From a virus, in IMG/VR virus record IMGVR_UViG_3300007640_003853, positions 1-30,234 of that record: a stretch of DNA of 30,234 bases, one strand, 5' to 3'. Under the pieces are notes generated by a model. It was not told where the DNA came from. It did not search any database and saw nothing but the letters and a program-made list of their open reading frames with translations. Position numbers and translations under genes: made by a program. Positions 1 through 30,234 of this stretch are shown here, in pieces (the first letter of the stretch is position 1; the number at the start of each line of letters is the position of its first letter).

Positions 1-1
1 A

Positions 2-559
2 GATGACATGGTGATTCGTGAGATGGGTTGGAACGACAGGATGTCCAGACCATTTGTGGCATTTGATGATGTGTTTGCTGTCACAGCAAGAACATCACAT
101 AACTACGAGTTCAATCCCAACTCCAAACATCTTGGAATGAAACAGGATTTGGATAACTGTTGGTGTGACATCGTAGAACCCTGTGATATGGCTGACAGAA
201 ACAACATCTCCAGGAATGTGTTTGCTGTGAGAGGGACTGTGAATCGCGGACCTCTGATGATCAATCACGCTGACTTGAAGAAGCTAAATTATTTTGACGA
301 AGCATTCTCACCTCAGGACATGGATGATCATGATCTCATGTTCAGAATGAGAAAGAAATTAAAGAAGGTTTGTGGTTGTTACTGGATTGACTTTGTGTCT
401 GATCCCAACTGGGGCGGAACAAGAAAGGAAACAGGAGAACCAGCACCATGGTTGTACAAAACACAACACAAGAATAGTAAGATCTTCTACAAGAGGAATA
501 AGAATTACTTAGAGAAGTACCGTATCATTGAAAATAGGGAGTTACCAGATGAGAGTTAG
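2..559 (+). CDS. Glycosyltransferase, GT2-like (5'-truncated by window edge)
   Basis: The reading frame is open to the left edge, so this is the C-terminal part of a larger protein; the first in-window Met (base 8) is probably internal. The visible part has the acceptor-side signature of GT-A family 2 glycosyltransferases: an NRGPLMI stretch, then YFDEAFSPQDMDDHD, the region around the catalytic base and the galactosyltransferase-type loop. It would transfer a sugar from a nucleotide sugar to a surface glycan. It starts the run of glycan genes and overlaps the next gene by 11 bases. Donor and acceptor cannot be read from the sequence. Confidence 0.75.
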   Translation, partial: DDMVIREMGWNDRMSRPFVAFDDVFAVTARTSHNYEFNPNSKHLGMKQDLDNCWCDIVEPCDMADRNNISRNVFAVRGTVNRGPLMINHADLKKLNYFDEAFSPQDMDDHDLMFRMRKKLKKVCGCYWIDFVSDPNWGGTRKETGEPAPWLYKTQHKNSKIFYKRNKNYLEKYRIIENRELPDES

Positions 560-1142
560 TCATGAGAGGTGGTTAGCGGCTCAGGACGCTGAGTTTAGAG
601 AATATAGAGATCACAGCGTCGAATCCGCTGAAGATCGATTTATGAAAACCTTTAAGATTCTTGGCGTGAATCCCAAAGAAGATTTTAAAGATAAGGTGAT
701 TGTTGAGGTTGCTGCTGGTTCTGTTCCTGCTCTAACCTTTGTTGAGGCAAAGAGAAAGATTGCCATTGAACCTCTCATGGAGAAATGGGTGGAACAAAGA
801 AAGGCAGCAGAGGCCGCAGGTATTGAAGTAGTCTGTGAAGCTTATGAATACTTGGACATTGAATTGGATATTGATGAGACCTGGTTCTTCAATTGTATCG
901 AGCATGTGATTGATCCAGTGGAGCAACTTCAGACAGCAATGAAAACCTCTAAGGTGGTTCGTTTGTTTGAGGCAACCAATGGCCTTCCCCCTTCAACGGC
1001 ACACCCACACACAATTACAAAGGATCTAATCACAGAAGTGATGGGTGATTTCGGAAAGATTTACAAAGGTGGAAGTCGTTATAAGAAGAACTTCCACCAA
1101 TCAGATTGTTACTATGGAACATGGGTAAGAGATGACGTATAG
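549..1142 (+). CDS. SAM-dependent methyltransferase-like protein
   Basis: A protein of about 197 residues. A glycine-poor motif I (VIVEVAAGSVP) near residue 48 is followed by an acidic strand end (AIEP) and a later FFNCIEHVIDP segment, where class I methyltransferases carry the motif IV region. I chose ATG 549 over the in-frame TTG 528 because GGGAG at 537-541 sits at good ribosome-binding distance. It overlaps the upstream glycosyltransferase by 11 bases and the next gene by 11, so it belongs to the same coupled unit. A role in methylating a sugar or glycan is inferred from the neighbours. Fold assignment is moderate, substrate unknown. Confidence 0.6.
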   Translation: MRVSHERWLAAQDAEFREYRDHSVESAEDRFMKTFKILGVNPKEDFKDKVIVEVAAGSVPALTFVEAKRKIAIEPLMEKWVEQRKAAEAAGIEVVCEAYEYLDIELDIDETWFFNCIEHVIDPVEQLQTAMKTSKVVRLFEATNGLPPSTAHPHTITKDLITEVMGDFGKIYKGGSRYKKNFHQSDCYYGTWVRDDV

Positions 1143-1773
1143 TAAAAGATTTAGTAGTAAGTTCTTTGCCAAACTTCTTCAACCAGGATCCCCCAACAAT
1201 CCAGTGAGAGATAGGGCAACTTCACTGGAAATTGTGTTTGAGAATCTGGATCAGAAGAGAGTGAAGGACTTCTTTATTGTTGAAACAGGATGCATGAGGG
1301 CAGATCATGGAAAACTAGCTTTTGGAGATGATGGTGCGAGCACTTACATTCTCGATGATTTTGTCAATTACTATGATGGGAATGTTGTTTCGGTGGACAT
1401 CAATCCGGATAACTGCAGACATGCCAACAACATGACATCAGACAGAACAGAGGTTTATTGTTCTGACTCTGTGAAATTCCTTTACAACCTTTCTGAGAGA
1501 AGAAAGATTGACCTTCTTTATCTGGATTCCTTTGATTTTGATCCCAACAATCCCATTCCTTCTCAGAGACATCACCTCAAAGAGTTATGTGCAGCAATGA
1601 CTAAACTCAGACAGGGAACTTTGATTTTGGTGGATGACAACGCCAACACACCTGAGTTTGAATGGTTCACCAAAGTTGCTCAGGGAGGGAAGGCAGCATT
1701 CATTAAGGACTTTATGAGATCCATTGGAAGGGAACCTCTTTATGATGGTTATCAAATTCTCTGGAGATTATGA
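1132..1773 (+). CDS. Class I SAM-dependent methyltransferase (Methyltransf_24-like)
   Basis: 213 residues. Motif I is FIVETGCMRADHG (about residues 48-60), followed by VVSVDINPDNC, the acidic ribose-binding strand, then DLLYLDSFDFD, where a CmcI/Methyltransf_24-type enzyme carries the catalytic acidic loop, and a final ILVDDNAN strand. The order fits a small-molecule O-methyltransferase fold. It starts inside the preceding gene and ends with ATGA, so deformylase translation is coupled to it. The substrate is probably a sugar in this glycan cluster (inference). It is unrelated in sequence to the two other methyltransferases of the window, at 549 and 6036. Confidence 0.65.
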   Translation: MTYSKRFSSKFFAKLLQPGSPNNPVRDRATSLEIVFENLDQKRVKDFFIVETGCMRADHGKLAFGDDGASTYILDDFVNYYDGNVVSVDINPDNCRHANNMTSDRTEVYCSDSVKFLYNLSERRKIDLLYLDSFDFDPNNPIPSQRHHLKELCAAMTKLRQGTLILVDDNANTPEFEWFTKVAQGGKAAFIKDFMRSIGREPLYDGYQILWRL

Positions 1774-2207
1774 ACCTAACTCTCAGAACAGATGGAGATG
1801 AATGCCTCAGGAGAAGATCTGTTGAGGTGTTTCCTTCCATTGATAGTTACATTATTGACTTAGTTGAGTCAATGAAATCCATCATGATTGACAATGGAGG
1901 AGTGGGTCTTGCTGCTCCTCAGGTTGGTCATAATGTGAGAGTGATTTTGATTCTGATTGATGATAAGGTTCAGGAGATGATTAACCCAGAAGTGAAGTGG
2001 GAATCTCCAGAGAAGGTGATTGATGAAGAGGGGTGTCTGAGCATTCCTGGTCATTACATTGATGTTGAAAGATCAAAGGAGATCAAACTAAAGTTTCAAA
2101 CATTGAATGGGAAGTTCAAGAAATGGAAACTCAGTGGTTTGGAGGCGAGAGTTGTCCTTCATGAGATTGATCATTTAGATGGAGTGTTGATGACGGATTA
2201 TGAGTGA
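1770..2207 (+). CDS. def: Peptide deformylase
   Basis: 145 residues with all three deformylase motifs: GVGLAAPQ (44-51), EGCLS (87-91) and HEIDH (131-135). C89, H131 and H135 are the metal ligands and E132 the catalytic acid/base. The enzyme removes the N-formyl group from nascent proteins. The chain ends soon after the HEIDH helix, giving the short C-terminus typical of phage and marine deformylases. Deformylases are known in cyanophages, where help with host photosystem protein turnover has been proposed. It is oddly placed here, locked between glycan genes by ATGA overlap upstream and an 8-base overlap downstream, so it is expressed with them. Confidence 0.95.
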   Translation: MNLTLRTDGDECLRRRSVEVFPSIDSYIIDLVESMKSIMIDNGGVGLAAPQVGHNVRVILILIDDKVQEMINPEVKWESPEKVIDEEGCLSIPGHYIDVERSKEIKLKFQTLNGKFKKWKLSGLEARVVLHEIDHLDGVLMTDYE

Positions 2208-2949
2208 TGTAATTCTTGGAGCATGGCATGGTGGCTTGGGCGATCAACTGCAGTTCTCCACATTGCCTGAAGAGTTTTATAAACAACAGGGAAGAGAAAC
2301 TTATCTGATGGATGGTGCCACCTTCAGAAACAAAGAGATTTATGATTTGGTTTGGGGATGTAATCCTTATGTGAAGGGTGTGAAGGAGGGAGAAAGAAAT
2401 GCTGGTGACCTCCCTGAGATGGATGTGTCTGAGTGTAAGACAGGAAACTGGATTAGCAACTGGGAATTGTTACATGGATTGACTCCAACCAACATCCGTC
2501 CTAAAATTTATTATCAACCAAAGAAAATGGAGGAGTTTTATGGATCCATCCTTGTGGACCTTTCTAGCATTACTATTAATCATGACAATCATGGCTATGG
2601 CTACGACCTGAATGAGGTCGATAAGGTTTATAATAAACTGAGAGAGAAGTTCAATGATAAGAAATTCATTGGAATCCGATTCAAAGATGTTGATTCGCAT
2701 GTCCACAATCCTGAGGTGGATGACACAATCCTTATTGATGACATCTTTCATTATTGTGACCTGATGAATTCTGCTTATGGTGTCTGTTGTTTTTACAGCG
2801 GATCCATGGCGCTGGCAGCAGCGATGCAGAGATGTAACGAAGAGTTAAAGATTCTATGCATCACACCACCTTCCGTTTATTATAGTGAGAGAACCCAGAA
2901 ACAAGGGATCTTTTACTTTGATTATGTTGATTACATCGTAACTGAATGA
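2200..2949 (+). CDS. Glycosyltransferase-like protein, possibly GT9/heptosyltransferase type
   Basis: 249 residues. The N-terminus (ILGAWHGGLGDQLQFSTLP) has the GxGD-type loop that opens ADP-heptose:LPS heptosyltransferases and related GT-B enzymes. Near the end, YSGSMALAAAMQ resembles the donor-side SG...HLAA motif of that family. The middle is not recognisable to me. A heptosyltransferase-like enzyme would suit the downstream heptose-nucleotide genes, but this is inference from two weak motifs. It overlaps the deformylase by 8 bases and the next small gene through ATGA. Confidence 0.45.
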   Translation: MSDVILGAWHGGLGDQLQFSTLPEEFYKQQGRETYLMDGATFRNKEIYDLVWGCNPYVKGVKEGERNAGDLPEMDVSECKTGNWISNWELLHGLTPTNIRPKIYYQPKKMEEFYGSILVDLSSITINHDNHGYGYDLNEVDKVYNKLREKFNDKKFIGIRFKDVDSHVHNPEVDDTILIDDIFHYCDLMNSAYGVCCFYSGSMALAAAMQRCNEELKILCITPPSVYYSERTQKQGIFYFDYVDYIVTE

Positions 2950-3191
2950 ATTTTCTAATCTCCCTCCTCATCGCCACAACACCACTGGTGCCTCCTTCGA
3001 TTGGAGGTCCTGTGCCATCACATCCTCCGATTCCCTCTAATGAGATTAAGCTGACAGAGATAGAAGTTTATCTGAATAATGTTATTAATTCTAGAGAAAG
3101 ATCACCAATTGAGGAAATCTTAGAAGACTTCGGATCAAGTTGTGACAGTTTTTATGGGTGCGGTCTCCATTATCCTGGAATTAAATGGTAA
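2946..3191 (+). CDS. Small hypothetical protein with signal-like N-terminus
   Basis: 81 residues, no recognised domain. The first 15 residues (MNFLISLLIATTPLV) are hydrophobic and could be a signal peptide or membrane anchor, followed by a Pro-rich stretch (about 16-31), a charged helical part and a Cys-containing tail (SSCDSFYGCG) that could form a disulfide outside the cytoplasm. Start and stop overlap both neighbours (ATGA upstream; 7 bases downstream), so it is likely real and co-translated. Function unknown. Confidence 0.6.
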   Translation: MNFLISLLIATTPLVPPSIGGPVPSHPPIPSNEIKLTEIEVYLNNVINSRERSPIEEILEDFGSSCDSFYGCGLHYPGIKW

Positions 3192-3844
3192 AAAGAATTT
3201 TAGTCACAGGTGCCAACAGTGGTCTTGGTAAATCCTTGATAACTCAGGGAACAATGCGAGGTCACTTTATGGTGCCCCATTACAGAAAAAACTCATCAAT
3301 TTATGAAAACTTAGAAGGGGACATCAGGGGATTTAGATTCCTTGACAAACTGCAAGACACTCTTCACAAACACAACATTACTGTGTTCATCAATAATGCT
3401 GCTGTTTACCTCAGTGGTTCCATTGTTGACATGGCGGATTGTGAGATTGATGAGGTGATTGAAACCAATCTAATCGCACAGATCAAGATGTTGAAGAGAG
3501 TTTATAAGGTTTTCAGAGACAAAGGTAAAGGAAAGATTATCAACATCAATTCTCTTGCTGGGAAGTTTCCCTCAGCAAAGGAGAGTCTTTATTGTGCGTC
3601 TAAGGCTGGCTTAGATGCATTCTCCAAGTCACTTCAATTGGAAGCGATTGGAACAGGAGTGGAGATTGTGGATGTTTATCCAGGTGCCATGAGAACAAAG
3701 ATGACAGGACACAGAGGAGACCAAGAGACAATGATGTCACCAAAAGAGGTGGCGATGGGTGTTCTTGACACGCTGGATAATTCAACTTATTATGTTAATG
3801 AATTGGTTCTGAGGAAGAGGAATGAAAGGCGCTTTACTAACTAA
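3185..3844 (+). CDS. Short-chain dehydrogenase/reductase (SDR)
   Basis: 219 residues, a classical SDR. The cofactor motif is TGANSGLG (8-15), NNAA lies at 70-73, and the catalytic residues are S123 (INS) and the YxxxK pair Y136/K140 (YCASK). It should catalyse an NAD(P)-dependent oxidation or reduction of a hydroxyl or keto group. Next to an alcohol dehydrogenase and transketolase in a glycan cluster it probably acts on a sugar precursor (inference). It overlaps the dehydrogenase by 23 bases; a purine-rich GAGGAAGAGGA ahead of that start serves as the internal ribosome-binding site. Confidence 0.85.
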   Translation: MVKRILVTGANSGLGKSLITQGTMRGHFMVPHYRKNSSIYENLEGDIRGFRFLDKLQDTLHKHNITVFINNAAVYLSGSIVDMADCEIDEVIETNLIAQIKMLKRVYKVFRDKGKGKIININSLAGKFPSAKESLYCASKAGLDAFSKSLQLEAIGTGVEIVDVYPGAMRTKMTGHRGDQETMMSPKEVAMGVLDTLDNSTYYVNELVLRKRNERRFTN

Positions 3845-4829
3845 ACTGAACGCTCCTCTGGAGATCCGCGAACTGGAACTTACACCATTGAAAATTGGTC
3901 AAGTTCTGGTAAAGGTTCTCACCAGTGGGATTTGTGGTGCTCAGTTGCATGAGATAAAAGGACATAAGGGAAACGCGAAGTTTCTCCCACACCTGATGGG
4001 ACATGAGGGATGTGGCATTGTGGAAGAAGTTGGACCTGGTGTGACCACAGTGAAACCAGGAGACAAGGTGGTGATGCATTGGAGGGTTGGGAGTGGCATT
4101 GAGTCTGCTTTCCCCAATTACATTTTGGATGGAAAGACCATCAGCAGTGGAAAGGTCACCACACTGCAAGAGATGTCCATTGTGAGTGAGAACAGACTGA
4201 CTGTTATTCCACAAAACACTCCCACTGTTCTGGCAGCAATGCTGGGTTGTTCAATGACAACAGCACTGGGCATTATTGATAATGAGTGTGATCTAAAGTT
4301 TGGCGAGAGAGTTGCAGTTATTGGCTGTGGTGGAGTGGGTCTAAACCTCATTCAGGGTGCCTTTCTAAGGGGTGCTGCTGAGGTTGTGGGTGTGGACATC
4401 AACGATAAAATGCACGCACTCTCTTGTCTGGTGGGTGCTGACAGGTTTGTTTCTTCCATTCGTGATGTGATGGAGACTTATGATGTCATCATCGACACCA
4501 CTGGACATCCAGAGGTTATTGGACAGGCTTTCAGGAAACTGGCACCCAGTGGTCGTCTTATTTTGGTGGGACAACCTCGTCCTGGAATGTCTCTTTACAT
4601 TCCTAATGCTCTGTCGATGTTTGATGGAGAAGGCAAGGTGGTTCGTGCCACACAAGGAGGAAGAACTAACCCCACAAAAGACATCCCTCGTTACATTGAC
4701 TTGGCGATGAAAGGTGTGTTAGAATTTGAAGAATTACACACTGACACTTTCTCTTTAGAAGAGATCAATCAGGCTTTTGATTATCTAAAGTCTGGAAACG
4801 CTGGAAGAATTATGGTAAAGATAAACTAA
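3822..4829 (+). CDS. Zinc-type alcohol dehydrogenase family (MDR) protein
   Basis: 335 residues. The N-terminal GroES-like domain carries SGICGAQ with the catalytic Cys near residue 38 and the GHEGCGIVEEVG signature near 65. The Rossmann part has VIGCGGVGLN (about 164-173). The four-Cys structural zinc loop normally following the GHE motif is absent: that stretch reads as MHWRVGSGIESAF. It should be an NAD(P)-dependent dehydrogenase for a polyol or sugar. Pairing with an SDR and split transketolase recalls sugar-phosphate gene sets of capsule clusters, where such MDR enzymes reduce pentulose phosphates, but the substrate cannot be told here. Confidence 0.85.
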   Translation: MKGALLTKLNAPLEIRELELTPLKIGQVLVKVLTSGICGAQLHEIKGHKGNAKFLPHLMGHEGCGIVEEVGPGVTTVKPGDKVVMHWRVGSGIESAFPNYILDGKTISSGKVTTLQEMSIVSENRLTVIPQNTPTVLAAMLGCSMTTALGIIDNECDLKFGERVAVIGCGGVGLNLIQGAFLRGAAEVVGVDINDKMHALSCLVGADRFVSSIRDVMETYDVIIDTTGHPEVIGQAFRKLAPSGRLILVGQPRPGMSLYIPNALSMFDGEGKVVRATQGGRTNPTKDIPRYIDLAMKGVLEFEELHTDTFSLEEINQAFDYLKSGNAGRIMVKIN

Positions 4830-5557
4830 TGTTTTTAGACGAAAGATCAAAACAACTCAGGCGAGACGCCATTGACCTAAGTCTCGCCAATGGTGGTTAT
4901 CATTATGGTGGAACCTTCAGCACTGCTGAGATTCTAAAGCACCTGTTTGATGACATCATGGGAGAGAAAGACAGATTTATTCTCTCCAAAGGTCATGGGT
5001 GTTGGATTTATTATGTTCTCCTTCGTGAGCAAGGATTTGATCCTGTTCTGGAAGGACATCCTGAGTTTGATCCTCACAATGGGATCTTCTGCACTGCTGG
5101 AAGCATGGGCCATGGGTTACCCACGGCTCTTGGTCAAGCACAGGCACGGAAATTGAAGGGTCAGGAAGGAAAGGTGTTTGTTCTCATTGGAGATGGTGAA
5201 GCACAGGAAGGAACCACATGGGAATCCATTTTGATTGGTGGTCATCTGAGGTTGGATAATCTTGTGGTTATCATGGACTCCAATAACATTCAAGGTTCTG
5301 GTTATGTGAATGACATCATGCCAGTGAAAACCCCTCTCATGGGTGCTGCTAATCTGGCAGGGTGGAGTGTTGTTGAACTTTATGGACATGATGAATCTCT
5401 AACCGAGGTTGATTTTGACAAACAGAAAAGACCCATGCTTATTGTTGCCAACACCGTAAAAGGTGCTGGTGTTTCCTTTATGGAGAACAAGCCCAAGTGG
5501 CATTCTAACTGGTTAGGTGGTGAAGAACTGAAACAAGCAAGGGAGGAACTGAAGTGA
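4829..5557 (+). CDS. Transketolase, N-terminal (thiamine diphosphate-binding) subunit
   Basis: 242 residues, equal to the PP domain of transketolase. Visible are SKGH (53-56), TAGSMGHGLPTALG (about 89-102), and the thiamine diphosphate/Mg motif from GDG (121-123) to NN (152-153). The stop overlaps the GTG start of the second half, so the subunits would be made together and form the active site at their interface. Transketolase moves a two-carbon unit between sugar phosphates and makes sedoheptulose 7-phosphate, the substrate of GmhA encoded downstream (known biochemistry; the link is inference). Split pairs are also common in bacterial glycan clusters with other ketol substrates. Confidence 0.9.
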   Translation: MFLDERSKQLRRDAIDLSLANGGYHYGGTFSTAEILKHLFDDIMGEKDRFILSKGHGCWIYYVLLREQGFDPVLEGHPEFDPHNGIFCTAGSMGHGLPTALGQAQARKLKGQEGKVFVLIGDGEAQEGTTWESILIGGHLRLDNLVVIMDSNNIQGSGYVNDIMPVKTPLMGAANLAGWSVVELYGHDESLTEVDFDKQKRPMLIVANTVKGAGVSFMENKPKWHSNWLGGEELKQAREELK

Positions 5558-6036
5558 GAAAGGCATTCGGGGAGACCCTGATGAAATTGGCAGATAAGGA
5601 TGACAAGATTGTCCTTCTGACTGGAGATGTGGAACAAGAGATGGTTCCTTTCAAGGAAAAGTTTCCTGACAGGTTCTTCAATCTGGGTTTGACAGAACAA
5701 ACCATTACAGGAATGGCGGCTGGAATGGCCATTGAGGGGCTGAGGCCCATTGTTTATTCCATCACTCCATTTGTGTTAGAGAGACCTTATGAACAGGTAA
5801 AGATTGACATTGATCAACAGAACCTTCCAGTGATGTTGATTGGTTATTCTGATTACCCCACACATGGTCCGACACACAGACCCCTGAACCCAGAGAGATT
5901 GGTAAGAGTGTTTAAGAACATTCATTCTTTCTTTCCACATGACAGTGGGGCAGCAACAAAATCAATGTTGGATGCTTATTTAATGAAGGTTCCGTCAATG
6001 ATTTTCCTCCACAAAGACGGTTTGCCTTTTATCTAA
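5554..6036 (+). CDS. Transketolase, C-terminal (pyrimidine-binding) subunit, short
   Basis: 160 residues starting at GTG, which overlaps the TGA of the N-terminal subunit. It matches the Pyr domain: LLTGDVE, then GLTEQ (45-49) with the catalytic Glu (E48) that activates the thiamine ring, then GMAAGMAIEGLRPIV. It ends soon after the Pyr domain, so the third transketolase domain (about 120 residues, no catalytic residues in classical enzymes) is missing. The deletion need not abolish activity but may change dimerisation or substrate choice. It directly follows its partner and precedes a methyltransferase. Confidence 0.88.
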   Translation: MRKAFGETLMKLADKDDKIVLLTGDVEQEMVPFKEKFPDRFFNLGLTEQTITGMAAGMAIEGLRPIVYSITPFVLERPYEQVKIDIDQQNLPVMLIGYSDYPTHGPTHRPLNPERLVRVFKNIHSFFPHDSGAATKSMLDAYLMKVPSMIFLHKDGLPFI

Positions 6037-6806
6037 TGTTAGATTCAATCAAGATTTACGACACCGAACACACTAAAGAAAGAGTCGGAAGTAAGAAGGA
6101 TGGTGGTTATGTTGTCCTGAATGAGATCTCCAAAGACACACAAGTTCTTTTGTCTTATGGTGTGGAGGACAACACCAGTTTTGAGAATGATTTCACTCAC
6201 AAGTTTGGGTGTGTTGCTCATCTGTTTGATCACACCATTGATGGATTAGATCCTAATTCTGACAGCAAGAGATTTACATTCCATAAGGAAGGCATCTCTC
6301 ATGTGAAGACAAAGGATTGTGACACTCTGATGACACACCTCTCAAAGTTTGGCAACAGAGACCATGTAACACTCAAGATGGATGTGGAGTGGTGCGAATG
6401 GGCTGTGTTTGAAACCTTTCCTGAGGATTATCTTGACTTCTTTGATCAGATTCTCTGTGAGTTTCATCTAATTCCAATGGATTATAAGGGCGGTCATTCT
6501 CCTTACTTCACAAAGTTTCATTCCAGAGTTTATGATGAGATTAATAATTTACTCATGAAACGTTATGCTGGAGTGATGCATAAACTCCAGAGACATTTTT
6601 ATGTGTTTCATGCCCATTGTAATAATTCTTTGCCATGTAATGTGGTGAATGGTGCTGATGTTCCACCTCTTCTGGAATTGAGTTTGGTTCGCAAGGACCT
6701 TGTAAAGAATCCTAAACTCGCCACTGGACCTTGGCCCGATCCTGTGTTAGACTATCCAAATAAAGGGGATAGACCCGACATTACACACCTCCATTGGAAC
6801 CAATGA
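6036..6806 (+). CDS. Methyltransferase, Methyltransf_22/METTL24-like
   Basis: 256 residues. The N-terminal KERVGSKKDGGYVVLNE followed by LLSYGVEDNTSFENDF is the characteristic start of the Methyltransf_22 family (METTL24-like; related to FkbM enzymes), with HLFDHTIDGL as the acidic ribose-binding strand and LKMDVEWCEW (about 114-123) as the motif equivalent to KxDVEG. The likely reaction is SAM-dependent methylation of a sugar hydroxyl; the acceptor is unknown. It overlaps the transketolase stop by one base (TAATG) and couples to the kinase through ATGA. Confidence 0.7.
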   Translation: MLDSIKIYDTEHTKERVGSKKDGGYVVLNEISKDTQVLLSYGVEDNTSFENDFTHKFGCVAHLFDHTIDGLDPNSDSKRFTFHKEGISHVKTKDCDTLMTHLSKFGNRDHVTLKMDVEWCEWAVFETFPEDYLDFFDQILCEFHLIPMDYKGGHSPYFTKFHSRVYDEINNLLMKRYAGVMHKLQRHFYVFHAHCNNSLPCNVVNGADVPPLLELSLVRKDLVKNPKLATGPWPDPVLDYPNKGDRPDITHLHWNQ

Positions 6807-7549
6807 CCAAGAACATCCTTGTTATCGGAGACAGCTGTCGCGACCAGTACACTTATTGTCACGCCGACCGATTGGCGCCAGATAAACCAGTGCCTGTTCT
6901 TGAGGTTCATGGGTTGGATATGGTGCCGGGAATGGCGAAGAACGTGTTCAATAACCTTCAAAGGTTGAAACCAGGTAACAAGATTATTACCAATTCCAAC
7001 TGGAAGGAGATTGTAAAGAATCGTTATGTGGATGAGAAGAGCAACCACATGTTCTTCCGTGTGGATAGTTCTGAATCTCCAGAACCAATCAATCTAAATT
7101 CTGTTCTGGAGATTATTACTGAATATAACTATGTGATAATCTCTGATTATGATAAAGGTTTTCTCTCTGAAGAAGACATTTCAATCATTTGTGCTTCACA
7201 TCCTAATGTCTTTCTAGATACCAAGAAGGTTCTTGGGGACTGGGCTCTTGATGCTCGTTACATTAAGATCAACCAACATGAAGCAGACAGGAGTCGTCAG
7301 TGGATTCAGAGTGTCGATCGTGACATCATTGAAACCAGAGGAGCAGCGGGTGCTGTTTATAAGAACCGAATTTATCCAGTGAAGAAGAAGGTGGATGTTC
7401 TCGATGTGTCGGGTGCGGGTGATGCCTTTCTTGCTGGATTGGTAATGAAGTTTGCGGAGGAGAAGAACATTCACTCTGCCATAAACTTCGCCAATCGATG
7501 TGCTTCCTCCGTGGTTCAGCATCGTGGAACAACATTAATTGACTTATGA
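6803..7549 (+). CDS. hldE-N: PfkB-family kinase, HldE/RfaE N-terminal type (heptose 7-phosphate kinase)
   Basis: 248 residues from ATG 6803 (ATGA overlap with the previous stop; the in-frame TTG 6794 is less likely). The N-terminus (LVIGDSCRDQYTY, then RLAPDKPVPVLEV) follows the start of E. coli HldE. IISDYDKGFLSEEDI matches its LSDYAKG segment, and VLDVSGAGDAFLAGL is the PfkB signature with the catalytic Asp of GAGD. HldE phosphorylates D-glycero-D-manno-heptose 7-phosphate at C1. It is shorter than the E. coli kinase domain (about 318 residues), and the nucleotidyltransferase half is a separate gene two loci downstream. Confidence 0.82.
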   Translation: MTKNILVIGDSCRDQYTYCHADRLAPDKPVPVLEVHGLDMVPGMAKNVFNNLQRLKPGNKIITNSNWKEIVKNRYVDEKSNHMFFRVDSSESPEPINLNSVLEIITEYNYVIISDYDKGFLSEEDISIICASHPNVFLDTKKVLGDWALDARYIKINQHEADRSRQWIQSVDRDIIETRGAAGAVYKNRIYPVKKKVDVLDVSGAGDAFLAGLVMKFAEEKNIHSAINFANRCASSVVQHRGTTLIDL

Positions 7550-8355
7550 ATATTCTCCTTACGGGATCAGACGGATTTATCGGAAGAAACTTCACCAAAA
7601 CACTCTCGGCCATGGGACACACTCTTGTGTGTGTGGAGAAGGATGAGTGTTGGGAGTTCATGGATAACTTTAGAGATTGGCCTGATGTTGATTTGGTTCT
7701 TCATCAGGGAGCAATCTCTAACACAACAGAGAGAAACATTCGCAAACTCTTTGATAATAATGTTGACTTCACGCTCAGTCTGTTTGAGACTGCAATGAAG
7801 TTTTCAATTCCTGTAAAGTTTGCATCCTCTGCGAGTGTTTATGGGAACCTTATGACTGAGGTAAATCCTCTTAACCATTATGCCATGTCTAAACTTATGG
7901 TGGACATGTGGATTGAGGATAACAAGAATAACTTTCCTCTCATTCAATCCTTTAGGTACTTCAATGTGTATGGGGAAGGTGAGGAGTTCAAGGTCACACA
8001 AGGACAGGCATCTCCCATCTCCACCTTTGTGGATCAGGTAAGAAGAACAGGAACAGTTACATTGTTTGAGGGTTCTGAGAACTTCCACAGAGATTTTGTA
8101 TGTGTTCGTGATGTGGTATCCTTAGTGTTGAATAACGATAAGGGCTCTGGTGTCTGGGACTTGGGAACAGGGAAACCAATTTCTTTCCAGACAGTTGGAG
8201 ACTTGATATCATCCAAATATAATGCTAAGATAAGGGTAGTAAAGTTTCCAGAACATCTGAGAGATAAGTATCAGATTTACACCAAAGCAAAGCCACATTT
8301 CCCAAATTACAACTTCATCACAGTGGAAGATTATGTCGAAAATTGTTTGGACTAA
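7546..8355 (+). CDS. hldD: ADP-L-glycero-D-manno-heptose 6-epimerase (HldD/RfaD family)
   Basis: 269 residues, NAD(P)-dependent extended-SDR fold. TGSDGFIG (6-13) binds the cofactor and YAMSK provides Y112 and K116. Assignment to HldD rather than general GalE rests on three diagnostic stretches: HQGAISNTTE (53-62; E. coli has HEGACSSTTE), LFEGSENFHRDF (173-184) and GTGKPISFQTVGD. HldD inverts C6 of ADP-heptose, the last step of ADP-L-glycero-D-manno-heptose synthesis. It is about 40 residues shorter than the E. coli enzyme. ATGA overlap ties it to the kinase, and the transferase half of HldE follows. Confidence 0.88.
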   Translation: MNILLTGSDGFIGRNFTKTLSAMGHTLVCVEKDECWEFMDNFRDWPDVDLVLHQGAISNTTERNIRKLFDNNVDFTLSLFETAMKFSIPVKFASSASVYGNLMTEVNPLNHYAMSKLMVDMWIEDNKNNFPLIQSFRYFNVYGEGEEFKVTQGQASPISTFVDQVRRTGTVTLFEGSENFHRDFVCVRDVVSLVLNNDKGSGVWDLGTGKPISFQTVGDLISSKYNAKIRVVKFPEHLRDKYQIYTKAKPHFPNYNFITVEDYVENCLD

Positions 8356-8360
8356 TATGT

Positions 8361-8366
8361 TATAAT
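8361..8366 (+). promoter_or_regulatory. Putative -10 box (TATAAT) ahead of the nucleotidyltransferase gene
   Basis: A perfect TATAAT preceded by TATGT lies in the only gap (24 bases) of the heptose operon. No convincing -35 box is visible, and transcription would start only about 7 bases before the ATG at 8380. It may be an internal early/middle promoter giving a nearly leaderless message. Confidence 0.4.
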
Positions 8367-8379
8367 GTGGAGATGAATT

Positions 8380-8808
8380 ATGTCTAAATTAGTATTTTTG
8401 TCAGGTGTGTTCGATCTCGTTCATCCAGGACACATAGAGCTACTAAAAGTATCAAAATCTCTCACAATGGGAGGACAATTAGTGGTTGGTTTGGATTATG
8501 ATGAGAAGGTAAGGAAAGACAAAGGTGTTGAGCGACCAATAAATACTTGGCAAGACAGGAAAGTTCTTTTGGAATCCATCAGATATGTGGATGTTGTTGT
8601 TGGATTTGGAACAAAAGAGGGACTGGAAAATCTTATAGAATTCTACAAACCAGACATTCTTATAGACGGAGGCGACTGGAGGGAACATGAGGGAGTTGGT
8701 AGATCTTTTGCGAAGGAAGTTAGATTCTTTGATCGGATCGGCGGATATTCCTCCACAGGAATCATTGAAAAGATTGGGAGGATATATGACAAATTTGGGA
8801 GCGTCTGA
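8380..8808 (+). CDS. hldE-C: Nucleotidyltransferase, HldE/RfaE C-terminal type
   Basis: 142 residues matching the cytidylyltransferase-fold half of HldE. It has GVFDLVHPGHIELL with the HxGH motif intact (15-18), VGLDYDEKVRKDKG followed by RPIN, DGGDW and a final GGYSSTGIIEKI, equivalent to the STTxxI motif that closes the active site. The predicted reaction is transfer of AMP to heptose 1-phosphate to form ADP-heptose. E. coli joins kinase and transferase in one chain; here they are two genes separated by hldD. The gene starts after a 24-base gap holding a TATAAT box. Confidence 0.85.
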   Translation: MSKLVFLSGVFDLVHPGHIELLKVSKSLTMGGQLVVGLDYDEKVRKDKGVERPINTWQDRKVLLESIRYVDVVVGFGTKEGLENLIEFYKPDILIDGGDWREHEGVGRSFAKEVRFFDRIGGYSSTGIIEKIGRIYDKFGSV

Positions 8809-9154
8809 TCCTGTTGTTTGGGTCCCTAAGGGATGGGGTGGTGAGACGATTGTAGTTAATTCTAATGAGTATTGTGGTAAGATACTTCACTTTGTAAAGG
8901 GACATCGATGCTCATGGCATTACCACGAGATTAAAGATGAAACTTTTTATGTGTATAAGGGTGCCATTGAATTGACTTACGGTGAAACAGATGACATCAC
9001 AGATGCAACAACAGTTGTGTTGGCTGAGGGTGATAAGTTTCACATCACTAGAGGACTGAGGCATCAGATGTATGCCCTGTTGAACACTGAGTTGTTAGAG
9101 TTCAGTACTCGTCATTATGATGAAGATAGTCACCGGGTGGAGAAAGGAGATTGA
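8786..9154 (+). CDS. Cupin-domain protein
   Basis: 122 residues from ATG 8786, preceded by GGGAGGAT; an in-frame start 33 codons upstream is unlikely because it would overlap the preceding gene by over 100 bases. A single cupin: CSWHYHEIKDETFYV (about 42-56) supplies two His and a Glu, and GLRHQM the last His of the metal site. Small cupins of this look are sugar-phosphate isomerases, sugar-nucleotide keto-isomerases or the C-terminal half of type II mannose-6-phosphate isomerases. Between heptose genes, a sugar isomerase or epimerase is the best guess; the reaction is not determined. Confidence 0.75.
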   Translation: MTNLGASDPVVWVPKGWGGETIVVNSNEYCGKILHFVKGHRCSWHYHEIKDETFYVYKGAIELTYGETDDITDATTVVLAEGDKFHITRGLRHQMYALLNTELLEFSTRHYDEDSHRVEKGD

Positions 9155-10095
9155 TTATTGCATCATGCCCGTTGAGGGTTTCATTATTTGGTGGTTCGAC
9201 TGATAATCCGTTATTTGTTGAAACTTATGGTCATGGATCTGTAATCTCATTTACATGTAGTCTTAGAACCTACGTTACCATTAGTCAAGATAAGATTGGA
9301 AGAAATCACAATCACAAGTACATCATTAACTATTCTCGCCGTGAAGAAGTTTCTTCTATAGATGAGATTGACAATGAGGTAGTGAGAGTTGTTCTTCAAC
9401 ATTTTGACATGCCACCAGTTCATGTCACACTCACCAGCGATGCGTTTTCACAAGGGAGTGGATTGGCATCATCCTCTTCCTATCTGATTAGCCTCATCAA
9501 GGCATGTCTAATCTTCAAAGGAAAGGCGATGACTGATGTGGAGATTTGTCGCCTTGCTTATGGGTTGGAGTTGCAGTTTAACCCCTACTGTGGATATCAG
9601 GATCCATTTGGATGTGGTGTGGGTGGATTCAAGAAGATTGATTTTTATGGAATCAATAAGATCACTTATGAGTTTCTTTCCACTGAATTATTTTATGAGT
9701 TTGACACTCATTTAATTTTCACTGGAATCACAAGAAACTCCAAGACAATTCTGAAGAAGGTGAGTGGCAATCTGGAGAAGGTGAAACCACTTCTAAAGAA
9801 TGTGGATCATGCTTATGACGCTTTGAGTGGGCGTGACTTCAGAGGTGTGATGAATGAGATGAATAAGTCCTGGAAACAGAAGAAGAAAACAAGTTCATCC
9901 ATTACAGAGAACCCAGTTATTCAAGAGATGGATAAAGAACTCTCACAGAATAAGACAGTTCTTTCTCATAAGTTATGTGGAGCAGGGAATGGAGGCTTCT
10001 TTCTCACCTTCTCCAAACAAGGAACCTTGAATGTTCCTTATGATTGTGTTAGTATTGATGTAACAGCGTCTGGAGTTTATGGCAAATCCGTTTAG
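9151..10095 (+). CDS. hddA: GHMP kinase, D-glycero-D-manno-heptose 7-phosphate kinase (HddA type)
   Basis: 314 residues from a TTG start that overlaps the cupin stop (TTGA). CPLRVSLFGGSTD (6-18) is the HddA-type N-terminus, and SQGSGLASSSS (100-110) is the GHMP ATP-binding loop; a third motif (KLCGAGNGGFFLTF) lies near the end. HddA phosphorylates heptose 7-phosphate to the alpha-1,7-bisphosphate in the GDP-heptose route, whereas the PfkB kinase at 6803 would make the beta anomer. A single operon holding both is unusual. It overlaps gmhA by 17 bases. Confidence 0.85.
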   Translation: MIIASCPLRVSLFGGSTDNPLFVETYGHGSVISFTCSLRTYVTISQDKIGRNHNHKYIINYSRREEVSSIDEIDNEVVRVVLQHFDMPPVHVTLTSDAFSQGSGLASSSSYLISLIKACLIFKGKAMTDVEICRLAYGLELQFNPYCGYQDPFGCGVGGFKKIDFYGINKITYEFLSTELFYEFDTHLIFTGITRNSKTILKKVSGNLEKVKPLLKNVDHAYDALSGRDFRGVMNEMNKSWKQKKKTSSSITENPVIQEMDKELSQNKTVLSHKLCGAGNGGFFLTFSKQGTLNVPYDCVSIDVTASGVYGKSV

Positions 10096-10585
10096 ACCTT
10101 ACATAAGAGCATTGGAATCTGCTCATATGGAGGAGGAGTTCCTGAAGTTCAAAGGGGCATTTGATAATCACAAGAGAATTATTGTTCTGGGTAATGGAGG
10201 AAGCAATGCTGTGGCTTCTCACATCTCTCAAGATTACATGAAGTTTCATAATAAGAAAGTTTCCCTGTTCTCAGATCCATCCATGCTTACCATGATGGCA
10301 AATGATTATGGTTATGAGAATGCCTACAGAAAGTTTCTTGAGTATCATGCAGAACCTGATACCCTGGTAGTTCTCATTAGTTCCAGTGGTGAATCTGAGA
10401 ACATCATTGCGTGTCAGAAGTTCTGTGATGATAATGAGATTTCCTATGGTGTTCTGACTGGGTTCAGTTCTGAGAACAGATTGAGAACCAGATCAAAGAA
10501 AGCACTCTTCAATTACTACATTGACAGTGAGTCATATGGTGTGGTAGAATGTGTTCATCAAGTGTTTCTTCATGGGGTTATATGA
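10079..10585 (+). CDS. gmhA: Sedoheptulose 7-phosphate isomerase (GmhA, SIS domain)
   Basis: 168 residues, a single SIS domain. GNGGSNAVASHISQD (38-52) and SSSGESENI (101-109) are the sugar-phosphate loops of GmhA-type enzymes. It converts sedoheptulose 7-phosphate to D-glycero-D-manno-heptose 7-phosphate, the first committed step of both heptose-nucleotide routes. It is slightly shorter than the E. coli enzyme (192). It overlaps hddA and, by ATGA, the HAD fusion gene. The split transketolase upstream could make its substrate. Confidence 0.88.
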   Translation: MANPFRPYIRALESAHMEEEFLKFKGAFDNHKRIIVLGNGGSNAVASHISQDYMKFHNKKVSLFSDPSMLTMMANDYGYENAYRKFLEYHAEPDTLVVLISSSGESENIIACQKFCDDNEISYGVLTGFSSENRLRTRSKKALFNYYIDSESYGVVECVHQVFLHGVI

Positions 10586-11316
10586 GATATTGTTTTGATT
10601 TGGATGGAACCATCTGTAAGACCCCATTGAATGAGAATGGAAAACCTGATTATTTAAAGTCTGTTCCCATTCCCATCGTGGTGAACCAACTCAAAAAGCT
10701 TCGCGAAGAAGGCCATTACATTATTATTCAGACTGCCAGAGGAAGATCTTCTGGAATTGATTGGACAGAATGGACTGAACAACAACTGGAAAAGTGGAAA
10801 GTTCCTTATGATGATCTGGAACCAATGTTCCATAAACCCAATGCTGATTTTTTTATTGATGATAAGGGAGTGGATGTTTCAGATTGGTTGAAGTTGAGAC
10901 CACTGAAGAAAGGGATTGTCGCTGGTGCTTTTGATTTGATTCATCCTGGTTATATTAGGATGTTTAACCATGCAAAGCAATATTGTAATTACTTAGTGGT
11001 GGCACTTCATGAAAACCCAACATCTGAAAGGAGTTGGAAGATGTCACCAGTTCAATCGGTTGAGGATAGAGTTGAGATTCTTCTTGCTTTATCTGATGTG
11101 GATGAGGTCCTTGTTTATAAAGAGGAAAATCAGTTCCTTGATCATCTTGCCAGTGGTGAATATGAAATAAGATTTCTAGGAGAGGATTATTCAGATGGAA
11201 GTTACACTGGCAAGGAGATTGGAGTTCCCATTGTTTGGGTTCCAAGAAACCACGGGTACTCAACCACAAAATTGAAAGGTAGAATCTATCAACAATATGG
11301 AGAGCTTGGAACATGA
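10582..11316 (+). CDS. HAD-family phosphatase fused to a nucleotidyltransferase-like domain
   Basis: 244 residues from ATG 10582 (ATGA overlap with gmhA). Residues 1-104 are a HAD phosphatase: DLDGT (6-10) with D6 and D8, QTARG, and HKPNADFFIDDK (84-95) with the metal Asp pair. Residues 108-244 follow the cytidylyltransferase fold (GIVAGAFDLIHPGY... and GYSTTKLKGRI), but the HxGH catalytic motif reads HPGY (121-124), with the second His replaced by Tyr. The HAD half could do the GmhB job (removing the C7 phosphate), though it lacks the Cys zinc site of true GmhB. The second domain may be altered in chemistry or inactive. Confidence 0.75.
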   Translation: MRYCFDLDGTICKTPLNENGKPDYLKSVPIPIVVNQLKKLREEGHYIIIQTARGRSSGIDWTEWTEQQLEKWKVPYDDLEPMFHKPNADFFIDDKGVDVSDWLKLRPLKKGIVAGAFDLIHPGYIRMFNHAKQYCNYLVVALHENPTSERSWKMSPVQSVEDRVEILLALSDVDEVLVYKEENQFLDHLASGEYEIRFLGEDYSDGSYTGKEIGVPIVWVPRNHGYSTTKLKGRIYQQYGELGT

Positions 11317-12203
11317 AGTGTCTTGTAACCGGTGCTGCGGGTTTTATTGGATCCAATCTGGTTGATTACCTGATTGATAAAAACGCAATGGTCGTTGCTG
11401 TTGATAACATGTCTGCCAATAATGAAAAGTTTTATTGGAATGAGTCGGGAACTACAAAGGTAGTAGACATTACAGACTATGAAAGAATGCGTCCTCTGTT
11501 CGATGGTGTGGACTATGTGTTTCACCTGGCAGCAGAGAGCCGTCTTCAACCTGCCATTGAGAATCCCATCAATGCTGTGAAACAGAACAGCCTGGGAACC
11601 ACTGTGGTTCTTCAGTGTGCCAGAGAGGCGGGTGTGAAGAGAGTGATTTATTCCTCCACTTCATCCTGTTATGGTGGCAACCCTTGGCCAAATCATGAAG
11701 AACAGCCTAATGATTGCCTGAACCCTTACTCTGCATCTAAATTGTCTGGTGAGATCTTCTGTAAAATGTACTGGGACCTTTATGGTTTGGAGACAGTGTC
11801 TCTAAGGTACTTCAATGTGTTTGGAGAAAGGTCTCCAAAGAAAGGACAATATGCTCCAGTCATCGGTATCTTCCAACGACAGAAGAAGGAAGGACAGGAT
11901 CTAACCATTGTTGGGGATGGTTCTCAACGGAGAGACTTTGTTCATGTTAAGGACGTTGCCAGAGCCAATTATCTATCAGCCATCATGCCACTACTGGGAC
12001 ATGAAGGTGAAGTGTTTAATGTTGGAAGTGGAAAGAACTATTCCATCAAGGAACTGGCTGATGCCATTTCAAGTCATCATACTCATCTGCCAGAAAGAAA
12101 AGGGGAAGCAGAAACAACTCTGGCAAAGATAGATAAAATGAATGAAGTTATTGGATGGAAACCTGAAATTGATGTGATGGAGTGGATTAATGGACAGAGA
12201 TAA
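11313..12203 (+). CDS. NAD-dependent sugar epimerase/dehydratase, GalE-like
   Basis: 296 residues, extended SDR. TGAAGFIGSN (6-15) binds NAD, VFHLAAESR lies at 69-77, SSTSSCYGG includes the catalytic Ser/Thr, and NPYSASK gives Y139 and K143. The C-terminal FVHVKDVA and VFNVGSGKNYSIKEL fit UDP-hexose or UDP-HexNAc 4-epimerases of the WbpP/GalE type. It would provide a nucleotide sugar for the glycosyltransferases on either side. It starts by ATGA overlap and overlaps the GT25 gene by 14 bases. Exact substrate unknown. Confidence 0.82.
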   Translation: MKCLVTGAAGFIGSNLVDYLIDKNAMVVAVDNMSANNEKFYWNESGTTKVVDITDYERMRPLFDGVDYVFHLAAESRLQPAIENPINAVKQNSLGTTVVLQCAREAGVKRVIYSSTSSCYGGNPWPNHEEQPNDCLNPYSASKLSGEIFCKMYWDLYGLETVSLRYFNVFGERSPKKGQYAPVIGIFQRQKKEGQDLTIVGDGSQRRDFVHVKDVARANYLSAIMPLLGHEGEVFNVGSGKNYSIKELADAISSHHTHLPERKGEAETTLAKIDKMNEVIGWKPEIDVMEWINGQR

Positions 12204-12999
12204 GAACAAGTCAGCACACAAACTGAAAGGAATTGGACCCATCTACTGTATCAACCTGGACGATCAACCAGAGAGATGGGAGTGGATGGAAGACCAGTTT
12301 AAGTACTGGGAGATTGAGAATTACACTCGCGTCTCTGCTTATGATGGCAGAGATGATGACCTGAGTGACATTCTCAAGGGACGTTATCCAGACATGATGT
12401 CATCTGGTGAGATTGGATGTGTTACCTCACACCTTAAGGCAATCAAGCAATTTTATGATAGTGGTGAACCTTATGCCATAATGATGGAAGATGATTGTAA
12501 CCTAGATGTTGTGAGGTTCTGGAACTTCACATGGAGAGATTTCTACTCTAAGATTCCTTATGATTGGGATGTGGTTCAAGTCGCAGTGATTGCCACTGGG
12601 GATGTTCATATTCGAATTCATAAGAGGTTTGTGAATGAGTTCTCCACCGCTTGTTATCTTATCACTCGACACCACGCAGAGAAGATGATTCGTCTTCATT
12701 GTCGTGGGGATAAGTACAAACTGGATAATGGAGTGAGACCGCGCCCAGTAGCGGATGATCTTCTCTACAACTCAGGTAATACTTATTCCATACCTCTTCT
12801 GCTTTATAAGCTAGAATTGGGATCCTCCATTCACCCAGAACACATTGAGGTGTTTCATAAAGGAAATTATGAGGCACAACTTAACTACTGGATGAATATG
12901 GGAGCACAAAAAGGAATCGATGAACTTATGAATTTCGATCCTTATTTGGGACGTGTGGTTGAATCATCACAAACCCCACCACCAGAGACCTATTCCTAA
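12190..12999 (+). CDS. Glycosyltransferase family 25 (LPS-biosynthesis type)
   Basis: 269 residues. IYCINLDDQPERWEWM (18-33) is the GT25 opening motif, SGEIGCVTSHLKAI (72-85) the conserved acceptor-side stretch, and MMEDDC (98-103) the acidic metal/donor motif. GT25 enzymes add galactose or similar sugars to LPS or to protein hydroxylysine; in a phage the acceptor could be host LPS or a virion protein. It is the last gene of the glycan operon, and a late-promoter-like box overlaps its stop. Confidence 0.85.
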   Translation: MDRDKNKSAHKLKGIGPIYCINLDDQPERWEWMEDQFKYWEIENYTRVSAYDGRDDDLSDILKGRYPDMMSSGEIGCVTSHLKAIKQFYDSGEPYAIMMEDDCNLDVVRFWNFTWRDFYSKIPYDWDVVQVAVIATGDVHIRIHKRFVNEFSTACYLITRHHAEKMIRLHCRGDKYKLDNGVRPRPVADDLLYNSGNTYSIPLLLYKLELGSSIHPEHIEVFHKGNYEAQLNYWMNMGAQKGIDELMNFDPYLGRVVESSQTPPPETYS

Positions 13000-13004
13000 A
13001 TAAT
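12996..13004 (+). promoter_or_regulatory. Late-promoter-like box CTAAATAAT
   Basis: CTAAATAAT overlaps the stop of the GT25 gene and precedes the first tiny gene by about 25 bases. Cyanomyoviruses use a T4-type late -10 element close to (N)ATAAATA without a -35 box. The same core recurs at many gene starts here. Confidence 0.45.
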
Positions 13005-13028
13005 CTCTGTTACTTAACTTAACACAAG

Positions 13029-13103
13029 ATGGAACATTTCTTCGCAGGGTTTATGGTTGCGACTTTTTCTATCTATGTTTTTCGATTATCTGCGGATAAA
13101 TAA
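13029..13103 (+). CDS. Tiny membrane peptide
   Basis: 24 residues, predicted as MEHFFAGFMVATFSIYVF plus a short charged end: one membrane-spanning helix with no other feature. There is no strong ribosome-binding site, so confidence is limited, but it fits the spacing between a late-promoter-like box and the next gene, and similar peptides recur over the next 1.5 kb. A second box (GATAAATAA, 13095-13103) overlaps its stop. Confidence 0.4.
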   Translation: MEHFFAGFMVATFSIYVFRLSADK

Positions 13104-13124
13104 CCCCCTAATAAAGAGCTTAAT

Positions 13125-13376
13125 ATGGATAAAGAAACATCAGACCTCTCTCTTTCAAGAAAGGAATGTCCTAGATGTAAGGCAATTTGGATCAATGACA
13201 AACACATTTGGTCTGGAACTGGTTGTCAAGGTGATGAACAGGTCTTACATAATTTGGTTTGTAATCAAATAAATGATCCTCAGTGTATCAATCCTGCTTA
13301 CAAAAAAGGAGAGGTGTATGAGAATAAGGACTCTTGGGAAAAGAGAAGAAAATTTATTGACAGACAGGAGTTTTGA
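13125..13376 (+). CDS. Hypothetical protein with Cys pairs (possible zinc ribbon)
   Basis: 83 residues. CPRC (15-18) near the N-terminus and further Cys at 34, 46 and 54 suggest a small metal-binding fold, though spacing is not that of a standard zinc ribbon. The middle (WINDKHIWSGTGCQGDE) looks like a conserved family core. The C-terminus is basic and helical. Function unknown. It follows the GATAAATAA box at 13095 by 22 bases. Confidence 0.65.
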   Translation: MDKETSDLSLSRKECPRCKAIWINDKHIWSGTGCQGDEQVLHNLVCNQINDPQCINPAYKKGEVYENKDSWEKRRKFIDRQEF

Positions 13377-13378
13377 TC

Positions 13379-13534
13379 ATGGCCACAGGTAGACTTGATA
13401 AAGTTCAAATGCTTTCCAAACTTTATGATCTTAAGAATGAATTACATGATGAAAAAACTATGGTAGAACATAAAGGTCTCGCCAACAAATATTTGGACAA
13501 AGTGTTAGACTATCTGAAAGAGTTTAGACAATAA
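13379..13534 (+). CDS. Small helical hypothetical protein
   Basis: 51 residues, mostly charged and amphipathic (KVQMLSKLYDLKNELHDEK; then YLDKVLDYLKEF), so probably two helices. It lies 2 bases after the preceding stop and shares TAATG with the next gene, which supports it despite its length. No known domain. Confidence 0.55.
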   Translation: MATGRLDKVQMLSKLYDLKNELHDEKTMVEHKGLANKYLDKVLDYLKEFRQ

Positions 13535-13800
13535 TGATTGAAATTATTGCTCCTTTATTTCTTATGTCTCAATTGAGAATTATAACAAATCGAGAAGCTT
13601 GTATCTACGAACCCGATCTTCTCGGGGAATTTGTAAAAGATAATGGAGCAGTGTCTCTTTGTGTTGGTAATATTTACAGACACGGTTATACTAGAACTGA
13701 CATTCTGAATTGTATTCTTTACTATGAACGTGACATTAATTGCTTGCCTGGCACCTCTTGTGATATTGGTGATTGCCCTAAAGTTTCTCCTTCTTTTTGA
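13534..13800 (+). CDS. Hypothetical protein, Cys-containing
   Basis: 88 residues with a hydrophobic N-terminus (MIEIIAPLFLMSQL), a mixed middle and a Cys-rich end (LNCILYYERDINCLPGTSCDIGDCP). The Cys cluster suggests disulfides or metal. It starts at the A of the preceding TAA (TAATG), and its last 77 bases overlap the next gene in another frame. Function unknown. Confidence 0.5.
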   Translation: MIEIIAPLFLMSQLRIITNREACIYEPDLLGEFVKDNGAVSLCVGNIYRHGYTRTDILNCILYYERDINCLPGTSCDIGDCPKVSPSF

Positions 13801-13918
13801 GGAGAGCGGTAGGGAGATTAAACATGTTCATGAGGAGTCATTGAAACCTCACACCTATCAGACTGGAGTGTATGACGACAAAGACAAGGAAGAAGAGGAG
13901 GATGAAGATTGGATATGA
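13724..13918 (+). CDS. Small membrane protein with acidic tail
   Basis: 64 residues: a hydrophobic helix (about residues 3-25, LIACLAPLVILVIALKFLLLF) followed by a polar part and a strongly acidic end (DDKDKEEEEDED). The charge layout suggests a single-pass inner-membrane protein with the tail in the cytoplasm. ATG 13724 gives a 77-base overlap with the preceding gene; internal GTG/TTG starts would shorten it. No recognised family. Confidence 0.5.
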   Translation: MNVTLIACLAPLVILVIALKFLLLFEESGREIKHVHEESLKPHTYQTGVYDDKDKEEEEDEDWI

Positions 13919-14076
13919 AAATGCTTAACATAAGAATTCTAGAAGTAAAATTAGCAGAGATCATTGAATCCTGGTACACAGAAAGAGGAAGAAGTGTACC
14001 GGATTGGAAACAAAAGAGAAACGATCAATGGTTCAAGGATTATTGTGAAGATTTGGAGGACGATGAGCACTTCTAA
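13915..14076 (+). CDS. Small hypothetical protein
   Basis: 53 residues, predicted mainly helical: LEVKLAEIIESWYTERG, then a Trp-containing charged part and an acidic end. It begins with ATGA overlap on the previous gene and overlaps the next by 14 bases, which argues that it is translated. Function unknown. Confidence 0.5.
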   Translation: MKMLNIRILEVKLAEIIESWYTERGRSVPDWKQKRNDQWFKDYCEDLEDDEHF

Positions 14077-14224
14077 AAAGACTTACGAGGAAGAAGATTG
14101 GGAAAAAGTACATGGCCCCGATTGCGATGGGGCCAGGTCAATGGTCGAGAGAGGTCGTCGTCAATATCTAGAGAAGATGTATAAAGAATCACCAGACATT
14201 CCAGAATATGGCAAAAAAGAGTAA
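14063..14224 (+). CDS. Small hypothetical protein
   Basis: 53 residues from ATG 14063, which has GGAGGA just upstream; the in-frame TTG 99 bases earlier would run over most of the preceding gene. Charged and helical (EEEDWEKVHGPDCDGARSM, then ERGRRQYLEKMYKE). No known domain. It overlaps the preceding gene by 14 bases and the next tiny gene by 17. Confidence 0.5.
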   Translation: MSTSKKTYEEEDWEKVHGPDCDGARSMVERGRRQYLEKMYKESPDIPEYGKKE

Positions 14225-14297
14225 TGGGATTTCAATCCCCAAAGAAATACTTTATCCTCTCATTGTGGGAGTTTGTGTTGGAATCGAAATAATGTGA
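14208..14297 (+). CDS. Tiny membrane peptide
   Basis: 29 residues: a short basic start (MAKKSNG), then a hydrophobic helix ending in LYPLIVGVCVGIEIM. It overlaps the end of the preceding gene. It has the same architecture as the peptides at 13029, 14375, 16537 and 18824, but is unrelated in sequence as far as I can see. Confidence 0.38.
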   Translation: MAKKSNGISIPKEILYPLIVGVCVGIEIM

Positions 14298-14374
14298 GGA
14301 AGTGTTACTACAAACATGGCAAAGAGTAGTACCTTCTTCATAATAGTATCTGTATAGTAAAATTATTTATTTTC
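14298..14374. other. Short gap with no clear gene
   Basis: 77 bases holding only a 13-codon ATG frame (from 14316) that I do not trust, and an A/T-rich stretch (AAATTATTTATTTTC) directly ahead of the next start. No hairpin stands out. Confidence 0.4.
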
Positions 14375-14524
14375 ATGGAAACACTTATCGAGATTCCTGC
14401 AAAGGAAGTTTATTTGGCCTCACTTGTATTCTTTGGACTTGCTGCGTTATGTGCCGGTGGGGTTTTCTGGTATTATCTTGGGGGACGGATCAGTGTCTTT
14501 TTTGATGAGAAGAAAAATAAATAG
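14375..14524 (+). CDS. Small single-span membrane protein
   Basis: 49 residues: a polar start, one transmembrane helix (YLASLVFFGLAALCAGGVFWYY, about 13-34) containing small-residue GxxAA and AGG patches suited to helix packing, and a basic end (DEKKNK). Positive charge after the helix suggests the C-terminus is cytoplasmic. A late-promoter-like AATAAATAG overlaps its stop and leads into the next gene. Confidence 0.55.
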   Translation: METLIEIPAKEVYLASLVFFGLAALCAGGVFWYYLGGRISVFFDEKKNK

Positions 14525-14547
14525 TTTATAAGTTTCTCTCGAATACA

Positions 14548-14841
14548 ATGGACATTAAAGAAGGTTGTGAAAGTCTTCGTTTAGAATGTGCAATGAGAGA
14601 GTTGGGGTTTATTGATTGGAAGGGAACCGTCATTGGTCGAGCAGGAGGATATTTTGTGAAACCAATTGGATGGTATCCCTTCTCCGAACTTTCAGACGCC
14701 CTCTGTGGGTTTCTAATCGCAAAACCAAAAGAAATGGTTTACATGCAAGATGAACTCTTATTTGAAATGAATCCAAGAATGGAATCGGCGAAGAAAGCAA
14801 TTGATTATGCCATTAGGATTTCTCAGAGTGGAAATTATTAA
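14548..14841 (+). CDS. Hypothetical protein
   Basis: 97 residues, soluble and mixed alpha/beta in character (MRELGFIDWKGTVIGRAGGYFVKP near the middle), with no motif I recognise. It follows the AATAAATAG box by 23 bases and is the last gene before the TATAAT box at 14852. Confidence 0.6.
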   Translation: MDIKEGCESLRLECAMRELGFIDWKGTVIGRAGGYFVKPIGWYPFSELSDALCGFLIAKPKEMVYMQDELLFEMNPRMESAKKAIDYAIRISQSGNY

Positions 14842-14851
14842 AAGAGTATGA

Positions 14852-14878
14852 TATAATATTATCAAAACATAAAGGAGG
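14852..14878 (+). promoter_or_regulatory. Putative -10 box and strong ribosome-binding site for the LOG-family gene
   Basis: TATAAT at 14852-14857 preceded by TATGA, then AAAGGAGGAA ending 3-4 bases before the ATG at 14882. This is the best Shine-Dalgarno sequence of the window, placed after a small intergenic gap. No clear -35 box, so promoter strength is uncertain. Confidence 0.5.
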
Positions 14879-14881
14879 AAT

Positions 14882-15514
14882 ATGTCAGGGGGAATGCACA
14901 AACGACTTAAGAGTGCAGGGTGCTTTCAAAATGAAGACGGTAACTTTATTTGTGAGGTAGAGAATCGTCCTAAGAAGGTTGCAATCTTTGGATCAGCAAG
15001 AACCAATCCAGATTCTGGACTTTATAAGTCTGTCGAGAGGATGTCAAAGGAACTTGCACAAGATGGATGGGTCATTGTGACTGGTGGGGGCCCCGGCAGT
15101 ATGGAAGCAGCCAATAAGGGCGCTTATGGTGTGTGTGGCGAAGATCATGAGTGTTCCATTGCTCATGCAATCTACTTACCTTTTGAAGAAGCCATCAATC
15201 GATATGTTCAATCACACACCAAGCACGATGAGTTCTTCTCAAGACTCGAAACTTTCTCTCAGTGTGATGCTTTTGTTGTTAGTCCTGGTGGCATCGGAAC
15301 TCTTCTGGAAATGGCACTCATCTACCAACTCATTCAAGTTAATCACTTGGATAAGAAGCCAGTTATCTGTGTTGGAAGAATGTGGAGAACCCTAAGAGAT
15401 TGGTTAGAGAATGAGATGTTGGATTCAGAGTTTCTCACTTATGATGAGATGAAACTCATTCACTATGTGGATCGGTTCTCGGAAGCTACCCAACTCCTAA
15501 AGGGTATGTTATGA
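14882..15514 (+). CDS. LOG-family protein (nucleotide phosphoribohydrolase-like)
   Basis: 210 residues. The Rossmann-like core has VAIFGSAR (33-40), TGGGPGSMEAANKGA (67-81) and SPGGIGTLLE (134-143), the PGGxGTxxE signature of LOG/'lysine decarboxylase' proteins. Characterised members cleave nucleoside 5'-monophosphates, releasing free base and ribose 5-phosphate (cytokinin-activating enzymes and the PpnN group). In a phage it could recycle nucleotides during host takeover, or act on signalling nucleotides (inference). It has its own promoter-like box and a very strong ribosome-binding site. Confidence 0.85.
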   Translation: MSGGMHKRLKSAGCFQNEDGNFICEVENRPKKVAIFGSARTNPDSGLYKSVERMSKELAQDGWVIVTGGGPGSMEAANKGAYGVCGEDHECSIAHAIYLPFEEAINRYVQSHTKHDEFFSRLETFSQCDAFVVSPGGIGTLLEMALIYQLIQVNHLDKKPVICVGRMWRTLRDWLENEMLDSEFLTYDEMKLIHYVDRFSEATQLLKGML

Positions 15515-15536
15515 TATGGACATCCATTAAAGAATC

Positions 15537-15764
15537 ATGACTGAAGAACGAAAGATCTATCACGAACTCAAGTCCGACACTAAGTTCTACATTGAAGAGA
15601 CTCGGTTTGGTCTTTGGACCAGCTTTCTCTTAGATGGGACAGGACTTGTCACGTCAGGAACTAAGGAGGCATGTTTGGAGATAACACCCTGGCATGTTTA
15701 TTGGGCGAAGTTTGGTTATGATGGAGATGCTCATCAACATGAGACCTCAGACTATCAGCTCTGA
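15537..15764 (+). CDS. Hypothetical protein
   Basis: 75 residues, polar with several aromatic residues (KFYIEETRFGLWTSF; WHVYWAKFGYDGD) and a His-containing end. No known motif. It lies 22 bases after the LOG-family gene, and its TGA falls in the inverted repeat before the next gene. Confidence 0.55.
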   Translation: MTEERKIYHELKSDTKFYIEETRFGLWTSFLLDGTGLVTSGTKEACLEITPWHVYWAKFGYDGDAHQHETSDYQL

Positions 15765-15786
15765 CTAAATAATCAAACAATTAGTC
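15763..15786 (+). promoter_or_regulatory. Inverted repeat containing a late-promoter-like box
   Basis: GACTAA (15763-15768) and TTAGTC (15781-15786) are perfect inverted repeats around 12 bases, and CTAAATAAT (15765-15773) lies within them. As DNA it is a candidate late promoter for the Lys-rich gene; as RNA it forms a weak hairpin without a T-run, so a terminator is unlikely. Confidence 0.4.
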
Positions 15787-15794
15787 GGAAACCG

Positions 15795-16319
15795 ATGAAG
15801 AGATTTGAAGACTTTATGTGGGAGGCTCATCATAAATTGGATGAGTCTTCTCTATCTCGTCTCGTCAAAAAGGGAGAGAAGGGCGGTACCGCTTACATGT
15901 CTGCCGAACGTGGTGACAAGTCTAATAAAGAAAACAAGGCACGCACCAAACAACTCGGTAAAGACATTCGTGGTTCTGGTCTTCCTGGCCCCACCAAAGT
16001 GGAAGGTCAATATAAAGAAGCAGGTCAGGACAAACCCAGTAAAGAATCATCTTATGCTGTCTCATCTGGTAAGATGGGAAAGCGTAAGTTCAAGAAGACA
16101 ATCAAGAAACTGGGTTCCAAGTACAACCAAGACTCTGTGTTGGTTCAGAAGAATAAGAAGACTGATGCCAAACTTCACCCCACAACTAAAGCAGGTAAGA
16201 AAGACCTGAAAGGATGGGACGGAAAGGTTGGTAAGATGAAACCCGGTGGCACTGGTGAGATGCAGACTCGCATCAAGGGTAAGACCTTCACCATGGAAGA
16301 GAAAGACATCCCTGGTTGA
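15795..16319 (+). CDS. Lysine-rich basic protein
   Basis: 174 residues, very rich in Lys and Gly with few hydrophobics and no Cys. It begins MKRFEDFMWEAHHK and contains repeated basic stretches (KRKFKKTIKKLGSKYN at about 96-111). Likely disordered and nucleic-acid- or capsid-associated; the short acidic/aromatic N-terminus resembles a targeting tag, as in internal head proteins (inference only). A late-promoter-like box precedes it, and the strong sigma70-type promoter at 16316 begins over its stop codon. Confidence 0.6.
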   Translation: MKRFEDFMWEAHHKLDESSLSRLVKKGEKGGTAYMSAERGDKSNKENKARTKQLGKDIRGSGLPGPTKVEGQYKEAGQDKPSKESSYAVSSGKMGKRKFKKTIKKLGSKYNQDSVLVQKNKKTDAKLHPTTKAGKKDLKGWDGKVGKMKPGGTGEMQTRIKGKTFTMEEKDIPG

Positions 16320-16345
16320 CAAATTAATAAGAACAGAGTTATAAT
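16316..16345 (+). promoter_or_regulatory. Consensus sigma70-type promoter TTGACA-N18-TATAAT
   Basis: TTGACA at 16316-16321 and TATAAT at 16340-16345 are both perfect, with 18 bases between. This is the best host-type promoter in the window and should be used early, before the late sigma is made. It would drive the small gene at 16370, the membrane peptide and the glutaredoxin. Confidence 0.8.
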
Positions 16346-16369
16346 CTATTCAAAACAGATTATCATCAC

Positions 16370-16540
16370 ATGGGTAAAAGAGAAAGAAAAGTAGTTCTTC
16401 GAAACACCAACCTCAGTTCCTTAAGGCTCGCTAAAGCCTGGGAGGAACGTGGGTGCGTGGTTCTTTGGCAGGACCCAGACAACCCCAAAGCAAAACCAAT
16501 TCCATTTATGGAAGCATTCAAAAAACATCACAACATATGA
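16370..16540 (+). CDS. Small basic hypothetical protein
   Basis: 56 residues: basic start (MGKRERKVVLRN), helix with SLRLAKAWEERG, then VVLWQDPDNPKAKPIPF and a basic end. First gene behind the consensus promoter at 16316, so probably an early protein; many such early proteins bind host machinery, but nothing in this sequence says which. Overlaps the next gene by ATGA. Confidence 0.55.
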   Translation: MGKRERKVVLRNTNLSSLRLAKAWEERGCVVLWQDPDNPKAKPIPFMEAFKKHHNI

Positions 16541-16641
16541 AAGAAGATCCTTACAGTTTGTCCCCCTCACTGATAAACACAGTGGGGGGATTTGTCATCG
16601 CATTACTTACATACACAGTTCCGTTGCTTATACTACTATGA
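16537..16641 (+). CDS. Tiny membrane peptide
   Basis: 34 residues from ATG 16537: polar start (MKEDPYSLSPS), then a hydrophobic helix (VGGFVIALLTYTVPLLILL). An upstream in-frame start would overlap the previous gene heavily and is not used. ATGA overlaps on both sides support translation. Its coding region carries a very stable hairpin (16563-16589) that could affect expression of this peptide and of glutaredoxin. Confidence 0.5.
   Translation: MKEDPYSLSPSLINTVGGFVIALLTYTVPLLILL
16563..16589 (+). promoter_or_regulatory. Stable intragenic hairpin, possibly an attenuator
   Basis: A 10-pair stem (CCCCTCACTG with CAGTGGGGGG, one G-T wobble) around a 7-base loop ATAAACA, followed by ATTTGTC rather than a clean T-run. 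It sits inside the 34-codon gene, 48 bases before glutaredoxin. It could be a weak terminator or an mRNA-stability element. Confidence 0.5.
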
Positions 16642-16874
16642 CGTTTATCGTTTACTCGAAACCTGGATGTTCCTATTGCACAAAGGTCAAAAAAGTGTTA
16701 GAATTAGCAGAACAATCACACGTTATCTACACACTTGATAGAGAATTCTCTGGTTCAGAATTCAAAGACACATTTGGACACAAAGCCACGTTTCCTCAAG
16801 TTACAGTAAACGATAAACATATTGGTGGTTGTATTGAAACAGTCAAGTACCTAAGGGAAAAACAATTAGTATGA
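16638..16874 (+). CDS. grx: Glutaredoxin
   Basis: 78 residues from ATG 16638 (the longer in-frame ORF overlaps other genes). Typical glutaredoxin: GCSYC (10-14) with the redox pair C11/C14, TFPQV with the cis-Pro, and HIGGC near the end for glutathione binding. It would donate electrons, most likely to ribonucleotide reductase, as T4 NrdC does. No reductase gene is present in the window. Downstream of the early promoter at 16316, which fits a role in nucleotide supply. Confidence 0.9.
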   Translation: MTFIVYSKPGCSYCTKVKKVLELAEQSHVIYTLDREFSGSEFKDTFGHKATFPQVTVNDKHIGGCIETVKYLREKQLV

Positions 16875-17224
16875 TTTTAGAACACGAAGCACTTTGTGGA
16901 GAAGTTGAAGAGGCTGTGGAGTTTGCCCTTAGGGGTAAGTTCACTTTGGATACCTATGAACGTCTCCAACATAACAATTCAGCAAGATCTGTAGCTGAAG
17001 CTTTCATTGAAAGTAGAACGGCCGCAAACATTAACAGCATCATTCTTGATCTGGAGGAGTATGTTGATGGAGGCAATAAAAAACTGAGGGAGACCTACGG
17101 ACATCTTTCTTTCACAGAGGCAACAAAGATCAAAGAATATCTTTATGGTCTTCTTGAGGGGGCTTGGAGGTTTAGTCATGAAAGAAGAAGAACAAGGCGG
17201 CGGTCCTCTGCAACCCATAAATAA
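16871..17224 (+). CDS. Hypothetical protein
   Basis: 117 residues, helical: acidic first part (LEHEALCGEVEEAVEFALRG), SARSVAEAFIESRTAANINS in the middle and a very basic end (HERRRTRRRSS). Starts by ATGA on the glutaredoxin stop. No family recognised. The basic tail overlaps the next gene in another frame. Confidence 0.6.
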   Translation: MILEHEALCGEVEEAVEFALRGKFTLDTYERLQHNNSARSVAEAFIESRTAANINSIILDLEEYVDGGNKKLRETYGHLSFTEATKIKEYLYGLLEGAWRFSHERRRTRRRSSATHK

Positions 17225-17417
17225 ACTTAAGAATCGACCGCTCCGTCCTAATCGAGGGATGGAGCTGTTGCTCAACAAAAATAGGAGGGAGAAGGAACCA
17301 TCGAAACTATTTCAAGTAAAGTTTGGTAAGTTAATCTCACTCTTTGGTTTGGAGATTCATTTCCTTATCGACTTTCACTTGATCAAGAACAAAAAGAATC
17401 AAGGGGAGGAGAAGTAA
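17178..17417 (+). CDS. Hypothetical basic protein
   Basis: 79 residues from ATG 17178, chosen because GGAGG lies 8 bases upstream; the in-frame ATG 17145 lacks this. Basic, with a hydrophobic C-terminal half (KFGKLISLFGLEIHFLIDF) that could contact a membrane. It overlaps the preceding gene by 47 bases and the next by one base. A CATAAATAA late-promoter-like box lies inside it at 17216-17224. Confidence 0.5.
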   Translation: MKEEEQGGGPLQPINKLKNRPLRPNRGMELLLNKNRREKEPSKLFQVKFGKLISLFGLEIHFLIDFHLIKNKKNQGEEK

Positions 17418-17635
17418 TGTTGGCAGTCACCCTTACGCTAGCTGGACTCATGTCATTTGCGTTTCTAATTATTGGAACACTGGTTGGATGGGTCGCTCGA
17501 GGTTTCGCTCAAGAAAGAATCACTAATTTTTATCCAATGCATCCTGAATTCTTGGATCAAAATGGGAATATTATTCCCGATGAGATCATGAGTGTTAGGT
17601 TTGAGAACCCAGAAGATTTTATGGATGAACCCTAA
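17417..17635 (+). CDS. Membrane-anchored hypothetical protein
   Basis: 72 residues: one transmembrane helix (about 3-30, LTLAGLMSFAFLIIGTLVGW), then a soluble domain with MHPEFLDQNGNIIPDEIMS and an acidic end. The soluble part looks conserved rather than random. The start overlaps the previous stop (TAATG) and has GGGGAGGAG upstream. Function unknown. Confidence 0.62.
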   Translation: MLAVTLTLAGLMSFAFLIIGTLVGWVARGFAQERITNFYPMHPEFLDQNGNIIPDEIMSVRFENPEDFMDEP

Positions 17636-17640
17636 ATAAA
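17632..17640 (+). promoter_or_regulatory. Late-promoter-like box CTAAATAAA
   Basis: Overlaps the stop of the membrane protein gene, 24 bases ahead of the gene at 17664. Same core as the other candidate late boxes of the window. Confidence 0.45.
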
Positions 17641-17663
17641 CACACTGAAGTACACTTATCACT

Positions 17664-18128
17664 ATGGCTACATCAACAAAAACTAAACTTCCACCTAATC
17701 CTTTTGTGTTTGAGGTTTTGGATCTGGTACATAAACAGAGAACGAAAGCAAAGAAGGTGGAAGTTTTGAAAGAGTATCGTAATGATGCTCTTACATCAGT
17801 TCTTATTTGGAACTTTGATGACAGTGTCGTTTCCCTTCTTCCTGATGGGGAGGTTCCCTTCAATCGGAATGATGTTCCTGTGGGAACCGACCACACCTCT
17901 CTAAGGAAGGAGTGGAAGAACCTCTATCACTTTGTGAAGGGAGGGAACGATAGTCTCTCTAAGACTCGCAGAGAGTCCATGTTCATTCAGATGCTGGAAG
18001 GTCTGCATCCCAATGAAGCGGACATTGTGTGTCTGGTGAAGGATAAGAGACTTGGAGCTAAGTACAAACTCACCAGAGAAGTTGTGGAGCAAGCATATCC
18101 CGACATTCAATGGGGTGGTCGCTCATGA
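17664..18128 (+). CDS. Conserved phage protein (DUF6433-like)
   Basis: 154 residues. It opens with a polar start, FVFEVLDLVHKQRTKAKKVEVL, then NDALTSVLIWNFDDSVVSLLPDG, and later FIQMLEGLHPNEADIVCLVKDKRL. This layout recalls a small protein conserved in T4-type and related phages that I know as DUF6433; its function is not established to my knowledge. Preceded by a late-promoter-like box and overlapping the next gene by ATGA. Confidence 0.65.
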   Translation: MATSTKTKLPPNPFVFEVLDLVHKQRTKAKKVEVLKEYRNDALTSVLIWNFDDSVVSLLPDGEVPFNRNDVPVGTDHTSLRKEWKNLYHFVKGGNDSLSKTRRESMFIQMLEGLHPNEADIVCLVKDKRLGAKYKLTREVVEQAYPDIQWGGRS

Positions 18129-18319
18129 GTGGTTTCAAGGATGAGAAAACAGTTGAGTTTGATCTTCCAGTGGACAACGAGGAAGTCAATAAGCTTCTGA
18201 AAAGATATAAGAAACTCAAGAAGTATCAGAGGTCTAATCTGTTTACGATTAAGACACTTGATGGTACTGAGGACATCATCTCAAAGATGATCGAGGAAGC
18301 TCGCGAGGAGGGGTTCTGA
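18125..18319 (+). CDS. Small hypothetical protein
   Basis: 64 residues from ATG 18125 (ATGA with the preceding stop; an in-frame ATG at 18110 is also possible). Charged helical protein, NEEVNKLLKRYKKLKKYQRS then an acidic end (MIEEAREEGF). Partner of the preceding gene by position. No domain recognised. Confidence 0.55.
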   Translation: MSGFKDEKTVEFDLPVDNEEVNKLLKRYKKLKKYQRSNLFTIKTLDGTEDIISKMIEEAREEGF

Positions 18320-18343
18320 TAATTCCTAAACTTTTGTAAAGGA

Positions 18344-18359
18344 GTTAGGGATCCCTAAC
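18344..18359. repeat. Perfect 16-bp palindrome
   Basis: GTTAGGGATCCCTAAC reads the same on both strands. As DNA it could bind a dimeric regulator; as RNA it folds to a 6-pair stem with a GATC loop. It ends where a late-promoter-like box (CATAAATAA, 18359-18367) begins. Confidence 0.6.
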
Positions 18360-18367
18360 ATAAATAA
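18359..18367 (+). promoter_or_regulatory. Late-promoter-like box CATAAATAA
   Basis: ATAAATA core immediately after the palindrome. Transcription from it would make the structured leader of the DUF4278 gene. Confidence 0.5.
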
Positions 18368-18377
18368 GTTATAGTGA

Positions 18378-18446
18378 GTGGGTAGAGGAAACTCTATCCC
18401 CACACGTTGGTTTTATATGGATCGTTATGGTAGATCCTTATAAAAC
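18378..18446 (+). promoter_or_regulatory. Two consecutive RNA hairpins in the leader
   Basis: Hairpin 1: TAGAG-GAAA-CTCTA (18383-18396), a GNRA-type tetraloop, extended by GTGGG/CCCAC pairing with small bulges. Hairpin 2: GTTTTATATGGATC (18410-18423) pairs with GATCCTTATAAAAC (18433-18446), 13 of 14 positions, loop of 9. Neither is followed by a T-run, so they are not simple terminators. Confidence 0.6.
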
Positions 18447-18455
18447 GCAAGTAAG

Positions 18456-18530
18456 GTGACGCGGAACGAAGCCGTTCATCTTGGTTACCACCCAGGACGC
18501 AAACGCCATCCGAAGCAACGGGACGACACG
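18456..18530 (+). promoter_or_regulatory. Candidate glutamine-II (downstream-peptide) riboswitch
   Basis: Several pieces resemble the glutamine-sensing RNAs of marine cyanobacteria and their phages, as I remember them: CCGTTCATC (18472-18480) whose CCGTT pairs with AACGG (18517-18521), an internal stem CTTGG/CCAGG (18480-18484 with 18492-18496), a GACGCAAACGC core (18496-18506) and CCGAAG (18510-18515). Its position directly upstream of a small DUF4278 gene also fits. GAACG (18464-18468) can pair with CGTTC (18473-18477) and would compete with the outer stem, a possible switch. The match is from memory and needs a covariance-model search. Confidence 0.5.
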
Positions 18531-18583
18531 GATCCCCGAAAGGGTAAAGGTGTAAAACAGTTCACGTTTCTAGGAGAAAACAA

Positions 18584-18802
18584 ATGAGTAAGGTTACTTA
18601 CCGTGGTGTGCCCTATGACACCGAAGATACAAAAGAACTTCGCACAGTCGATACAGTTCTGACCTACAGAGGAGTGTCTCACCGTCGTGTGATTCTTCCC
18701 CCAATGGAAAGAATTCGTCAGGCTGAGTTGAAGAAATCTCGTCTTCACGATGCCCAAATGGCACATCTTATAAGCAACTCTTCCCACATGGTGGTGGAAT
18801 AA
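18584..18802 (+). CDS. DUF4278-type small protein (two YRG repeats)
   Basis: 72 residues. The motif TYRGVPYDTED (residues 4-14) is repeated as LTYRGVSHRR (about 26-35); a YRG-containing start is characteristic of DUF4278 proteins, which are common in cyanobacteria. The remainder is basic and helical. AGGAG ends 7 bases before the ATG. The gene follows a 220-base structured leader with a riboswitch-like part, so nitrogen-linked control is possible (inference). The protein's biochemical role is not known. Confidence 0.7.
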   Translation: MSKVTYRGVPYDTEDTKELRTVDTVLTYRGVSHRRVILPPMERIRQAELKKSRLHDAQMAHLISNSSHMVVE

Positions 18803-18823
18803 TCCTATCAAGGAGGAAAGATC

Positions 18824-18913
18824 ATGGAATCATTTACTGTGATCAGTTTCATCATAATAACATCCACTTTTTTAATGGCTATTATTGTTTCGGAAGTTAA
18901 TCTGTTGAAGTGA
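18824..18913 (+). CDS. Tiny membrane peptide
   Basis: 29 residues, almost entirely one hydrophobic helix (FTVISFIIITSTFLMAIIVS). A near-perfect AAGGAGG lies 7 bases upstream, so translation is credible in spite of the length. Followed at once by a rho-independent terminator, making it the last gene of the DUF4278 transcript. Confidence 0.62.
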   Translation: MESFTVISFIIITSTFLMAIIVSEVNLLK

Positions 18914-18914
18914 A

Positions 18915-18942
18915 GAGAGGTCTTAACGGCCTCTCTTTTTTT
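18915..18942 (+). terminator. Rho-independent terminator
   Basis: GAGAGG pairs with CCTCTC, extended by two further pairs (one T-G) around the loop TTAAC, and is followed by seven T. Closes the DUF4278/membrane-peptide transcript. Confidence 0.9.
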
Positions 18943-18973
18943 CGTTATGATGTAAGGAAGAGTGGGAACATCT

Positions 18974-19132
18974 ATGGAAAAAGAGAAACTAAAATTAATT
19001 GTCAGAAACCTTAAGCTTCTCGTTGATGCTTTAGAGTCTGAAGTTTACTCGGACGTAGAGTCGTATTTGTATCGAGAACCTGAGGTTAAGTTAGCAGACT
19101 ACGACGAAGTTTTTGAGGACGATGATGATTGA
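18974..19132 (+). CDS. Small acidic hypothetical protein
   Basis: 52 residues: a basic amphipathic helix (KLKLIVRNLKLLVDALESE) followed by an acidic part ending DYDEVFEDDDD. First gene after the terminator at 18915. The charge split suggests a protein-binding role, but none is known. Its end overlaps the next gene. Confidence 0.55.
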   Translation: MEKEKLKLIVRNLKLLVDALESEVYSDVESYLYREPEVKLADYDEVFEDDDD

Positions 19133-19370
19133 CATAACACATTCTTGGAAGGATTGGAGGTACACCGACGACCGTTTGGCGTTAAGATCACAATGTATTC
19201 TTCGACTTCTAAAAGAATATGGTGGAGTTAAAATCGATACCGCACCTTACAAGACGAGAGATCTCTTTGAATGTGCTCATGATTGGATCTCACAAGGGAA
19301 CCAATCAGTTGATGGTATAGTAAACTACTTCAAAGTAACAAGGTTAAATGAAATCAAAGAAAGCAGCTAA
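19125..19370 (+). CDS. Hypothetical protein
   Basis: 81 residues. The start could be ATG 19122 or 19125; GAGG at 19115-19118 fits the second slightly better. Contains Trp-rich HSWKDWRYTDDRLALRS, then a helical part and DLFECAHDWIS. No recognised family. It overlaps the previous gene by 8 bases and the next by 23. Confidence 0.55.
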   Translation: MIDITHSWKDWRYTDDRLALRSQCILRLLKEYGGVKIDTAPYKTRDLFECAHDWISQGNQSVDGIVNYFKVTRLNEIKESS

Positions 19371-19515
19371 GTACATTCTCAAACATCCAGAAATGTTTAC
19401 TGACGGAGATGTGATTTATGCACAACGTTGGTTGTCTGAGAAAAAGAATAGAAAACTTGCAAAGAAATTGAATGAAAAACAAAGTGAGATTGATCTCAGT
19501 CACACCCGACGCTGA
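19348..19515 (+). CDS. Small basic hypothetical protein
   Basis: 55 residues, strongly basic and helical (MKSKKAAKYILKHPEMF; then KKNRKLAKKLNEKQ). Its last 44 bases overlap the start of thyX in another frame. No domain recognised; the long overlaps on both sides make it a moderate call. Confidence 0.45.
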   Translation: MKSKKAAKYILKHPEMFTDGDVIYAQRWLSEKKNRKLAKKLNEKQSEIDLSHTRR

Positions 19516-20125
19516 GAAGAACATTGCTTATTGTGCAAGAGTATCTAATCCAAAGAATCAAAATAATGAATCCTTTGAAGGTCTCCTGAGATACTGTATT
19601 AAGCATCAACATTGGAGCATCTATGAGCAAGCTTTTATGACTCTGGAGATTGAAACCTCCAGAGGAATTGCTGCTCAGATCTTGAGACATAGGAGCTTCA
19701 CATTCCAGGAGTTTTCTCAGCGTTATGCTGATGCCAGTTTCTTGGGAAACATTGAACTTCCAGAACTTCGTGGTCAGGATGAAAAGAATCGCCAGAACTC
19801 TATTGAGGGAGCACTGGATCCTGAGATTGTGGAAAGGTTTGAGAGGCAGATGAATACCCTATTCAGTTCTGCTGTGAATCTTTACCAGAATATGTTGGAT
19901 GAAGGAGTCGCAAAAGAGTGCGCAAGGTTTGTTCTCCCTCTGGCAGTTCCCACCAGAATGTATATGAGCGGCTCAATTCGATCATGGATTCATTACATCA
20001 ATCTGAGATCCGGACACGGAACACAGAAAGAACACATGGAGATTGCTAACGCATGTCGTGACATCTTCTGTCAAGAGTTTCCTGTAATTGCTGGTGCTCT
20101 GGGTTGGATTGATGAAAATAAATAA
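19472..20125 (+). CDS. thyX: Flavin-dependent thymidylate synthase
   Basis: 217 residues. The ThyX signature lies at 72-85 (RHRSFTFQEFSQRY), where the family has RHRxxSxNExSxRY; the Ser and the first Arg residues bind dUMP and FAD. The C-terminal half has RFVLPLAVPTRMYMSGSIRSWIHYINLR, typical of the family. It makes dTMP from dUMP using methylene-tetrahydrofolate and reduced FAD, supplying phage DNA synthesis. The usual Asn of the motif is replaced by Gln here. A late-promoter-like AATAAATAA overlaps its stop. Confidence 0.95.
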   Translation: MKNKVRLISVTPDAEKNIAYCARVSNPKNQNNESFEGLLRYCIKHQHWSIYEQAFMTLEIETSRGIAAQILRHRSFTFQEFSQRYADASFLGNIELPELRGQDEKNRQNSIEGALDPEIVERFERQMNTLFSSAVNLYQNMLDEGVAKECARFVLPLAVPTRMYMSGSIRSWIHYINLRSGHGTQKEHMEIANACRDIFCQEFPVIAGALGWIDENK

Positions 20126-20136
20126 GATTATTATGT

Positions 20137-20142
20137 TATAAT
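20137..20142 (+). promoter_or_regulatory. Putative -10 box (TATAAT) just ahead of a start codon
   Basis: TATAAT preceded by TATGT, 3 bases before ATG 20146. Transcription would begin inside that gene, so it more likely serves phoH and later genes, or the true start of the small gene lies further in (next Met codon at 20197). Confidence 0.38.
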
Positions 20143-20145
20143 TTA

Positions 20146-20397
20146 ATGGCCTCATATCCAGTAGTTAACACCAAAACAGGTGAACAAAAAGAAGTAAGAA
20201 TGAGTGTTCATGAATGGGATCAGTGGAAATCTGACAACCCTGATTGGACACGGGACTACAGTGATCCCAGCACAGCTCCTGGTTGTGTTGAATTGGGTCA
20301 TTGGTCCGACAGACTAAAGAAGACACATCCAGGTTGGAATGATGTCCTCCACAAGGCGTCTAAAGCGCCCAGGTCTAGAGTAAAACCATTGAAGTAA
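20146..20397 (+). CDS. Conserved small hypothetical protein
   Basis: 83 residues: YPVVNTKTGEQKEVRMSVHEWDQWKSDNPDW, then a Pro/Gly-containing loop and a basic end (KKTHPGWNDVLHKASK). The N-terminal half has the look of an FmdB-type regulatory protein without its zinc Cys residues. Four bases separate it from phoH. Function unknown. Confidence 0.6.
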   Translation: MASYPVVNTKTGEQKEVRMSVHEWDQWKSDNPDWTRDYSDPSTAPGCVELGHWSDRLKKTHPGWNDVLHKASKAPRSRVKPLK

Positions 20398-20401
20398 CAG
20401 A

Positions 20402-21151
20402 ATGTCACGAAAGCACAGAGAAAATCCTGTCCCCTTTGGGATGAGCAATCGGACGATGAAGCGCAAGAAGCCAATTAATCTTGACTACATCCACAAAATT
20501 GAGCCCCTAACAGAGAACCAAGAAGAGTTCTTTAAATCCTATAAGCTGAATCAGAACATGGTTGCTTATGGGGTTGCGGGCACTGGTAAAACGTTCATCA
20601 CTCTTTATAATGCTCTGATGGATGTTCTCAGTGATAAAACTCCATACGAAAAGATCTACATTGTCAGATCTTTGGTAGCGACAAGAGAGATTGGTTTCCT
20701 TCCCGGAGACCATGAAGATAAATCCTCCCTTTACCAAATTCCATATAAGAATATGGTGAAGTATATGTTTGAGATGCCAGACGACTCATCCTTTGAGATG
20801 TTGTACGCTAACTTAAAAGCTCAAGGGACGATCAGTTTCTGGAGCACCTCATTCATTCGTGGAACAACACTAGACAATGCGATCATCCTTGTTGATGAGT
20901 TTCAGAATCTAAACTTCCACGAACTTGATTCAATGATCACAAGAGTTGGTACCAACTCCAAGATTATGTTCTGTGGAGATGCCACACAGACTGACTTGGT
21001 GAAGACCAATGAGAGGAACGGAATCGTTGATTTTATGAAGATTCTGAAGAACATGCAATCATTTGATATGGTTGAGTTTGAAGCAGAAGACATCTGTCGT
21101 TCTGGATTGGTCAAGGAATACATCATTGCAAAACTTGAGTGTGGTCTTTAA
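20402..21151 (+). CDS. phoH: PhoH-like ATPase
   Basis: 249 residues. Walker A is GVAGTGKT (57-64) and Walker B IILVDEFQN (161-169), with VRSLVATREIGFLPGD (88-103) and FCGDATQTDL near the end, all typical of PhoH proteins. It is a P-loop NTPase related to superfamily 1 helicases; PhoH is common in marine phages, often listed as phosphate-stress related, though its real role in infection is not settled. A Lys/Arg-rich N-terminal 25 residues precede the core. TAATG overlap couples it to the nuclease. Confidence 0.92.
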   Translation: MSRKHRENPVPFGMSNRTMKRKKPINLDYIHKIEPLTENQEEFFKSYKLNQNMVAYGVAGTGKTFITLYNALMDVLSDKTPYEKIYIVRSLVATREIGFLPGDHEDKSSLYQIPYKNMVKYMFEMPDDSSFEMLYANLKAQGTISFWSTSFIRGTTLDNAIILVDEFQNLNFHELDSMITRVGTNSKIMFCGDATQTDLVKTNERNGIVDFMKILKNMQSFDMVEFEAEDICRSGLVKEYIIAKLECGL

Positions 21152-21825
21152 TGTTTGAACATCTCCCCAATGATTATGAAACACTTGAAAGGGAGACGAT
21201 TGACGGGGTCAGGTATTACACAGTTCCTGGCTCCGACACTCCTCGTAAATTAGTTTCAATAACTTCTGTCATCAGTCACTTTAATCGCGAGAAGTTTCGT
21301 GAGTGGAGACAACGCGTTGGTGAAGAAGAGGCCAACAAGATTACGCGTAAGGCAACCAGTCGTGGCACTGACATGCACACACTGGTGGAACATTACCTGA
21401 AGAATGAAGAACTCCCAAGTGTTCAACCACTCTCTGAGTTCTTATTCAAGCAGGCTAAACCTGAGTTAAAACGCATCAATAACATTCATGCTCTGGAACA
21501 ATCTCTTTTCAGTTTGGAGTTAGGTGTTGCTGGAACTGTTGATTGTATCGCTGAGTTTGATAATGAACTAGCAATCATTGACTTCAAGACCAGTGGAAGA
21601 GCAAAGCCAAGAGAATGGATTGACGGTTACTTTGTTCAATGTGCAGCTTATGCTTGTATGTTGTATGAAATGACTGGACAAATCATTGATAAGTTTGTTA
21701 TAATAATGTCATGTGAAGATGGTGACGTTGTTGTTTATCAAGAGTATGATAAGGCCAAGTATATTAAACTCCTCGGTCAATATATTAGAGATTTTATTGA
21801 ATCCAAGATCCAAGAATATGTCTGA
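21151..21825 (+). CDS. PD-(D/E)XK exonuclease (MGME1/RecB-like)
   Basis: 224 residues from ATG 21151. GVAGTVDCI (126-134) and AIIDFKTSG (141-149) form the catalytic core of the PD-(D/E)XK/Cas4-RecB nuclease type: the Asp of GTVD, the Asp and Lys of DFKT. The following QCAAYACMLYE helix supplies the conserved Q-x-x-x-Y motif. N-terminal SITSVISHF and RGTDMHTLVEHYL match the MGME1-like family of cyanophages. Likely acts in single-strand DNA processing during replication or recombination, as suggested by the neighbouring gp33, gp59 and gp32. Confidence 0.85.
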   Translation: MFEHLPNDYETLERETIDGVRYYTVPGSDTPRKLVSITSVISHFNREKFREWRQRVGEEEANKITRKATSRGTDMHTLVEHYLKNEELPSVQPLSEFLFKQAKPELKRINNIHALEQSLFSLELGVAGTVDCIAEFDNELAIIDFKTSGRAKPREWIDGYFVQCAAYACMLYEMTGQIIDKFVIIMSCEDGDVVVYQEYDKAKYIKLLGQYIRDFIESKIQEYV

Positions 21826-22084
21826 TTCAAATGACAACCTGGAGAAGATTCTTGAGAGTAAGTTCTATTGCCCTCAAAAGTTTGCTCAAGAGATAGAGAA
21901 GATTGTCTCAGAGAATAAAGATATGAGATACATGGAAGCAATTGTTTTCTTCTGTGAGAAGAACTCAATTGAAATTGAATCAGTTCCCAAGTTGATGTCG
22001 AAGCCTCTAAAAGAGAGACTTAAGGCAGAAGCCATGGAGTTGAACATGCTGAAGAAAACATCTCGTGCCAAGTTGCCCCTGTGA
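21818..22084 (+). CDS. gp33: Late-transcription coactivator gp33
   Basis: 88 residues from ATG 21818; an earlier in-frame start would run through the nuclease gene. The middle (DMRYMEAIVFFCEKNSIEIESVPKL, then LKERLKAEAMELNML) aligns by eye with T4 gp33 (MSYLEATTAFLEENSI...). In T4, gp33 bridges host RNA polymerase to the sliding clamp and is needed for activated late transcription with the gp55 sigma. Presence agrees with the late-promoter boxes in this window. Gene order gp33-gp59 is that of T4-type phages. Confidence 0.82.
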   Translation: MSDSNDNLEKILESKFYCPQKFAQEIEKIVSENKDMRYMEAIVFFCEKNSIEIESVPKLMSKPLKERLKAEAMELNMLKKTSRAKLPL

Positions 22085-22689
22085 TTCCTAAAGTGTCACC
22101 TTTCGAAACTTATAAGCAATATCTTTCTCTTAAACAACACTTCACTAAAGAAAAGTACGATTACCATAGGTATGGTGGCAAGTCTCGTGCATCACTTCAA
22201 TCATTCTACAAACGCAAGGACAGATTTTTCTTTGAGAAATTGAGTCGTCAGAAGGATGATCAACAGGTCATTGATTTCTTTGTGTCTAACTTTGTGGGTT
22301 GTGATGATCCACAGACTCTTTGGATTGGAAAGATTGTAAAGGATGGAGATGAATGTTATAATCAATGGAGAAGAAGAGTTCAGTCACTCTCTTATTTCTT
22401 TAAGGGTGAGATGGAAACTCTTCTGAGTGGAAAGAAGTTTGATTCAATCTTCTCCACAGAGAAAGGTCACCCGTTGATTGTGAAGGAGTATCTATCAAAT
22501 AATCTTTCACTTGAGTCTCTTGTTATTCTGGATAAGATTCTCAACTACAGAAAGGATCTCGATAAGAGATTGTCGGATCCAGTATGGGAGTTTCTCTCTA
22601 TGAGAATTAAAAAGTATGAAACCTTTCTAAATATTGACATGTTTCACTATAAAAAACTATTAAAGGAGATGGTATTAAATGGCACTTGA
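22081..22689 (+). CDS. gp59: Replicative helicase loader gp59
   Basis: 202 residues from a GTG start overlapping the gp33 stop (GTGA). FETYKQYLSLKQHFTKEKYDYHRY matches the opening of T4 gp59, and RKDRFFFEKLSRQ, FFVSNFVG...LWIGKI and the C-terminal KYETFLNIDMFHYKKL correspond to later blocks of that protein (RRDKYFFQKLS, LNID). gp59 loads the gp41 helicase on gp32-coated forks and helps start recombination-dependent replication. Length is close to T4 (217). Confidence 0.88.
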   Translation: MIPKVSPFETYKQYLSLKQHFTKEKYDYHRYGGKSRASLQSFYKRKDRFFFEKLSRQKDDQQVIDFFVSNFVGCDDPQTLWIGKIVKDGDECYNQWRRRVQSLSYFFKGEMETLLSGKKFDSIFSTEKGHPLIVKEYLSNNLSLESLVILDKILNYRKDLDKRLSDPVWEFLSMRIKKYETFLNIDMFHYKKLLKEMVLNGT

Positions 22690-22861
22690 TAATAAAACTG
22701 CTCTGGAAAACCTTCTGAAACAGAAGGTAGAGATGGAGCAACAACTGGCGCAGGTTGAAGTTCTAAAGCAGAACTATCTTAGAGTATGTGGTGCAGTTGA
22801 TGTTCTTCAGCAAATTCTTGAGAGTGATGAGGAAGTTGTTGATTCCGAAGGAGAAGAATGA
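22679..22861 (+). CDS. Small coiled-coil protein
   Basis: 60 residues, one long amphipathic helix with heptad pattern (LENLLKQKVEMEQQLAQVEVLKQNYL) and an acidic end (SDEEVVDSEGEE). Similar small proteins lie between gp59 and gp32 in cyanophages. GGAGATG precedes the start. It overlaps gp59 by 11 bases and the next gene by ATGA. Function unknown. Confidence 0.65.
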   Translation: MALDNKTALENLLKQKVEMEQQLAQVEVLKQNYLRVCGAVDVLQQILESDEEVVDSEGEE

Positions 22862-23187
22862 AATTCTTTGATTCTGAGATTGTAAGAAAAGAGATTCTGG
22901 ACATTCAAGATCTTCAGGATGAGGTGATGGAAGGATCCATTCATCTATTCTCAATGCCGATGAATGAAAAGATTCAACATATCAAAAAGTTGAAGGAACT
23001 TCTTACAAAACAACAGACTTATTACACCAGACTTAGTTTGTCTGATGATGATGGAGCTAAAGATCAAAAGAAATATCTTGAAGATTCCGCAAGGGATCTA
23101 GGTATTCTCTCTGATGGTGAGAATCTCATGACATCTCTTCAAACAATGCAAGAAACTCTTGATAAAATCATAGAGGAGCTCGAATAA
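22858..23187 (+). CDS. DUF1825-family protein
   Basis: 109 residues. MKFFDSEIVRKEILDIQDLQDEV followed by helical segments ending in LQTMQETLDKIIEELE matches the layout of cyanobacterial DUF1825 proteins (MAFFDSEIVQ..., a roughly 110-residue all-helical family). Acquisition from a host is a fair inference. It sits in the replication operon between the coiled-coil protein and gp32; its function is not known. Acidic, no Cys. Confidence 0.72.
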   Translation: MKFFDSEIVRKEILDIQDLQDEVMEGSIHLFSMPMNEKIQHIKKLKELLTKQQTYYTRLSLSDDDGAKDQKKYLEDSARDLGILSDGENLMTSLQTMQETLDKIIEELE

Positions 23188-23229
23188 CACACAAACACAC
23201 AACGAATACAAACAATACGGAGAATACAA
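23188..23229 (+). promoter_or_regulatory. A/C-rich unstructured leader of gp32 (candidate autoregulatory site)
   Basis: 42 bases made almost only of A and C (runs of CACACA and ACAAAC), ending in CGGAG 7 bases before ATG 23230. It cannot form a stem with itself. T4 gp32 represses its own translation by binding an unstructured leader, so this may be the same control. Confidence 0.5.
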
Positions 23230-24159
23230 ATGAGTTTTGATAAACTTAAGAAGCAGTCCTCACTGGGCGACCTCACCAAGAAACTGGTGAAGGAAGTGGA
23301 GAAAATGAATGGAGGAGGTGGGAGTAACCAAGACGAACGTCTTTGGAAACCAGAGATGGGTAAGGATGGTGTCGGTTATGCCGTCATTCGCTTCCTTCCT
23401 GCACCTGATGGAGAGGACCTCCCTTGGGTGAAACTATTCTCTCATGCCTTCCAAGGTCCTGGTGGATGGTACATTGAGAACTCCTTGACCACTCTGGGTC
23501 AGAATGATCCTCTTGGAGAACTGAACCGCGAACTGTGGAACAGTGGTAACGATGCAGATAAGGAGACTGTTCGGAAACAGAAGCGTAAGCTTTCCTTCTA
23601 TTCCAACATCTATGTGGTGAAGGATCCAGCCAATCCTCAGAATGAGGGTAAGGTTTTCCTTTACAGGTTTGGTAAGAAGATCTTTGATAAGATCATGGAA
23701 GTGATGCAACCTGAGTTTGAGGATGAAGAACCCATCAACCCCTTTGATTTCTGGCAGGGTGCAAACTTCAAACTGAAGCTTAAGAAGGTTGCTGGTTACT
23801 GGAATTATGACAACTCTGAATTCGACAAGCCAAGTGCTCTGTTGGATGACGATGAGGCAATGGAAGCCATCTGGAAGAAAGAAAGTTCCCTTCAGGAAAT
23901 TATCGCACCTGATAAATTCAAGTCTTATGATGACCTGAAGAAGCGTCTGGATGCTGTTCTTGGCAATAAGAACAAGCCATCTCGTCCCATTGAAGATGAG
24001 CCTGTGGCTGAGTCTGTGGAACCTCGCATTTCTGAGGAAGAAGTGTTGAGGAAACTTGAGGCTTCTGCTAAGAGGGAAGTGGTTGAAGACACCCCAGTTG
24101 AAAGTGGTGTTGATGAAGAAGACCCCATGCAATATTTTGCTAGGCTTGCAGGGGACTGA
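23230..24159 (+). CDS. gp32: Single-stranded DNA-binding protein gp32
   Basis: 309 residues, equal to T4 gp32 (301). The N-terminal basic helix region is followed by the core: KRKLSFYSNIYVVKDPANPQNEGKVFLYRFGKKI (118-151) matches T4 closely, as do WQGANFKLKLKKVAGYWNYD and DKFKSYDDL. The last 60 residues are acidic, as in the protein-binding tail of T4 gp32. There is no Cys anywhere, so the zinc site of T4 (H64, C77, C87, C90) is lost. It coats ssDNA in replication, repair and recombination and works with gp59. Confidence 0.96.
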   Translation: MSFDKLKKQSSLGDLTKKLVKEVEKMNGGGGSNQDERLWKPEMGKDGVGYAVIRFLPAPDGEDLPWVKLFSHAFQGPGGWYIENSLTTLGQNDPLGELNRELWNSGNDADKETVRKQKRKLSFYSNIYVVKDPANPQNEGKVFLYRFGKKIFDKIMEVMQPEFEDEEPINPFDFWQGANFKLKLKKVAGYWNYDNSEFDKPSALLDDDEAMEAIWKKESSLQEIIAPDKFKSYDDLKKRLDAVLGNKNKPSRPIEDEPVAESVEPRISEEEVLRKLEASAKREVVEDTPVESGVDEEDPMQYFARLAGD

Positions 24160-24182
24160 TCTGAAATTCAACTTTTAATTCC

Positions 24183-24215
24183 ATGCCTGGGGGAAAAATT
24201 CTCCAGGCATTTTTT
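24183..24215 (+). terminator. Rho-independent terminator after gp32
   Basis: ATGCCTGG (24183-24190) pairs perfectly with CCAGGCAT (24203-24210) and is followed by TTTTT. It separates gp32 from the converging minus-strand gp53 gene. On the minus strand the hairpin lacks a clean T-run, so it mainly serves gp32. Confidence 0.88.
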
Positions 24216-24237
24216 ATGCTCTATTACCTTTTTATTC

Positions 24238-24909
24238 TTACTGGAATAAGCGGATATCATCACCCTTCACTCGACTGGGGGATTCATATTGCGAAGACCC
24301 AGAAGGATAAGGCATGATGTTCTCCATGTCATCAATGATAAGACCAACATAGAAGTTCTTCAGAACATAGATGTTTCTTCTGTCGTCCTGAAGTTTGGAT
24401 TCATAATCCCAGTTGGTGTATTCATCTGTGATTTGTGTGGATATTGTTTCTGTTCCCAATCCACGATCAAAGTAAGTGATACTGAAGTTTCGTGAGACTT
24501 CCTTACCTGCTGGAAAGATAAGGTTACCAAGAGAATCTCTTACTTCTCTGGTCTCATAATGATGAACAGCATAGATGTTGTCTTCTGATCCATACTTATT
24601 CACAAGATAGTTATCAAATGATTGTTGAGACAGAGGCCACTCGTTCTCAGGATTCACAATGTTGTTAGACAACATAACTAACCAATCGAGATTCTCATCA
24701 TTGTAGATTTTATAAGCAACCTCATCAGGTCTCTCATCACCAATTACCTTATACTTGTTGAAGAACTGTAGGTCATCAAAGATGTCTGGACGAATTCGAC
24801 CTCTTCTGAAAAGATTCTTGACCTCAACATAATCATTGATGTTCTTGGTACCAGGAAGACGACTAACGTAGTCGAAGTCTGGAACGTAACGGAAATACTT
24901 CTTAGCCAT
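24238..24909 (-). CDS. gp53: Baseplate wedge protein gp53
   Basis: 223 residues. YKIYNDENLDWLVMLSNNIVNPENEWPLS (about 67-95) is the hallmark of gp53-type wedge proteins, followed by the short LysM-like segment. The N-terminus (YFRYVPDFDYVSR) is typical of cyanophage versions. In T4, gp53 joins wedges into the hexagonal baseplate. Last gene of the minus-strand block; its ATG lies directly at the end of gp48 (one-base overlap at 24909). Confidence 0.9.
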   Translation of the reverse strand: MAKKYFRYVPDFDYVSRLPGTKNINDYVEVKNLFRRGRIRPDIFDDLQFFNKYKVIGDERPDEVAYKIYNDENLDWLVMLSNNIVNPENEWPLSQQSFDNYLVNKYGSEDNIYAVHHYETREVRDSLGNLIFPAGKEVSRNFSITYFDRGLGTETISTQITDEYTNWDYESKLQDDRRNIYVLKNFYVGLIIDDMENIMPYPSGSSQYESPSRVKGDDIRLFQ

Positions 24910-26384
24910 TAGTATCCAGTGCCTCCAGCGTTTTCGTAATCTTGTGCATAAATTGGATCAAGTTCTCCAAACTGCATGTTAATTGAATAGGATGTCATGG
25001 AACCATCCACATAAGTCATATAGACATTATCTGGTGTGTAATTGACACGACAATTCATCAAAGCACATGGTTTAATCTTATTCATGTATGGATGTGGTCC
25101 ATCATTACTAATATATTCCAACTTAAAGATGTTAGGAGTATAGAGAAATAATCCTTGATCAGAATAAGCTGGTGCCATGTTTTTCTTGAAGAAAGAGATG
25201 ATCTCTTTACATGTTTGTGCTTCGCTTTGGCTTCTGGGTGTGAGTTTAAAATTGAAACTAAACGTTCTTAACTTAGGACCATTAAACAGAAGTTCAAGGT
25301 TGGGGTTAATGACAGTTCCTGTTGAACGAGCTGTGATGTTTGCTCCCACGGCCTGTCCAGCAAAGTAAGCTTTCAGGAAAGCTTCATTGTTTGGTTCCGA
25401 AAGGATCTTCTGAGCTGATTTTCCAACATTATCGAGAAGATTTTGAGCTCCTCCAATTATATCGAAGTTTGACAGATCCGTGATGGCTCCCATGGCAGCT
25501 TGAGCCAGTTCTGCATAGATCATGTTGAGACTGTCACCACCCCAATCGACAGAGTGTGTTTCTTCTAGGTTAGGTTGCATTGGAAGTTGAACCGTTCCCT
25601 GAGGTGCCCCAAGTCGTTGTTCTGATGACCCACCAGCGCTGGTGAGTTGTCTGCCCTCTGCTGAATACTTATGAGCAGTAAATGAGATATAATCATAACC
25701 AAACTGACCGAGATTGGATTCAGGATATGTCAGTCTCATTGACCTTGAAGTCCCTGGCACCCCAGAGGACCTAGTGGAAGACCTACCACTTACTCTGTCG
25801 TCTGGAACAGCTTTCAATGTGGCCCGCACACCTTCGTTGGGAAGTCGATAAGTGGAACCATTGTTTGGTAAGTTACCTGAACCATTGCCTGTGACGTTAG
25901 AACGACCAACTCCTCCAGTTATCTCACCCTGGTTCTCGTCGATGTCATAGGCGTAGGGATTACTATCGGTAACATCTCCGTCACCATTTACCAGTTGACC
26001 TGTAGTTGGGTTTTGAGTACCAGGAACACGACTTTGAAAGAATGCTAGGTTCTTCTTCTCCCAGTCCAATGTTCCATCGAAGTTTCCTTTGTCAAGAAGA
26101 ATTCTTGCTCTGTCATCATTAAAGATAGGAACAGCTTCTGTGTAGAACTGGCGTTCAAACTCATCAGATGTCAGTCTCTGTGTTTGAGAACCTTGACGAC
26201 TGTTATAGAGTTGAAGGAAAAGAGGTTGGTTATCAATGGTCCAAACATAATTATCGGCAGATGCCAGAAGCCGACCCTTCTCGATACCACTTCTCTGTGT
26301 AATTTCTACGGAACCATTATCAGTGTCAACATATTCATCGACTCTGAGGTTGTTCCAAATCGTGGTTGATTTTACTTCAGCCAT
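24909..26384 (-). CDS. gp48: Baseplate tail-tube cap/junction protein gp48
   Basis: 491 residues, longer than T4 gp48 (364). The C-terminal half (LFNGPKLRTFSFNFKLTPRSQSEAQTCKEIISFFKKNM at about 367-404, then CRVNYTPDNVYMTYVDGSMTSYSINMQF) is the tail-tube-like fold characteristic of gp48. The N-terminal 200 residues are polar, with a Ser/Gly/Asn-rich stretch (about 150-230) that may be an insertion. gp48 sits on the baseplate hub and starts tail-tube growth with gp54. A minus-strand CATAAATA box precedes it. Confidence 0.85.
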   Translation of the reverse strand: MAEVKSTTIWNNLRVDEYVDTDNGSVEITQRSGIEKGRLLASADNYVWTIDNQPLFLQLYNSRQGSQTQRLTSDEFERQFYTEAVPIFNDDRARILLDKGNFDGTLDWEKKNLAFFQSRVPGTQNPTTGQLVNGDGDVTDSNPYAYDIDENQGEITGGVGRSNVTGNGSGNLPNNGSTYRLPNEGVRATLKAVPDDRVSGRSSTRSSGVPGTSRSMRLTYPESNLGQFGYDYISFTAHKYSAEGRQLTSAGGSSEQRLGAPQGTVQLPMQPNLEETHSVDWGGDSLNMIYAELAQAAMGAITDLSNFDIIGGAQNLLDNVGKSAQKILSEPNNEAFLKAYFAGQAVGANITARSTGTVINPNLELLFNGPKLRTFSFNFKLTPRSQSEAQTCKEIISFFKKNMAPAYSDQGLFLYTPNIFKLEYISNDGPHPYMNKIKPCALMNCRVNYTPDNVYMTYVDGSMTSYSINMQFGELDPIYAQDYENAGGTGY

Positions 26385-26399
26385 TACGTTGGCACATTT

Positions 26400-26777
26400 T
26401 TAGTTATTTATGGTGAAGTTTTGATATGGAATGGACCTCATATCACTGAGTTCTGCTGGATAAACCAGATAGAAAAGACTTTGAACTTCTTCCCAGTCAT
26501 AATTTCTGAAGTCACCCCAGTGATAATTTACACCACGGAATCCCCATTCATAAACTTCCAAACAAGCAATCAGAGGAAAGGTGTCATATTCAATTCTGGG
26601 AGTCTTTGCTTTGTAAATGAAAGTGTAATATCTACCAGGCAGAGGAACAGGTTCAGGAGGACTGAGCACTTCCATTAAGGCAAGCATCATACTGTCAGAT
26701 TCACCGAGAGCAGTGATGTCGTCTTTTGTTTCTTCAACTCTATTTATTTCGCTTGCGAGATACTTTCTTTGGTCCAT
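26400..26777 (-). CDS. Conserved hypothetical protein of the baseplate/head block
   Basis: 125 residues. Acidic helical start (NRVEETKDDITALGES), then an aromatic-rich part (RYYTFIYKAKTPRIEYDTFPLIA, FRGVNYHWGDFRNYDWEEVQSLFYLVYP) that looks like a compact beta-rich fold. I do not recognise the family. Placed between gp4 and gp48 and overlapping gp4 by 38 bases, so it is probably a late structural or assembly protein. Confidence 0.6.
   Translation of the reverse strand: MDQRKYLASEINRVEETKDDITALGESDSMMLALMEVLSPPEPVPLPGRYYTFIYKAKTPRIEYDTFPLIACLEVYEWGFRGVNYHWGDFRNYDWEEVQSLFYLVYPAELSDMRSIPYQNFTINN
26405..26412 (-). promoter_or_regulatory. Late-promoter-like box CATAAATA upstream of gp48
   Basis: CATAAATA on the minus strand, about 20 bases ahead of the gp48 start at 26384. 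It overlaps the last codons of the upstream gene. Confidence 0.5.
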
Positions 26778-27216
26778 CTAATCCCAGTTCCTTTTCTGTC
26801 AGTATCATAAATTCCACACCATTGTCTGCTGCGAATTCTCTAGCGGCCGACCACTTAGCCTGATTTACTTCATAAGTGAGTGATTCATAAAGAAATGATT
26901 TGGTTACTTTCTTTCCTCTTACTGGTGGTTTAGTTTGTTTGTAGGGTTTAACTTCAACAACAAATTTCTTCACCTTGCCATTTCTTTGTTTGATTTCAAT
27001 GAGAAAGTCGGGATAATAACGATGTACCTTTCCGTCCTTAGGTGAGACATAAGGTATTGAGAATTCTTCACTTGCCCATCTCAAAACATTGGGGTTTCTA
27101 TCAAAGTATCGACAAGCTCTTCTCTCCCAAGAAGACCGACAGATAATGTTATTGGAATTGCCAATGTATTTCTCTGGATTTTCTGGTTTGTAGATACTTT
27201 TTATACTCTCACCCAT
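26740..27216 (-). CDS. gp4: Head completion protein gp4 (TnsA-like nuclease fold)
   Basis: 158 residues, close to T4 gp4 (150). CRSSWERRACRYFDRNP (26-42) is the conserved opening; HRYYPDFLIEI...FVVEVKP (65-91) is the PD-(D/E)XK core of TnsA-type endonucleases, with D70, E89 and K91 as the likely catalytic residues. T4 gp4 is needed to make filled heads competent for tail joining, perhaps by trimming the packaged DNA end. First gene of the minus-strand block, with its late-promoter-like box at 27244-27251. Confidence 0.85.
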   Translation of the reverse strand: MGESIKSIYKPENPEKYIGNSNNIICRSSWERRACRYFDRNPNVLRWASEEFSIPYVSPKDGKVHRYYPDFLIEIKQRNGKVKKFVVEVKPYKQTKPPVRGKKVTKSFLYESLTYEVNQAKWSAAREFAADNGVEFMILTEKELGLDGPKKVSRKRNK

Positions 27217-27221
27217 CCCCT

Positions 27222-27230
27222 CTAAATAAT
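27222..27230 (+). promoter_or_regulatory. Late-promoter-like box CTAAATAAT (rightward)
   Basis: Plus-strand TCTAAATAAT-type box 22 bases ahead of the tail-tube-like gene at 27252. It lies between the gp4 start and the minus-strand box, so the two promoters are arranged back to back with crossing start regions. Confidence 0.55.
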
Positions 27231-27243
27231 AACAACCCTAGCA

Positions 27244-27251
27244 GTATTTAG
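27244..27251 (-). promoter_or_regulatory. Late-promoter-like box CTAAATAC (leftward, gp4)
   Basis: Minus-strand CTAAATAC, 27 bases ahead of the gp4 ATG at 27216. It ends directly before the plus-strand ATG 27252. No other promoter is visible for gp4. Confidence 0.5.
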
Positions 27252-27893
27252 ATGGCAGGTCCTATAGCCAATTCATGGAGGACATCCGCAATCAAGAGCC
27301 GCATTCTGAATGTAGCTCAGACATCTGTTTATCAAGTGAAGTTGCAACCACCTTCCGCCGTCAATAGTTTTCTTGATTCCAGAGGATTTAGTTATTCTCA
27401 GGATGGAACTAATGTTGAGTTGCTTTGTAATGCAACCACACTTCCTGGTCCTAATTTTTACACACATGAAGTAAAGAATGACCATGCTGGTGTGACAGAG
27501 AGAATGGTTTACAGAAAAGATTTTGACTCCTCTGTTGATTTTACCTTTATGGTTGACCACAAATATGATGTGGTTGAGATGTTTGATGGGTGGATGGATT
27601 TCATTGCCGGTTACAATGAAGACCCGGAGGAAGATGCCAATCAGGCACTGGGTTATAGAATGAGATACCCTAATGAGTATCGTTCCGATAATGTTTACAT
27701 TAGTAAGTTTGAAAAGAATGTCAACAGTGTCGGTGGTGGCGACAGTAGTTATCAAATGACTTATCAGTTGATTGGTGCTTATCCCAAGCAAGTTCAACCA
27801 ACTCAGGTAAATTATGACAGGTCACAGGTGTTGAGTTACACTGTCTCCATGGGATTTATTAGATACATCAGAACCCGTGAAAGGCTCAAATAA
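27252..27893 (+). CDS. Tail-tube-like protein (gp19/gp54 family)
   Basis: 213 residues. ATTLPGPNFYTHEVKNDHAGVTERMVYRKDFDSSVDFTFMVD at about 61-102, then MFDGWMDFIAGY and a C-terminal beta part (YQMTYQLIGAYPKQVQP), follow the pattern of the tail-tube fold shared by T4 gp19 and gp54. Next to gp48, gp53 and gp26, the tail-tube initiator gp54 is the likeliest role; it is shorter than T4 gp54 (320). The exact T4 equivalent is uncertain. Confidence 0.68.
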   Translation: MAGPIANSWRTSAIKSRILNVAQTSVYQVKLQPPSAVNSFLDSRGFSYSQDGTNVELLCNATTLPGPNFYTHEVKNDHAGVTERMVYRKDFDSSVDFTFMVDHKYDVVEMFDGWMDFIAGYNEDPEEDANQALGYRMRYPNEYRSDNVYISKFEKNVNSVGGGDSSYQMTYQLIGAYPKQVQPTQVNYDRSQVLSYTVSMGFIRYIRTRERLK

Positions 27894-27898
27894 ATAAT
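27889..27898 (+). promoter_or_regulatory. Late-promoter-like box AATAAATAAT
   Basis: ATAAATA core overlapping the preceding stop codon, 21 bases before the gp26 start at 27919. Confidence 0.45.
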
Positions 27899-27918
27899 AG
27901 AGAACATAATGATTCGTT

Positions 27919-28638
27919 ATGCCATTACCTAAAATTGCCACTCCTCAATATGAGTTGGAGTTGCCATCAACAAAAAAGACAATTAAGTATCGTCCGTTTC
28001 TAGTTAAGGAAGAAAAACTTTTGGTTCTTGCCCTTGAAAGTGAGGACATGAAACAAATCACAACAGCCATCAAACAAGTTCTTAAGAATTGCATCCTCAC
28101 CAGAGGAGTGAAGGTTGAAACACTTCCGACCTTTGACATTGAGTATCTGTTTCTTCACATTCGTGGTAAGTCTGTGGGTGAGGAAATTGAGCTCAACATT
28201 ATCTCTCCAGACGACAGACAGACTAACATCCCAATCAAGATTTCTGTTGATGAGATTCGGGTCATTGAGGATGAGTCTCACAGCAAGCATGTTAAATTGG
28301 ATGACAATCTAATGATGGAAATGAAGTATCCATCACTGGACCAGTTCATCAAAAACAACTTCAACTTCAATGAATCTCTTGACATGGACAAGTCTTTTGA
28401 GTTGATTGCTTCCTGTGTAGGTAAAATCTACAATGAAGAAGAAGTCTGGGTGGCAGAAGAGTTCTCTATGAAAGAGATTGTTGAGTTCTTGGAACAGATG
28501 AACTCAGTTCAGTTTAAGGAGATTGAGAGGTTCTTCTCAACAATGCCTAAACTTTCTCATGAGATTGAGGTTGTGAATCCAAATACTAAAGTTAAGAGCA
28601 CTATCGTTTTGGAGGGATTAGCCAGTTTTTTCGCGTAG
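27919..28638 (+). CDS. gp26: Baseplate hub assembly protein gp26 (T4 baseplate family)
   Basis: 239 residues. PKIATPQYELELPSTKKTIKYRPFLVKEEKLLVLALES (4-41) is the characteristic start of the T4 gp26 family (PF12322), with QVLKNCILTRGVKVETLPTFDIEYLFLHIRGKSVGE in the middle. gp26 works in building the central hub and acts before the tape measure is incorporated. It ends ...AGT TTT TTC GCG TAG: a U UUU UUC slippery heptamer (28626-28632) one codon before the stop. A -1 shift here would join it to the following gp51-like frame. Confidence 0.88.
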   Translation: MPLPKIATPQYELELPSTKKTIKYRPFLVKEEKLLVLALESEDMKQITTAIKQVLKNCILTRGVKVETLPTFDIEYLFLHIRGKSVGEEIELNIISPDDRQTNIPIKISVDEIRVIEDESHSKHVKLDDNLMMEMKYPSLDQFIKNNFNFNESLDMDKSFELIASCVGKIYNEEEVWVAEEFSMKEIVEFLEQMNSVQFKEIERFFSTMPKLSHEIEVVNPNTKVKSTIVLEGLASFFA

Positions 28639-28675
28639 GAATGGTCCACATGGACCTTGAAGCCTATTTTAGGCT
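28626..28675 (+). promoter_or_regulatory. Candidate programmed -1 ribosomal frameshift signal
   Basis: Slippery heptamer T TTT TTC (28626-28632) in the correct phase for the gp26 frame, followed after 10 bases by hairpin GGTCC-ACAT-GGACC (28643-28656) and a second hairpin AGCCT-ATTTT-AGGCT (28661-28675). A -1 slip bypasses the gp26 stop (28636-28638) and continues in the gp51-like frame. Confidence 0.65.
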
Positions 28676-28820
28676 CAACTTTGCCCTTATGCAGTACCAT
28701 AAATATAGTTTGACGGAAATAGAAAACATGATCCCATGGGAACGTGATGTCTATGTTGAGCTACTTAAGCAACACTTAGAAGAGGAAGAAGAAAAGCAGA
28801 AGGCAAGACAAAATGGCTAG
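28641..28820 (+). CDS. gp51: gp51-like hub assembly/tape-measure chaperone
   Basis: 59 residues if started at ATG 28641, or 56 from ATG 28650, which is better spaced from AGGA at 28637-28640. The sequence (MDLEAYFRLNFALMQYHKYSLTEIENMIPWERDVYVELL then an acidic/basic tail) is what cyanophages carry at the gp51 position; it is far shorter than T4 gp51. It lies in the -1 frame of gp26 and may also be made as a gp26-gp51 fusion by frameshift. Its last 8 bases overlap the next gene. Confidence 0.65.
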   Translation: MVHMDLEAYFRLNFALMQYHKYSLTEIENMIPWERDVYVELLKQHLEEEEEKQKARQNG

Positions 28821-30234
28821 AGATCCCAAGAGACTAAGAAAGGCTTACGAATTCAAACTTGGCAAAGACCTTGTTAGCAAACTTTCTGACGCCCAGATTG
28901 GGATTCTCTCTTCTTATTACAACTCTCTTTCTGATGCAGAACAATCAAAGATTGATAATGAGATAATTAAAGGAATATCAAATGATCTTCGCGACATGGC
29001 AGAGTCCATGGTGTCGGAGAATTCTGAAACTAAGACAGTTGATGAGATTCAAGAAAGACTAGACAAGAACCTTAAGGAAACCTCTGACAACATTCTAAAC
29101 AAAATTGATGATCTCATTGCTGAGTATCAGAACAAAGTAAAGAATGGACCATCTAAAACCAAGAAGAAAGGTGGTGCTCTGGCGACGATCGCCAAACCAA
29201 AGACTAATTACCAAGAGATTCCTAACGATGAATTGATCGGTGATGAAGATATCGATCCGGCAATTCTTCAGGAACTTGGCATTCAAGATGCCACCGATTT
29301 AACTTATGATGAGTATAAAACTCTTCTGAAAGAGAGACTGATTGCCAATAGACAAACAGGTAAGGGTGTTTCTGTTGAATCTGATCAGCAACTCAGAGAA
29401 GAACTAAAGAGAACTCGAACTAAGAAAGGAAAGTTTAAAGTTAAACCAACAGCTGCCACAATGGCATCTGTAATCACAAAACCAAAATCAGGAACTTCAT
29501 CAACTTATTCCTCAAAATCACCTCTGATGTTGAGGGAAGAAGAAGAGGATAAGAAAGAAGAAGAGAAGGTTGATAATTTTGTTGTTCAACAACTTCCAAA
29601 ATCTTTGGGAGGAGTTGTTGAATCATTGAACGCCCTCAATGCCATGTTGGCATCGATGTTGGCGTTTGATAAGGCTCAGGCTGATGCCGAAAGGCAGGCA
29701 GCAAGTAAGGCAGAAAGAGAAAGTAAAGAGAACAAATCAGAGAAGAAAATAAAGAAATCTTTCTTAGGAATGGTGAAGGACGCTGCTCCTAAGTTAGGAA
29801 TCATGGATCGGTTGAAGAAATTCTTCGGCAACATTCTGGCAGGAGGTGCTCTTCTTGCTCTGATGAAGTGGTTGCAAGATGAAGATAATCAAAAGAAGAT
29901 TGAGGATGTAAAGAATTTTATTGTTGATAAATTTCCACTTATAATGGGTGGTATTCTTGCACTAAAGGCTCTGAATATTGGTGCGAAACTATTGTCTTTT
30001 TTAGGGATACTTAAAACTATTGCAATTAGTCTTGGTCCAACGCTTGCTCTTATTGCAGCTGGTGCAGCAGCAGGTGCACAGGCAGATCAACAAAGAAGAC
30101 AAGAGGAAGAGCGTCAAAGACAAGATAGATCCCGTGAGGATCAAGCAAGACGAGAATCTGGTCTTCCTGACTTGACTCCTGAAGAACAAAGACGACGCCA
30201 AACTTATGATGATGCGAGATCTAGCGCAGGTCAA
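28813..30234 (+). CDS. Probable tail tape-measure protein (3'-truncated by window edge)
   Basis: 474 codons from ATG 28813 with no stop before the window end. N-terminal half is charged and helical with low-complexity Lys/Glu (about 220-265). A Lys/Ala/Glu-rich coiled coil follows at 290-320, then strongly hydrophobic helices (NILAGGALLALMKWL, about 341-355; MGGILALKALNIGAKLLSFLGIL and ISLGPTLALIAAGAAAG, about 378-420), then an Arg/Gln-rich helix. This mix, and its place after gp26 and gp51, is that of a tape measure (T4 gp29 role), though I cannot align it to gp29. It begins over the gp51-like stop. Confidence 0.62.
   Translation, partial: MARDPKRLRKAYEFKLGKDLVSKLSDAQIGILSSYYNSLSDAEQSKIDNEIIKGISNDLRDMAESMVSENSETKTVDEIQERLDKNLKETSDNILNKIDDLIAEYQNKVKNGPSKTKKKGGALATIAKPKTNYQEIPNDELIGDEDIDPAILQELGIQDATDLTYDEYKTLLKERLIANRQTGKGVSVESDQQLREELKRTRTKKGKFKVKPTAATMASVITKPKSGTSSTYSSKSPLMLREEEEDKKEEEKVDNFVVQQLPKSLGGVVESLNALNAMLASMLAFDKAQADAERQAASKAERESKENKSEKKIKKSFLGMVKDAAPKLGIMDRLKKFFGNILAGGALLALMKWLQDEDNQKKIEDVKNFIVDKFPLIMGGILALKALNIGAKLLSFLGILKTIAISLGPTLALIAAGAAAGAQADQQRRQEEERQRQDRSREDQARRESGLPDLTPEEQRRRQTYDDARSSAGQ

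Follow-up and report, generated by a model that had tools for sequence, protein, structure and literature searches.

Two separable heptose-type cassettes are united in one cyanophage operon

The window analysed here is the whole 30,234-nucleotide stretch of IMG/VR virus record IMGVR_UViG_3300007640_003853, a fragment of a marine T4-like cyanophage genome that carries an intact heptose-type operon (Table 1). All six enzymes named by the initial annotation (GmhA, a PfkB kinase, an HddA kinase, a HAD phosphatase, an HldE-type nucleotidyltransferase and HldD) lie in plus-strand open frames where it had placed them, but its inventory had missed a cupin, a second nucleotidyltransferase (NT2) and two transketolase-like genes. 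Neighbouring genes of the cluster overlap by 1 to 23 bases, the sole exception being a 24-base gap upstream of the first nucleotidyltransferase (NT1), so the operon looks translationally coupled. The cupin frame opens at 8687, and its second ATG is the likely start. An alcohol dehydrogenase gene also adjoins the cluster, besides the transketolase and SDR genes.

Table 1. Genes and domains of the sugar-nucleotide operon, with coordinates in the window.
Feature	Coordinates	Strand	Evidence
TktN, transketolase-like N (TPP) subunit	4829..5557	+	Pfam Transketolase_N 4.5e-28; adjoins cassette A
TktC, transketolase-like pyrimidine-binding subunit	5554..6036	+	Pfam Transket_pyr 3e-22
HldA-like PfkB sugar kinase, cassette A	6803..7549	+	TIGR02198 119 bits
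HldD-like ADP-heptose 6-epimerase (SDR), cassette A	7546..8355	+	TIGR02197 192 bits
NT1, HldE-C/HldC-type nucleotidyltransferase (HPGH), cassette A	8380..8808	+	TIGR02199 103 bits
Metal-type cupin, cassette A, candidate sugar-phosphate isomerase	about 8786..9154	+	Conserved motif, Foldseek
HddA-like GHMP kinase, cassette B, TTG start	9151..10095	+	NF049969 93 bits
GmhA-like SIS isomerase, cassette B	10079..10585	+	PDB profile search, 52-57 bits in families
HAD phosphatase domain (EcbF/BcbF-like), N-terminal half of fusion	10582..about 10908	+	TIGR01689 27 bits, PDB 9iqw
NT2 nucleotidyltransferase (HPGY), cassette B, C-terminal half of fusion	10909..11316	+	TIGR02199 57, TagD 51 bits
SDR2, GalE-like SDR, cassette B	11313..12203	+	galE TIGR01179 156 bits; gene order
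GT25-family glycosyltransferase, seen in both A and B contexts	12190..12999	+	Pfam Glyco_transf_25 5.5e-13; phrog_2835 421 bits

Membership of each enzyme family was judged by the curated NCBIfam equivalog cut-off, and every heptose-type enzyme of the window scores below it, so the substrates, anomers and nucleotides given here are putative. A search for nearest relatives, as the initial annotation had proposed, found relatives in phages and Prochlorococcus and gave heptose enzymes as both the best family and the best PDB match for PfkB, HldD, HddA and GmhA. Active-site loss, which the same annotation held would overturn its pathway, is not what we found: catalytic-type residues are near-invariant over 34-119 relatives, depending on the enzyme, though NT2 lacks one histidine, as described below.

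The PfkB protein scores 119 bits with the HldA family TIGR02198 (cut-off 345), against 45 for ribokinase, the next family outside the HldE models, and lacks about 60 residues relative to HldA, a short form typical of its phage relatives. Its predicted structure (pLDDT 96) has HldA alone among the top seven Foldseek matches (2.5e-19; next 1.6e-13) and aligns with HldA over 242 residues (Z 26.4, rmsd 2.3); on this model the kinase is a PfkB fold closest to HldA, with a GAGD motif kept across 85 relatives. The HldD-like SDR reaches 192 bits with TIGR02197 (cut-off 274.6), against 58 for the next unrelated SDR; heptose 6-epimerases take the first four places among its PDB sequence matches (1eq2, 4.8e-34), and Y112, K116 and K149 are kept in 34 of 34 relatives. 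NT1 (103 bits against a TIGR02199 cut-off of 181.5) carries HPGH, which satisfies the HxGH motif, and its H18 is found in all 56 relatives. The metal-site pattern of the cupin, H45-x-H47-x2-K50-x-E52...H93, is invariant among relatives; its model (pLDDT 95) best matches D-lyxose isomerase in Foldseek (4.9e-8), with the CapF and KdgF cupins scoring about equally and phosphomannose isomerase also matched, while Pfam Lyx_isomer is a weak match.

For the HddA-like kinase, the best NCBIfam family is HddA NF049969 (93 bits; cut-off 600), the top PDB matches (3k85, 4n3o, 4usk) comprise HddA together with 4usk, a putative sugar kinase, and the GHMP motifs are kept in 64 relatives. The GmhA-like protein scores 52 bits with TIGR00441 (cut-off 209), and phosphoheptose isomerases make up 13 of its 15 matches in a PDB profile search, and the best 13 (5by2, 7e-23). 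At the positions of the canonical metal ligands H61, E65, Q172 and H180, it reads H48, D52, E157 and H165, all fully conserved in 70 relatives; two of these are conservative substitutions (D for E65, E for Q172). The HAD domain, fused to NT2 in one frame, resembles EcbF/BcbF best and not GmhB, and its DxDGT, T, K and DD motifs are near-invariant in 119 relatives. NT2 reads HPGY instead of HxGH in 76 of 76 relatives and so fails that motif, whose second histidine is normally catalytic in the nucleotidyltransferase family; it scores almost equally for HldE-C and TagD (57 and 51 bits; TIGR02199 cut-off 181.5). No HddC guanylyltransferase was matched among the cluster proteins of this genome fragment scanned with NCBIfam.

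The two kinases mark two separable cassettes that have merged in one phage. Cassette A (PfkB, HldD, NT1, cupin and HAD) is present in many cyanophages that have no GmhA: loci with A only hold GmhA in 0 of 51 cases and a cupin in 45 of 51, and a genome-wide search of six complete phage genomes with cassette A found no GmhA. Cassette B has the order HddA-GmhA-[HAD]-NT2 in 60 of 60 flanked loci, with the HAD·NT2 fusion and the following SDR2 gene each in 59, and mostly stands without cassette A; loci with B only hold GmhA in 68 of 69 cases and a cupin in 5 of 69 (four of these five on incomplete contigs). An HldA-type PfkB was absent from phage SynMITS9220M01 and from three large contigs with cassette B. 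Some contigs, the window included, carry A and B together with one HAD. No second HAD was found in the window cluster, and the single HAD presumably serves both cassettes. Within the stretch covered, four of seven other complete hybrids have no HldD-like gene. Dozens of other virus contigs repeat these gene orders, so the arrangement of the window is not chance. The notion that the cupin is a plain substitute for GmhA was demoted to a possibility, as 10 of 10 hybrid loci keep both.

NT2 has three fusion partners in all: HAD in phages, HddA in a huge phage contig (L005) and GmhA in an archaeal-MAG contig (L098). Because NT2 is joined to three different steps, isomerase, kinase, phosphatase and nucleotidyltransferase probably act in one pathway. 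HAD·SIS fusions in host-family genomes at first seemed supportive, but were set aside because they adjoin NeuB-type synthases. An exclusively viral cassette B is ruled out by Prochlorococcus: three of the five genome matches of the cassette are chromosomal contigs of this genus with ilvC- and clpP-like neighbours, and further chromosomal copies lie on contigs L215 and L216. The Acidimicrobiaceae match looks like a misbinned phage contig.

On balance, we favour a reading in which the operon unites two nucleotide-heptose cassettes in one cyanophage and feeds a glycan-modifying gene cluster. In cassette B, the GmhA-like isomerase would convert sedoheptulose 7-phosphate, a Calvin-cycle sugar, to heptose 7-phosphate, the HddA-like kinase would add a phosphate at C1, the HAD domain would remove that at C7, and the fused NT2 domain would add the nucleotide, after which SDR2 may modify the product. 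Cassette A would run as an ADP-heptose-like route from the HldA-like kinase through the shared HAD and NT1 to epimerisation by HldD, its isomerase being the GmhA of cassette B, or that of the host, or, less surely, the cupin. The transketolase-like pair is a possible source of sedoheptulose 7-phosphate; TktN stands beside PfkB in four other contigs (L113, L109, L115 and L119), an unassigned ORF of about 400 aa replaces it in three (L018, L031 and L099), and a DNA search for the pair in phages gave no match. Glycosyltransferases may then place the heptoses on a host surface glycan or on the virion.

The initial annotation had offered two products or a mixed pathway. The former agrees with the separable cassettes, and the latter holds in one sense: the partner of the HddA-type kinase is a nucleotidyltransferase of HldE/TagD fold. 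A more speculative proposal, which we hold only tentatively, is that cassette B is an undescribed third nucleotide-heptose route, with an alpha-type HddA kinase and an HldE/TagD-fold nucleotidyltransferase bearing tyrosine for the second catalytic histidine, largely viral, with NT2 fused by lineage to isomerase, kinase or phosphatase, and that the cupin replaces GmhA in cassette A.

Where the sugar goes is the point on which the favoured reading meets its strongest rival, that heptose is placed on the virion, for example on its tail fibres, instead of on the host surface. Cassette A does adjoin genes for the neck or tail fibres in P-SSM2, S-SSM7, S-CAM1 and Sf-FS3, and P-SSM2 and Sf-FS3 also have 2OG-oxygenase genes close by; yet it sits within an LPS-like cluster in the window, P-TIM68 and S-SM2, and the few Prochlorococcus chromosomes with cassette B carry it in polysaccharide loci, beside a sugar transferase and glycosyltransferases, so we consider virion decoration the less probable destination. 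It is unlikely that the enzymes have drifted from heptose substrates to make other activated sugars, such as derivatives of a pentose, an octose or glycerol. The scores below cut-off, the near-tie of NT2 with TagD, the hexose/pentose isomerases nearest to the cupin fold and the adjoining transketolase, SDR and alcohol dehydrogenase genes would suit such drift, but for each of four enzymes, independently, the best match is a heptose enzyme, and the HldD alignment keeps long stretches in common with the E. coli epimerase. Still less likely is a single pathway with redundant kinases, in which both kinases phosphorylate the same heptose 7-phosphate, giving the alpha and the beta anomer, and a single glycan results. 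One coupled operon with one GmhA and one HAD would accommodate it, but phages with one kinase as a rule lack the other, each kinase comes with a nucleotidyltransferase of its own, and the hybrids fail to group as a single clade (five label changes, of which strongly supported branches force at least two); since the cassettes are usually apart and separate cleanly, two products fit better, and we rejected redundancy as the main reading. The reading of these genes as filler without function, carried for headful packaging, an open alternative in Sullivan et al. (PMC3037559), is highly improbable, because median dN/dS is 0.10-0.16 in all nine genes tested, which speaks against "stuffer DNA", and frames are intact with near-invariant catalytic motifs.

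Heptose-type genes in cyanophages, bacteria with both routes and viral heptose enzymes were already known; the strong conservation and the new enzyme fusions make function testable. The fusions name steps of what is probably one pathway, and the 2010 question of whether cyanophage LPS-type genes are functional or filler becomes a set of concrete tests. If nucleotide-heptose is made, these phages add a sugar that a passage of PMC4515613 describes as absent from cyanobacterial LPS, in agreement with what had been claimed for the host group, and during infection either the virion or the surface of the host could be altered. The other roles suggested at first, in signalling or as a sugar related to DNA, find no support from this analysis.

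Among known systems, Campylobacter jejuni runs both the ADP and the GDP heptose routes in one bacterium, contrary to the earlier premise that bacteria use one or the other, and the ADP gene cluster supplies the GmhB of its GDP route (PMC10680097), a precedent for one phosphatase serving two routes. Its capsule route shares with cassette B the adjacent GmhA-like isomerase and HddA-like GHMP kinase and the four-step logic; cassette B differs in the lack of an HddC match in the scanned cluster proteins, an HPGY nucleotidyltransferase of HldE/TagD fold fused to the phosphatase, and, in the window, an EcbF/BcbF-like phosphatase. Cassette A has the HldA-like PfkB, HldE-C-like NT1 and HldD-like epimerase in common with the ADP-heptose route, but its kinase and nucleotidyltransferase are on separate genes, PfkB is the shortened form, the HAD is not GmhB-type, and a cupin is usual where GmhA is not. 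Viral enzymes make ADP-heptose in vitro according to Tang et al. (Science 2024), as cited in PMC11573728; the STTR5 motif of those enzymes, as it is cited there, is missing from NT1 and NT2. Synechococcus phage SynMITS9220M01 shares cassette B with the window (67, 71 and 59% identity) in genes that a 2020 paper described as heptose-related LPS genes (PMC7378029), with its HAD·NT2 left hypothetical; unlike the window, it has no cassette A kinase and carries a second set, HddA-cupin-sugar nucleotidyltransferase. The cyanophage LPS clusters T4-GC 304-308 of P-SSM2, S-SM2 and S-SSM7, whose function Sullivan et al. 2010 left open (PMC3037559), are the gene set of cassette A, to which the window adds cassette B.

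The window is a cyanomyovirus without a close isolate, because T4-like genes (thymidylate synthase, PhoH, helicase loader, single-strand-binding protein, baseplate, and tail tube) lie in its right half and most of its DNA matches, at ~75-78% over short stretches, are to phages of Synechococcus and Prochlorococcus. The sugar cluster occupies the left 13 kb, on the + strand, of this 30,234-base IMG/VR virus record, and in the heptose operon neighboring genes overlap by 1 to 23 bases, with a single 24-base gap. The initial annotation described a complete heptose-nucleotide pathway with two heptose kinases. The genes it named are exactly those present, and both kinases are there, but it missed a cupin gene between the nucleotidyltransferase NT1 and the HddA-like kinase, as well as a second nucleotidyltransferase, NT2, of which HAD is the N-terminal fusion partner; moreover, the two kinases belong to two separable cassettes, not one.

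Coordinates and top NCBIfam matches of the features discussed
Feature	Record	Coordinates	Top NCBIfam match
Peptide deformylase gene	window	1770-2207	
Split transketolase	window	4829-6036	
Heptose operon	window	6803-11316	
PfkB	window		heptose enzyme, 119 bits
HldD	window		heptose enzyme, 192 bits
NT1	window		heptose enzyme, 103 bits
HddA	window		heptose enzyme, 93 bits
GmhA	window		heptose enzyme, 52-57 bits
Second HddA set	SynMITS9220M01 (L003)	11388-13391	

The transketolase is split over two genes and has no C-terminal domain; its position between ADH and PfkB is taken, in the relatives L018, L031, and L099, by an unassigned ORF of ~400 aa. The peptide deformylase gene, within the sugar cluster, is also present in hybrids (loci with both cassettes) L015, L018, and L020 and in L108.

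Cassette B loci, gathered with a HAD·NT2 query, keep the order HddA-GmhA-[HAD]-NT2 in 60/60 cases with enough flank, with the HAD·NT2 fusion and SDR2 after it in 59 of the 60, while cassette A loci, gathered with PfkB, carry PfkB, NT1, cupin, HAD, and often HldD; HAD and GT25 genes are common to both. Counting loci without de-replication, 51 were A-only (cupin in 45, GmhA in none), 69 B-only (GmhA in 68, cupin in five), and 10 carried both cassettes, all with cupin and GmhA. Four of the five cupin-bearing B-only loci lie on contigs cut short, and the fifth is SynMITS9220M01, whose cupin comes from another gene set. Whole-record searches found no GmhA in P-TIM68, S-SM2, P-SSM2, S-SSM7, Sf-FS3, or S-CAM1, and no HldA-type kinase in SynMITS9220M01 or three cassette-B contigs of 110-236 kb. 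One locus, L113, has the window's layout minus HddA, GmhA, NT2, and SDR2, with a stand-alone HAD; in the seven other complete hybrids, one HAD was found, inside the fusion. On the HddA tree, hybrids are not a single clade (the label changes five times, and strongly supported branches force at least two of these changes), and the cassettes therefore appear to have been joined in phages more than once.

Every NCBIfam score for the five tabulated enzymes falls below the curated equivalog cut-off. Against solved structures, phosphoheptose isomerases make up 13 of 15 matches to the GmhA profile, including the 13 best; HldA is the first match of PfkB, four heptose 6-epimerases rank first for HldD, HddA matches HddA/WcbL-type kinases, and HAD·NT2 matches TagD and a capsule phosphatase. 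The ~60-residue deletion in PfkB spares the kinase core, since the model of the short protein (pLDDT 96) matches HldA best (Z 26.4, rmsd 2.3 over 242 residues; Foldseek 2.5e-19, with the next kinase at 1.6e-13). Conserved columns among relatives include PfkB GAGD, the HAD and GHMP motifs, HldD Y112/K116/K149, and four residues at GmhA metal-site positions, two of which differ from canonical GmhA. The NT2 motif is HPGY in 76/76 relatives, and that of NT1 is mostly HxGH.

NT2, fused to HAD in phages, is joined directly to the HddA-like kinase of a huge phage, LR756511 (458 aa), and directly to the GmhA-like isomerase of a Pacearchaeota-binned contig (310 aa), with domains confirmed in both. Because three different fusions share one nucleotidyltransferase, isomerase, kinase, phosphatase, and nucleotidyl transfer are probably tied together as one cassette B pathway.

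Cassette A lacks GmhA, yet its cupin is nearly always present, with an invariant metal-type site. The closest Foldseek match of the cupin model (pLDDT 95) is D-lyxose isomerase, narrowly ahead of CapF, KdgF, and phosphomannose isomerase, and the cupin may plausibly be the missing isomerase; we nevertheless lean against this, as hybrids retain cupin and GmhA together. A-only phages cannot rely on an isomerase from the host, because GmhA-like genes occur in 38/151 host-family genomes at E 0.001, some as weak matches. That the cyanophage LPS gene set, which is cassette A's, might be 'stuffer DNA' was left as an alternative in 2010 (PMC3037559); median pairwise dN/dS of 0.10-0.16 for PfkB, NT1, cupin, HldD, HddA, GmhA, HAD, NT2, and SDR2 (Nei-Gojobori; pairs not independent) counts against it.

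Cassette A adjoins neck or tail-fiber genes in four loci (L008-L011), with 2OG-oxygenase genes nearby in P-SSM2 and Sf-FS3, a neighborhood that suggests virion glycosylation.

A genome scan with HAD·NT2 returned five loci, three of them on Prochlorococcus contigs, adjoining ilvC- and clpP-like genes (neighbor names read from protein starts, not family search), with a sugar transferase and glycosyltransferases nearby. In Prochlorococcus-family chromosomes, L094, L095, L097, and L215 have cassette B (HddA-GmhA-HAD·NT2-SDR2) at one shared site, all four next to the ilvC- and clpP-like genes, whereas L216 has it at a different site; the full fusion occurs in 5/300 genomes of this family, L215 and L216 among them, and the cassette A kinase in 2/300. 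Host copies form one clade within viral HddA diversity. Three host-family genomes (L212-L214) carry ~300 aa HAD·SIS fusions next to a gene that reads as a NeuB-type synthase, probably of another sugar-acid pathway. The contig of L096, binned as Acidimicrobiaceae, shows the gene order of the phage hybrid and is likely a cyanophage fragment placed in the wrong bin.

LPS clusters of cyanophages, T4-GC 304-308 among them, were noted in 2010 (PMC3037559), the heptose-related genes of cassette B in SynMITS9220M01 were listed in 2020 (PMC7378029), and in vitro activity of viral heptose enzymes was reported in 2024 (cited in PMC11573728). New here are the division into two cassettes, the fusions of NT2 and its HPGY motif, the distribution of cupin and GmhA, the copies in chromosomes, and the estimate of selection; the heptose operon's function, anomer, nucleotide, and destination are what we infer. 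SynMITS9220M01 also has a second set that lacks a GmhA of its own and comprises an HddA-like kinase (287 bits), a cupin of the cassette A type, and a sugar-1-phosphate nucleotidyltransferase whose best match is Arch_glmU (62 bits), followed by HddC (60). The initial annotation's premise that bacteria use either one heptose route or the second does not hold for C. jejuni (PMC10680097). Whereas the described GDP route uses HddC (PMC10680097), the partner of the HddA-type kinase in cassette B is a nucleotidyltransferase of HldE/TagD fold.

Follow-up and report, generated by a model that had tools for sequence, protein, structure and literature searches.

A probable programmed -1 frameshift unites gp26 and gp51 as one tail assembly chaperone gene in a cyanophage-like virus

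Introduction

Are gp26 and gp51 of cyanophages two genes, or are they one gene that is read in two ways? Public cyanophage records carry them as two baseplate hub genes, and gp51 is missing from some of these records. The question is raised here by a DNA fragment of 30,234 bases from a marine cyanobacterial virus (hereafter the window), whose closest phage records are cyanophages at less than 80% DNA identity. An initial annotation of this fragment proposed that a programmed -1 frameshift joins gp26 to the small gene that follows it, and that the pair is the myovirus counterpart of the G/GT chaperones of phage lambda.

The second of these proposals is supported by our analysis but it is not new, as gp26 and gp51 of T4-like phages have already been identified as tail assembly chaperones (TACs) (Vladimirov, Gautam & Davidson 2022, Virology 566:9-15; as cited in PMC10885494 and PMC12846349). 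Citing that work, the PRFect paper describes T4-like phages with a short TAC gene and a longer fused gene (PMC10885494), and the paper on Pseudomonas phage Adele describes poly-T slippery signals in the TAC-N genes of T4-like phages (PMC12846349). So far as these citing papers report them, the T4-like proteins share with the present locus their family (PF12322, with a C-terminal domain in gp51), their short and long forms and the poly-T signal. T4 and its close kin employ two genes for the short and long forms, whereas the phage studied here has one gene with a -1 site. A 2016 review considered G-T shifting to be widely conserved in long-tailed phages with the exception of T4 (PMC5009743). The cyanophage locus therefore adds a case of a frameshifted T4-like chaperone, although the phage trick itself is not new; what was worked out in this analysis is a Shine-Dalgarno (SD)-like element, a start-codon test of the -1 frame and the co-linearity of the predicted fusion with T4 gp51.

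Results

All features of the locus lie on the plus strand. A tail tube gene (27252..27893; phrog_45, E 1e-25) stands directly 5' of gp26, which occupies 27919..28638 and encodes 239 amino acids. The 3' end of gp26 reads GAG GGA TTA GCC AGT TTT TTC GCG TAG, and within it the slippery heptamer T TTT TTC (28626..28632) has its X base at codon position 3 (the X XXY YYZ phase) and is followed by a single codon, GCG, before the zero-frame stop TAG (28636..28638), just as the initial annotation had placed it. From 28632 the -1 frame translates as RVGMVHMDLEAYF... and runs uninterrupted to the TAG at 28818-28820, which bears out the claim that the small gene lies in this frame with no stop between. 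This extension of 62 codons plus stop (28632..28820) corresponds to the 'gp51' of relatives (phrog_634, E 2e-29), and the predicted fusion of 300 residues and 35 kDa agrees with the length of about 300 residues first estimated. The next gene (28813..30234) overlaps the 3' end of the -1 frame with its start and is still open at the end of the window. By its position and length it is a candidate tape measure gene; family searches gave it no tape-measure match above noise, and its counterpart in P-HM1 carries a VanY peptidase domain.

The heptamer does not appear to be an accident of composition. TTTTTTC is depleted in the window, where it is found 4 times compared with 14.5 expected from shuffles, and of the 15 in-phase slippery heptamers in its 47 genes, that of gp26 is the only one to be placed at the end of a gene with a long open -1 frame leading from it (62 codons, 60 of them past the stop). 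Relatives were collected by scans with gp26 queries from several lineages and from annotated phage records, and 340 loci were usable. The initial annotation had staked its reading on relatives keeping both the heptamer and the phase of gp51, and both are kept in 338 of the 340, with an in-phase T TTT TTN close to the gp26 stop. Past that stop the median number of open codons is 61 in the -1 frame, as against 7 in the zero frame and 5 in the +1 frame. The two loci without the heptamer are that of Vibrio phage K476 and L343, one of a pair of nearly identical Stenotrophomonas phage records; its run is of five T's and that of its sister L342 of six. The shorter run may reflect a sequencing error in the homopolymer or the loss of the shift site.

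In the 128 non-redundant loci all six T's are invariant, both third-codon positions included, and third positions near the run are free to change. At the Z base C is the most common (100 loci), followed by A (14), T (13) and G (1), and the amino acid is sometimes altered. Synonymous resampling that holds amino acids and codon use as observed retains the six T's in 49.5 +/- 5.4 of the 128 loci against 128 observed, a result that rules out protein constraint alone as the explanation of the run, and which, like the other conservation figures, is to be read as strength rather than as an exact probability since the loci share kinship. Part of the conservation at the nucleotide level follows from the Phe-Phe and Glu-Gly residues, which are themselves conserved. 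As an observation, the frameshift signal is far beyond chance. In a few relatives (L216, L235 and others) the heptamer lies 24 nt 5' of the gp26 stop rather than 0-3, which gives the short protein a longer tail.

The main alternative is that gp51 is a separate small protein, re-initiated at the ATG at 28650 (or 28641) once gp26 has terminated, and that the poly-T run serves only to encode Phe-Phe. The window itself lends this some substance, as AGGA stands 9 nt before ATG 28650 and forms a modest SD duplex (-4.5); moreover, gp51 is given a start of its own in the records, and three Vibrio phages have a TAATG overlap without any heptamer. It is difficult to extend such a route to the relatives, however, as 41 of the 128 non-redundant loci have no ATG, GTG or TTG within the first 15 codons of the gp51 frame and only 24 have a start codon whose SD pairing is at least as strong as -4 kcal/mol. 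Even so, the -1 peptide can be aligned ungapped beginning with the residue that follows the shift (consensus R-I-A-L-S-H-D-S-L-E-N-Y-Y-K-T-N-F), so that its conservation extends upstream of any start, and in the 41 loci lacking a start codon a shift is almost the only way for ribosomes to reach this conserved segment. The six T's are also kept far beyond what the protein needs, and in T4 the fused form is one polypeptide. Independent initiation of gp51 is rejected as a general route by the start-less loci, and as an account of this locus we consider it improbable; some free gp51 could still be initiated at ATG 28650 in the window.

In several records the C-terminal domain in the -1 frame is not annotated (L086 3085-3249, L344 3220-3434, L347 3127-3291, L360 1525-1706 and L361 1525-1701). 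The phages in which it lies unannotated in an intergenic gap are Cronobacter S13, VmeM-32, ZPAH1, ACG-2014b and S-H9-1.

If ribosomes do slip at the heptamer, sequences on both of its sides may assist them. The initial annotation named no upstream element and overlooked GGAGGG at 28611..28616, an SD-like putative stimulator 9 nt 5' of the heptamer. In relatives the SD pairing energy peaks 7-10 nt 5' of the heptamer, beyond a synonymous-codon null (z -9), and the Glu codon at this element is GAG in 59 of 99 cases compared with 32% elsewhere. GGAGGG lies 24 and 33 nt from the gp51 ATGs, and these distances are too long for it to serve gp51 initiation.

On the downstream side two hairpins had been noted from 10 bases past the heptamer. 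Both are present, but only the first is supported in relatives. Hairpin 1 (GGTCC-ACAT-GGACC, 28643..28656) begins 10 nt 3' of the heptamer, and in the window's clade 87.6% of its cells are paired and 10 double changes occur, a covariation signal that none of 500 shuffles equalled; RNAalifold applied to the same clade returned no consensus hairpin. Hairpin 2 (GCCTA-TTT-TAGGC, 28662..28674) is specific to the window and probably not essential, and its absence from relatives led us to reject it as a conserved element. A 68-nt region of the window folds at -23.2 kcal/mol (z -3.1), beaten by only 1 of 200 shuffles, and in relatives the folding z-scores are lowest just 3' of the heptamer, with a mean of -1.5 at +10 to +55. 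Other lineages have hairpins of their own in this position, such as GCCCTC-GAGGGC in the P-HM1 group.

These flanking elements bear on a second alternative, in which RNA polymerase slips at the six T's, adds or removes a base and so fuses the two frames in the transcript. A homopolymer run in nearly all relatives is what such slippage would call for, but six T's are short for bacterial transcriptional slippage, the run ends with C in most loci and with A or G in some, and an SD-like element together with downstream structure suits slippage by the ribosome. Polymerase slippage is thus rated as very unlikely. That gp51 is merely the remnant of a fusion gene broken by an indel or a sequencing error, as adjoining out-of-frame pieces of what is a single gene in T4 might suggest, is refuted by the recurrence of one frame relation in 338 of 340 loci, the protein sequences of both parts being constrained, and it can be given almost no credence.

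The family and fold of gp26 are in keeping with a chaperone. The protein matches PF12322 with 235 bits, where the cut-off is 24.5 (E 9.7e-70), and also phrog_150; NCBIfam gave no match for either gp26 or gp51. AlphaFold2 (AF2) folding was applied to gp26 alone and to a natural fusion of the T4 type, and the model of gp26 has a pLDDT of 86. On structural re-alignment, residues 1-96 match 2ob9 (Z 7.8), 3fgx (Z 7.8) and YqbN, 3klu (Z 7.2), the next match being at 4.8; a Z of 7.8 is just under the safe range of the tool (8). Plain Foldseek of gp26 against the PDB gave nothing below E 0.001, with 2ob9 third in rank, and a profile sequence search of solved structures with gp26 gave chance matches only. 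The fold of the HK97 tail assembly chaperone (2ob9) and of YqbN (3klu) is like that of the gp26 N-domain, although identity is about 8% or less and gp26 has an extra region of about 140 residues. The model moderately favours a role as a chaperone over the historical baseplate-hub label.

Comparison with T4 proved informative in helping to understand how the two parts are related. T4 genes 26 and 51 are divergent neighbours whose products both match PF12322, and gp51 additionally has the C-domain, to which that of the window is homologous (phrog_634). The predicted fusion and T4 gp51 are co-linear, and their alignment passes through the junction without a gap, whereas T4 gp26 ends there. T4 gp51 is a full-length gp26 paralogue with a C-terminal domain, in effect a hard-wired fusion. 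The earlier statement that T4 makes gp26 and gp51 from separate genes holds as to there being two genes, but the small gene by itself corresponds to only a part of T4 gp51. An earlier study had remarked that the match of cyanophage gp51 to T4 gp51 is confined to the C-terminus of the latter (Sullivan et al. 2010, PMC3037559); this is explained by a shift in one group and a duplicated, hard-wired pair in the other.

The same division is apparent among genomes. Seven T4-type genomes have two PF12322 genes, the second of them long, and their gp26 ends without the heptamer. Twelve other genomes have one PF12322 gene and retain gp51 in the -1 frame, with the heptamer in 10 and a TAATG overlap in 2 Vibrio phages. 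Complete relatives of the frameshift type thus have one PF12322 gene and T4-type genomes two; in the 30-kb window there was one PF12322 match, and a second long PF12322 gene with an in-frame C-domain was not found. In Vibrio phages K476 (L345, 3050-3255), 1.255.O (L362, 2040-2246) and K361 (L363, 2050-2290) a PF12322 gene without heptamer is followed by a C-domain whose ATG overlaps the stop (TAATG), which suggests a different route to the C-domain. Vibrio phage 1.255.O is filed under Ackermannviridae. A CPxC zinc-ribbon-like motif stands before the junction in gp26 of Straboviridae (L086, L344, L346 and T4), and cyanophages have an NPNT-like motif there.

Discussion

It is suggested here that gp26 and gp51 are very probably one chaperone gene read in two ways by means of a programmed -1 shift. 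The frameshifted chaperone originally proposed is thus supported by the phase and conservation of the heptamer, the scarcity of start codons, the co-linearity with T4 gp51 and the fold of gp26, and its two products are predictions. The majority of ribosomes would stop at the TAG at 28636 and yield the short TAC-N of 239 amino acids. Some would pause at U UUU UUC, aided by pairing of GGAGGG to 16S rRNA and by the downstream hairpin, whereupon the two tRNA-Phe could re-pair one base further back, on UUU UUU, with reading continued in the -1 frame to give a TAC-NC of 300 residues. If it works like lambda G/GT, the chaperone would coat the tape measure protein with many short copies, and its few long copies would recruit tail tube subunits. 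In two cyanophage papers with virion proteomes, gp26 and gp51 are not mentioned.

In the E. coli dnaX gene, an SD-like element about 10 nt upstream, a heptamer and a downstream hairpin make up the signal. This three-part layout is shared with the present locus, where the spacing of the SD-like element is 9, but the gene and the heptamer are unrelated and the hairpin here is weak and lineage-specific. The heptamer of lambda G/GT is G GGA AAG whereas here it is U UUU UUC with SD-like and hairpin elements added, and no sequence similarity between the two systems is known. The likeness to lambda is in arrangement. In lambda a -1 shift shortly before the short gene ends yields a short and a long chaperone, and the tape measure gene comes next (PMC5009743); the same is predicted here, with a candidate tape measure gene in that place. 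In Pseudomonas phage Adele and the Vandenendeviridae, TAC-N ends in a conserved T-run at which a -1 shift is predicted, and the -1 frame is usually annotated as a separate hypothetical gene; the motif there is GTTTTT, however, and the phage family is different (PMC12846349).

A fuller account can be put forward, to which we give about an even chance. The three-part signal would be stimulated in the manner of dnaX, perhaps with a ratio of long to short product much greater than that of lambda; the T4 pair would have arisen by duplication of this gene with the shifted product hard-wired in frame; and some Vibrio phages would have exchanged the shift for a stop-start overlap. The locus offers an evolutionary comparison, within one phage group, of a frameshifted gene with a duplicated in-frame pair, and its compact shift site with putative stimulators on both sides is amenable to a simple reporter.

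Other genes of the window are also of some interest. Positions 3185-12999 hold a large set of sugar and nucleotide-sugar genes, including a short-chain dehydrogenase, PfkB and GHMP kinases, an SIS isomerase, two cytidylyltransferases and a GT25 glycosyltransferase, and this set looks like a heptose-type pathway. Transketolase is split into two genes, one for the N-terminal domain (4829-5557) and one for the pyrimidine-binding domain (5554-6036). A peptide deformylase gene, a known kind of host-like cyanophage gene, is present at 1770-2207.
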